Shown piece by piece: positions 1-41,307 of a DNA stretch of 41,307 nucleotides (position 1 is the stretch's first letter; each line of letters begins with the position of its first letter). The notes below the pieces were generated by a model, which worked only from the letters and a program-made list of their open reading frames with translations, had not been told where the DNA came from and searched no databases. A program made the translations under genes and the position numbers. Origin of the DNA: an uncultured Trueperaceae bacterium (GTDB lineage Bacteria; Deinococcota; Deinococci; Deinococcales; Trueperaceae); the NCBI GenBank assembly GCA_913062675.1, contig CAJXWR010000009.1, positions 1 to 41,307 of the forward strand, given 5' to 3'.

Positions 1-2
1 GA

Positions 3-22
3 GGTGCGTGAAGGCACGCACC
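3..22. other. Stem-loop just before the first gene
   Basis: GGTGCGTG (3-10) and CACGCACC (15-22) are perfect complements around an AAGG loop. The purine-rich ribosome binding site of the first gene (23-33) follows at once. It could be the terminator of a gene left of the window or a 5'-UTR hairpin. No U-tract follows. Confidence 0.5.
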
Positions 23-35
23 GGAAAGGAAGGCT

Positions 36-665
36 ATGCGACGCAACTGGAGAGCCAATCACACGATTCGTTTTGGGGTACGGGCAACCGCAGTCTTTGT
101 GTTGCTCAGTTTGACCAGTGTGTCACTTGCCCAAGTCATGACGACCGAGTACCAGGAGGTTGCTCAAGTCTCGATGTCAGATGTCGCCCAGAGCTTAGTG
201 GTCACCAACGATGATTGGGCCGCCTCAATTGGTGAGAGCACCATGACGAAGTCCATCGTGGTCAGCAATGCGCTCTTCTACACGCTCAGCAATGGCACGC
301 ATGTCACCGCGCAAATCTCGTCCATCAATGGCGAAAGCCCCGACCAACTTCAGGCGCATGCGCTAGATGCGATCGCATCTCTGAGTGTTGCCGTAGAGAA
401 AGGCGACAACTCGGGTAGTGGTGACTCGTTAGGTGAGCTCTGGAATGACATTGCTGGTACATCGGAAGCAGAAGGAGTCGCTGGTGCGACCGTCGTCGTC
501 GACGAGCTCTTCGGCACTCAAGCCCACGGTCGCTCTTCGGATTCGGACATTGGTATCGGTCAAGGAGCCGATGTGACCTTCTCTTTGACTATCGACGTTG
601 AAGATGGTCCCACTTTCCCTTCCACTTCGCTTGAGATTCTCTTTACGGCACTGTCGTCAGAGTAG
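36..665 (+). CDS. Small secreted beta-rich protein, possible surface subunit
   Basis: This 209-residue protein has a basic N-terminus and a hydrophobic signal segment (about residues 15-31), with likely cleavage after SVSLA so that Gln becomes the first mature residue. The mature part is rich in Ser, Thr, Val and Asp with alternating hydrophobic residues, suggesting beta strands. The last strands (FSLTIDVEDG, LEILFTALSS) resemble the edge strands of fimbrial or coat-like subunits. No catalytic motif or cysteine is seen. ATG 36 follows a strong GGAAAGGAAGG ribosome site. The stop is only 4 nt before the GTG of the PapD-like gene, so they probably form one operon. The family is not recognised; the subunit role is inferred from neighbours. 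Base composition is less GC-biased than most of the window. Confidence 0.6.
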   Translation: MRRNWRANHTIRFGVRATAVFVLLSLTSVSLAQVMTTEYQEVAQVSMSDVAQSLVVTNDDWAASIGESTMTKSIVVSNALFYTLSNGTHVTAQISSINGESPDQLQAHALDAIASLSVAVEKGDNSGSGDSLGELWNDIAGTSEAEGVAGATVVVDELFGTQAHGRSSDSDIGIGQGADVTFSLTIDVEDGPTFPSTSLEILFTALSSE

Positions 666-669
666 CCTC

Positions 670-1548
670 GTGTCCTTGGCGCTCAAGGTTTTCAAGCAAT
701 CCATGCTTCTCCTGGCCCTTGGGTTTATTGGGGATTTAGGCCGTGCACAATTCGTCGTGACCACGGGCCTAGACGAGATTGCCAATCTTCGACCTGGAGA
801 ATCAAAACGCTTCGCCATCGGTGTCACCAACACCGGTGGTGAGGCGCGTACTGCAAGCATTCGCTTCGTCGATCACCAAGTCATCGACGGCGGCAACCAG
901 TTTCTCGAACCAGGCAAGCTGGAACGCTCGCTTGCCAATTGGCTCATCACACGGCCCAGCGTCAGCCTTGAGCCAGGCGAGTCGATCACCCTGTTTGTCG
1001 ACGTCCAAGTACCTTCCAACGTGAACAACGGAGGGACGTACTGGGGTGTCCTTCTGATCGAGCCAGATGAGGCGACGCAAGCGACCGAGGTGGCGGATGT
1101 GAATCGGGAACGAGGGGAAGGTGAGGACGTAACGATTCACTTCCGGTACCGAATTCGCACGGCCATTCAACTCGTCGTCAACCTTCCAGGGAACGAGAAG
1201 CCGCAGATTGAACTTCGCGACCCCGTCGTGACCCGTACGCCGGAGGGAACGATTGAGCTGCGGGTCGCGATCGCCAACGAAGGAGGCAGGTGGGCTCGCT
1301 CATCCACCTTGAACCTCGATGTATACGAGGCGCAGACGGGATCGAAGGTGATGTCTTCCGAAAGGTCGGTTGCGCGGCTCTATCCGGGAAGCAATCGCCA
1401 CGCCACGTTCGACATGGGCCATCTCGAATCAGGGAGATACCAGCTCGTCCTACTAGCTGAGGTGGCAGGTGACGTGGTGGCGGCCACACGCTTCGATCTC
1501 GACGTCGAACCACAGCATCCTTCGCCAGGTCCTGAGGGTGCACCCTGA
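670..1548 (+). CDS. Secreted PapD-like Ig-fold protein (chaperone-like)
   Basis: The protein is exported, with signal segment SMLLLALGFIGDLGRA and Gln as the likely first mature residue. It has an N-terminal immunoglobulin-like domain (about residues 25-175) with features seen in pilus-chaperone and DUF916-type proteins: a GESKRFAIGVTNTGG strand pair, SVSLEPGESITLFVDVQVP, and a GGTYWGVLLIEP strand. A second Ig-like domain (about 180-285) has ELRVAIANEGG and ends in YQLVLLAEV. The start is placed at GTG 670, which lies 4 nt after the previous stop; ATG 703 is an alternative that shortens the signal peptide. It sits between a small secreted protein and a large usher-like protein. Family knowledge supports a role in folding or delivering secreted subunits, but the classical PapD Arg/Lys anchor pair could not be assigned, so the function is inferred. 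Confidence 0.55.
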   Translation: MSLALKVFKQSMLLLALGFIGDLGRAQFVVTTGLDEIANLRPGESKRFAIGVTNTGGEARTASIRFVDHQVIDGGNQFLEPGKLERSLANWLITRPSVSLEPGESITLFVDVQVPSNVNNGGTYWGVLLIEPDEATQATEVADVNRERGEGEDVTIHFRYRIRTAIQLVVNLPGNEKPQIELRDPVVTRTPEGTIELRVAIANEGGRWARSSTLNLDVYEAQTGSKVMSSERSVARLYPGSNRHATFDMGHLESGRYQLVLLAEVAGDVVAATRFDLDVEPQHPSPGPEGAP

Positions 1549-1557
1549 CGTGCAGGC

Positions 1558-4554
1558 GTGACCCGGAATCCACGTCACGCCATGCATGTCGTTCGACGAT
1601 GGTGCACCACGGGATTGATCCTGCTCGTCGGCAATCTCTGTCATGCAACGAGTCCTGTCACAGCGAACCCGCAGGGTCTCGTGACACTCCTCGTCCCCAT
1701 CCAAAACACGACCGAGCGAACGACCCACGTGACCGTGAACGTCGATGTCCCCCCGGACTGGGTGATGCTCGTACCTTTCTCGGCAACCCGGCTTCCCGCG
1801 GGGGCCCGCCTGGTGCAGCCCGTCATTTTGCGCGCCGGTTCCCACGTTCCAGCAGGAAGCCACGAGATCACGGCCACCACGTTCGTGAACGGCGATCGAA
1901 GTGAGAGGCAACACTTCCTCGTCGACGTCCCAAGACGACCCTCCCTCAGCATTGACGTTGACCCACCACCAGCCCTGTTGACGAGCGTAGAGACTCGAAT
2001 CCGCGTGCACGTCACCAACACCGGCAACGTTCAGGACGGTGTGACCATCACTGTCGCTGGTGGCGTTGCATCCGCGACCCGCAACTTTGACCTTGCGCCT
2101 GGGGAGATGCAAACCGTGGACGTCGAGGTGCAGGTCGCTGCACCCCGCGGCGTCCTACACGAAGAGACCCTCACGATTGAAGCGCACTCCAGGTATGGCG
2201 TGAGCGCCAAGACCAAGACCACCCTGAAGGTTCTCCTTCCAGGCTCGCCACTCCCACCCACATTGCCCGCGACCCTGCGCCTGCAGGCGGCGACCCGTGA
2301 CGGTTTCACGCTCACGGGTTCAATCCAGGGAGGGGGTCCCATCACCGAGGATGGGCATCACCAACTGGGGTTCCGCGTGACGAAAGAGGATGACGAGCCA
2401 GGTAAGGCGTCCCTGAAGTACACCGCTCCGGCCTGGGGCGTCACCGCAGGCCACCAAACGCTCGAGGTACACCGTGACCTCGCAGACTTCGATGGCTACG
2501 GCTTCGCCGTCACGTTCGAGCCCCCACGCGACGCTTGGCCCTCGGTTCGATCCGTGGCGTACCTTGCGCAGTCGGAGCGTGCCACCACGACGGGTGCAAG
2601 CGACCGTGCACCGCACGCAGGCATGGGAATTCGTGCTGCATGGCCATCGGGATTGCGGGCCGACGTCGCTTGGCAATGCGTAGGTGCGCAGCCCGAAGCA
2701 CTCGCTCGACTTGCGGGCGACCTTGCGATGCTCTCCAATGCGTGGACGAGCGCATGGAAAGTCGCCGTGCGCAGTGGGTCGGCCGTGACCTGGTCGACGT
2801 CGATCGAGGGTGCGCGAGAGGAGATGAATGCGCGGGTGGCTGCCTGGTGGAGGCCAACCGAGCCATCGGGCAGTCTCGAGGCGCACCTACGCATTTCCGT
2901 TCCCAGTGAATGGACCGTACCGTTGGGCGCCCGAACCACCTCGTCGCTTGCGGTCACGGCGCGGCGCGAGTGGGGCGTGGATTCGTCCGATCCCGTCGGC
3001 CCGGATGCGGCCGTGGAACGCGCCACGAGGCAGAACCTTCGCGTTTCATGGGACGCCACGACCCCCACCACGCAACTGGGTATCGCCATTGAGCGAAGCC
3101 GCCTGGACCCCGAGGGCACGCATGTGTCCACCGAAACCACCGACGTCGACGTACGCGTGCGCCACCGTCCAGAGACGGAGAGCGATCAGCGTTCTCGCGT
3201 CATCATCACGACCATGGGCTGGTCGACGACGCAACCTGACGACCCCATGTGGCGGGCCGGTGTGCGCGTGAATCGCACGGATGGGGACTTCGTCACGGCG
3301 GCGAGTCTCGACGTGGTGGGCGCACCAAGACCCACACGCCTGCAGGAGTTGCGAGCCCAGTTTCAAGGATCGCGCGTCACGAAGGCGTGGCGGTTCGATG
3401 GAGACCTCGGCGCGGCGCTCGAGGAAGGCGAATGGACCGTGGAGATGACGGGTACCTGGAGTGGGACGAGGGGTGCCGCGCCCACGCTGCAGGCCTACGC
3501 ACGCTTCAATCGAGATGGGGAGGATGCACCACGTCGCCACGTCCTCCTTCATGCAGCGTCCGCCTGGCCGCTGCCTTCACCTTGGCAGGGTTGGGTGACG
3601 GCCGACTTCGTGCTGGATGCGCCGTCCGACCAATCGTGGTTCACGGCCGAACCGGGCGATTCGTTGCTGGTGATCCATGCATCGGCGTCGCGCGACGTGA
3701 CGTGGCGAGACCGCTGGGTCGGGTTGCGCCTCGATGCCCACGTGGCCCGTCACCTCGACACGCCACGGTCGGGAATCACCTTGTCCGGTGAGGCGTCCTG
3801 GCAGGATGGCGCTGCCGTGGGCGTGGGGGTCGACGTCGTGGGGCGCGGCGTAGCGGAGCCGGCGAGTTGGGGTGTTTCTGGAAGCATCACGAGACCGTTC
3901 ACCCTGCCACTTCCCGAGCGCGTGAGGCGCGGTCAGGTCACCGGCCGCATCCTTGATGAGGATGGTGAGCCCTGGGCGGGCTTGGTCGTGAACGTGGGGG
4001 GCGTGGCGACCCGAACGGCTGGGGATGGCACGTTCACACTGGAGGGCGTTCCCGTGGGTGGGCACGTCCTGTCGTTCCCGCTGGCGGGTCGAGAGGCGGA
4101 CATGCTGTTCGAACCGGCCGACGGCAAGGTCGTTCAAGTCACGACGGACGCGCCGGTGCATCTCGACGTGCTGGCGGCGTGGCCAGGTGACGTGAGTGCT
4201 CAGGTGGTGATCGATCAAGCTGGACGTTCGATCGCTGGGGCGCCACAGGATGCGGTCATGATCGCGAAGGACGTCCCCCTGGCAGGTTGGCAGGTGACGC
4301 TGCAGCGCGGGACGGTGCGTCGAATGGGTGTGAGTGACGCGGCGGGATACGTCACGTTCACGAGGCTCCTGCCGGGTCGCTGGTTCGTCACGGTGGATGC
4401 GCCGGCGGGTCTCGAGGCAGATCAGGTGGAGGTCGGTGACGTCCCCCCCTTCGTGACCGTGGAGTCGGGTGGTGAGGTGCACTTCGGTTTGCCGGTTGCG
4501 CCACGGGTTCAGGAGGTACGCGTCACGGAGGGTGGTTCACTGCGCGTGCCGTGA
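1558..4554 (+). CDS. Large exported Ig/beta-rich protein with regulatory-like repeats, usher-like
   Basis: The 998-residue protein has a signal peptide (GLILLVGNLCHA). Residues about 35-220 hold two Ig-like NEW3/COG1470-type domains (VPIQNTTERTTHVTVNV; IRVHVTNTGNVQDG). Residues about 240-790 are long alternating polar/hydrophobic stretches with many Trp and Arg, as expected for amphipathic strands of an outer-membrane barrel. Residues about 795-865 form a carboxypeptidase regulatory-like domain (GQVTGRILDEDGEPWAGLVV, then TAGDGTFTLEGVPVG), and about 905-960 form a second Cna-B-like repeat (GYVTFTRLLPGRWFVTVDAP). The order Ig, barrel-like, small beta domains recalls fimbrial ushers, but no usher motif was matched, so it could instead be a surface adhesin. 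The start is GTG 1558 or ATG 1582; both keep the signal peptide. Confidence 0.55.
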   Translation: MTRNPRHAMHVVRRWCTTGLILLVGNLCHATSPVTANPQGLVTLLVPIQNTTERTTHVTVNVDVPPDWVMLVPFSATRLPAGARLVQPVILRAGSHVPAGSHEITATTFVNGDRSERQHFLVDVPRRPSLSIDVDPPPALLTSVETRIRVHVTNTGNVQDGVTITVAGGVASATRNFDLAPGEMQTVDVEVQVAAPRGVLHEETLTIEAHSRYGVSAKTKTTLKVLLPGSPLPPTLPATLRLQAATRDGFTLTGSIQGGGPITEDGHHQLGFRVTKEDDEPGKASLKYTAPAWGVTAGHQTLEVHRDLADFDGYGFAVTFEPPRDAWPSVRSVAYLAQSERATTTGASDRAPHAGMGIRAAWPSGLRADVAWQCVGAQPEALARLAGDLAMLSNAWTSAWKVAVRSGSAVTWSTSIEGAREEMNARVAAWWRPTEPSGSLEAHLRISVPSEWTVPLGARTTSSLAVTARREWGVDSSDPVGPDAAVERATRQNLRVSWDATTPTTQLGIAIERSRLDPEGTHVSTETTDVDVRVRHRPETESDQRSRVIITTMGWSTTQPDDPMWRAGVRVNRTDGDFVTAASLDVVGAPRPTRLQELRAQFQGSRVTKAWRFDGDLGAALEEGEWTVEMTGTWSGTRGAAPTLQAYARFNRDGEDAPRRHVLLHAASAWPLPSPWQGWVTADFVLDAPSDQSWFTAEPGDSLLVIHASASRDVTWRDRWVGLRLDAHVARHLDTPRSGITLSGEASWQDGAAVGVGVDVVGRGVAEPASWGVSGSITRPFTLPLPERVRRGQVTGRILDEDGEPWAGLVVNVGGVATRTAGDGTFTLEGVPVGGHVLSFPLAGREADMLFEPADGKVVQVTTDAPVHLDVLAAWPGDVSAQVVIDQAGRSIAGAPQDAVMIAKDVPLAGWQVTLQRGTVRRMGVSDAAGYVTFTRLLPGRWFVTVDAPAGLEADQVEVGDVPPFVTVESGGEVHFGLPVAPRVQEVRVTEGGSLRVP

Positions 4555-4642
4555 CGGTTCCAAGTCGGTGCTGGGGGGTGATGGGTGGAGATTTAGTGGA
4601 ATGGGACTCGCCTATTGGAGTTCGATGTTCGGGAGTCTTGCG

Positions 4643-5401
4643 CTAGAGCTGGCTCCAAGTGGGAGCACCGGGTGTGGTCGGTGGGTCGCCGGTCTTGCGT
4701 GGGAAGCGCAGCACGAAGGTACCGGGATGCGAGCGGCTCGGGGCGTAATGCAGGTCGCCTCCCATGTCGCGCATGAGGTTGGATGCAATCGACAGCCCGC
4801 GTCCGCGACGTGCACGAGGGTCCGTGTCCGGACCGAGGTTCGACGCTTCCTTCGTCACCTGCAGGTCGTCAGGTAGGCCATGCCCTTCGTCACGAACCAC
4901 CACGAGGACGTGACGTGCCTCGAGGATGGGGGCCTCGACGCAAACCCGACCACCGCCATGATGGATTGCGTTCACCACGACGTTCAGGATGGCGTGACGC
5001 GCCGTCACGGGATGGCCATGGACCCACAGGGTTGAATCGGGGACCGATACGGAGAGGGGAACGCCCCGCAGCTCGGCGAGGCCGCGCGCTCGTTCGTCCA
5101 CCTCCGCGAGGGCCAAGGTGAGGTCGGCGCGGTTTTCCTTCGCGGGTACATGGCGATCCCGTCTGGGTTCGATGGCCGACAGGACGTCCTCGAGGAGGAT
5201 GTGGAGCTGCGTTGCGGCGTCTTGCACGTGCGCAAGCGCAGCGCGATGTGGGGCGCTCTTGACGTCGCTTTCCAGAAGGCGGGCGTATCCCTCGATGATT
5301 TGTAGGGGCGCTCGCACGTCGTGTGCAAGGAGGCGCAACCATGCTTCGAGGTCATGGTTTGCGTGGTTCGCGGTCGTTTGGGTTGCGGGAATGGTGGGCA
5401 T
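4643..5401 (-). CDS. Soluble sensor histidine kinase
   Basis: A histidine kinase of 252 residues with no membrane segment and almost no sensor region. The phospho-acceptor His is H27 in LAHDVRAPLQIIEGYARLLE, the HisKA dimerisation helix. The ATPase domain follows with N-box NVVVNAIHHGGG, G1 box VRDEGHGLP, and G2 box RGRGLSIASNLMRDMGG. ATG 5401 is chosen because the reading frame upstream of it (to 5719) is Ser/Thr/Arg-rich shadow sequence overlapping the start of the divergent receiver gene. It is divergently oriented from a stand-alone receiver (85 nt apart), its likeliest partner. The input must come through a partner or a cytoplasmic signal. It converges with the usher-like gene (88-nt spacer, 4555-4642). 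Confidence 0.85.
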   Translation of the reverse strand: MPTIPATQTTANHANHDLEAWLRLLAHDVRAPLQIIEGYARLLESDVKSAPHRAALAHVQDAATQLHILLEDVLSAIEPRRDRHVPAKENRADLTLALAEVDERARGLAELRGVPLSVSVPDSTLWVHGHPVTARHAILNVVVNAIHHGGGRVCVEAPILEARHVLVVVRDEGHGLPDDLQVTKEASNLGPDTDPRARRGRGLSIASNLMRDMGGDLHYAPSRSHPGTFVLRFPRKTGDPPTTPGAPTWSQL

Positions 5402-5486
5402 CGCGCCATCATCATTCTCGGTGGTTACGCGGCGATGTCGGCGCTTGCCATCGGCACCAAAGTGACATTCAGGCGTAACGCCGAGG

Positions 5487-5999
5487 ATGGATTCTTGCCA
5501 CATGCAGCGAGCGGTCGTCGTCCAACGAGATGGGGTGAATGACTTGTCTCCAGGGGATTCGCACGTGGTGGACGTATCCACGTCCCGTGCGGATTGCCAC
5601 GTGCTCGTCGTGGATGACGACGCCGTCATGCGCCGACTCGTCGTGACCCTGCTGCGCGCGCTCGGGATGGCGCACGTGTCGGCATGTCGTTGCGGGACGG
5701 AGGCGGTCGCAGCATGCACGTCGGGAGGCGTCGACGTGGCGCTCGTCGACCGTCACCTTGCTGGTGAGGACGGCGTCGATTTGATCGAGCGCATCGGCAG
5801 GATGGCGCCCGAGGGCGGTCCGGTCATGCTTATGCTCACGGGTGACGATCATCCTCAGGTTGCTCGGCGCGCCTTGGCCGCGGGGGCGTGGGACGTCCTG
5901 GTTAAACCGTTCGATCCGGAGGTTCTCGTCAGGCGCATCGACTGCCTCCTTCGCTTGCAGAGGCGTCGTGAGTGCGTGGGCGAGCCTCCGCAGCCTTAG
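5487..5999 (+). CDS. Stand-alone CheY-like response receiver
   Basis: A single receiver domain with no output domain. All phosphorylation residues are present, counted from ATG 5487: acidic pocket D43-D45 in VLVVDDDAVMRR, phospho-acceptor D88 in VALVDRHLAGEDG, T118 in LMLTGDD, and K140 in VLVKPFDPE. The first 36 residues are low in structure; internal GTG or TTG codons near 5535 would also leave a full receiver, so the start is uncertain. Divergent from the histidine kinase and upstream of three OmpR-type regulators, it is the only fully intact receiver of the cluster. It may act as the phosphate carrier or sink for the kinase, working through protein-protein contact. Confidence 0.8.
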   Translation: MDSCHMQRAVVVQRDGVNDLSPGDSHVVDVSTSRADCHVLVVDDDAVMRRLVVTLLRALGMAHVSACRCGTEAVAACTSGGVDVALVDRHLAGEDGVDLIERIGRMAPEGGPVMLMLTGDDHPQVARRALAAGAWDVLVKPFDPEVLVRRIDCLLRLQRRRECVGEPPQP

Positions 6000-6036
6000 A
6001 GGCAAACGTACCTTGCGAAGGATTTCACGAGCACCG

Positions 6037-6050
6037 TACCGTTCCGTGTG
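6037..6050 (+). promoter_or_regulatory. -10-like box 5 nt before a GTG start
   Basis: TACCGT (6037-6042) lies 5 nt before the GTG start codon at 6048. No Shine-Dalgarno sequence is visible between them. The spacing fits a leaderless transcript. No convincing -35 was found. Confidence 0.35.
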
Positions 6051-6767
6051 CAGCCTTCCAGCCTCACCCTCGACGCGAAACGAGCGCGACGCGTCCCCCA
6101 CGTCCTCGTCGCCTGTGGAACCAAAGCGACACGGGCACCCATCGTGGACGCCCTCAGGGCGCAAGGGCGCATCGTCTCGGAGGTCGAGACACCCCATGAG
6201 GCCATCGAGATCGCCTCCCGCTGCGATCTGATCCTGCTCGAGGTTGCCAGCAGCGACGCCTGGAAACTCGCTAGGGAGGTTCTCGACGCATACCCCACGA
6301 TGCCCCTCGTAATTCTCGGGGAAGCTGGCTCCGCCGAGGAGGAGATTCGCGCCTTCGACGTCGGAGCTGAGGATTACGTGTGCCGCCGGACCGACCCTGC
6401 CGTCATCGCCGCGCGGGTGACGGCTGCCCTGCGTCGGCGTCGGCATGGTGAGGTGCTCCGCTTCGGGGAGGTCACCATCGACCTCGGGCACCGCACCGCC
6501 TATCGGTTCGACGAACGGTTACGCTTAACTGCCCTCGAGTTCGATCTGCTCGTGACGCTCGCGACGCACCCGATGCGTGTTTGGTCACGTTCTGAACTGC
6601 TGCGCTCGGTATGGAGTGAGTCGACGGAAGCCATGGAACGCACCGTCGACGTCCGAATTCGGCACCTCAGAAAGGCACTGGGTGATGACGTGAGTACCCC
6701 CACCTACATCGAAACCGTCCGTGGGCGTGGGTATCGCTGGACCTGCCCTCCGGTCGACCGAACCTGA
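6048..6767 (+). CDS. OmpR-type DNA-binding regulator with degenerate receiver
   Basis: The 239-residue protein has a receiver-like domain (about 17-128) and a winged-helix Trans_reg_C domain (about 138-233; LTALEFDLLVTLATHP, SRSELLRSVW, TVDVRIRHLRKALGDD, VRGRGYRW). The receiver fold is clear but its chemistry is lost. The acidic pair is VACG, the phospho-acceptor Asp is replaced by Glu (E65 in DLILLEV), the Thr/Ser switch position is Gly (VILGEAG), and the Lys is Arg (YVCRRTDP). Glu at that position often mimics phospho-Asp, so the protein may be constitutively active or respond to something else. The start is GTG 6048. It is the first of three tandem paralogues, the other two also being altered in the receiver. 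Confidence 0.85.
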   Translation: MQPSSLTLDAKRARRVPHVLVACGTKATRAPIVDALRAQGRIVSEVETPHEAIEIASRCDLILLEVASSDAWKLAREVLDAYPTMPLVILGEAGSAEEEIRAFDVGAEDYVCRRTDPAVIAARVTAALRRRRHGEVLRFGEVTIDLGHRTAYRFDERLRLTALEFDLLVTLATHPMRVWSRSELLRSVWSESTEAMERTVDVRIRHLRKALGDDVSTPTYIETVRGRGYRWTCPPVDRT

Positions 6768-6806
6768 GATACCGGAGTTAAGTTACATTGTTGTCATGCG
6801 ATGCGG

Positions 6807-6812
6807 TATGCT
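6807..6812 (+). promoter_or_regulatory. -10 box of a leaderless short ORF
   Basis: TATGCT (6807-6812) is a good -10 match placed 6 nt before ATG 6819. GTTACA (6782-6787) could be a weak -35 with a 19-nt spacer. If used, transcription would start at or within a nucleotide or two of the ATG. Confidence 0.4.
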
Positions 6813-6818
6813 GCCGGT

Positions 6819-6860
6819 ATGACGCACCAAAACGCACCAGCCACGGGGCGCCCATCATGA
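6819..6860 (+). CDS. Possible 13-codon leader ORF coupled to regulator
   Basis: ATG 6819 opens a 13-codon frame (MTHQNAPATGRPS) closed by TGA at 6858-6860. That stop overlaps ATG 6857 (ATGA) and touches ATG 6860 (TGATG), the two candidate starts of the next regulator. A -10-like box lies 6 nt upstream, so the ORF would be translated from a leaderless message and its ribosomes would terminate exactly on the regulator's start. No Shine-Dalgarno precedes the regulator, which makes coupling plausible. It is too short to prove as coding. Confidence 0.35.
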   Translation: MTHQNAPATGRPS

Positions 6861-7573
6861 TGCACGGTTTGGGGCGCCTCAACCCCAGCAGCCGCACCCT
6901 CATCCTCGTCGACAACGACGACCGTCACGCGATCAGCGAGTACCTCGAGGAGCGTGGCCTCGCGACCGTCGTTGCGAACGACGTCGATCACGCCATTCGC
7001 CTCGCACCCGACGTCACCGTCGCGCTGCTCGACGTCAGTCGACCCGAGGTGCAAGATCTCGCCCATGGCTTCCGGCGCTACCGGCCCGAACTCGCGCTGG
7101 TCACGCTGACCGAGGAGCGGGATGCCCGCCTCGCCACACGCATGCTCGACCTCGACGTCGAGGATCACTTCGCACGCCCGTTCGACCTCGAGCTGCTCGC
7201 CTGGCGACTGTCCGCCGTCTTCACCGCAAGTCTCGGCCTGAAGACGGGCGGAACGTTCGACCTTCGCTTCGACGAGTCGTCCCGCACCGTCTACCACGCC
7301 GGTCGGTCCACCCGACTCACCCCCAGCGAATTCCGGCTCGTCACCACCCTCGCCCGCAAACCCGGTCACGTGTTCAAACGGCATGACGTCATTCGACGCG
7401 TGTGGGGCTCCGACTCGGAGAACGGAGAGCGAGCCGTCGACGCGCTCGTCAGCCGCACCCGACGGCACCTGCACCAAGGCGTGGGTCTCGACCCGGACGT
7501 CATCCGCACCGTACGGGGTGTCGGATACCAACTCGAACGACGCCGTAAACCCCGGAACGGAGCGGTTGGATGA
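6857..7573 (+). CDS. OmpR-type DNA-binding regulator, receiver Lys replaced by Arg
   Basis: The 238-residue protein has a receiver domain (about 13-120) and a winged-helix domain (about 130-230; LTPSEFRLVTTLARKPG, KRHDVIRRVWG, AVDALVSRTRRHL, VRGVGYQLE). The receiver keeps an acidic pocket (D19, D21 in LILVDNDD), acceptor D59 (VALLDVSRPE) and T85 (VTLTEER), but the invariant Lys is Arg (HFARPFD), which should weaken phosphorylation chemistry. The start is ATG 6857 (or 6860) because it overlaps the stop of a short leader ORF; a frame extending to 6788 has no support. The stop overlaps the next regulator's ATG by 4 nt (ATGA), so the two are translated together. Confidence 0.85.
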   Translation: MMHGLGRLNPSSRTLILVDNDDRHAISEYLEERGLATVVANDVDHAIRLAPDVTVALLDVSRPEVQDLAHGFRRYRPELALVTLTEERDARLATRMLDLDVEDHFARPFDLELLAWRLSAVFTASLGLKTGGTFDLRFDESSRTVYHAGRSTRLTPSEFRLVTTLARKPGHVFKRHDVIRRVWGSDSENGERAVDALVSRTRRHLHQGVGLDPDVIRTVRGVGYQLERRRKPRNGAVG

Positions 7574-8250
7574 ACACGGCAAGCGATCAAGGCAAACTCC
7601 TCGTCGTCCAAGCCAACCCCAAGCACCGCGGCGTGAATCTCTCCGCCCTCGAACGCGCCGGCTACCAACTCCGCATCATCGCGGACGAGAAGGCCAAGCC
7701 GCAGGACGTGAAGAAGTCGACCCGAGCCGTCCTCCTCGATGGCCTCGACGAACCCGGATGGCGGTTCCTGCGCAGTACGCTCGAGGAGCAACCCAACCTG
7801 CCCGTCATCGTCAGCAGCAACGGCCTCGAGACGCGCGCCATCATCGGCCTCCTCGACATTGGCGTCGCCGCCCACACCGATCCCTCCACCGGCACGCAGG
7901 AGCTCATCGCCCGCATTGCCTGGGCCCGCAGGCGAGCGGAACGACCCGATGTGGACAACGGCCCCTCCCTCGAGATTGACGACACGCAACGACGCATCTG
8001 GCTCAACGGCGCGCCTCTCGATCTCCCGAGGCGCGAGTTCGACGTGCTTGCCGTCCTCATGATGAACGTCGGCAACATCATCACGCGCGACCGGCTCATG
8101 CAGGCCGTCTGGGGACCGGGCTACAAGACGGGCTCACGCTCCCTCGACGTGCGCGTAAGCCGCATCCGAAAACTGCTTCGCGATCAAGGTGGGGAAGAAG
8201 CACCCCTCGTCGAGACGGTGCCCGGTGTCGGCTACCGCCTCGTCATGTAA
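7570..8250 (+). CDS. OmpR-type DNA-binding regulator with degenerate receiver
   Basis: The 226-residue protein has a pseudo-receiver (about 8-120) and a C-terminal winged-helix domain (about 128-224; LPRREFDVLAVLMMNVGN, TRDRLMQAVWG, LDVRVSRIRKLLRDQ, VPGVGYRLV). The acidic pair is replaced (VVQAN). An Asp is kept at the acceptor position (D57 in AVLLDGLD), Ser sits at the switch position (S82), and the Lys motif is absent (VAAHTDPSTG). Phosphorylation by the usual route is therefore unlikely. It starts on the ATGA overlap with the previous gene and ends about 20 nt before a strong palindrome. DNA targets are unknown; co-production with its neighbour suggests heteromeric or sequential regulation, which is inference. 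Confidence 0.85.
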   Translation: MNTASDQGKLLVVQANPKHRGVNLSALERAGYQLRIIADEKAKPQDVKKSTRAVLLDGLDEPGWRFLRSTLEEQPNLPVIVSSNGLETRAIIGLLDIGVAAHTDPSTGTQELIARIAWARRRAERPDVDNGPSLEIDDTQRRIWLNGAPLDLPRREFDVLAVLMMNVGNIITRDRLMQAVWGPGYKTGSRSLDVRVSRIRKLLRDQGGEEAPLVETVPGVGYRLVM

Positions 8251-8272
8251 CGAAACGACCCTACGAAGAAGC

Positions 8273-8306
8273 GATCGAGCCAGGCACGGCCGTGCCTGGC
8301 TCGATC
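8273..8306. terminator. 34-nt perfect palindrome, bidirectional terminator
   Basis: Two 17-nt arms (GATCGAGCCAGGCACGG and its complement) are exactly self-complementary; in RNA this gives a 15-bp stem with a GGCC loop. It lies between convergent genes (regulator ending at 8250, TRAP permease ending at 8424). No long U-tract follows on either strand. The remaining stretch to 8423 holds a weaker inverted repeat (GTTCGACA 8324-8331, TGTCGAAC 8358-8365) and no ORF of note. Confidence 0.65.
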
Positions 8307-8423
8307 ATCAGGGAAGGGCGGGAGTTCGACAGGACCCGTTGGAGAGAGGGTTGTCAGTGTCGAACCGGGGGACCCACCCGAACGAATCATCACCTGACAT
8401 CGTTTCCCGATTGTTACCAACCG

Positions 8424-10526
8424 TCACACCGCCATGGCGTCCGGCGTACCGGGAGCATCCCGACGCGACCGCGCGAAGTTGAGAAGCAACACCACGACGA
8501 TCAACAGGAACCCTGCGATTTCGACGAGGTGATTCGGATAGAAGATGCCGATCATCCCCGCCGTTGCCAGAATCCGCGAGAACCACAGCATGCGCGTGAA
8601 CAGGTACCCCTCGATCGCCGCTGCGAACGCACCCAGCGCGGCGAACGCGGTCACCACCGTCCAACCCACGTACCACCAGTCACCCCCCAGCACGATCTCC
8701 GGGTTGAACACCATGAACAACGGGATTAGGTACAGGCCCTTCGCAAACTTCCACGCCTCCACCCCCGTCCTCATGGGGTTCGCCCCTGCAACGCCCGCGC
8801 CCGCGAATGCGGCGAGTGCGACGGGTGGGGTCACGTTCGAGTCCTGCGAGTACCAGAACACCAGCAGGTGCGCGATCACGAGCGGAATCCCAAACTCTTG
8901 GGTCAACGCCGGACCGGTCAGCACGATCAACACGATGTAGCTCGCCGTCACCGGGAGACCCATCCCCAGGATGAGGCTCGCCAGCACGACGAGCAGCAAG
9001 GCGAGGAGCAGGTTTCCGCCCGAGAACGACAACATGAGCGACGAGAACTTCAGGCCCAGGCCGGTCAAGCTCACCACGCCCACCACGATGCCGGCCACGG
9101 CACACGCGATCGACACGGGAAGCGCATTCCGCGCCCCAACCTCGAGCGCCTCGAGCGTCTTCACTGAACCGCGCAGCAGCGAAGTGAGCCAAGACTCCTC
9201 CGCCCCACGCTGCTCCTCGCGCCGCGTTCCCAAGCGACCGAACAGCGTGTTCGGTGCCGCACTCTCGACACCCGGCACGCTCGACCCGTCATCGACGGGC
9301 GGGCGACCCAACGCGATGCGACGCACCACGTACCGCGCGACGGACACGGCGAGAATCGCAATGATGGAGATGAAACCCACCCGGGCGGGTGAAATGTTGC
9401 GAATCAGGAACCAGATCAAGATCCCCAGCGGGATCAGGAAGTGCCACCCCCGCGCAAACACGTCGCGGACGCGCGGCAGCTCATCCGACGTCATGCCCCG
9501 CATGCCACGTTTCGCTGCGATGATGTCGACGAACAGGTACACCGTCACGAAGTACAAGATGGCAGGAAGGATGGAGATCGACACGATCTCCACGTACGGA
9601 ATGCGCGTGTACTCGGCGATCAGGAATGCGCCGGCGCCCATGATGGGTGGCATGATCTGTCCACCCGTCGAGGCAGCCGCCTCCACGCCCCCGGCTTCCT
9701 CCGGCTTGTAGCCCAACTTCTTCATCAGCGGAATCGTGAACGCACCCGTCGTGACGACGTTCGCAATCGCGCTCCCCGAAATCGAGCCCATGAAACCCGA
9801 CGCGATGACTGATGCCTTCGCCGGTCCGCCCCGTTGACGACCCGCCACCGCGTACGCCAGGTCGATGAAGAACCGCCCCGCCCCCGTGACTTCGAGGAAC
9901 GCCCCGAACAACACGAAGATGAACACGAAGGTTGCGGCGACGCCAAGAGGAATCCCGAAGATGCCCTCCTGCCCAAGGAACAACTGATCCACGATGCGAT
10001 TCACGTCGTACCCGCGGTGCTGCAAGATGCCGGGCAGCGTGATGCCCGAGATGAGGCCCCGTGGACCCGTCATGGCATACAGGATGAACACCACGCCAAT
10101 GATCGTGATCGTCGGGCCAATCACCCGACGCGCAGCCTCGAGCACCATCACGGTGCCGATGGCACCCATCACGATGTCCTGCTGGGTGTAGAACCCCGAC
10201 CGGTTCACGATCGCCGTGAGGTTGAAGATCAGGTACCCCGTGGAAACGAGCGAACCTGCGATGAACACGAGGTCCACCGGCCAGCGAATCCACGCCTTCT
10301 TGCTGACGGGGAACAGCAAGAAGGCCAGCACCAACACGAATGCCAAGTGGCCACCGCGCTGGTAGAACAGGTTCACCGTCTGAATGCCCGCCGTGTACAA
10401 CTGAAACAGGGAAAGGCCAATCGCCACCGCCGCAATCGCCATCGCGAGGAGCGGGGCAATCGTGTACGCGTTGGGCGCACTCGGCGCGGTTGCGCCACCA
10501 CCGTCGGTTGCATCGGGTCGCATCAC
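8424..10526 (-). CDS. TRAP transporter fused 4TM/12TM permease (TAXI type)
   Basis: A 700-residue integral membrane protein with many hydrophobic helices. The N-terminal part (about 25-190) corresponds to the small DctQ-like subunit, and the rest is the DctM-like channel, with conserved-looking loops such as SGSAIANVVTTGAFTIPLMKK, GGQIMPPIMGAGAFLIAEYT and LGMGLPVTASYIVL. The fused layout with a TAXI binding protein and a DUF1850 protein is the standard TRAP-TAXI arrangement, a sodium- or proton-driven importer of organic acids. A linker rich in charged residues (about 400-445) separates two helix blocks. The start is GTG 10526 or ATG 10523 in a GTGATG cluster that overlaps the TGA of the upstream DUF1850 gene. 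The substrate cannot be read from the sequence. Confidence 0.92.
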   Translation of the reverse strand: MMRPDATDGGGATAPSAPNAYTIAPLLAMAIAAVAIGLSLFQLYTAGIQTVNLFYQRGGHLAFVLVLAFLLFPVSKKAWIRWPVDLVFIAGSLVSTGYLIFNLTAIVNRSGFYTQQDIVMGAIGTVMVLEAARRVIGPTITIIGVVFILYAMTGPRGLISGITLPGILQHRGYDVNRIVDQLFLGQEGIFGIPLGVAATFVFIFVLFGAFLEVTGAGRFFIDLAYAVAGRQRGGPAKASVIASGFMGSISGSAIANVVTTGAFTIPLMKKLGYKPEEAGGVEAAASTGGQIMPPIMGAGAFLIAEYTRIPYVEIVSISILPAILYFVTVYLFVDIIAAKRGMRGMTSDELPRVRDVFARGWHFLIPLGILIWFLIRNISPARVGFISIIAILAVSVARYVVRRIALGRPPVDDGSSVPGVESAAPNTLFGRLGTRREEQRGAEESWLTSLLRGSVKTLEALEVGARNALPVSIACAVAGIVVGVVSLTGLGLKFSSLMLSFSGGNLLLALLLVVLASLILGMGLPVTASYIVLIVLTGPALTQEFGIPLVIAHLLVFWYSQDSNVTPPVALAAFAGAGVAGANPMRTGVEAWKFAKGLYLIPLFMVFNPEIVLGGDWWYVGWTVVTAFAALGAFAAAIEGYLFTRMLWFSRILATAGMIGIFYPNHLVEIAGFLLIVVVLLLNFARSRRDAPGTPDAMAV

Positions 10527-11044
10527 GGAGCTCCAATCGTCATCACCACGCGTTGCCGCGGAACGAGGGTGGAAAGGTTGACCTGCTGCCCGGCCACGAT
10601 GAGCGTGTGATCGTTCACGCCCACGTCCCCCACGCGCAGCACGAAGCGGTTGCCAAGAATCGGCTCATCGATGTCGCGAACCCAGTACCCGCTCGCGCCA
10701 TCGCTCTCCAGTCGACCCCGACCGGGGATGTGACCCAATCCCGCATCGAACGCAGGCATGTGGCTCTGCTCCAGCATCATCTGCCCCTCCTGCACTGCAA
10801 AATAGTCCTTCACCAAGATACCCGTCACCGAGTGACGCCACTGCAAAACCCACGCGGCATCCTCGGGAAGATCGATCGTCACCACCGGCTCACCCGAATC
10901 GAATAGGTGCACCGATAGGGCCTGCACGTCACTGGGACCCGACGAGCACGCCAGAGAAAGCGGCGCGAGCACCATGAGAACGGCAAGGAGACGAAGAAGG
11001 GGGACTCCTAGGAATCCCCCTTCGCGAGGCACGTCAAGCGCCAA
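10523..11044 (-). CDS. DUF1850 lipoprotein of the TRAP-TAXI transporter
   Basis: The 173-residue protein has a lipoprotein signal (LLRLLAVLMVLAPLSLAC, lipobox LSLAC) followed by a small beta-rich domain. It contains WVLQWRHSVTGILVKDYFAV, as in DUF1850 proteins that accompany TAXI-TRAP systems; their role is not established. The start is most likely TTG 11044 or GTG 11032, since the internal ATG leaves too short a signal. It overlaps the permease gene by 4 nt. A 9-bp stem-loop lies within its first codons, so its expression relative to the binding protein may be reduced. Confidence 0.75.
   Translation of the reverse strand: MALDVPREGGFLGVPLLRLLAVLMVLAPLSLACSSGPSDVQALSVHLFDSGEPVVTIDLPEDAAWVLQWRHSVTGILVKDYFAVQEGQMMLEQSHMPAFDAGLGHIPGRGRLESDGASGYWVRDIDEPILGNRFVLRVGDVGVNDHTLIVAGQQVNLSTLVPRQRVVMTIGAP
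10996..11023 (-). terminator. Stem-loop between TAXI binding protein and membrane genes
   Basis: On the minus strand GAAGGGGGA and TCCCCCTTC-type arms (plus positions 10996-11004 and 11015-11023) pair around a 10-nt loop and are followed by the pyrimidine-rich TTCTTCGTCTCC. It looks like a partial terminator that lowers read-through from the binding-protein gene. It lies inside the 5' end of the DUF1850 frame. Confidence 0.5.
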
Positions 11045-11067
11045 GAACGTTCAACCTTCGTCCCGAA

Positions 11068-12051
11068 TTAGTTCGGGGGAAGGAGATCGGCCGGGACGTC
11101 GTAGCCCTGGTCCTGGTAGTAACGCACGGCGCCGGGGTGCATCGGGATGGGCGACGCGGCGAGCGCAAGTTCCGGTGTCGTGTTGTTCGCGCTCGGGTGC
11201 ACGGCGATGACCTCGTCGATGTGCTCGAACAGGATGCTGAGGAAGTTGTACGCAAGGTCCTCATCCATCTCGGCCGCCGCGAGGATCACGTTCGGCGTTC
11301 CGATCGTCGTCACGTCCTCGTCCACGCCGGGGTACGTACCGCCAGGCAGCGTGACGGGGGCGAACACGTCGCTGGCACCCAGGCCATTCTCGAGCTCGTC
11401 ACCCACGAGGCTCACGATGTGAATGTCGCGCGTGGTGGCAAGATCGAGAATCGAGCTGGTGGGCGGACCCACCGACCAGAAGCCCGCGTCGATGTCGCCA
11501 TCGCGAAGCGCGGACGCGGTCTCGTTGAAGTTCAGGCGCTGCTCGTCGAAATCGTCGTACGTGATGCCGTTCGCCTCGAGGATCGCGGCGGCCGACACTT
11601 CCGTGCCCGACCCGGGCGCACCCACAGAAACGCGCTTGCCCACGAGATCGGCGAGGCTTTCGATGCCACTGCCCTCGAGCGTCACGAGGTGCACGGTGTT
11701 CGCGTACGCCACGCCCAACGCGCGCAGGTTCGGAAGCTGCGGGGGTTGCCCTTCGCCACCGAAGTTGCCCGTGCCGGTGTAAGCCTGCAACACCGTATCG
11801 GCCAGCGCGAGCGCAATGTCGGACTCACCGCGGGCAATGAAGCCGGCGTTGGCGACCGAAGCGCCCGTCGCCTCGGCAGCGGCGGTGTAGCCATCGAGGT
11901 ACTTGTTGATCAGCTCGGCGTATGCACCACCGGTCGGGTAGTACGTGCCTCCGGTACCGCCGGTGGCGATGGAGAGGCTGCCCTGCGCGAACGCGACGCC
12001 AAGGAACAGGGCGACGGCCGCGACGAGCGCGTGCGGTAGACGGTTCAACAT
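11068..12051 (-). CDS. TAXI-family TRAP solute-binding protein
   Basis: A periplasmic binding protein of 327 residues. The signal peptide LVAAVALFLGVAFA has likely cleavage before Gln. The family signature follows: LSIATGGTGGTYYPTGGAYAELIN, GASVANAGFIARGESDIALA, LVGKRVSVGAPGSGTEVSAA and GDIDAGFWSVGPPTSSI. It delivers an organic acid (in the family, often glutamate or 2-oxoacids) to the fused permease. ATG 12051 is preceded by AGGAGGAAT, a strong ribosome site. It is the first gene of a three-gene minus-strand operon and is transcribed divergently from the CoA-transferase gene. Confidence 0.93.
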   Translation of the reverse strand: MLNRLPHALVAAVALFLGVAFAQGSLSIATGGTGGTYYPTGGAYAELINKYLDGYTAAAEATGASVANAGFIARGESDIALALADTVLQAYTGTGNFGGEGQPPQLPNLRALGVAYANTVHLVTLEGSGIESLADLVGKRVSVGAPGSGTEVSAAAILEANGITYDDFDEQRLNFNETASALRDGDIDAGFWSVGPPTSSILDLATTRDIHIVSLVGDELENGLGASDVFAPVTLPGGTYPGVDEDVTTIGTPNVILAAAEMDEDLAYNFLSILFEHIDEVIAVHPSANNTTPELALAASPIPMHPGAVRYYQDQGYDVPADLLPPN

Positions 12052-12238
12052 GCGATTCCTCCTACGTGAACGAAACGAACCTACCTACGTTCGGATTGTG
12101 TGCCCCGACGAAAGAAAGGATGTACCCCGCCGGAGTTTGTATAAATTAACATGACGTTGGAATCCCACAACTAGAGTGTGTGACACAGAAACTGCCGATA
12201 TCTCGTCTGTGACGGTACTGCCGGTGGTACAACACGGC
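12052..12238. promoter_or_regulatory. Divergent intergenic region with A+T-rich core
   Basis: This separates the TAXI operon (minus) and the CoA-transferase (plus). An A+T-rich patch at about 12136-12150 contains TATAAA on the plus strand and TAATTT/TTATAC on the minus strand. On the minus strand TTGTGG precedes TAATTT by 16 nt, a possible promoter for the TAXI operon. No clear -35 was found for the plus strand. GTG 12176 and GTG 12209 could extend the CoA-transferase into this region. Confidence 0.35.
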
Positions 12239-13441
12239 ATGCTCGATGGCGTTCTCGTTCTCGACCTCTCGCGCGTCCTCGCGGGCCCGTACGCCACGCA
12301 ACTCCTCACAGACCTCGGTGCACGCGTCATCAAGATCGAATCGCCACGTGGTGACGACACACGCACCTGGGGACCGCCCTTCGTGGGAGAGGAGAGCGGC
12401 TACTTCCTCTCCGTCAATCGCGGCAAGGAAAGTCTCGCCATCGATTTGAAGAGCGAAGAGGGGCGAAGCATCGTCCAACGCCTCGCCCGCAAGGCCGACG
12501 TCCTCGTCGAGAACTTCAAGTTGGGAGATCTCACCCGCTACGGCCTTGATTACGAGCAGGTGGCCGAACACAACCCCGGCATCGTCTACGCCTCGATCCG
12601 CGGGTACGGCGAGACCGGTCCCCGGGCGAGCGAACCCGGCTACGACGCGGCACTCCAAGCGGTGACCGGCATCATGGCCATGACCGGCGAGGCCGGGAGA
12701 CCGCCCGTCAAACTCGGGGTGGCATGGATCGACGTGCTCACCGGCCTGCACGCCGCCGTCGGCATCCTCGCTGCCCTGCACGAACGCGGCAAGACCGGCA
12801 AGGGGACGCACCTCGACCTCTCGCTCTTCGAAGTGAGTCTCGCCAGCCTCGTCAACCAGGCGCAGGCGACCCTCCTCACGGGGCAACCCCCAGAACGACT
12901 CGGCAGCGCCCACCCGAGCATCGTGCCCTACCAGGCGTTCGACACGGCCGACGAATCGCTGGCCCTTACCGTGGGGAACGACGCGCAGTTCACCCGTGCC
13001 GTCGAGGTGCTCGGCCTCGCGAACCTCGCGGAGGATGACCGTTTTCGGGAGAATCGCGGGAGGGTGGAGCACCGCGAGGTTCTCATTCCCATGATTCAAG
13101 AGGCGCTACGCGGCGCGCCCCGCGCCGCATGGCTCGAACGCTTCCGCGAGGCGAACGTCAGTGCCTCACCCGTCTTGCATCTCGCCGATGCGCTCAACGA
13201 CCCGCAGGCTCAGGCGCTCGGCACGGTCGGCGCGTACGACCACCCCACGGCAGGCCGCGTCCCGTTCGTCCGCAGTCCCCTACGCCACCACGGCAATCCG
13301 GCGTACGACGGGGACGTCAATCCACCCCCTCGACTCGGTGAGCATGGCCGCGACATCCTCACGCGTGACCTTGGTCTGCACGAGGACGAGATCGAAGCCC
13401 TCGAGGCTTCCGGCTGCATCGTGACGACAAACGCGACCTGA
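12239..13441 (+). CDS. CoA-transferase family III (CaiB/BaiF type)
   Basis: A family III acyl-CoA transferase of about 400 residues. The N-terminal signature GVLVLDLSRVLAGPYATQLL and LGARVIKIESPRGDDTR match the family, as do FLSVNRGKESLAIDLKSEEG, VLVENFKLGDLTRYGLDYE and PGYDAALQAVTGIMAMTGE. The catalytic Asp is probably D165 (codon at 12731) in the VAWIDVLTGLHAAVGILAAL block, where oxalate:formate CoA-transferase has its acting Asp. ATG 12239 is chosen because the conserved region begins three residues later; GTG 12176 and GTG 12209 are alternatives. Next to a TAXI transporter it may activate the imported acid by CoA transfer; this pairing is inference. The acyl substrate is unknown. Confidence 0.9.
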   Translation: MLDGVLVLDLSRVLAGPYATQLLTDLGARVIKIESPRGDDTRTWGPPFVGEESGYFLSVNRGKESLAIDLKSEEGRSIVQRLARKADVLVENFKLGDLTRYGLDYEQVAEHNPGIVYASIRGYGETGPRASEPGYDAALQAVTGIMAMTGEAGRPPVKLGVAWIDVLTGLHAAVGILAALHERGKTGKGTHLDLSLFEVSLASLVNQAQATLLTGQPPERLGSAHPSIVPYQAFDTADESLALTVGNDAQFTRAVEVLGLANLAEDDRFRENRGRVEHREVLIPMIQEALRGAPRAAWLERFREANVSASPVLHLADALNDPQAQALGTVGAYDHPTAGRVPFVRSPLRHHGNPAYDGDVNPPPRLGEHGRDILTRDLGLHEDEIEALEASGCIVTTNAT

Positions 13442-13594
13442 CGCGAGACACGACGGAAACGTGGAGCCATCCTCGACGTTCGGATCGGCGTCGAAGCAGA
13501 CGCGCACCAAGTCGTTGGTCTCGGCCTCATTGGCAGTTCGTTTGGAAACGGCCCCAAGGATCTGACGCTCATCGTCGCCTACCGGGAAGACTGA
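13442..13594 (+). other. In-frame 50-codon open stretch after the CoA-transferase stop
   Basis: After the CoA-transferase TGA (13439-13441) the same frame stays open to TGA 13592-13594 and reads like protein (LDVRIGVEADAHQVVGLGL, then GSSFGNGPKDLTLIVAYRED). There is no ATG, GTG or TTG start in it. It could be a gene remnant, a small ORF with an unusual start, or chance. The rest of the gap to 13678 is C-rich with an inverted repeat GTACCG-CC-CGGTAC (13656-13669). Confidence 0.25.
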
Positions 13595-13666
13595 CGACCC
13601 CCACGCCTCACCCGCACCGACGAAAGAACCCTCACCACCGCACACTCGCCTCCCCGTACCGCCCGG

Positions 13667-13672
13667 TACCGT
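13667..13672 (+). promoter_or_regulatory. -10-like box before GTG 13679 (leaderless)
   Basis: TACCGT lies 6 nt before the GTG start and overlaps the right arm of a GTACCG-CC-CGGTAC inverted repeat (13656-13669). The same layout (TATCGT, 6 nt, start) occurs before the hydrolase at 32938. Confidence 0.35.
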
Positions 13673-13678
13673 GACGCC

Positions 13679-15058
13679 GTGCGCACCCTCGAACTTCTCC
13701 TCCTCGCCCTCCTCACGCTTCGGCTGATCTTTCCCCTCACCTCTTTCAGGGCGAGGCCAGCAGGGTCGTTTGCCTCGAGTGCCGTTCTGGTCGCCGTCCT
13801 GGCGTTCCACGTGATGCTCGAGGGCGTCCGCTGGAACATGGCCCTCCTGTACCTCGCCGCGCTGACCGTCATCGCGCGCGACCTGTGGTTCTGGGTGCGT
13901 GCTCGACCCATCCCGACCGCGTCGCTTCAACGGCGCTGGCTCACGCGCAGCGCAGGCGTGCTCGTCCTTGGCGTCGCCACCCTCCCGGGTTGGTTGCTCC
14001 CCGTTCCAGACCTTCCCGCTCCGACCGGACCGTTCGCCGTGGGGACCGACGTCATCGAGGTTGCGCTTCCAGAGGACGTCCCCCGCGCCGCTCCAGGTTT
14101 CGACAGGGCACGCGCACGCCTCTGGTACCCCGCCAACACGGTCGAGAACACTGCGGCACACCGCTGCGGCGACACCTGGCTCGAACACGAAGCCACAATG
14201 CTGCCCGCCCTCGCGCAACGGGCCGGACTGCCCGGCTTCACCCTGCAACACCTCTCCCACGTTCGGACGCACGCCTGCTGGGGCGTCCCCGCGGCGGGAG
14301 ATGGCACGCTCCCCGTCCTCACCTTCGATCACGGTCGCGGTGGCTTCGCCGCTCAGAACACCTTCCTCGCCGAGGAACTCGCCAGCCACGGCTGGCTGGT
14401 CGTCTCCCTCGACCATCCCGGTGGCGCGGTCCTCAGCGTCTTCCAAGACGGCGAGACGATTCCCTTCGACGACCCAAGTTTTGGTGGGGGTCTCGAAGGC
14501 AGCGCGTATGACGACGCCATCCGCACGCTCGGCGAGCGATGGATCGCCGAGACGCGCGCCGTCCTCGACGCTCTCGAACGAGGAGAGGGACCCTCCACGC
14601 TCATTGGACGAATCGACCGCAATCGACTCGTCACCAGTGGGCATTCGACGGGCGGTGGAAGCGCTTTCGGTCTATGCGCCGTCGAACCCGGCTGCATCGC
14701 CACCGTGGGTCTCGACCCGTGGATGCTTCCCACCCCACCGGTGCTCCTCGACGATGGCTTGACCGTCCCCGTCGCCGCGCTCTTCAGCGACCCGGCACTC
14801 GAGTTCTTCGAACCTGCAAACCGTCTAGCGTTCGACCGCCTCGCGGGCGCGACACAAGATCGCGGTTTGGCGACCGGTGCAGTGACATATTCCGGAGCAG
14901 GCCACATGGACGTCACCGACGTCGCCTTGTTGTCCCCCATCGCCGATCGCCTCGGCCTGTACGTCGGACCGGCACCTGGACGCGAGGTCCTCACGATGGT
15001 GCGGCACGACGTGCTCGACGTGCTGGGTTCGACCGGCACGCTCCCCATGGGCCGGTAG
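13679..15058 (+). CDS. Membrane-anchored alpha/beta hydrolase, PAF-acetylhydrolase-like
   Basis: The 459-residue protein has about four N-terminal hydrophobic helices (LELLLLALLTLRLIF; AVLVAVLAFHVML; ALLYLAALTVIARDLWFWV; GVLVLGVATLPGWLL), followed by a hydrolase domain (about 115-450). The domain resembles the isoform II platelet-activating-factor acetylhydrolase family. The nucleophile Ser lies in TSGHSTGGGSA, a likely acid Asp in TVGLDPWML, and the His in YSGAGHMDVTD. The segment LTFDHGRGGFAAQNTFLAEELASHG is typical of the fold. The start is GTG 13679, with a -10-like box just upstream and no ribosome site. A phospholipid or ester substrate is likely but not determined. The GH3 gene follows after 19 nt. 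Confidence 0.8.
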   Translation: MRTLELLLLALLTLRLIFPLTSFRARPAGSFASSAVLVAVLAFHVMLEGVRWNMALLYLAALTVIARDLWFWVRARPIPTASLQRRWLTRSAGVLVLGVATLPGWLLPVPDLPAPTGPFAVGTDVIEVALPEDVPRAAPGFDRARARLWYPANTVENTAAHRCGDTWLEHEATMLPALAQRAGLPGFTLQHLSHVRTHACWGVPAAGDGTLPVLTFDHGRGGFAAQNTFLAEELASHGWLVVSLDHPGGAVLSVFQDGETIPFDDPSFGGGLEGSAYDDAIRTLGERWIAETRAVLDALERGEGPSTLIGRIDRNRLVTSGHSTGGGSAFGLCAVEPGCIATVGLDPWMLPTPPVLLDDGLTVPVAALFSDPALEFFEPANRLAFDRLAGATQDRGLATGAVTYSGAGHMDVTDVALLSPIADRLGLYVGPAPGREVLTMVRHDVLDVLGSTGTLPMGR

Positions 15059-15077
15059 GCTTGCCCGAGGAGGAATC

Positions 15078-16928
15078 ATGACCGACTCGCACGCCCGACG
15101 CCTTGCCGAGGAAGCGCTCACCAAGCTCGACTTGCGGCAACGCGTAGCGCAAATGACGCAAGTGGAGAAGAACAGCACGACCCCCGAAGAGGTACGCCGC
15201 GAAGGCTACGGATCGGTCCTGTCAGGAGGCGGAGGGTCACCCACACCCAACACGTCCGAGGCATGGCGCGACATGGTCGACGCCTTCGTCGAGGCCTCCA
15301 CGAAGTCACGAAGCGGAATCCCCATCGTCTATGGCGTCGATGCCGTGCACGGTCACAACAACATGGTGGGCGCCACCATCTTCCCCCACAACATCGGCCT
15401 TGGCGCCGCCGGGGATGAAGACCTCGCGCGGCGCATCGCGCGCGCGACCGCCCGAGAAACCTCGGCCACCGGGATTCGCTGGACCTTTGCCCCCGCCCTC
15501 AGCATTCCGCTCGACGTGCGCTGGGGACGCAGCTACGAATCGTACGGACAAGACCCCGACCTCGTGGCACGCCTCGCCGTCGCCACCGTGCAGGGATTCC
15601 AGGGAGACGATCTTTCCCGCCCCGATGCCCTGCTCGCCTGCGTCAAGCACTTCGTCGCAGACGGAGCCATCCGCTACGGCAGCTCCCGCCGCGTCGATCG
15701 GGACGCGCTGGACCAGGCGGCAGACGATGCCGCGCTCGCCAACGCCGGGTCGCACGAAGCCTTCCTGGAACGCGTCGCGCGTGGCGCGTGGATGCTCGAC
15801 CAGGGCGACGCGGAAGGCAGCGAAGCACTCCTGAATGAGGTGTTCCTGCCCCCCTACCAGGCAACCCTCGACGCAGGCGTCCTGAACGTCATGGCCTCGT
15901 ACAGCAGCTGGAATGGGATTCGCATGCACGCCCACGGCGATCTGCTCACCCACCTCCTCAAGGACACGTGGCAGTTCCCGGGCTTCATCGTCAGCGACTG
16001 GGAGGCCATCGATCAACTCTCGGACGACCCTGCGCAAGCGGTGGCGCTCGCCATCAACGCCGGTGTCGACATGTCGATGGTTCCCTACGACGGCGTCAGG
16101 TTCATCGATACGCTCGTCGAACTCGTGCGAAGCGGCGTGGTTCCCGAGGCGCGCATCGATGATGCCGTGCGGCGCATCCTCTACACGAAGGCACGACTGG
16201 GACTCTTGAGCGAACCGGCCCAAGTGCAGCGCCCAAATGTTGACGTGGTGGGGAGTCCCGAACACCGCGCCCTTGCCCGCGAAGCTGCAGCCCGCACCCC
16301 CGTCCTGCTCGAAAACCGTGGGGACCTGCTTCCCCTGCGCGGCACGTCCGGCCCCTTGCTGGTTGCAGGCGTTGCCGCCCACGACGTCGGTCTGGCCTGC
16401 GGCGGTTGGACCATCACGTGGATGGGAGAGGAGGGCGACATTACACCCGGGTCGACAATGGTCGACGGCCTCCGTGAGCACCACGACGTTCGCTACGAAC
16501 CCGCCGGGCAAGGGGAGGCGCGCGCCGAAGTCGGAATCGTCGTCCTCGCCGAGGAACCGTACGCGGAAGGCATGGGCGACCGGTACGACCTGAATCTAAG
16601 TGAAGAACACCTTGCGCTCGTACGCCGCGTACGCGAACGGGTCGATCGACTCGTCGTCGTGCTGTACAGCGGCCGGCCCTTGGTCCTCGGCCCCGTCGCC
16701 GACCTCGCCGACGCGATCGTTGCAGCCTGGCTGCCCGGTAGCGAAGCGGCTGGCGTGGCGGACGTCCTCCTCGGCCACGTACCCTTCCAAGCGAAGCTTC
16801 GGTTCGTGTGGCCCGCATCGAGTGAAGGCTTGCCCGTTCACCCATTCGAGGGAGCGGACGGCGTCGTACGCAAGAGCGATGGGCGGGCCGCCTACCTGCC
16901 CGGGCACGGACTCACGCCGAGCGCTTAA
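15078..16928 (+). CDS. Glycoside hydrolase family 3 (beta-glucosidase/exoglucanase type)
   Basis: A two-domain GH3 enzyme of 616 residues without a signal peptide, so cytoplasmic. The (beta/alpha)8 domain shows PIVYGVDAVHGHNNMVGATIFPHNIGLGA, FAPALSIPLDVRWGRSYESYGQDPD, CVKHFVADG and the nucleophile D307 in GFIVSDWEAIDQLSD. The C-terminal sandwich includes ARTPVLLENRGDLLPL, GGWTITWMG and VLYSGRPLVLG, as in barley ExoI-type glucan exohydrolases. Length fits that subgroup. ATG 15078 follows GAGGAGGAATC, a strong ribosome site. It hydrolyses terminal beta-linked glucose or similar residues from imported oligosaccharides; the exact linkage cannot be read. It converges on the M23 peptidase gene with only 3 nt between stops. 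Confidence 0.92.
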   Translation: MTDSHARRLAEEALTKLDLRQRVAQMTQVEKNSTTPEEVRREGYGSVLSGGGGSPTPNTSEAWRDMVDAFVEASTKSRSGIPIVYGVDAVHGHNNMVGATIFPHNIGLGAAGDEDLARRIARATARETSATGIRWTFAPALSIPLDVRWGRSYESYGQDPDLVARLAVATVQGFQGDDLSRPDALLACVKHFVADGAIRYGSSRRVDRDALDQAADDAALANAGSHEAFLERVARGAWMLDQGDAEGSEALLNEVFLPPYQATLDAGVLNVMASYSSWNGIRMHAHGDLLTHLLKDTWQFPGFIVSDWEAIDQLSDDPAQAVALAINAGVDMSMVPYDGVRFIDTLVELVRSGVVPEARIDDAVRRILYTKARLGLLSEPAQVQRPNVDVVGSPEHRALAREAAARTPVLLENRGDLLPLRGTSGPLLVAGVAAHDVGLACGGWTITWMGEEGDITPGSTMVDGLREHHDVRYEPAGQGEARAEVGIVVLAEEPYAEGMGDRYDLNLSEEHLALVRRVRERVDRLVVVLYSGRPLVLGPVADLADAIVAAWLPGSEAAGVADVLLGHVPFQAKLRFVWPASSEGLPVHPFEGADGVVRKSDGRAAYLPGHGLTPSA

Positions 16929-16931
16929 GGA

Positions 16932-17615
16932 TCAGCGGTCGGCGAGGAGGGGCAGGGGATTGATGGCGTCCCAGTCGCACGGGTCCTCAGGGTCGTCACT
17001 GACGTACATGCCGAGGTGCAGGTGCGGCGGCGTGGTGCGTGCGTTTCCGGTGTTCCCGACGTAGCCGATGATCGTCTCGGGCGTGACGTACTGCCCCTCA
17101 CGAATGTCGGCGTAGGCGGAGAGGTGCGCATAGTAGTAGCGAACGCCGCCACCCCCGACGATCGTGACGGTGAGTCCTCCGAGGGTCCGTTCGCCAATGC
17201 GCCACACCCACCCCTCGGTCGCGCTTCGAATCGGCGTGCCGGTCTCGGCGAAGATGTCCTGACCCTCGTGCCGCCGCCCGCCACTCCGCGGGCCTCCCCA
17301 CGTATCGGCCACTTGCGATACGCGCACACCATCGACCGGCATGCGGAGCACGGAATCACGATCGGGACCACTCGCCGCGACGTACAAGGGAAACACCTCA
17401 CGGTACGCGGCTCGAATCTCACGTTCCCGCGCTTCCTGCTCGTTCGCGGGGGGAGGAGGAGGTTCGTCGGGCCCGGGGCACACGAACGGCATTTCGACGT
17501 TCGCCCCCTCCGGAGCCGTTTGCGCAGCGACCATCGAACCCATGGCGACGGCGAGCAGGGCAAGCGTCGTTGCGAGGTGTCTCAAGCGGTAAGGGCGCAG
17601 GGCGTGTCCAACCAT
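16932..17615 (-). CDS. Secreted M23 metallopeptidase
   Basis: The 227-residue protein has a signal peptide (LATTLALLAVAMGSMVAA, Gln first after cleavage), a proline-rich patch (PPPPP) and a lysostaphin-type M23 domain. Zinc ligands are H116 and D120 in RRHEGQDIFA and H200 in PPHLHLG, with H164 (YYAHLSAY) and H198 completing the site. M23 enzymes cut peptidoglycan cross-bridges or, when inactive, act as scaffolds; all ligands are present here. ATG 17615 is chosen as the first Met before the signal peptide. It is the last gene of a minus-strand sugar-utilisation operon, after the LacI gene, an unusual neighbour. A 13-bp palindrome (17631-17643) lies just upstream and may allow separate control. 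Confidence 0.88.
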   Translation of the reverse strand: MVGHALRPYRLRHLATTLALLAVAMGSMVAAQTAPEGANVEMPFVCPGPDEPPPPPANEQEAREREIRAAYREVFPLYVAASGPDRDSVLRMPVDGVRVSQVADTWGGPRSGGRRHEGQDIFAETGTPIRSATEGWVWRIGERTLGGLTVTIVGGGGVRYYYAHLSAYADIREGQYVTPETIIGYVGNTGNARTTPPHLHLGMYVSDDPEDPCDWDAINPLPLLADR

Positions 17616-17630
17616 GCGATGGAGCGTACA

Positions 17631-17643
17631 GCGTGATTCACGC
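17631..17643. promoter_or_regulatory. 13-bp palindrome GCGTGATTCACGC upstream of M23 gene
   Basis: GCGTGA-T-TCACGC is a perfect 6-bp inverted repeat around one base. It overlaps the LacI stop codon and ends 16 nt before the M23 ATG. The identical 13-mer occurs at 38277-38289 upstream of another exported protein. It may be an operator. Confidence 0.4.
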
Positions 17644-18687
17644 AGATTCCATTGCCGCGCTTCCGATGGTGGACGCCCGAACGACCAGTTCCGTGGGGAG
17701 CAGGACGTGCGCATCACGATCCTCGGGGCGTTCCTCGATGAGGCGAATCAACCGCTCGGCTGCCTCGCGGCCCATGTCCACGGCGGGAAGACGGACGGTC
17801 GTAAGCGGCGGCATGGCGTGACGGGCGAGGGGAATGTCGTCGAATCCGGTGACGGCCACGTCGTCGGGAATCCGCAATCCCGCTTCGTGTAGCGCGGTCA
17901 TCACGCCGAACGCCACCGTATCGTTGCCTGCGAACACGGCGTCGGGACGAACACGCTCGAGGAGCGCATGCATGGCGCGCTGTCCACTCTCCGCGGAGAA
18001 GTCGGCAGGCTCGACCCACGCGTCCGACGCGTCGAGACCGTGTTCCTCCATGACGTCCCGCCACCCCTCGAGCCGCATCGCGGAACTGTGATGCACGGTG
18101 GGGGCGTAGGGGACGTGCGCGATGCGCGTGCGACCCAACTCGATGAGGTGGCGCGTCACGAGGCGTGCAGCCTCGACGTTGTCGACGTCGACGTCCACCG
18201 CCCGGCTGGACGGGTGTTCGGCATGCCCAATGACGACGACCGGGTAGCCACGGTCGATCAGCTCGGGCAACTCCTCGTCATCCGCGCGCGGGTTGAGCAC
18301 GATCACGCCATCGATCTGCTTGCCGCGCACGAGCGTGTCGTACGCGCCCGGCCGGCTCACGTCCTCGAGCGCCTCGACGAGCACGCGAAACCCGCGCGCG
18401 TGCGCAGCCTCGTTCAAGCTGTACAGCGCCTGCGGAACGAACGCGTCGACCTTCAGGTGCTCGGCGTAGCTGATGAGCAAGCCAATGGTCTTGGACTTGC
18501 CGGAGGCCAATTGCCGGCCCGCGGCGGACGGCACGTAGCCCAGGTCGCGTGCCGCCTCGAGCACGCGTTGGCGTGTTTCCTCGGCAATGACGATGCTCGT
18601 CACGTTGTTCAACACGACGGACACGGTGCTGCGCGAGACGCCCGCGCGGCGTGCCACCTCTTCGCTCGTGGGGGAGTGATGCGTCAC
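17638..18687 (-). CDS. LacI-family sugar repressor (GH42 operon)
   Basis: A repressor of 349 residues. Its N-terminal LacI helix-turn-helix is SEEVARRAGVSRSTVSVVLN, the hinge helix region is AAGRQLASGKSKTIGLLI, and a periplasmic-binding-like effector domain (about 55-345) follows (AVFAGNDTVAFGVMTALHEAGLRIPDDVAVTGFDD). The start is GTG 18687, inside a GTGA overlap with the stop of the beta-galactosidase gene; a longer frame to 18765 overlaps that gene and is rejected. It is therefore produced together with the enzymes it probably controls. The likely target is the inverted repeat ACTAAC-N4-GTTAGT at 23939-23954. The effector is presumably a galactose-containing sugar; this is inferred from the operon. 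Confidence 0.9.
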   Translation of the reverse strand: MTHHSPTSEEVARRAGVSRSTVSVVLNNVTSIVIAEETRQRVLEAARDLGYVPSAAGRQLASGKSKTIGLLISYAEHLKVDAFVPQALYSLNEAAHARGFRVLVEALEDVSRPGAYDTLVRGKQIDGVIVLNPRADDEELPELIDRGYPVVVIGHAEHPSSRAVDVDVDNVEAARLVTRHLIELGRTRIAHVPYAPTVHHSSAMRLEGWRDVMEEHGLDASDAWVEPADFSAESGQRAMHALLERVRPDAVFAGNDTVAFGVMTALHEAGLRIPDDVAVTGFDDIPLARHAMPPLTTVRLPAVDMGREAAERLIRLIEERPEDRDAHVLLPTELVVRASTIGSAAMESA

Positions 18688-20678
18688 GAAACCGGTACGG
18701 CCTCCAACGCGGGGATCGTGACGCCATCGATGGTGTGCGCCTCGGAGGTGAAGTTGAGCCACCACGCTCCGGAGCGGCGCAAGCCGTCTGGAAGGCGTCG
18801 CGTGGGGATGCCGAGCTCACCCAGCCAGGCTTCGAGCAGGGTCGTCATGGCTTCGAGTTCGAGGGATGCACCCAACATGCGCGCCTCGCCGGAACCGTGA
18901 CTTCGTTTGACGTACGCGGTGGCCCCTTGATACGCGGGATCGTCGTAGTGGGCCAGCGCGACGCCGTCCCCCTCCACCTCGAGCAGGTCCGCCCACACGC
19001 GGTAGGTAAGGCTCTCGTTTCCGTTCAGCATCGTGATGCTTCGTTGCACGTCAGGCCGTAGACCATCGACGCGGGTCACGCGCGCGCCCACGAGGTCACG
19101 CAGGGGTCCCGGTGCAGCTTCCTGTGCCCGGCCGGTTACGGTTCGAGCCCCCGAGCGCGGTCCGAGCAGGAGTCGCCCGCCCGCCTTCACGTACCGATCG
19201 AGGCGTTGCGCGACGTCCTCGTCCACGAGTTGCATCGCGGGTGCAATGACCAGGTCGTACGGTTCCAGTGACCGGGCGTGGGGCTCGTCCTCCCGCCCGG
19301 CATGCTTCTTCGGGACGAGATCGACGGGCACGTCGAGGCCTCGTAAGGGTGCGTAGAAACCGAAGAGTTGACCCCAGTAGTTGAACGCGGAGGCGTGCGG
19401 CTGGATGTCGGTGGCCCAAAGGTCCTCGAAATCGACGAGGAGGGCGACGCGCGGCCGGTCGGTCGCATCGCCCGTCGACCGGATGGCCGTGTGGACGTCG
19501 CGATGCTCGGGCGCGGCCAGTTCGCCCGCCACGCGTTTCGCTTCGTGGTACGCCACGTCGGGCGTGCCGTCGTGCCGCAGCAACCCGGCATGATTCGTTT
19601 CCTGCGCACCGACCGCCGCGCGGTACCGGAACCACGACACCATCTCCGCGCCATGCGCGAACCCTTGCAGCGTCCAGAGGCGCACGGCACCGGCAGCGGG
19701 AAGCGCGTTGTTGGGCGCCCAGTTCACCTGCCCGGGTTGCTGCTCCATGATCCAGTGCGGTTGGTCCTTCAAGCCTCGGTACAGGTCGTGACTGAGCGTG
19801 ACCAGATCGGGGTGGCCCGTTCGGAGGAACTGCTCCTTCACGTCGAGCGAGAAGGGGGACTCCTCGAGTTGTCCGATGGGGTAGTTGTCGAAGGCGATGG
19901 CGTCGAGATCGTCGGCGAGGTCGACGTGGTCGTAGTCACCGAAGAGCATCATCGAGTTGTGAACGACCGGCGCGTCGGAGTGCGCCTTCAAGATGCGGAC
20001 TTGCAGGGCGTTGTACGCCACCACGCCGTCGGAGGCGAAGCGGCGGTAGTCGAGCTGGTGGCTTGGATTCGTCTCCGTCACCGCCTGCTCGGGCAGTTCG
20101 ACCTCACCGAAGGTGCGGTACGTCTGGCTCCAGAACGTCGTCCACCAGGCGTCGTTGAGCGCGTCGACCGTTTCGTAGCGGTCCTTGAGCCAGGTCCGGA
20201 ATTCGCTGCGGCAGGTGTCGCACCAGCAGCGCGTCGTGTCGTGACACCCGTACTCGTTGTCGGTTTGCCACGCCACCAAGCCTGGATGGGAACCGTACCG
20301 TTCGGCGAGCGCGGTGACGATGCGTTCCGTTTCACGGAGGTAGGCGGGGCTGCGGAAGCAGTAGTGGCGACGGGAACCGAACCCACGCACCCGACCATCC
20401 CGGCCGACGGGCAGGATGCTCGGGTTCTGGTCGATCAGCCATTTGGGGGGCGTTGCGGTGGGCGTGCCGAGGATGATGCCGAGACCGGCCTCGTGCAGGA
20501 CGTCCATCGCCTCGTCGAGCCAGGCCCAGTCGAACCGGCCGGGATCGGGTTCGATCTTGCTCCAGGCGAACTCGCCGATCCGGACGCGCGTGATGCCGAG
20601 CTCGCGCATGGTGGCAGCATCCTCGCGCCATCGTTCACGCGGCCAGTGTTCAGGGTAGTAGCAGGTTCCAAGAGTCAT
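18684..20678 (-). CDS. GH42 beta-galactosidase
   Basis: A cytoplasmic beta-galactosidase of 664 residues. The N-terminal TIM barrel shows GTCYYPEHWPRERWREDAA and RIGEFAWSKIEPDPGRFDW. The acid/base is E142 in WQTDNEYG and the nucleophile E312 in HWIMEQQPGQVNWAP; the spacing is almost the same as in the Thermus A4 enzyme. A zinc-type cysteine cluster is present (C107 and CWCDTC, 151-156). A beta-galactosidase trimerisation domain (about 395-600) and a short C-terminal beta domain follow. ATG 20678 follows GAAAGGACG, a good ribosome site. Two sugar permeases lie upstream (29-nt gap) and LacI downstream (GTGA overlap), so it hydrolyses the sugar the transporter brings in. Confidence 0.95.
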   Translation of the reverse strand: MTLGTCYYPEHWPRERWREDAATMRELGITRVRIGEFAWSKIEPDPGRFDWAWLDEAMDVLHEAGLGIILGTPTATPPKWLIDQNPSILPVGRDGRVRGFGSRRHYCFRSPAYLRETERIVTALAERYGSHPGLVAWQTDNEYGCHDTTRCWCDTCRSEFRTWLKDRYETVDALNDAWWTTFWSQTYRTFGEVELPEQAVTETNPSHQLDYRRFASDGVVAYNALQVRILKAHSDAPVVHNSMMLFGDYDHVDLADDLDAIAFDNYPIGQLEESPFSLDVKEQFLRTGHPDLVTLSHDLYRGLKDQPHWIMEQQPGQVNWAPNNALPAAGAVRLWTLQGFAHGAEMVSWFRYRAAVGAQETNHAGLLRHDGTPDVAYHEAKRVAGELAAPEHRDVHTAIRSTGDATDRPRVALLVDFEDLWATDIQPHASAFNYWGQLFGFYAPLRGLDVPVDLVPKKHAGREDEPHARSLEPYDLVIAPAMQLVDEDVAQRLDRYVKAGGRLLLGPRSGARTVTGRAQEAAPGPLRDLVGARVTRVDGLRPDVQRSITMLNGNESLTYRVWADLLEVEGDGVALAHYDDPAYQGATAYVKRSHGSGEARMLGASLELEAMTTLLEAWLGELGIPTRRLPDGLRRSGAWWLNFTSEAHTIDGVTIPALEAVPVS

Positions 20679-20706
20679 GGACGTCCTTTCATTCCGGGGC
20701 GCAGCG

Positions 20707-21537
20707 TCAATCCTTGATGGCGCCCGCGGTGATGCCGGCAATGAAGTAGCGTTGGAGCCAGAGGAACAGGATGAGGAAGGGCAGGGTCGCAATCGCCGTT
20801 CCGACCATGATACCGCCCCACGAAACGCGGGTCAGACCGACGAGCGTGCCGAGTGCGACGGGGATGGTGTAGGCATCCTTCTGTGAAAGGATGAGGAGTG
20901 GCCAGAAGTAGTCGTTCCACTGGAAGAGGAACAGCACGATGGCCACGGCGGCGAGGGCGGGCCGCATGATGGGCAGCACGATCTGCGCGAAGATGCGCAT
21001 TTCGCCGGCCCCGTCGATGCGGGCCGCTTCGAGCAGGTCACTCGGAACGGACAGCATGTTTTGCCGCATGAAGAACACGCCGAGTGGGTAGGCCAGCCAG
21101 GGCAGGATGATGGCCCACCAGGTGTTGCCGAGGCCAAGGTCGCGCGCGACGAGCAGGTACTGCGGGATGGCGCGCACTTCGAAGGGAATGGTGAGCGCGG
21201 CGATCACGATGGTGAACAGGATGCCGCGACCTGCGAAACGGAACTTGGCGAAGGCGTATCCGCTCATGGCGGCGACCAGCGTGGCGGTCACGGTGAAGAT
21301 GATGGAGATGCCGACCGAGTTCACGACGGCGCGCGTGAAGTTCAGGTCGTTGTTGAGTTCACGCCAGTTCTCGGCGAGGTGCACGCCGGGAAGGAGCGTG
21401 GGGGGCGCCGCGAGGATCTCGTTGTTGGGGAGGGTGGCTGCGATGAGCATCCACACGATGGGCAAGAGGAACAGCAGCGCGAGGGGCAGCATGACGGCGT
21501 GCAGCGCGATGCTTTGAAGGAGGCGGGTGCGGCTCAC
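20707..21537 (-). CDS. Sugar ABC transporter permease, MalG-like (GH42 operon)
   Basis: A CUT1-type inner-membrane permease of 276 residues with six hydrophobic helices. The conserved cytoplasmic EAA loop is LLEAARIDGAGEMRIFAQIVLPIMRPALA, which contacts the ATPase. The C-terminus YFIAGITAGAIKD is typical of MalG-like subunits. The start is GTG 21537, in a GTGA overlap with the previous permease stop and preceded by GGGAGGTGG. It pairs with the neighbouring MalF-like permease. No ATPase is encoded here, so a shared MsmX/MalK-type ATPase encoded elsewhere must drive it. Confidence 0.92.
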   Translation of the reverse strand: MSRTRLLQSIALHAVMLPLALLFLLPIVWMLIAATLPNNEILAAPPTLLPGVHLAENWRELNNDLNFTRAVVNSVGISIIFTVTATLVAAMSGYAFAKFRFAGRGILFTIVIAALTIPFEVRAIPQYLLVARDLGLGNTWWAIILPWLAYPLGVFFMRQNMLSVPSDLLEAARIDGAGEMRIFAQIVLPIMRPALAAVAIVLFLFQWNDYFWPLLILSQKDAYTIPVALGTLVGLTRVSWGGIMVGTAIATLPFLILFLWLQRYFIAGITAGAIKD

Positions 21538-22427
21538 CGGTCCACCTCCCGTCCACCCACGAGTCGGATCTGCAGCAGCGAGAAGATGGCGGCGATGATG
21601 GCGACGGTGTAGGCGATGGCGGAGGCGTACCCGAAGTTGAAGCTGCGGAAGCCTTGCTTGTAGAGGTAGGTGACGAGCGTCTCGGTGGCGTTGCCAGGCC
21701 CGGTGTTCGTGATGAGCCACGGTTCGGTGAAGAGTTGCAGCGTACCGATGGTGGACAGCACGAAGGTGAAGAGCAGGACGGGGCGCAGCATGGGGATGGT
21801 GATGCGGAAGAAGCGTTGGAGGGGGCCTGCACCATCGATCTTGGCGGCTTCGTACAGCGCGAGGGGGATCGATTGCAGGCCGGAGAGGAGGATGATGGCG
21901 TTGTAGCCCGTCCAGCGCCAGGTCATGGCGATCATGATCGTGATGAGTGCGGGGGTGGATTCGAACAGCCAGGGGACCGAGGGAAGACCGATCGAGGTGA
22001 GTCCGAAGTTGAGGATGCCGTACTGCTCGTTGAAGATGAGGCGGAACACCGCGGAATAGGGAACGGCGCCCAGCACGAGCGGAGCGAAGAAGGCGAAGCG
22101 GAAGAACCCTTTGGCTTTGAGCAGGTCGCTGCCGAAGGCGACGGCGAGGAGGGTGGCGAAGGCGAGCATGAGGGGCACCTGCACCACGAGGATGATCATG
22201 GTGTTTTGCAGGGCGTTCCAGAAGAACTCGTCTTGCACGAGGCGACCCCAGTTGAAGTCGGGGTCGAAGGTCCAGGGGCGACGGCGGGTGTTGAGGAAGC
22301 TCAGGACGAACGAGTAGGCGATGGGATAGACCCAGAACACCGCGAACATCGCGAAGAATGGGGCGAGAAAAAGATAGGGGGCGAGCGTGGAGCGACGGAC
22401 TCGGCGGGGCGATTTCGGGGGCGTCAT
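21534..22427 (-). CDS. Sugar ABC transporter permease, MalF-like (GH42 operon)
   Basis: An inner-membrane permease of 297 residues. The first helix is YLFLAPFFAMFAVFWVYPIAYSF, helix/loop features are NTMIILVVQVPLMLAFATLL, and the EAA loop is LYEAAKIDGAGPLQRFFRITIPMLRP. ATG 22427 is preceded by AAAGGGAACG, and an upstream in-frame ATG (22457) lacks a ribosome site. It is the partner of the MalG-like gene, overlapping it by 4 nt. A stem-loop in the 97-nt gap separates it from the binding-protein gene. Confidence 0.92.
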   Translation of the reverse strand: MTPPKSPRRVRRSTLAPYLFLAPFFAMFAVFWVYPIAYSFVLSFLNTRRRPWTFDPDFNWGRLVQDEFFWNALQNTMIILVVQVPLMLAFATLLAVAFGSDLLKAKGFFRFAFFAPLVLGAVPYSAVFRLIFNEQYGILNFGLTSIGLPSVPWLFESTPALITIMIAMTWRWTGYNAIILLSGLQSIPLALYEAAKIDGAGPLQRFFRITIPMLRPVLLFTFVLSTIGTLQLFTEPWLITNTGPGNATETLVTYLYKQGFRSFNFGYASAIAYTVAIIAAIFSLLQIRLVGGREVDR

Positions 22428-22449
22428 CGTCGTTCCCTTTCCGTGCGGG

Positions 22450-22479
22450 CGGGGCACCGGCGTGGTGGCCGGTGCCCCG
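22450..22479 (-). other. Stem-loop between binding-protein and permease genes
   Basis: Arms 22450-22461 and 22468-22479 give a 12-bp GC-rich stem (core GGGGCACCGGC/GCCGGTGCCCC) with loop GTGGTG, in the 97-nt gap between the binding protein and the first permease. There is no U-tract, so an mRNA-stabilising or partial-terminator element is more likely than a full stop. Confidence 0.6.
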
Positions 22480-22524
22480 GGAATCGTACGCCGAACGTAG
22501 CGGGGATGCCCGCCGTGTTCAGGC

Positions 22525-23787
22525 TTAGTCGGCGATGGGCAGGCCGGTGCTCGCAGCGATCTGCTGGGCGGCCTGGTCGAGCGCTTCCTGGGCGCTGGCG
22601 TAGTTGCCGTCGAGGTAGTCGTTGACGACGACGATCATCACGTTGCGCGCTTCCTGGAAGAACTGCGTGCCCGAGACGGCAGGCACGTCACCGAGGGTGC
22701 CGAGGATGTCCTGCCAGATGGCTTGGCCACCGAAGAAGTCGACGCCTTGGTTGAGGGCGGGGTTGCCCTGCAGCGAGAGCAGCGACGGGGTGAGGCCGTA
22801 CTCGAACAGGATTTCGAGTTGGTTCTCCTCGTCGGCGAGGGCGTTCACGACGAAGTCGTAGGCGAGCTCGGGGTTGTCGCTGCTCGCGGGAATGGCGAGG
22901 GCGGATCCACCGAGGTTGCTGGCGCGAACGCCACCGGGCTCGAGCGCGGGGGTGAGGTACACGCCCCACGACCCGGCCTGCTCGGCCGGCATTTCGGCCG
23001 TCAGCGTGCCGCCGTACCAAGAGCCGAAGAACGAGCTGGCTTGCGCGTCGTTTTGCAGGAACTGGATCTGTTCGACCCAGCCGGCGGGGTGGAGGACGCT
23101 GGCGTCCCAAAGGTCCTTCATGGTTTCCATGGCGCTGACGCAGCCGGGTTGGTTGACGGTGATCTCGGTGCCGGCTTCGTCGAAGTAGAAGCAGCCGGCT
23201 TGGTTGGCGAGCATGCGGAACCACTCGTCGTCCTGACCCTTGCCGATGGCGCCCATCTTCACGGTGCCGTCGAAGGTGGTGTTGAGCGCCGTGCCGGCTT
23301 CACGGAAGTCGGCCCAGGTTTGGATCGAGGTGGGGTCGATGCCAGCCTGCTCGTAGAGGTCGGTGCGGTAGAAGATGGCGGTGGGGCCGGAGTCGTAGGG
23401 GACGGCGAAGATGGCGTCGCCCTCGGTCAGTTCGGCCCACTTGAAGTCGGGAAAGAGGGGGAGGAGTTCCTCGCCACCGAGGGTGCGGAGGTCGGTGAAG
23501 CAGTCGGGGAACTGCGACCAGAAGACTTGCGCTTCGTTGTTCTCGACGAGGTACACGTCGGGCATGTCGAAGCCGCCGGCGGCGCAGCCGGCGAGACCGC
23601 GGTCGTAGACGTTCTGGTTACCGAGATCCTCGACGACGACTTCGGCACCGGGATGCATTTCCTGGAAGCTGGCGATGGTGCTCTCGAGGGCAGGCTTGTT
23701 GATGTCCCACACCCACACGGTCAGGGTTTGGGCGCTGGCCATGCCGGCGAGCAGCAGGGCGATGGTGAGGGCGGCGATGCGCTTCAT
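22525..23787 (-). CDS. Sugar ABC transporter solute-binding protein (GH42 operon)
   Basis: An extracytoplasmic family 1 sugar-binding protein of 420 residues. The signal peptide is MKRIAALTIALLLAGMASA, with Gln as the first mature residue. The mature start TLTVWVWDINKPALESTIASF and motifs such as DMPDVYLVENN and YDSGPTAIFYRTDLYEQAGIDP fit the family. ATG 23787 follows GAGGTCGCC. It is the first gene of the operon, behind the 23957-23985 promoter. The expected ligand is a beta-galactoside or related oligosaccharide because the enzyme in the operon is GH42; this is inference. Several Cys in the N-terminal third may form disulfides. Confidence 0.93.
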   Translation of the reverse strand: MKRIAALTIALLLAGMASAQTLTVWVWDINKPALESTIASFQEMHPGAEVVVEDLGNQNVYDRGLAGCAAGGFDMPDVYLVENNEAQVFWSQFPDCFTDLRTLGGEELLPLFPDFKWAELTEGDAIFAVPYDSGPTAIFYRTDLYEQAGIDPTSIQTWADFREAGTALNTTFDGTVKMGAIGKGQDDEWFRMLANQAGCFYFDEAGTEITVNQPGCVSAMETMKDLWDASVLHPAGWVEQIQFLQNDAQASSFFGSWYGGTLTAEMPAEQAGSWGVYLTPALEPGGVRASNLGGSALAIPASSDNPELAYDFVVNALADEENQLEILFEYGLTPSLLSLQGNPALNQGVDFFGGQAIWQDILGTLGDVPAVSGTQFFQEARNVMIVVVNDYLDGNYASAQEALDQAAQQIAASTGLPIAD

Positions 23788-23938
23788 GGCGACCTCCTCA
23801 GGTCAGGAATGGTGCGGCGGGTGCCGCGGGGGTGTTCCACGCCGCGGGGTCGACGAACGAGCGCGATGCGGACCCGACGTGTCGGATTCGCAACGGTTCG
23901 CTGGTGCGCCAAGCCTCTGGCGTGGCACGCGAACGATG

Positions 23939-23954
23939 ACTAACGCGTGTTAGT
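23939..23954. promoter_or_regulatory. Operator-like inverted repeat at GH42 operon promoter
   Basis: ACTAAC-GCGT-GTTAGT has perfect 6-bp arms. It sits immediately downstream of the -10 box for leftward transcription, covering the expected start site, which is the classical repressor position. A LacI protein encoded in the same operon is the natural candidate to bind it. Confidence 0.6.
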
Positions 23955-23956
23955 AA

Positions 23957-23985
23957 ACGATAGACGCGAAATTCGCGCTTGTCAA
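23957..23985 (-). promoter_or_regulatory. Sigma-70-like promoter of GH42 operon
   Basis: On the minus strand a perfect -35 TTGACA (23985-23980) is followed by a 17-nt spacer and TATCGT (23962-23957). The spacer contains another perfect palindrome, CGCGAA-A-TTCGCG (23965-23977), a second possible regulator site. It drives the binding-protein gene about 170 nt downstream. Confidence 0.65.
23965..23977. promoter_or_regulatory. Palindrome inside promoter spacer
   Basis: CGCGAA-A-TTCGCG is a perfect inverted repeat with a single central base, located between the -35 and -10 boxes of the GH42 operon promoter. A bound protein here would block polymerase. The protein is unknown. Confidence 0.4.
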
Positions 23986-24057
23986 TCCTCGGTGCACGGG
24001 AGTCCAAGACGTGTAACCGACGCGCGGTCCACCCCGTGGGTTGGTGACGTCCGTGGG

Positions 24058-25101
24058 TTAGGTCGACGCGCGGGGAGGCGTCGAGGAGGCGCGCACGACC
24101 AGCGAGGTCTCCATCCGCACCACCCGCGCCTCAGGTTCCTTGCCATCGATGAGGCACAGCAGGACGTCCATCGCGCGCTCACCCGAGGCGACGGGAAGTG
24201 TTCGCACCGTCGACAACGGAGGGTGCAGATGCGCGGCGAATGGCAGGTCGTCGAACCCGACGACCGACACGTCCTCTGGAACGCGCAACCCCGCCTCCCG
24301 CAACGCCGCCATCGCCCCCACCGCCACCGTGTCGTTCCCGCACGTCACCGCCGTGAACGACCGGGTGCGCTCGAGCAGCCTGTGCATGGCCTCCGCCCCG
24401 CTTTCCGCGCTGTAGCCGGTCTCCTCGACGAGCTCCTCGTCCAACGCGAGGCCGGCTTCCTCGAGTGCGCGGCGGTACCCCTCGAGACGCTCGTCCGTGC
24501 CCGTGAACCCGCGCGGCGAGAAGGTGAGGTGCGCAATCCGCTCGTGACCCAAGGACGTCAGGTGACGTGTCGCTTCGAACATGCCCTCGACGTTCTCGCT
24601 CACCACGCGGTAGGGATCCTCGTTCGGGACGTGCCCCAACGTCACCACGGGAAAACCGGAGCGGATGAGCCTCCCGAGACCCGGGTCGCTGCTGCGCGGG
24701 TCGAGCACGATGAGTCCATCGAGTCCCTGCGCCTGCACCATCCGCTGGTACGGGTCGTCGCTACCCAGCTGGTCCACGCCCTCCACCTGCACCTGGTACC
24801 CCTTCGCGCGAGCCACCCGGTTCAACCCGAACAGGAGTTGCGGAATGAAGGCGTCGACGAGCAGCAGGTCCGCCTGGTAGATCACCAGGCCAATCGTGCG
24901 ACTCCGACCGCTCACGAGCGATTGCGCTGCAGCGGATGGCATGTAACCGAGCTCGGCTGCGGCATCGACGACCCGCGCTTTCGTTTCGGCACTGATGTTG
25001 CTGCCCTCGACCTCGTTGATGACGAACGAAGCCGTCGTGGGCGAGACGCCCGCACGCTCCGCCACTTGTCTGAGGGTCGTGCGCTTCCTTCGTACCGCCA
25101 C
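24058..25101 (-). CDS. LacI-family sugar repressor (GH4 gene pair)
   Basis: A repressor of 347 residues. The helix-turn-helix is LRQVAERAGVSPTTASFVIN, the hinge AAAQSLVSGRSRTIGLVIY, and the effector domain includes AVTCGNDTVAVGAMAALREAGLRVPEDVSVVGFDD. The start is GTG 25101, preceded by GAAAGGACGG; GTG 25125 would also be in frame but has no ribosome site. It follows the alpha-galactosidase gene by a short gap on the same strand, so it is probably in one transcript with it. It is a clear paralogue of the LacI encoded at 17638-18687 but with different recognition-helix residues (SPTTASFV versus SRSTVSVV), so the operators should differ. It may control the divergent promoters at 26603-26649. 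Confidence 0.9.
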   Translation of the reverse strand: MAVRRKRTTLRQVAERAGVSPTTASFVINEVEGSNISAETKARVVDAAAELGYMPSAAAQSLVSGRSRTIGLVIYQADLLLVDAFIPQLLFGLNRVARAKGYQVQVEGVDQLGSDDPYQRMVQAQGLDGLIVLDPRSSDPGLGRLIRSGFPVVTLGHVPNEDPYRVVSENVEGMFEATRHLTSLGHERIAHLTFSPRGFTGTDERLEGYRRALEEAGLALDEELVEETGYSAESGAEAMHRLLERTRSFTAVTCGNDTVAVGAMAALREAGLRVPEDVSVVGFDDLPFAAHLHPPLSTVRTLPVASGERAMDVLLCLIDGKEPEARVVRMETSLVVRASSTPPRAST

Positions 25102-25135
25102 GCCGTCGGACCGTCCTTTCCTCACCGCCTGGGCG

Positions 25136-26527
25136 TCAACCGCGCAAGGCTTCGGGAATCATTTCACCATGCGCGTCGAGGAGGGCATCGACGAGATCCT
25201 TGATTTGCCCCATGTCGAGTTCCGCTGCCGTGTGCGGATCCAGCATCGCCGCGTGGTACACGTGCTCCCGATTTCCCGTCAGCAACGCCTGCACCGTCAA
25301 CTCCTGCACGTTCACGTTCGTCTGCATCAACGCCGCGAGGTGCGGAGGAATCGATCCAATCCGGGTCGGCTGCACGCCCTGCGCGTCGACGAGGGCGGGC
25401 ACTTCCACGCACGCCCCATCGGGCAGGTTGTCGATGATGCCGCGGTTCGGCACGTTGCCGTAGATGCGCGTCGGCGTGTCGGTCTCCATCGCGTGAATGA
25501 TCGACGAGCCGTACTCCACGCTGCGCTCCACCGCGTGCAGGTTCTTGAACCCGTCGACCGATCCCTCGATCATCGTCGGCATGAGCGGCGTCTGCTCGAG
25601 GATGGCGCGCAGGTCCTCCGGGTCTTGCGAACCGGGCGATTCGAGCTCACGCTCGATGAACTCCCATCCTGCAATGCCCGCCTGGCAGCGGTACACGTAC
25701 TCGTCGAGCGGAATGTTGAACCGCTCGATCAAATCCTCGCGCCCCTCCTTGATGAACCACGGCACGTACTCCGAGAGGTGCTCGCTTGACTCGGTCACGA
25801 AGTACCCGAAGTGCTTGAACAGCTCGTAGCGCACGCGGTTGTGCGCCGGCATGCGGTCCTCCTCGAGCACCTTGCGGAGCTCGGGGTACAGGTCGCGGCC
25901 CTGATGCTCGAACTTCAGGTAGAACGCCACGTGGTTGATGCCCGCCACCAGGTAATCGATCTCCTCGACGGGAATGCCGAGATCGTGGGCAAGCTCCCCC
26001 GCCGTGTGCGGCACGCTGTGGCACAACCCAACGGTGCGAATGGTGCTTGCCCGGTCGAGCGCCATACAGTTCATCGCCATGGGGTTCACGTAGTTGATGT
26101 GCATCACGTCGGGTGCGAGGCGCTCCATGTCGTGCGCCATGTCGAGCAGCACGGGAATCGTCCGCAGAGCGCGCATGATGCCACCCACGCCCAGCGTGTC
26201 CCCGATGGTTTGCCGCAGACCGAACTTCTTTGGAATCTCAAAATCGATGACGGTGGAGGGTTCGTAACCACCCACCTGAATCATGTTCACCGCGTAGTCC
26301 GCACCGTCGAGGGCGCGCTCACGGTCGGTCGTGACGTCGAACGTCGGGGACGCCCCGATGGCTTGCGCCACGCGCTTTCCAACGTCGTGCGAGAGCGCGA
26401 GGCGACGCTCGTCGATGTCGAAGAGCGTGATGTGCGCATCGGCGAGTTCGGGGTAGGAGAGGATGTCGCCCATCAGGTTCTTTGCGAAGACGGTGCTTCC
26501 AGCACCGAGGAAGACGATTTTGGGCAT
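25136..26527 (-). CDS. melA: GH4 alpha-galactosidase (MelA-like)
   Basis: An NAD- and Mn-dependent glycosidase of 463 residues. The N-terminal Rossmann motif is KIVFLGAGSTVFAKNLMGD. The metal and active-site block is C169-H170 in VGLCHSVPH, the CHS type seen in MelA alpha-galactosidases rather than the CD or CN type of alpha-glucosidases. NYVNPMAMN (N148) and GINH (H199) complete the site. GH4 enzymes use a redox-elimination mechanism. ATG 26527 is preceded by GGAG; a longer frame to 26581 adds nothing conserved. It is divergent from a sugar-transporter/sulfatase operon, so it may process an alpha-galactoside imported by that system. A galacturonidase of the same family cannot be fully excluded. 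Confidence 0.88.
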   Translation of the reverse strand: MPKIVFLGAGSTVFAKNLMGDILSYPELADAHITLFDIDERRLALSHDVGKRVAQAIGASPTFDVTTDRERALDGADYAVNMIQVGGYEPSTVIDFEIPKKFGLRQTIGDTLGVGGIMRALRTIPVLLDMAHDMERLAPDVMHINYVNPMAMNCMALDRASTIRTVGLCHSVPHTAGELAHDLGIPVEEIDYLVAGINHVAFYLKFEHQGRDLYPELRKVLEEDRMPAHNRVRYELFKHFGYFVTESSEHLSEYVPWFIKEGREDLIERFNIPLDEYVYRCQAGIAGWEFIERELESPGSQDPEDLRAILEQTPLMPTMIEGSVDGFKNLHAVERSVEYGSSIIHAMETDTPTRIYGNVPNRGIIDNLPDGACVEVPALVDAQGVQPTRIGSIPPHLAALMQTNVNVQELTVQALLTGNREHVYHAAMLDPHTAAELDMGQIKDLVDALLDAHGEMIPEALRG

Positions 26528-26602
26528 GGGTACTCCATTCACGGCGTTCACGGGCGAGGGTGAAGTGGCCTGTTGAGCCACTATCCCCGTGAATCTCGTG
26601 GA

Positions 26603-26631
26603 ATTCTACCAGCCCCACATTGACAGGTAAA
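26603..26631 (-). promoter_or_regulatory. Promoter for GH4 gene
   Basis: On the minus strand TTTACC (26631-26626), a 17-nt spacer and TAGAAT (26608-26603) give a good sigma-70-like promoter about 75 nt before ATG 26527. Its -35 overlaps the -35 of the divergent promoter, so the two may exclude each other. Confidence 0.5.
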
Positions 26632-26649
26632 AGCCTTTAGTGATACGAC
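26620..26649 (+). promoter_or_regulatory. Promoter for sugar transporter/sulfatase operon
   Basis: A perfect -35 TTGACA (26620-26625), an 18-nt spacer and TACGAC (26644-26649) preceded by TG (26641-26642), an extended -10. It directs the operon starting at ATG 26682, whose ribosome site AAAGGAGATG is at 26669-26678. Confidence 0.5.
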
Positions 26650-26681
26650 AAGAGTGTTCGACAAAACGAAAGGAGATGTGT

Positions 26682-27932
26682 ATGCCCTTTGCGACCCTTC
26701 GCACGCTCGCTGCCGCGTCGACGATTCTGCTCCTGCAGTCGGCCATGGCTCAAGACACCTTTACAATCTATTGGAATAACAATCACGTCTACGAGGCGTA
26801 CCAAGAGGTCTTCGATGCATTTGCTGCGGACCATGGCGTGGAGATTGATCTACAGACGTTTGCATGGCCAGACATGCGCACGAAACTTCTAACGGATTTC
26901 TCCGCACAGCAGGGCCCCGATCTCCTTGAGGTCCCTGCGACTTGGATCACCGAGTTCGCTGGATTGGGAGCGCTGCGCGACGTCACAGACGATATTGCGG
27001 CGTGGGACGAGAGCTCGGACTGGTTCGAGGGCACCTGGACGGAAGTCACGCTCGATGAACGGCGCTATGGCCTTAAGCTCCATCACACGGCCTTGGCATT
27101 GTTTTACAACAAGGACCTGTTTGTGCAGGCAGGTCTTGATCCCGAAGATCCGCCAGAGACCATGAGTGAGTTCTACGCAACCGCAGAAGCGATTGCCGAA
27201 GCGCTCGGGCCCAGCGTGCTGTCGTTTGGTTTTGACACCGACCCGGGCTACATCATTCCGTTCTTCGCTTCGCAAGAGACACCGTTCCTCATCGAGAACG
27301 GAGAGATTGCCATCGATACGCCTGCGATTCGTGAGACGCTTCAAATCCTTCAAGACATCTCCGATGCGGGTTGGGCGCTTCGCCCCGAGCCAGGTGCAGC
27401 GTATCAGGCGACGCGGCGGTCCTTCTTCGAACAGCGTATCGCAATGATTCTTTCCGGCCCGTGGGACATCGCTAACCTCGAAAGTCTTGAGGCTGATTTT
27501 GACTACGGCATCTCGCCGGTTCCAAGCGTTGCAGGCGCCGGTGCCCTCTCCACCGTTGCCGGCACCGCGATCGCGATTCCCGACGATGCGGAGCACCCCG
27601 AGCTTGCTTGGGATCTGATGCAGCGACTGACCGCTGTCAATGTAGAGGTCGCTGCCACTCTGGAGACCGGCATGATGATGCCGCGTGCCTCCTGGGCTGA
27701 GGATGAGCGTCTCGCGGGGGTGCCGGGCGTCGCTGAGTTCACGCCGATTCTCGGCGCAGCTACGCCATTCGACATCGCCGCGCGCAACCTTGGTATCGGT
27801 GACATTACGCCAGGTGGCGACGTCTTTGAGCAGCTCTACCAGACCATTGTGTACGCTCGAGGTGACGTGAATGCGGCCTTGGAAGCGTATGTGCGCGAGG
27901 CGAACCGCTTGATTGAGCGTGCATCCGACTGA
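26682..27932 (+). CDS. Sugar ABC transporter solute-binding protein (sulfatase operon)
   Basis: An extracellular solute-binding protein of 416 residues. The signal peptide is FATLRTLAAASTILLLQSAMA, with Gln first after cleavage. The mature start is DTFTIYWNNNHVYEAYQEVF. Family features are GPDLLEVPATWITEFAGLG, YGLKLHHTALALFYNKDLFVQAG and AEHPELAWDLMQRLT. ATG 26682 follows AAAGGAGATG at ideal spacing; upstream in-frame starts lack this. It is the first gene of a four-gene operon with two permeases and a sulfatase. The codon third positions are clearly less GC-rich than in flanking genes, suggesting a different history. The ligand may be a sulfated or galactose-containing oligosaccharide (inference). 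Confidence 0.93.
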   Translation: MPFATLRTLAAASTILLLQSAMAQDTFTIYWNNNHVYEAYQEVFDAFAADHGVEIDLQTFAWPDMRTKLLTDFSAQQGPDLLEVPATWITEFAGLGALRDVTDDIAAWDESSDWFEGTWTEVTLDERRYGLKLHHTALALFYNKDLFVQAGLDPEDPPETMSEFYATAEAIAEALGPSVLSFGFDTDPGYIIPFFASQETPFLIENGEIAIDTPAIRETLQILQDISDAGWALRPEPGAAYQATRRSFFEQRIAMILSGPWDIANLESLEADFDYGISPVPSVAGAGALSTVAGTAIAIPDDAEHPELAWDLMQRLTAVNVEVAATLETGMMMPRASWAEDERLAGVPGVAEFTPILGAATPFDIAARNLGIGDITPGGDVFEQLYQTIVYARGDVNAALEAYVREANRLIERASD

Positions 27933-27949
27933 GAACGAACGCCACGATG

Positions 27950-27983
27950 ACTGGTGGGAGGAGTGCGCTCTCCTTCCACCAGT
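27950..27983 (+). other. 14-bp stem-loop after binding-protein gene
   Basis: Arms 27950-27963 and 27970-27983 pair along 14 bp with one G-U wobble around loop TGCGCT, 18 nt after the binding-protein stop and before the first permease (28050). It is the strongest hairpin of the operon and has no U-tract. It resembles the stem-loops that raise binding-protein yield relative to permeases. Confidence 0.65.
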
Positions 27984-28049
27984 GCGTCCGAGCGCAGACG
28001 TAATCTTTGGACGTGGCGCGAAGTTGGAATTGGAAGTGCAAACCAGCGC

Positions 28050-28931
28050 ATGAATCAACGTCGCCGTCGGTATCTGACCGGATATCTCTTCCTCGCGCCG
28101 GCCCTGCTCTCGCTGGCCGTCTTCACCTTTGCGCCATTCGTCGTGGGGTTCTGGAACAGTTTGCACGCCGGGTTCGGAAGTGACCTTGACTTCGTGGGTT
28201 TTGAGAACTACGTCTACATGTTTGAGAGCCCTCGCTTCTGGAATTCGCTACGGGTCACGCTTCTATTCACGGCCACCTACTCCATATTCAGCATCATGTT
28301 GGGCTTTCTAGCCGCCTATGCACTTGATCATGGCAAAATTCGGTTCAAGCCAATCTTCTCAAGCATCTTGATTCTTCCCTACGTCGTCACGCCCGCCATT
28401 GCGACGCTGGTATGGCAATACATGTTCAACGCTGACTTTGGAATCTTGAACGGAGCCTTGGTGGCGTTGGGTTTGGACAAGGTCGCCTGGTTGCAGACAC
28501 CGACAGGAGCAATGCTGTCGCTGATTATCGTGCAGGTCTGGTTTACCCTCGGTTACAACATGTTGCTCTTTGCATCGGGCCTTCGGTCGATTCCCCGCAC
28601 GTACTATGAAGCAGCGGAGATCGACGGGGTTGGTATTTGGAGCAAGATTCGCCACATCACCCTTCCTTTGCTCGTGCCGACGATCGTTTTCATCGGCGTG
28701 TTATCGCTGATGGGCGGCTTCGTGCACTCGTTCGTACTGGCTCAGATTCTGACCGGCGGTGGACCGTTCCGGGGAACCGAGGTGCTGATGTTATTGATTT
28801 ACGAGACCGCATTCGAGAGTTTCGACGTGCCAATGGCGAATGCAATGACGATCGTGATGTTCGCGCTCCTATTCACCCTTTCCTACTTGTTGAACGTTTG
28901 GCAGGAGCGCGCATACAAGGGAATCGAATGA
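28050..28931 (+). CDS. Sugar ABC transporter permease, MalF-like (sulfatase operon)
   Basis: An inner-membrane permease of 293 residues. The first helix is YLFLAPALLSLAVFTFAPFVVGFW, and the EAA loop is YYEAAEIDGVGIWSKIRHITLPLLVP. The end LNVWQERAYKGIE is typical of MalF-like proteins. ATG 28050 is chosen because the family's short basic N-terminus (MNQRRRRYLTG) follows directly; the ribosome site is weak. The gene lies 117 nt after the binding-protein gene, a gap containing a strong stem-loop, and overlaps the next permease by ATGA. Confidence 0.92.
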   Translation: MNQRRRRYLTGYLFLAPALLSLAVFTFAPFVVGFWNSLHAGFGSDLDFVGFENYVYMFESPRFWNSLRVTLLFTATYSIFSIMLGFLAAYALDHGKIRFKPIFSSILILPYVVTPAIATLVWQYMFNADFGILNGALVALGLDKVAWLQTPTGAMLSLIIVQVWFTLGYNMLLFASGLRSIPRTYYEAAEIDGVGIWSKIRHITLPLLVPTIVFIGVLSLMGGFVHSFVLAQILTGGGPFRGTEVLMLLIYETAFESFDVPMANAMTIVMFALLFTLSYLLNVWQERAYKGIE

Positions 28932-29755
28932 GGCGTCTGCGCCGCCAGGCCGGTCCAATTGCGGCGCATGCTGGGCTCGCAATTCTGTCGCTGGTCATCC
29001 TGTTTCCTCTGGTGTACGTTGTGCTGCTTTCGTTCCAAACGATCCAGGAGGCCTCATCGATTCCTCCGACCCTAATCCCTGCCCGTTTCGATGCTGAGAA
29101 CTATGCAAGGGTTTTCGAACGCTTGGACGTGGTGGGGTTGTTCACGAATTCGACGGTCTATACGCTCTCCACGACTGCGATGGTTCTGGTAACGTCCACT
29201 CTCGCGGCGTATGCGACGACGAAGATTCGCATGCCAGGCCGGCGTCTTGTCCTGGCATTGTTCGTGGGTAGCATCCTCGTGCCGCCCGCGGTGCGGACTA
29301 TTCCGCTCTACACGATGATTGCAGGGTGGGGCTGGGTGGATACATGGGCGGGACTGGCCCTACCTCTGACGGCGACGGGATTCGGTTTGTTCTTCATGAA
29401 CCAGTTCATGCTGACGATTCCCGACGAGGTTGTCGAGGCTGCGCGCATCGATGGGGCGGGGGAGCTCACGATTGTTGGGCGTGTCATCGTGCCACTGGCG
29501 TTACCCGGCATCGCGGTTCTCGGTTTATACAACTTCATGTTTCGTTGGAATGACTATCTTTGGCCGCTGGTGGTGACGCGGCAGGACTGGCAGACGTTGC
29601 CGGTGGGCGTGGCGCTCTTCAAATCGTCGCAGCAATTGATTACGTGGAACCTGATCGCGGCAGCTGCTGTCGTCACGCTGCTTCCTGTGATGGCGTTGTT
29701 CTTTGCGCTTCGCGAGCGCATCATGGAAGGTATCGCAATCCAGGCTGGGAAGTAG
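28928..29755 (+). CDS. Sugar ABC transporter permease, MalG-like (sulfatase operon)
   Basis: An inner-membrane permease of 275 residues. Its helices begin with AILSLVILFPLVYVVLLSF, the EAA loop is VVEAARIDGAGELTIVGRVIVPLALP, and the end is FFALRERIMEGIAIQAGK. The start ATG 28928 overlaps the stop of the MalF-like gene (ATGA), indicating translational coupling. A frame that opens further upstream (28637) lies inside the previous gene and is ignored. No ATPase gene is present in the operon. Confidence 0.92.
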   Translation: MRRLRRQAGPIAAHAGLAILSLVILFPLVYVVLLSFQTIQEASSIPPTLIPARFDAENYARVFERLDVVGLFTNSTVYTLSTTAMVLVTSTLAAYATTKIRMPGRRLVLALFVGSILVPPAVRTIPLYTMIAGWGWVDTWAGLALPLTATGFGLFFMNQFMLTIPDEVVEAARIDGAGELTIVGRVIVPLALPGIAVLGLYNFMFRWNDYLWPLVVTRQDWQTLPVGVALFKSSQQLITWNLIAAAAVVTLLPVMALFFALRERIMEGIAIQAGK

Positions 29756-29811
29756 CAACGTGACAGGATCGGGGTTCGGTCCGCAAGGCGAAGAATAAGG
29801 GAGGATGGAGT

Positions 29812-31164
29812 ATGAGCGAAGCTTCGAAACGACCCAATGTGGTGGTGTTCTTCACGGACCAACAACGCTGGGATACGACTGGAGTGCATGGCCATCCTGG
29901 CGGCCTCACACCGGAGTTCGATGCGATGGCATGCGAGGGTACGCACGTGGCCTACTCGTTCACAGTGCAGCCAGTGTGTGGGCCTGCACGCGCCTGTATG
30001 CAGACGGGCCTTTATGGTACCGAGCACGGCTCGTTCACGAATAGTGTGCATCTCGATCCCAACATCCCGACGCTAGGCGATCGCTTCGCAGCGGCGGGTT
30101 ACGAGACGGCCTACGTGGGCAAGTGGCACCTTGCCTCGCGGGATCCCGTCCCTGAAGCTGAACGAGGTGGATATGCCACGTGGCGGGCGGCGAACGTGCT
30201 TGAGTTCACGTCGGATGCTTATGCCACGACGGTGTTCGATGAGGATGGGCAGGTACGCCGGTTACCTGGGTACCGCGTTGACGCCCTAGCTGATGAGGCA
30301 ATTCGATTTCTTGCAGAACCGCGCGAGAAGCCGTTCTTCTTGTTTCTGTCGTTCCTCGAGCCGCATCACCAGAACCACCGCGACGACTATCCAGCACCAC
30401 GGGGCTACGCCGAGCGATACGCTGACGCCTGGCGCCCACCCGACCTCGAAGCGCTTGTTGGTAGTGCACCAAGACATTTACCGGGCTACTACGGAATGGT
30501 GAAGCGCCTCGATGAGGCGCTTGGGCGGGTGCGCGATGCGTTGGAAAGTCTAGATCTCGCTCGCGACACGGTGCTGATGTTCACATCGGACCATGGCAAC
30601 CACTTCAAGACGCGGAATGCCGAGTATAAGCGCTCCTGTCACGAGGCATCGATTCGGGTACCGACAGCGCTGGTCGGACCTCGTTTCGATGGTGGTGGCC
30701 GAATTCAGACACTGGTCGGCATCCCCGACCTTACCGCCACCCTGCTTGACGTGGCGGGCATAGATGCGCCCGCAGGTATTCGCGGAACGTCGCTACTCGA
30801 TCCTGAGCTACGTGCGCGAGAAGGTTGTGATGAGGATGAGGTGTTCGTCCAAATCAGCGAGGATATCGTTGGGCGAGCGCTCCGGACGCGACGCTGGAAA
30901 TACGCGATTGAGGCCCCTGACGCCGATCCCACTGGTGATCTTGGTGCCGATCGATATGAGGAGAGGTTTCTCTACGATCTCGCGGCGGACCCGTACGAGC
31001 TTGAGAACCTCGCTGGGATGGATGCCTTTGAGGGTGTGGTGACCGATCTGCGTAAGCGGCTCGTGGCGCACATTGCAGAGGTGGAGGGGCGCACGCCGTC
31101 AATCGTCCCAGCGCCATCGCGCCACTGGGAGCAGCGTAGCCCAGAACTCCCTACCTATCCTTGA
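29812..31164 (+). CDS. Type I sulfatase (formylglycine-dependent)
   Basis: A cytoplasmic-looking sulfatase of 450 residues with no signal peptide. The metal site starts RPNVVVFFTDQQRWD. The formylglycine signature is C56-G-P-A-R60 in QPVCGPARACMQTG, the CxPxR type that needs a maturation enzyme, which is not encoded here. Further active-site residues lie in YVGKWHLA, LEPHHQN and TSDHGNHFKTR. The C-terminal part matches the family (RWKYAIEAP, YDLAADPYELENLAG). ATG 29812 follows GGGAGGATGG. Lying last in a sugar-import operon, it probably removes sulfate from an imported saccharide inside the cell. The sulfated sugar is unknown; a choline-sulfatase-like role is less likely given the sugar permeases. 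Confidence 0.9.
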   Translation: MSEASKRPNVVVFFTDQQRWDTTGVHGHPGGLTPEFDAMACEGTHVAYSFTVQPVCGPARACMQTGLYGTEHGSFTNSVHLDPNIPTLGDRFAAAGYETAYVGKWHLASRDPVPEAERGGYATWRAANVLEFTSDAYATTVFDEDGQVRRLPGYRVDALADEAIRFLAEPREKPFFLFLSFLEPHHQNHRDDYPAPRGYAERYADAWRPPDLEALVGSAPRHLPGYYGMVKRLDEALGRVRDALESLDLARDTVLMFTSDHGNHFKTRNAEYKRSCHEASIRVPTALVGPRFDGGGRIQTLVGIPDLTATLLDVAGIDAPAGIRGTSLLDPELRAREGCDEDEVFVQISEDIVGRALRTRRWKYAIEAPDADPTGDLGADRYEERFLYDLAADPYELENLAGMDAFEGVVTDLRKRLVAHIAEVEGRTPSIVPAPSRHWEQRSPELPTYP

Positions 31165-31210
31165 TGCGCAGCCTGTGCTGACGCTGTTGGGGGGTGGCAG
31201 GCAGCTGAGT

Positions 31211-31831
31211 TCAGCCGTCGATGGCAAGCGCGTCGGCGACGGGACCGCGGAGCAGCCCGCGATATACGCCCTCCACCTCGATGGCGGACGCGGGGTAGAC
31301 CATCGTTTCGTAGTCGGGGTTGTGGGGCCGCAGCGCCCATTCATGACCGTCGAGCCGGTCGAGGTACTTGAGCGTCACGTCCTCCTCGCCGACGCGCACG
31401 GCGCAGATCTCGCCCGAACGCTCGGTGGGTCGCTTCTCGAGGAGGACGACGTCGCCATCCTGGATCAGGTCGGCCATGCTGTCCCCGCGGACGCGCAGCG
31501 CGAAGCCACGGTCCTGCATGCCCGGGATTGGAAGGTACGCCTCGGCGTCGGCGACCGCTTCGGAGAGCGGTCCGGCGGGAATCGAGCCGAGGATGGGAAC
31601 CCCGGTGGCGGCGGCGGGGAGCTCGAGGTGCGGTGAGCGGCCACGACCGCGACTCTCGAAGACGATCCAGCCTTTCGTCGCGAGCGCTTCCAGGTGCTGC
31701 TTCAGGCTGACGTAGTGCACGTCGAGATCACGCGCGAACTCGGCAAGGTCGGGCGTGGCACCCGTACGGGCCACGTGACGACGGAGGCGGTCGTACACCT
31801 TTTGTTGGGTGGGCGAAAGAGGCCGTTGCAT
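31211..31831 (-). CDS. lexA: LexA repressor
   Basis: The SOS repressor/protease, 206 residues. An N-terminal winged helix (about 1-70; LSPTQQKVYDRLRRHV, DLAEFARDLDVHYVSLKQHLEAL) is followed by the S24 self-cleavage domain. The cleavage bond is A86-G87 in LGSIPAGPLS, the nucleophile S118 in VRGDSMADLIQDGD, and the general base K155 in VTLKYLD. The winged-helix sequence is divergent from the classical E. coli form, so its operator should differ. ATG 31831 is chosen because the family begins near PLSPTQQKV and an inverted repeat overlaps this start; the frame extends to 31864 without support. It converges with the sulfatase gene. Confidence 0.93.
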   Translation of the reverse strand: MQRPLSPTQQKVYDRLRRHVARTGATPDLAEFARDLDVHYVSLKQHLEALATKGWIVFESRGRGRSPHLELPAAATGVPILGSIPAGPLSEAVADAEAYLPIPGMQDRGFALRVRGDSMADLIQDGDVVLLEKRPTERSGEICAVRVGEEDVTLKYLDRLDGHEWALRPHNPDYETMVYPASAIEVEGVYRGLLRGPVADALAIDG

Positions 31832-31846
31832 TACCTCAAATGGTAA
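31831..31846. promoter_or_regulatory. Inverted repeat over lexA start, probable self-operator
   Basis: TTACC-N6-GGTAA (31831-31835, 31842-31846) overlaps the lexA start codon and the -10 box. LexA proteins commonly repress themselves, and the position fits autoregulation. The motif is not the E. coli or Bacillus SOS box, so the assignment is by location only. Confidence 0.45.
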
Positions 31847-31869
31847 GGTATTCGCGCGGCTCACGTCAA
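31840..31869 (-). promoter_or_regulatory. lexA promoter, leaderless type
   Basis: On the minus strand TTGACG (31869-31864), an 18-nt spacer and TACCAT (31845-31840), 8 nt before the ATG at 31831. The transcript would start at or next to the start codon. Confidence 0.45.
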
Positions 31870-32033
31870 GCGTTCTCCGCTCAATTAGGACAGTTCGATG
31901 AGTACGTGAATGCCTTCACGTGAAGCACGAAAAGCGCCGTCTGGGACGGCATTCGGAACGATTCCGAGAAATGGGCCACCGAAAAAGAATGTGAAAATCG
32001 TGAGAAATCCCCACCAGCACGCGAAAACGGGGC
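31870..32033. other. Intergenic stretch with three small hairpins
   Basis: Three consecutive inverted repeats: ACGTGAA-TGCC-TTCACGT (31904-31921), GCCGTC-TGG-GACGGC (31936-31950) and TCGGAA-CGA-TTCCGA (31953-31967). The region is A+T-rich compared with its flanks. On the minus strand an open frame of about 55 codons (ending at 31885) has a Phe-rich hydrophobic segment (FLTIFTFFFGGPFLGIV) but no ribosome site and no GC3 bias. It may be a small RNA, a small membrane peptide, or non-coding spacer. Confidence 0.35.
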
Positions 32034-32063
32034 TAGACAGATACCCCACCTGCGCGCTATACT
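32034..32063 (+). promoter_or_regulatory. Promoter for Crp/Fnr-family gene
   Basis: TAGACA (32034-32039), an 18-nt spacer and TATACT (32058-32063). The leader to ATG 32181 is about 110 nt and GC-rich. Confidence 0.6.
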
Positions 32064-32180
32064 TTTCGTAGTGAACGCGGTGGGGCCCGGGCACCGTCCC
32101 CACGCGAGCGATCGCTCGCACCCGACCCCGCACCGCGCATCACCCAGGTCCGGACCCCGTCCGGAGAAGTGAGGTGCTCC

Positions 32181-32864
32181 ATGCTCGACACCTTCGAGAC
32201 CATCCGCTCGCCCGAGCGTTGCGACGTATCCGACATCGTGCCCAGCACGCTGGCTCTTCCGACCCGCACGCTCGAACCCGGCAGCACGCTCTACGAAGCC
32301 GGCCGCGAGGCATCCAGCCTCTACGTCGTCAACTACGGTGTGCTCAAAGCCGTCGTCCCCACCAGCCTCGGTCGCGACCGCATCGCCGACCTCTACGGCC
32401 CCGGAGACGTCCTCGGCCTCGCCTCCCTCGACGGCGGTCGCCACGCCGAAACCGTCGTCGCCGTCCACGACTCCTGCCTCACCCCCATCGACCCGCAGCA
32501 AGCCATGAACGACCGCAAGCTGCGCGACTACGTGATGCAGAGCATGGCCCGGCAACTGCGCCGCAGCCGCGAGATGATCGACGAGGCCGAAATGCCCGTC
32601 GGCGCCCGCGTCACCCGCGCCTTCCTCCGCCTCGCCCAACAGTTCGGGCAACCCAGCGACGAGAGCGAACACGGCGTCAAGCTCCCGCTCGCCCTCACCC
32701 ACGAGGACCTCGCCGACCTGACCGGCAGCAGCCGCGTCACCATCACCCGCATCCTCGGTGAACTCCGCAGCGAAGGCGCCCTCTCCGGAACGCGCGGCGT
32801 GTACGTCGCCGACCCCGAAGGCCTCGAACGCGCCACCGACCATTACGTCATGCAAGTGCTGTAA
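32181..32864 (+). CDS. Crp/Fnr-family transcription regulator
   Basis: A regulator of 227 residues with an N-terminal cyclic-nucleotide-binding-like barrel (about 25-125; TLEPGSTLYEAGREASSLYVVNYGVLKAVV, LYGPGDVLGLASL) and a C-terminal winged helix (about 145-220; LTHEDLADLTGSSRVTITRILGELRSEGAL). The barrel does not show the full cAMP phosphate-binding motif, and no Fe-S cysteines are present. It therefore resembles SdrP/DdrI-type regulators of Thermus and Deinococcus that respond to stress, possibly without a ligand. ATG 32181 follows GAGGTG; GTG 32169 is an in-frame alternative. A strong hairpin follows the gene. It is next to lexA but transcribed away from it. Confidence 0.88.
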   Translation: MLDTFETIRSPERCDVSDIVPSTLALPTRTLEPGSTLYEAGREASSLYVVNYGVLKAVVPTSLGRDRIADLYGPGDVLGLASLDGGRHAETVVAVHDSCLTPIDPQQAMNDRKLRDYVMQSMARQLRRSREMIDEAEMPVGARVTRAFLRLAQQFGQPSDESEHGVKLPLALTHEDLADLTGSSRVTITRILGELRSEGALSGTRGVYVADPEGLERATDHYVMQVL

Positions 32865-32889
32865 GCACGCCAAGACCTCCCCGCGAAAT

Positions 32890-32915
32890 GCGCGCCGCCC
32901 CACGGGGCGGCGCGC
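32890..32915 (+). terminator. GC-rich terminator hairpin after Crp/Fnr gene
   Basis: Two 12-nt perfect arms (GCGCGCCGCCCC and its complement) around AC, 25 nt after the stop. No U-tract follows. Confidence 0.6.
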
Positions 32916-32923
32916 TCGCATTC

Positions 32924-32931
32924 GCTATCGT
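32924..32931 (+). promoter_or_regulatory. -10-like box before the dienelactone hydrolase-like gene
   Basis: TATCGT lies 6 nt before ATG 32938, with no ribosome site, giving a leaderless layout like that at 13667-13679. Confidence 0.35.
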
Positions 32932-32937
32932 CACGCC

Positions 32938-33759
32938 ATGCGCACCCTCCGCCGCGTCGCCACGATCCTCCTCGTCACGCTCCTCGTCCTCGCGCTCGGC
33001 CTCGTCCTCAGCGTCCCCTTCGACCGCGCCATCACCGCCGGCCGCGTCGACGCAGTCACCAACGTCACCTTCCCCGCCAGCCAAGCCGACGCACACCCCG
33101 TCGCCGCCTACCGCGCCGACCCCGACGGCGAAGGCCCCCACCCCGCCGTCGTGATGATCCACGAGTTCTGGGGCCTCCGCAGCGACATCGCCGGCAAGGC
33201 CGACGCCCTCGCCGACCTCGGCTACGTCGTCGTCGCCCCCGACACCTTCCGCGGCACCAGCGTCAACTGGGTTCCCTCCGCCATCTGGAACGTCATCTCC
33301 ACCCCCGCCGAATCCATCGACGCCGACCTTCGCAGCGTCGTCGACGCCCTCGCCGCCGACCCCACCATCGATCCAGACCGCATCGTCGTCATGGGCTTCT
33401 GCTACGGCGGAGGCGCCGCCCTCCGCTACAGCCTCTCCGACCCCCGCCTCGCCGGCACCGGCGTGTTCTACGGCACCCTCATCACCGAACCCGACCGCCT
33501 CGAAACCCTCCCCGGACCCCTCCTCGGCATCTTCGGCGAGGAAGACGCCCAAATCCCCATGGACGAGGTCCTCGCCTTCGAACGCGCCCTCCAGGAAACC
33601 GACGTTCCCCACGAGCTCTACAGCTGGCCCGGCGTCGGCCACGCCTTCGTCGGCAGCGTCGAAGAGATCGCCGAAGGGGGCCCACCCGCCGAAGCCTGGT
33701 CCACCTTCACCCGCTGGCTCGAGGACGTCACGGCCACCACCACACCAACGGCGCCGTAA
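32938..33759 (+). CDS. Membrane-anchored dienelactone hydrolase-like protein
   Basis: The 273-residue protein has one N-terminal hydrophobic helix (ATILLVTLLVLALGLVLSV), a signal anchor, followed by a dienelactone hydrolase fold. The catalytic elements are Cys nucleophile C155 in VMGFCYGGGAAL, acid D203 in GEEDAQIP, H235 in PGVGHAFVGS and E76 in MIHEFWGL. Known family members open dienelactones or act on other esters; here the substrate is unknown, and the protein should face outside the cytoplasm. ATG 32938 is chosen because the basic N-terminus MRTLRR precedes the helix and a -10-like box lies just upstream. Strong GC3 bias agrees with a native gene. Confidence 0.85.
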   Translation: MRTLRRVATILLVTLLVLALGLVLSVPFDRAITAGRVDAVTNVTFPASQADAHPVAAYRADPDGEGPHPAVVMIHEFWGLRSDIAGKADALADLGYVVVAPDTFRGTSVNWVPSAIWNVISTPAESIDADLRSVVDALAADPTIDPDRIVVMGFCYGGGAALRYSLSDPRLAGTGVFYGTLITEPDRLETLPGPLLGIFGEEDAQIPMDEVLAFERALQETDVPHELYSWPGVGHAFVGSVEEIAEGGPPAEAWSTFTRWLEDVTATTTPTAP

Positions 33760-33791
33760 CCGCGGCCATGGCGCACGCGTCCCCCAGCGCC

Positions 33792-33797
33792 TATACT
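33792..33797 (+). promoter_or_regulatory. -10 box of nfuA, leaderless
   Basis: TATACT ends 7 nt before ATG 33805. No Shine-Dalgarno is present in between. The -35 region is not recognisable. Confidence 0.5.
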
Positions 33798-33804
33798 CGG
33801 ACCC

Positions 33805-34392
33805 ATGCTCAACTTCACCGACAACGCGAAACGCCGCGTTCTGCAGTTCCTCGAAGGTCAACGCGCCCAAGGCGTCACCGCCCTCCGCGTCGCCGGCACG
33901 CGCGCCGACCCCAAACTCTGGCTCGTCAAGGACGATGACCGCGACGAGAGCGACACCGCCTTCGACGCCGGCGGCTTCGACGTGCTCCTCGACCCGCTCA
34001 GCGTCCAACACCTCCAAGGCGCCAGCGTCGACTTCGTCGACGACGTCATGCAATCCGGCTTCCGCGTCTACTTCGAAAGCCCCAGCTGGGACGACCCCAT
34101 CGCCCAACGCGTCCAGGACGTCCTCGACACCATGGTCAACCCCGGCGTCGCCGGGCACGGCGGCAACGTCAGCCTCAAGAGCGTCGAGAATGGCGTCGCC
34201 ATCATCGAGTTCGGGGGCGGCTGCCAAGGCTGCGGCGCGGCCGACGTGACCCTCAAGCACGGCGTCGAACGCATGATCAAGGAACAGGTGCCCGAAATCG
34301 TTCAGGTCTCCGACACCACCGATCACGCAGCCGGCGAGAACCCCTACTACCTGCCCCACGAGTCCAGCGGCGAAAGCCCCCTCGGCAAGTAA
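33805..34392 (+). CDS. nfuA: Fe-S cluster carrier NfuA
   Basis: The 195-residue protein has a degenerate A-type (HesB-like) N-terminal domain (about 1-105; LNFTDNAKRRVLQFLEGQ) lacking its cysteines, and a C-terminal NifU-like domain (about 110-175). The cluster ligands are C140 and C143 in GGGCQGCGAADVTLKHGVE. This layout and length match NfuA of E. coli, which delivers 4Fe-4S clusters to apo-enzymes and protects under stress. ATG 33805 follows a TATACT box by 7 nt (leaderless layout). It ends 22 nt before a 10-bp terminator hairpin, so it is probably monocistronic. Confidence 0.9.
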   Translation: MLNFTDNAKRRVLQFLEGQRAQGVTALRVAGTRADPKLWLVKDDDRDESDTAFDAGGFDVLLDPLSVQHLQGASVDFVDDVMQSGFRVYFESPSWDDPIAQRVQDVLDTMVNPGVAGHGGNVSLKSVENGVAIIEFGGGCQGCGAADVTLKHGVERMIKEQVPEIVQVSDTTDHAAGENPYYLPHESSGESPLGK

Positions 34393-34414
34393 CGCCACCC
34401 AATCCGTCACCCGT

Positions 34415-34444
34415 GCAGCGCGTCGTTGACACCTGACGCGCTGC
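34415..34444 (+). terminator. Terminator hairpin after nfuA, overlapping a promoter
   Basis: GCAGCGCGTC (34415-34424) and GACGCGCTGC (34435-34444) are perfect 10-bp arms. The loop carries TTGACA (34426-34431), a possible -35 of the following transporter operon with TACGCT (34450-34455) 18 nt later. Confidence 0.6.
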
Positions 34445-34459
34445 TGACGTACGCTCTGC

Positions 34460-34549
34460 AAACTTACGAGGAGAAAGCCGCCCCGTCGGAGCGAAAACCG
34501 CTCGGACGTCATACTTGCGTGAAGGAAACCGGCAACGTAAACTGAGCCA
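34460..34549 (+). ncRNA. Possible structured leader before nucleoside transporter
   Basis: The stretch can fold with an outer helix TTACG/CGTAA (34464-34468, 34536-34540), a second helix GCCG/CGGC (34477-34480, 34530-34533) and an inner 9-bp hairpin with one G-G mismatch (34485-34493, 34499-34507, loop AAAAC). No known riboswitch class was recognised. A competing reading is a promoter TTGCGT (34514-34519), 17-nt spacer, TAAACT (34537-34542) giving a leaderless start at GTG 34550. Confidence 0.3.
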
Positions 34550-36157
34550 GTGACGCCCTCCTCGGGACCCGAGCCCCAACCCCCCCTCCTGGAGATGCGC
34601 GGCGTCACGAAACGCTTCCCCAACGTCGTGGCGAACGACGCGGTCGACCTCACCGTCGCACGCGGACAGGTTCGCGCCCTCCTCGGGGAGAACGGGGCGG
34701 GCAAGACCACGCTCGTCCACATGCTCTACGGACTCCAGGCGCCCGACGAGGGCGCCATTCTCTTGCACGGTCAACCCACCCGCTTCCGCTCCCCACGCGA
34801 CGCCAAGGCCGCCGGAATCGGGCTCGTCGCCCAGCACTTCCACCTCGCGCGCCGGCACACCGTCGCCGAGAACCTCGCCCTCGCCCTACCCGGCACCCCC
34901 GCACTCTTCCCCACCCGCGCGCTCGCACGACCCGTGAAGGAACTCACCGAACGCTACGGGTTCGAGGTCGATCTCACGGCCCGCGTCTCGCGGCTCAGTC
35001 CCGGTGAGCAGCAACGCGTCGAGATCCTCAAGGCGCTCCTGCAAGGCGCGGAACTCCTCATTCTCGACGAGCCCACCAGCGTCCTCACCCCCCAGGAGGC
35101 CCACCGCCTCTTCGCCGTCCTCGAACGCATGAAGGCCGACGGCAAGGGCGTCATCTTCATTAGTCACAAGCTCGACGAGGTCCTCGCCATCGCCGACCGC
35201 ATCACCGTCCTGCGTGGGGGCCGCGTCGTCGCTGACGAAGCTGCCGCCGACACGACCGCAGCCAAGCTCGCCACCCTCATGGTGGGACGCGAAGTCGCCC
35301 GCGGCCGCAGTGAAGCCAGCCGCGAGCCCGGACCCGTCCGCCTCGCCGTCCACGACCTTAGTGTCCATGCCGACACGGGCGAAGCCCGCCTCAAGAACGT
35401 CACCTTCCACGTGCGCGGCGGCGAGATCGTCGGCGTCGCCGGCGTGGCCGGCAACGGCCAGGCCGAACTCACGCAGGTGTTGACCGGCCTGCACGCCCCC
35501 TCGAGCGGAAGCGTGCACCTCGACGACGTGAACGTGGCCGGCGCCTCGGTCCGCGACCTGTTCGCCCGCGGCGTGGTGCACATCCCCGAGGACCGCAACG
35601 ACATGGGCGTCGTGGGCGCCATGCGCGTCGCCGAGAACCTCGTCATGCGCCGCCACCGCGAAGCCCCCTTCTCCAAGGGAAGACTCCTCGACTGGCGCGC
35701 CGTGGGGGAACACGCCGACGGCGCCATCCGCGATTACGCCATCGCCACCTCGAGCAAGGACACCGTCACCCGCCAACTCTCCGGCGGAAACGTACAGAAG
35801 GTCATCCTCGCGCGCGAGCTCGGCGGCAAGCCCGGTCTCGTCGTCGCCTCCCACCCCACCTACGGTCTCGACGTGGCCGCCACCGAACTCACGCATGCGC
35901 TCCTCCGCGAGCAGCGCGATCGAGGCGCCGCCGTCCTCCTCGTCAGCGAGGACCTCGACGAGCTCCTCGACCTCACCGACCGCATCCTCGTCCTCTTCCG
36001 CGGCGAGGTCACCGGCGTGGTCGATGCGCGCGGCGCGAGCCGTGAAGCCATCGGCCTGCTCATGGCGGGCGACCGCTCCCCCCTCGAGACGCAGGGTGGA
36101 AGCCTCACCTCGGCCCGCATCGATCCTCACGACGGCGTGAACGAGGTCAGCGCATGA
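34550..36157 (+). CDS. Nucleoside ABC transporter ATPase (BMP type, double NBD)
   Basis: A 535-residue protein with two fused ATPase domains, as in RbsA/YufO-type transporters. Domain 1 has Walker A LLGENGAGKTT (46-54), Q-loop LVAQHFHL, signature LSPGEQQR and Walker B LLILDEPTSVL. Domain 2 is degenerate in the usual way: Walker A GVAGVAGNGQAEL, signature LSGGNVQK, and a Walker B region LVVASHPTYGLD where the Asp and catalytic Glu are lost. It energises uptake of a purine nucleoside through the next two permeases. The start is GTG 34550, after a TAAACT box. It overlaps the next gene by ATGA. Confidence 0.93.
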   Translation: MTPSSGPEPQPPLLEMRGVTKRFPNVVANDAVDLTVARGQVRALLGENGAGKTTLVHMLYGLQAPDEGAILLHGQPTRFRSPRDAKAAGIGLVAQHFHLARRHTVAENLALALPGTPALFPTRALARPVKELTERYGFEVDLTARVSRLSPGEQQRVEILKALLQGAELLILDEPTSVLTPQEAHRLFAVLERMKADGKGVIFISHKLDEVLAIADRITVLRGGRVVADEAAADTTAAKLATLMVGREVARGRSEASREPGPVRLAVHDLSVHADTGEARLKNVTFHVRGGEIVGVAGVAGNGQAELTQVLTGLHAPSSGSVHLDDVNVAGASVRDLFARGVVHIPEDRNDMGVVGAMRVAENLVMRRHREAPFSKGRLLDWRAVGEHADGAIRDYAIATSSKDTVTRQLSGGNVQKVILARELGGKPGLVVASHPTYGLDVAATELTHALLREQRDRGAAVLLVSEDLDELLDLTDRILVLFRGEVTGVVDARGASREAIGLLMAGDRSPLETQGGSLTSARIDPHDGVNEVSA

Positions 36158-37248
36158 CCTGGAAGTGGGAACCCCGCGGTGAACCCACCGCCGCCCTCGT
36201 GTGGGGCGTCTCGCTCGGTGCGGTCGCCTTCGCCATGATCCTCACCGGCATCCTCTTCGCCTTCTTCGGCGTCGCGCCGATCCCCGCTTTCGTCACGATC
36301 GTCGAACGCACCATCCTCGATGCACGCGGCTTGAGCGAGGTCGTGAGACGCTCGATTCCCCTCATGCTCGCCGGCGTGGGCCTCACCCTCGCCTTCCGTG
36401 CACGCTTCTGGAACATCGGAGCGGAAGGGCAGCTCCTCATCGGCGCCGTGGCGGCAGCCGGCGTAGCGCTCTTCAGCGGCCTGCCTGCAACCCTGCTCCT
36501 GCCCACGATGTTCATCGCGGGATTCCTTGCCGGTGCAGCGTGGGGACTCGGACCCGCCCTGCTCAAGGTGCGACTCGGCGTCAACGAGATCATCACCACC
36601 CTCATGCTCAACTACGTGGCCATCTACATCGTTCGGTGGCTCATCAACGGGCCCTGGAAGGGCCGCAGCATGGCCGGCTTCGCCTACAGCGACATGTTCG
36701 ACCCCGCCGCCTTCATCCCCACCCTCGGCGCCACCCGCCTCCATTGGCCCACGCTGCTCCTCGCCATCCTCGCCGCGCTCCTCGTCACCTGGTTGCTCGC
36801 CCGCACCCGCTTCGGTTTCGAGGTCCGCATGATGGGCGAGAGCCCCGAAGCGGCGCGCTACGCCGGCGTGGATTTCTTTCGAACCACCTTGATCCTCGTG
36901 CTCGTGTCCGCCGGCGCGGCCGGGCTTGCCGGCGTGGGGGAGGTGGCCGGCATTCACCGCCGACTCGTCGACCCCGGCAGTCTCTCCATCGGGTACGGCT
37001 ACACCGCCATCATCGTGGCGCTCCTCGCCCGCCGCAATCCGCTTGCTGCGCTCGTCACCGCCCTGTTCCTCGGGTGGGTGGCGGCGAGCGGCGACGTCAT
37101 GCAGGTCGCGCTTCGGCTCCCCAGCCAGATCACCGGCGTGACGCAAGGGCTCGTCCTGCTCTCGGTCATCGGGGCGGAACCCCTGCTTCGCTACAAGCTC
37201 GTTCGCGTACGCAAGACCCAACCGCCGACCGCGGGTGAGGTGGCCTGA
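36154..37248 (+). CDS. Nucleoside ABC transporter permease 1
   Basis: A BPD_transp_2-type inner-membrane permease of 364 residues with about nine helices. It includes LAFRARFWNIGAEGQLLIGAVAAAGVAL, LKVRLGVNEIITTLMLNYVAIYIVRWL and AARYAGVDFFRTTLILVLVSAGAAGLAGVGEV, motifs shared with YufP/NupP-like permeases. It starts at ATG 36154 in an ATGA overlap with the ATPase. The second permease begins right after its stop. Confidence 0.93.
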   Translation: MTWKWEPRGEPTAALVWGVSLGAVAFAMILTGILFAFFGVAPIPAFVTIVERTILDARGLSEVVRRSIPLMLAGVGLTLAFRARFWNIGAEGQLLIGAVAAAGVALFSGLPATLLLPTMFIAGFLAGAAWGLGPALLKVRLGVNEIITTLMLNYVAIYIVRWLINGPWKGRSMAGFAYSDMFDPAAFIPTLGATRLHWPTLLLAILAALLVTWLLARTRFGFEVRMMGESPEAARYAGVDFFRTTLILVLVSAGAAGLAGVGEVAGIHRRLVDPGSLSIGYGYTAIIVALLARRNPLAALVTALFLGWVAASGDVMQVALRLPSQITGVTQGLVLLSVIGAEPLLRYKLVRVRKTQPPTAGEVA

Positions 37249-38175
37249 ATGGAACTCGATCTCGTCGTCACCACCCTCGCGCGCGCACTCGCCTTCAGCA
37301 CGCCGCTGCTGTGGGCAGCCTTGGGGGAAATCGTCGTCGAGCGCGCAGGCGTCGTGAACCTCGGGGTGGAGGGCATGATGATCCTCGGCGCCCTCGCCGG
37401 TTTCGTGGTTGCGCAAACCACCGGTGATCCCTGGCTCGGCCTCCTCGCCGCCATGGCGGCGGGTGGCCTCACGGCGGCACTGCACGCGTTCTTCTCGGTG
37501 CTCCTCCGCGCGAACCAGTACGTCTCGGGACTCGCCCTCACGATCTTCGGTTTGGGCCTCTCCGGCTTGATTGGACGCAGTTGGGTGGGGCGACCGCTCA
37601 CCAACCCAATGGAGTTCGTCGACGTGCCGATCCTTCAATCGATTCCCGTGCTCGGCCCGGCACTCTTCCAGGGCCAGTACGCGTTGAGTTGGTTGGGCCT
37701 CCTCGCCGCCATCGCACTCTGGTTCGTCTTGCACCACACGCGCCTGGGTCTCACGATTCGCACGGTTGGGGAGAACCCCGCGGCTGCCGACGCTGCCGGC
37801 GTTCGCGTCCTTACCGTTCGCATCTGGACCGTCATCTTTGGTGGCGTCATGGCGGGCGTCGCGGGCGGTTTCCTCTCGCTGGCGTACCGACCCTCGTGGG
37901 GTCAGGGCATGACGAACGGGTTGGGCTGGATCGCGCTGGCTCTCGCCATCTTCGCGCTGTGGGATCCGCTTCGCGCCATCTTCGCCGCCTTGCTGTTCGG
38001 TACCTTCTTCACCCTGAGTTTCAGCTTGCAGGCGTACTTCGCGCCGCAACTCCTCACGATGATGCCCTACCTCTTCACGATTCTCGCCCTCACCGTCATT
38101 GCCCTGCGCAAGGGCGCCGGCGCATTCGGTGCCCCCGAAGCGCTCGGTGAACCCTATTCCCGGGGTGAACGGTGA
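37249..38175 (+). CDS. Nucleoside ABC transporter permease 2
   Basis: A permease of 308 residues of the same family (YufQ/NupQ-like). Characteristic segments are ALGEIVVERAGVVNLGVEGMMILGAL, ALHAFFSVLLRANQYVSGLALTIFGLG and GLTIRTVGENPAAADAAGV. The ATG directly follows the TGA of permease 1 with no gap, so the pair is coupled. The family imports purine nucleosides or related ligands. Confidence 0.93.
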   Translation: MELDLVVTTLARALAFSTPLLWAALGEIVVERAGVVNLGVEGMMILGALAGFVVAQTTGDPWLGLLAAMAAGGLTAALHAFFSVLLRANQYVSGLALTIFGLGLSGLIGRSWVGRPLTNPMEFVDVPILQSIPVLGPALFQGQYALSWLGLLAAIALWFVLHHTRLGLTIRTVGENPAAADAAGVRVLTVRIWTVIFGGVMAGVAGGFLSLAYRPSWGQGMTNGLGWIALALAIFALWDPLRAIFAALLFGTFFTLSFSLQAYFAPQLLTMMPYLFTILALTVIALRKGAGAFGAPEALGEPYSRGER

Positions 38176-38314
38176 GCCTTCCCAGCTTGGCCTCTCGTCG
38201 CTCGTTTGCGACCGTGGCACGTCCGCCCGTCGACCTTCCGTTTCTCGTTCACTCACGATCGTTCGTTCACTCAAGCGCGTGATTCACGCCCCCCAATCCT
38301 CGGAGGTACGCCCC
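38176..38314 (+). repeat. Gap with direct repeats and a palindrome before BMP gene
   Basis: TCGTTCACTCA occurs at 38245-38255 and 38263-38273 (18-bp period). The perfect palindrome GCGTGATTCACGC follows at 38277-38289, identical to that at 17631-17643. The ribosome site CGGAGG comes next. This may be an internal control region that lets the binding protein be expressed separately. Confidence 0.4.
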
Positions 38315-39463
38315 ATGCGACGCATCCTCGCCCTCATCCTCGCCGCTGCAGCCCTAACGTTCGCCGCTGCGCAGGATCCCCTCAAGGTCGCCTTCATCTA
38401 CGTCGGTCCCGTTGGCGACTACGGCTTCAGTTACGCGCACGATCTGGGTCGTCAGGCCACGCAGGAACATTTCGGCGATCAGATCGAGACGATCTTCGTC
38501 GAGGACGTGCCCGAGCCGGAGGTCGAGCCGTTCATCGATCAACTCGTCGCCGACGGCGCGGACGTGATTCTCGGCACGAGCTTCGGGTTCGGCGATGGCA
38601 TCCTCGCCGCCGCGCAACGCTATCCCGACGTGATCTTCGGCTGGGGGACGGGCTACCTCCGCTCACCCAACGTGTTCACGTACATGGCCGACTTCTACCA
38701 GGTGTACTACCTCAACGGCCTGATCGCCGCTGCGCTTTCGGAGAGCGGTTCGCTCGGGTACGTCGGCGCGTTCCCGATTGCGGAGGTGAAGCGCCACATC
38801 AACGCCTTCACGCTCGGCGCGCGGGAGATCAACCCCGATGCTGAAGTGAACGTGCGTTGGCTCTACAACTGGTACGACCCGGCGGGCGCGACGGAGGCCA
38901 CCGAGGCGCTGCTCGCGGCCGGGTCGGACGTCATCGCCTTCACGGAGGACACGCCGACGGTCATTCAGGTGGCTGCGCAGCGTGAATCCCCGGGCTTCTC
39001 GCACTACGCCAGCATGGTCGAGTTCGCGCCTGGCTACGTCGTGTCGGGTCAGCTCGTGAACTGGGAGACGATCTACATCGACTTCATCCAGGGCGTGCTC
39101 GATGGCACGTACACGAACTCGAACCTGGAGGACGTCGATTACTTCTGGCTCCTCGAGGAGGAGGCGGTCGAGCTGGGCGCCGAGCCGGGCGTGCCGGTGG
39201 CGGAGGCGTACATCGATGATCTCGAGGCGGTCGTCATCGACCACCCCGAGTTCGGTGAAATCAACGCCTACGACCTCGTGATGCGTCGCCTCGCGCAGAT
39301 GACGGAAAGCCGCGAAAACTTCGATCCGTTCCTCGGTCCGCTGGTCGATCGCAACGGCAAGGAGGTCTACGCGGACGGGTACCTCCCGACGATTGGTGAC
39401 CTCGTGAGCATGGAGTTTGCCGTTCCGGGCGTCGTGGGCCCCTGGGACAACGAACCGCAGTAA
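38315..39463 (+). CDS. BMP-family nucleoside-binding protein
   Basis: A periplasmic binding protein of the basic membrane protein (BMP/Med) family, 382 residues. The signal peptide is MRRILALILAAAALTFAAA, with Gln first after cleavage and no lipobox, so it is probably soluble rather than lipid-anchored. Family motifs are KVAFIYVGPVGDYGFSYAHDLG, GADVILGTSFGFGDGIL, GYVGAFPIAEVKRHINAF and LYNWYDPAGATEATEALLAAGSDVIAFTEDT. ATG 38315 follows CGGAGGTACG. It delivers a purine nucleoside or similar ligand to the upstream permeases; the adenine deaminase next door supports a purine ligand. Confidence 0.93.
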   Translation: MRRILALILAAAALTFAAAQDPLKVAFIYVGPVGDYGFSYAHDLGRQATQEHFGDQIETIFVEDVPEPEVEPFIDQLVADGADVILGTSFGFGDGILAAAQRYPDVIFGWGTGYLRSPNVFTYMADFYQVYYLNGLIAAALSESGSLGYVGAFPIAEVKRHINAFTLGAREINPDAEVNVRWLYNWYDPAGATEATEALLAAGSDVIAFTEDTPTVIQVAAQRESPGFSHYASMVEFAPGYVVSGQLVNWETIYIDFIQGVLDGTYTNSNLEDVDYFWLLEEEAVELGAEPGVPVAEAYIDDLEAVVIDHPEFGEINAYDLVMRRLAQMTESRENFDPFLGPLVDRNGKEVYADGYLPTIGDLVSMEFAVPGVVGPWDNEPQ

Positions 39464-39488
39464 GTTCTCCCCCTTCGCGTAATCGATG

Positions 39489-39517
39489 GCCGCCCGGGTG
39501 TTCGACACCCGGGCGGC
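39489..39517 (+). terminator. Strong terminator hairpin after BMP gene
   Basis: GCCGCCCGGGTGT (39489-39501) and its exact complement (39505-39517) pair over 13 bp around TCG, 26 nt after the stop. No U-tract. It ends 15 nt before the adenine deaminase start. Confidence 0.7.
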
Positions 39518-39521
39518 ACGC

Positions 39522-39527
39522 TAGGGT
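39522..39527 (+). promoter_or_regulatory. -10-like box before adenine deaminase
   Basis: TAGGGT lies 5 nt before ATG 39533 with no separate ribosome site except the G-run itself. A leaderless start is possible; the -35 would fall within the terminator hairpin. Confidence 0.3.
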
Positions 39528-39532
39528 GGGGC

Positions 39533-41307
39533 ATGAACCGGCACGACGTTTCGATGCCAACGCTGGAGCAACGACGAACGCTGGTGGACGTGGCGATGGG
39601 GCGGGCGCCGGCCGACGTGGTGCTGCGCGGTGCGCATGTGCTCGACCCGTTCACCCGCGAGGCGCGACCCGCCGACGTGTGGGTGTGGGCGCGTTGGATC
39701 GCTGCGGTGCTGCCGCCCGGAGCGTCGGATGCCCCCGAGGCGAGCGAGGTCGTGACGCTCGATGGCGGTCTCCTCACCCCCGGCCTGATTGACGGACACA
39801 TGCACCTCGAATCGTCGCTCGTGACGCCCGCCCGGTACGCCGAGGCGGTTCTGCCGCGGGGGGTGACGGGCGTGGTGTGCGACCCGCACGAGGTGGCGAA
39901 CGTGGCGGGCGTGGAGGGGGTGCGTTGGCTGCTTGGACGGGCGGCGGGCGTGCCGTTCGACGTGTTCGCGACGGTGCCGTCGTGCGTGCCGGCCACCGAG
40001 ATGGAGACGTCGGGCGCGCGGCTCGACGCGGCGGACGTGGATGCGCTGCTCGGCGAGTCGGGCGTGGTGGGTCTCGCGGAGTTGATGAGTTTCCCGGACG
40101 TGCTTGCGGGCGTGCAGGAGCCAATCGCGAAGGCGCTGGCGGGGGAGTTGGGTGGGGGAACCATCGAGGGGCACGCGCCGGGCATGACGGGCGCGGCGTT
40201 GCAGGCGTACGCGGCGGTGGGGGTGCAGAGCGACCACGAGGCGACCCGGTTCGAGGAGGGTCTCGAGAAGATGCGGGCCGGCATGTTCGTGTTCCTGCGT
40301 GAGGGCTCGGTGGCGAAGGACGTGGAGGCGCTCGCGCCGCTGCTCGAGGTGGCGCACGCCGAGCGGCTCGGGTTCTGCACCGACGATCAGTTGCCGCACG
40401 ACCTGCTCCGCTTGGGGGGCGTGGACCATGCGGTGCGGACGGCGGTGGCGGCGGGCGCCGACCCGCTGGCCGCGCTCGTGGCAGCCACGTGGAACGTCGC
40501 CCGCCATTTCCGTCTTCCGCGGCGGGGTGCGGTGACGCCCGGCTCGATGGCCGACCTGGTGTGGTGGGGCAACGACGTGGGGAGCCTCACGGCGCGGCGC
40601 GTGTGGAAGGCGGGCCTGCAGGTGGCCGTGGACGGTGCGCTCACGCCAGCGGGCCGGGAGGCCGTGCTGGGCGCGGAGGCGGGGTCGGGGGTCGCGGGTT
40701 TGCAGGATTCGGTCCGCGTACCCGGCGACCTCGAGGCGCGGCTTCACGCGGCCGTCGAGTGGCGCGAGGGGGAGGACGTCCACCAGGCGGTTCCCGTCGT
40801 GGGGGTGCAACCGGCGAGCCTGTGGACCGAAGCGCGGGAGGCCGTCCCCACCGTCGTGGCGGGTCGCTTGACCACCGACGCGGAGCGCGATCTCGCCATG
40901 CTCACCTGCCTCGAGCGGCACGGGCATCACGGCGAGGTCGCCGCGGCGTACGTGCAGGGGTTCGGTCTCACGCACGGTGCACTCGCGAGCAGCGTGGGGC
41001 ACGACCATCACAACCTCATGGCGGTCGGTGCGGACTTGGACGCCATTGTCGTGGCGTACCGTCGCCTCGCCGAACTTGGGGGCGGGATGGTGGCCGTGGA
41101 CGATGGCCGGGTCGTGGCGGAGTTGCCGTTGCCGCTCGCCGGTTTGTTGACCGACGCGCCACTCGTGGAGGTGGCGTCCACGCTCGATGCGCTCGATCGG
41201 GCTGCCGAGGCGTTGGGGGTCACGTTGCCATCGCCGTTCATGGCGTTGTCGTTCCTCGGGCTCGAGGTGATCCCCTCGCTCAAGTTGACCGATCAGGGGT
41301 TGGTGAA
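39533..41307 (+). CDS. ade: Adenine deaminase (right end cut by window)
   Basis: The amidohydrolase-superfamily enzyme converts adenine to hypoxanthine and ammonia in purine salvage. The first 591 codons are present without a stop, close to the family's usual full length, so only a little is missing. Motifs: TPGLIDGHMHLESSL (metal His H89 and H91), VVCDPHEVANVAG, LAELMSFPDV, EGHAPGM, VQSDHEATRFEEG, LGFCTDDQLPHDL, AATWNVARHF and SVGHDHHNLMAVG. ATG 39533 is chosen because the family N-terminus (LVDVAMGRAPADVVLRGAHV) follows shortly. It lies behind a nucleoside transporter operon but is separated from it by a strong hairpin and a -10-like box, so it may be transcribed on its own. Nothing in the visible part appears broken. 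Confidence 0.93.
   Translation, partial: MNRHDVSMPTLEQRRTLVDVAMGRAPADVVLRGAHVLDPFTREARPADVWVWARWIAAVLPPGASDAPEASEVVTLDGGLLTPGLIDGHMHLESSLVTPARYAEAVLPRGVTGVVCDPHEVANVAGVEGVRWLLGRAAGVPFDVFATVPSCVPATEMETSGARLDAADVDALLGESGVVGLAELMSFPDVLAGVQEPIAKALAGELGGGTIEGHAPGMTGAALQAYAAVGVQSDHEATRFEEGLEKMRAGMFVFLREGSVAKDVEALAPLLEVAHAERLGFCTDDQLPHDLLRLGGVDHAVRTAVAAGADPLAALVAATWNVARHFRLPRRGAVTPGSMADLVWWGNDVGSLTARRVWKAGLQVAVDGALTPAGREAVLGAEAGSGVAGLQDSVRVPGDLEARLHAAVEWREGEDVHQAVPVVGVQPASLWTEAREAVPTVVAGRLTTDAERDLAMLTCLERHGHHGEVAAAYVQGFGLTHGALASSVGHDHHNLMAVGADLDAIVVAYRRLAELGGGMVAVDDGRVVAELPLPLAGLLTDAPLVEVASTLDALDRAAEALGVTLPSPFMALSFLGLEVIPSLKLTDQGLV

Follow-up and report, generated by a model that had tools for sequence, protein, structure and literature searches.

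A tandem trio of pseudo-receiver OmpR-type regulators, probably independent of phosphorylation, in an exported-protein gene island of a Trueperaceae bacterium

Pseudo-receivers (PsRs), defined as receivers missing at least one of the five active-site residues (PMC12632262, PMC12548384), make up approximately 6% of bacterial receivers, and how they switch is largely unexplained (PMC12632262). Several regulators, including GlnR, HP1043, ChxR, BldM/WhiI, and CmrT, provide precedents for activity independent of phosphorylation (PMC12632262, PMC12548384). In Clostridioides difficile, the CmrRST system combines a kinase, an intact OmpR regulator, and an aspartate-less OmpR regulator, CmrT (PMC12548384). 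Furthermore, BldM and WhiI of Streptomyces are atypical, phosphorylation-independent regulators whose heterodimer acts as a coincidence detector (PMC4125116, PMC12632262).

Here, we analysed a window of 41,307 nucleotides (the whole stretch of DNA presented, contig C9) from an uncultured Trueperaceae bacterium whose assembly comprises 2.5 Mb in 196 contigs. The rpoD product of this genome scores far higher against the SigA chains of entries 3dxj, 4g7h, and 1iw7, which are from Thermus, than against any other group (492 versus 356 bits), making Deinococcota the likely phylum. Three OmpR/PhoB-type regulators (R1, R2, and R3) lie in tandem in this window. Pseudo-receiver OmpR regulators are already known; what appears to be new is the tandem trio together with a fourth regulator (R0) that is itself partly degenerate. 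To our knowledge, no tandem of three pseudo-receiver regulators linked to such a fourth regulator has been described. Our search of the literature on pseudo-receiver regulators found no three-plus-one tandem of this kind, and that of the literature on Truepera two-component systems found nothing relevant. The nearest known system is CmrRST, in which a pseudo-receiver OmpR regulator is likewise linked to an intact one, with a model of homo- and heterodimers, and in which CmrT shows an Asp to Glu change plus an altered DD pair, as R1 does. It differs in that the locus described here has three tandem pseudo-receiver regulators and four OmpR genes per island, and in that two of the three species carrying it have no kinase at the locus. 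BldM and WhiI, which are of the NarL/FixJ type, resemble the trio as atypical regulators that need no phosphorylation, a property that is very probable for R1-R3; they are not co-transcribed, whereas the present regulators are OmpR-type and the genes for R2 and R3 overlap.

A sequence-only reading of the same DNA had pointed to three adjacent regulators with altered receivers; its coordinates and gene content were correct, and alignment and profile searches agreed with it. All three genes are on the forward strand: R1 at 6048-6767, R2 at 6788-7573 (with a likely translation start at ATG 6857), and R3 at 7570-8250, the R2 stop and R3 start sharing a 4-base overlap (ATGA). Each encodes a clear winged helix (Trans_reg_C, PF00486; 87.7, 71.7, and 76.8 bits for R1, R2, and R3, cut-off 26.2). 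The receiver profile PF00072 gave sub-threshold matches to R1 (23.3 bits) and R2 (20.9 bits), none to R3 of the window, and 16.4 bits to an R3 ortholog. The predicted structure of R3 matches full-length OmpR regulators, which identifies an N-terminal receiver fold, and it resembles among others HP1043, CosR, RitR, and GlnR, all of them phosphorylation-independent.

Active-site residues were read from an alignment with MtrA, KdpE, RegX3, and relatives from the order, and were re-read by profile. In R1 all five are changed (acidic pair C/G, Asp to Glu, Thr to Gly, and Lys to Arg), so that the sequence-only reading, which had named the Glu and the lost acidic pair, was right with too short a list. 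R2 retains Asp and Thr and, as the sequence-only reading had stated, has Arg for Lys; its acidic pair is incomplete, the first acidic position probably being Val. R3 retains Asp and has Ser at the T position, and the loss of its acidic pair (Q/A) and of Lys (to Pro) was confirmed. None of the three combines an acidic pair, Asp, Thr/Ser, and Lys as a canonical phosphorylatable receiver does, and all fit the PsR definition; the narrower definition of an aspartate-less receiver (ALR) fits only R1 of the window, since its orthologs, R2, and R3 all retain Asp. Judging from these residues, the activity of R1-R3 is very probably independent of receiver phosphorylation. Some phosphorylation of R2 could nevertheless occur, because Asp and Thr are kept and the Lys to Arg change is conservative. 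The OmpR fold, which the R3 model matches in several cases, and a degenerate receiver are shared with GlnR, HP1043, ChxR, CosR, and RitR, and GlnR also retains Asp, as R2 and R3 do. Those regulators are, however, encoded by single genes, while here a tandem trio shows distinct patterns of degeneration.

A second adjacent pair of degenerate regulators, R2-like and R3-like and in the same order, was found on contig C66. R2 and R3 may act as a pair, given this similar pair and the 4-base overlap of their genes. In the salt-bridge pattern of the dimer interface, both of the acidic residues with which beta5 should begin are missing from R3, and R2 is without the last basic residue; this is suggestive of R2-R3 or R1-R3 pairing, and is too weak to argue from. 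The phylogenetic tree groups R0 with R1 (support 99/97) and places R2 and R3 on deep, long branches. An origin of the whole trio by duplication in place was thus not supported for R2 and R3.

We then compared five genomes of the genus (G000, the genome of the window, and G001-G004), mostly draft assemblies. R1-R2-R3 occur in the same order and orientation in G003 and G004, where R3 scores 439-441 bits, and their receivers are degenerate there too. R3 was matched at 433-441 bits in only 3 of 111 genomes of the order, the next best match scoring 107 bits, and a scan of named genomes with R1 alone returned just generic OmpR relatives. A total of 43 OmpR-type DNA-binding domains were found across the genus, and 28 full-length OmpR regulators encoded neither at this locus nor on contig C66 served as controls. 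The active site is intact in 27 of these and carries a lone Lys to Glu change in the other, compared with degenerate receivers in nine of nine R1-R3 sequences from three genomes (Fisher p = 8e-8, or 9e-4 with the trio treated as a single case). Because the degeneracy is kept in two relatives and 27 of 28 controls are intact, it is neither strain-specific nor due to chance. The sequence-only reading had named homologous clusters with intact receivers, the substitutions being confined to this strain, as one ground for giving up its proposal; the orthologous trios did not bear this out, and only the Asp to Glu change in R1 is specific to this species, with Asp kept in R1 of G003 and G004.

In the comparison of G003 with G004, for which dS is unsaturated, receiver dN/dS was 0.37 for R1, 0.16 for R2, and 0.20 for R3, against 0.06-0.21 for intact controls. 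The receivers of R2 and R3 are under purifying selection in this pair. Between the window and its relatives, identity within the trio was 33-40% for receivers and 55-72% for DNA-binding domains, compared with 70-90% and 64-86%, respectively, for intact orthologous regulators. The simplest reading is that the trio receivers have been freed from the constraint of phosphorylation and are now under another constraint. Rapid receiver divergence, together with an R1 value above the control range, would also be expected of functionless relics decaying from an old two-component cluster. We consider this highly unlikely: the reading frames are open and the gene order is kept in three species, the R2-R3 overlap is retained, the DNA-binding domains are conserved, and dN/dS is well below 1 for the receivers and DNA-binding domains of the trio. 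R1-R3 are probably not dead genes.

The new constraint could conceivably be direct sensing, with the pseudo-receivers binding a small ligand or responding to redox, pH, or some other input. JadR1 is a ligand-binding atypical regulator. Redox sensing by RitR gives a further precedent among atypical regulators (PMC12632262), and R3 has an invariant VLLDGL(D/E)E-GWRFLRS stretch at the former active site. On the other hand, orthologs share no receiver cysteine, and with a receiver identity of just 33-40% between the window and its relatives there is no evident sign of a preserved pocket; we regard direct sensing as improbable. A RitR-like redox switch in particular was rejected, as receiver cysteines are not conserved among R1-R3 orthologs.

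Two further signalling genes lie between the large exported-protein gene and R1 in the window. The first, at 4643-5401 on the reverse strand, encodes a soluble histidine kinase with DHp and ATPase domains, H, N, and G boxes, and no sensor domain, in agreement with its earlier description as sensorless and soluble. Its reading frame extends into the neighbouring gene on the opposite strand; the start was corrected to ATG 5401, which is the likely one and gives 252 aa. The second, RRc (5487-5999, forward strand), is divergent from the kinase gene and encodes a single-domain CheY-like receiver (82.3 bits) that keeps all five active-site residues (VDDD, D, T, and K). The sequence-only reading had placed these two proteins at the centre of a circuit, with RRc retaining the phosphate and R1-R3 responding to it through protein contact. 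RRc is indeed intact, codirectional with R1-R3, and 48 bp upstream of R1. Nevertheless, no kinase ortholog was found among 111 genomes of the order and no RRc ortholog in the genus genomes; at the G003 and G004 loci there is no kinase or CheY-like gene, nor is there an ortholog elsewhere in either genome. The five-gene order that had been proposed for a conservation search is therefore not conserved, as the relatives keep R1-R2-R3 without the kinase or CheY-like gene. Since both are absent from G003 and G004, the trio is independent of them, and contact with RRc cannot explain its retention there. We consider the RRc-contact circuit unlikely; of that proposal, the phosphorylation independence of the trio very probably stands, while the kinase and CheY-like centre is not supported. 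The best reading is that the kinase and RRc belong to this species alone and are not obligatory partners of the trio.

What accompanies the trio more widely is a set of exported-protein genes, all on the forward strand upstream of it. A small exported protein (36-665; 209 aa, no Pfam family) comes second in a tandem array of two or more paralogs; the other is cut short at the end of contig C13, and both genes have an identical 36-base leader with a hairpin. It is followed by two conserved island genes, one for an exported protein with CARDB/WxLIP-like domains (598-1548) and one for a large exported protein of 998 aa with a NEW3-like N-terminus and a carboxypeptidase-regulatory-like C-terminus (1558-4554). 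Pfam matches of the 598-1548 protein were weak, and membership of the exported proteins in WxL/WxLIP families was not accepted, the matches being below or near cut-offs; an usher or barrel identity for the 998-aa protein was likewise set aside, as its predicted structure (mean pLDDT 38.7) was unusable. Downstream, a long, perfect, terminator-like inverted repeat (8272-8307) separates R3 from the convergent TRAP transporter gene. No known RNA element reached gathering thresholds in positions 1-12500 of the window, and no sigma-70-like promoter, other promoter-like site, or operator was found in 4500-8500.

In G003 and G004, the latter with the locus split across two contigs, the order is rpoD, GDPD, R0, small exported, CARDB-type exported, large exported, R1, R2, R3, and the convergent TRAP transporter. 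In G001, rpoD is directly followed by the TRAP gene, whereas GDPD and a C69 peptidase gene come after it in G002. Synteny thus shows the inherited unit to be an island, comprising R0, three kinds of exported-protein gene, and R1-R2-R3, between rpoD/GDPD and TRAP; its site is fixed, and G001 and G002 have flanking genes without the trio. The 998-aa protein and the trio are both present in G000, G003, and G004 and both missing from G001 and G002. The link between the trio and the exported-protein genes consists of adjacency and co-occurrence in three of five genomes of one genus. CARDB/large-protein pairs are present elsewhere in the order without the trio, indicating that the exported proteins do not generally need R1-R3.

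The window starts at the end of contig C9 and so cuts the island. Contig C13 ends with rpoD, GDPD, the gene of a 243-aa DHp protein, R0, and the initial 107 codons of another small exported-protein gene, and synteny in the two relatives suggests that C13 adjoins C9. R0 is the fourth OmpR regulator, and its receiver is fully intact in this species, whereas in G003 and G004 it keeps Asp, Thr, and Lys and has lost the acidic pair. The earlier statement that RRc is the only complete receiver thus holds within the window and fails for the locus. As an intact DNA-binding regulator flanking the same island, R0 is a more natural target for phosphate. The DHp protein is a GAF-like histidine-acceptor protein with the H-box RRHETRNQLAILAGYAHLL; no ATPase domain follows, and the stop of its gene overlaps the beginning of R0. 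The kinase, the single-domain receiver, the DHp protein, and intact R0 are found at the two ends of the inferred locus, with the DHp match weak and the contigs unjoined.

This arrangement makes a split phosphorelay conceivable, in which phosphate would pass from the kinase to RRc (Spo0F/SdrG-like), to the DHp protein (Spo0B/PhyT-like), and to R0, with R1-R3 as phosphorylation-deaf partners or targets of R0. Its logic equals that of SdrG-PhyT-PhyR (PMC5898713): as in that system and Spo0F-Spo0B-Spo0A, a single-domain receiver (RRc) occurs with a kinase-derived phosphotransferase encoded beside an output regulator gene (the DHp protein and R0). The kinase, RRc, and the DHp protein are all without orthologs in the searched genomes (order-wide for the DHp protein), and R0 is intact here and has lost its acidic pair in G003 and G004. 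In contrast to the described relays, the present one is deduced from gene content only, its output would be OmpR-type, and the DHp protein has no ATPase remnant. Moreover, the DHp protein matches HisKA only weakly (17.9 bits against a cut-off of 26.9) and has no PDB match, R0 and the kinase are on separate contigs whose adjacency comes from synteny, and the kinase, RRc, and DHp genes occur in one genome only. We regard the relay as a tentative extension of our preferred explanation, with which it is compatible.

That preferred explanation, which we hold with moderate confidence, is that the pseudo-receiver regulators R1-R3 control the island without phosphorylation, via abundance and dimerisation, and that the kinase and RRc are dispensable to them. 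R1, R2, and R3 would be made together and be active as made, with control exerted through their quantity and through homo- or heterodimerisation, and they may regulate the exported-protein genes next to them as well as their own operon. R0 would be the phosphate-responsive member in this species, its acidic pair having been lost in G003 and G004, which lack the kinase, and a relay of kinase, RRc, DHp protein, and R0 may feed the island in this species only. More speculatively, and with considerable doubt, the four regulators could form one self-contained switch for a surface-protein island, in which pseudo-receiver dimer partners (R2-R3, echoed on C66) read R0, R0 degenerates where the kinase is missing, and control shifts between phosphate and dosage among sister species.

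At this locus three pseudo-receivers are co-inherited and held by selection, both in a species that has a kinase and in species that lack one, and the accompanying R0 is intact in one of the three species and degenerate in the others. This contrast in kinase and R0 therefore makes the idea of phosphate lost and function kept testable by comparison between species, and the trio offers naturally occurring material with which to ask if pseudo-receivers act through dosage or as partners in dimers.

A second pair of adjacent OmpR-type regulator genes with degenerate receivers lies on the minus strand of another contig of the window species, C66 (L145, 8883-10261). The closest match of its first regulator is R2 (73.7 bits) and that of its second is R3 (103.1 bits), the second and third of the window's tandem regulators, and the pair keeps their order in the window. 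A putative cytochrome P450 gene and a putative CRP-like regulator gene, as read from the sequence, adjoin the pair.

At R0, the OmpR-type regulator with an intact receiver on contig C13, the gene start is overlapped by the gene of a 243-aa protein with a histidine-acceptor helix and no ATPase domain (L080, 1175-1906, minus strand). Its N-terminus is possibly GAF-like, and no relatives were found among 111 genomes of the order. In G003 and G004, two genomes of the same genus, the DNA upstream of R0 includes a highly conserved segment with identical copies of a 23-base palindrome, ACGAACGGAGCGGCGCCGTTCGT (L021, 3090-3112; L023, 4910-4932), a candidate operator that was not seen at the R0 locus of the window species. 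A perfect 17-bp inverted repeat lies between the convergent R3 and TRAP transporter genes (window 8272-8307).

Two paralogous small exported-protein genes are each preceded by an identical 36-base leader (window 1-36; L080, 328-363, minus strand) with the hairpin GGTGCGTG-AAGG-CACGCACC. The same place in G003 and G004 holds a hairpin of different sequence and similar shape, GCCGCC-GTGT-GGCGGC. The CARDB-type and large exported-protein genes recur as adjacent pairs across the order (L095, L096, L098, L099, and L101), apparently representing an uncharacterised exported system.
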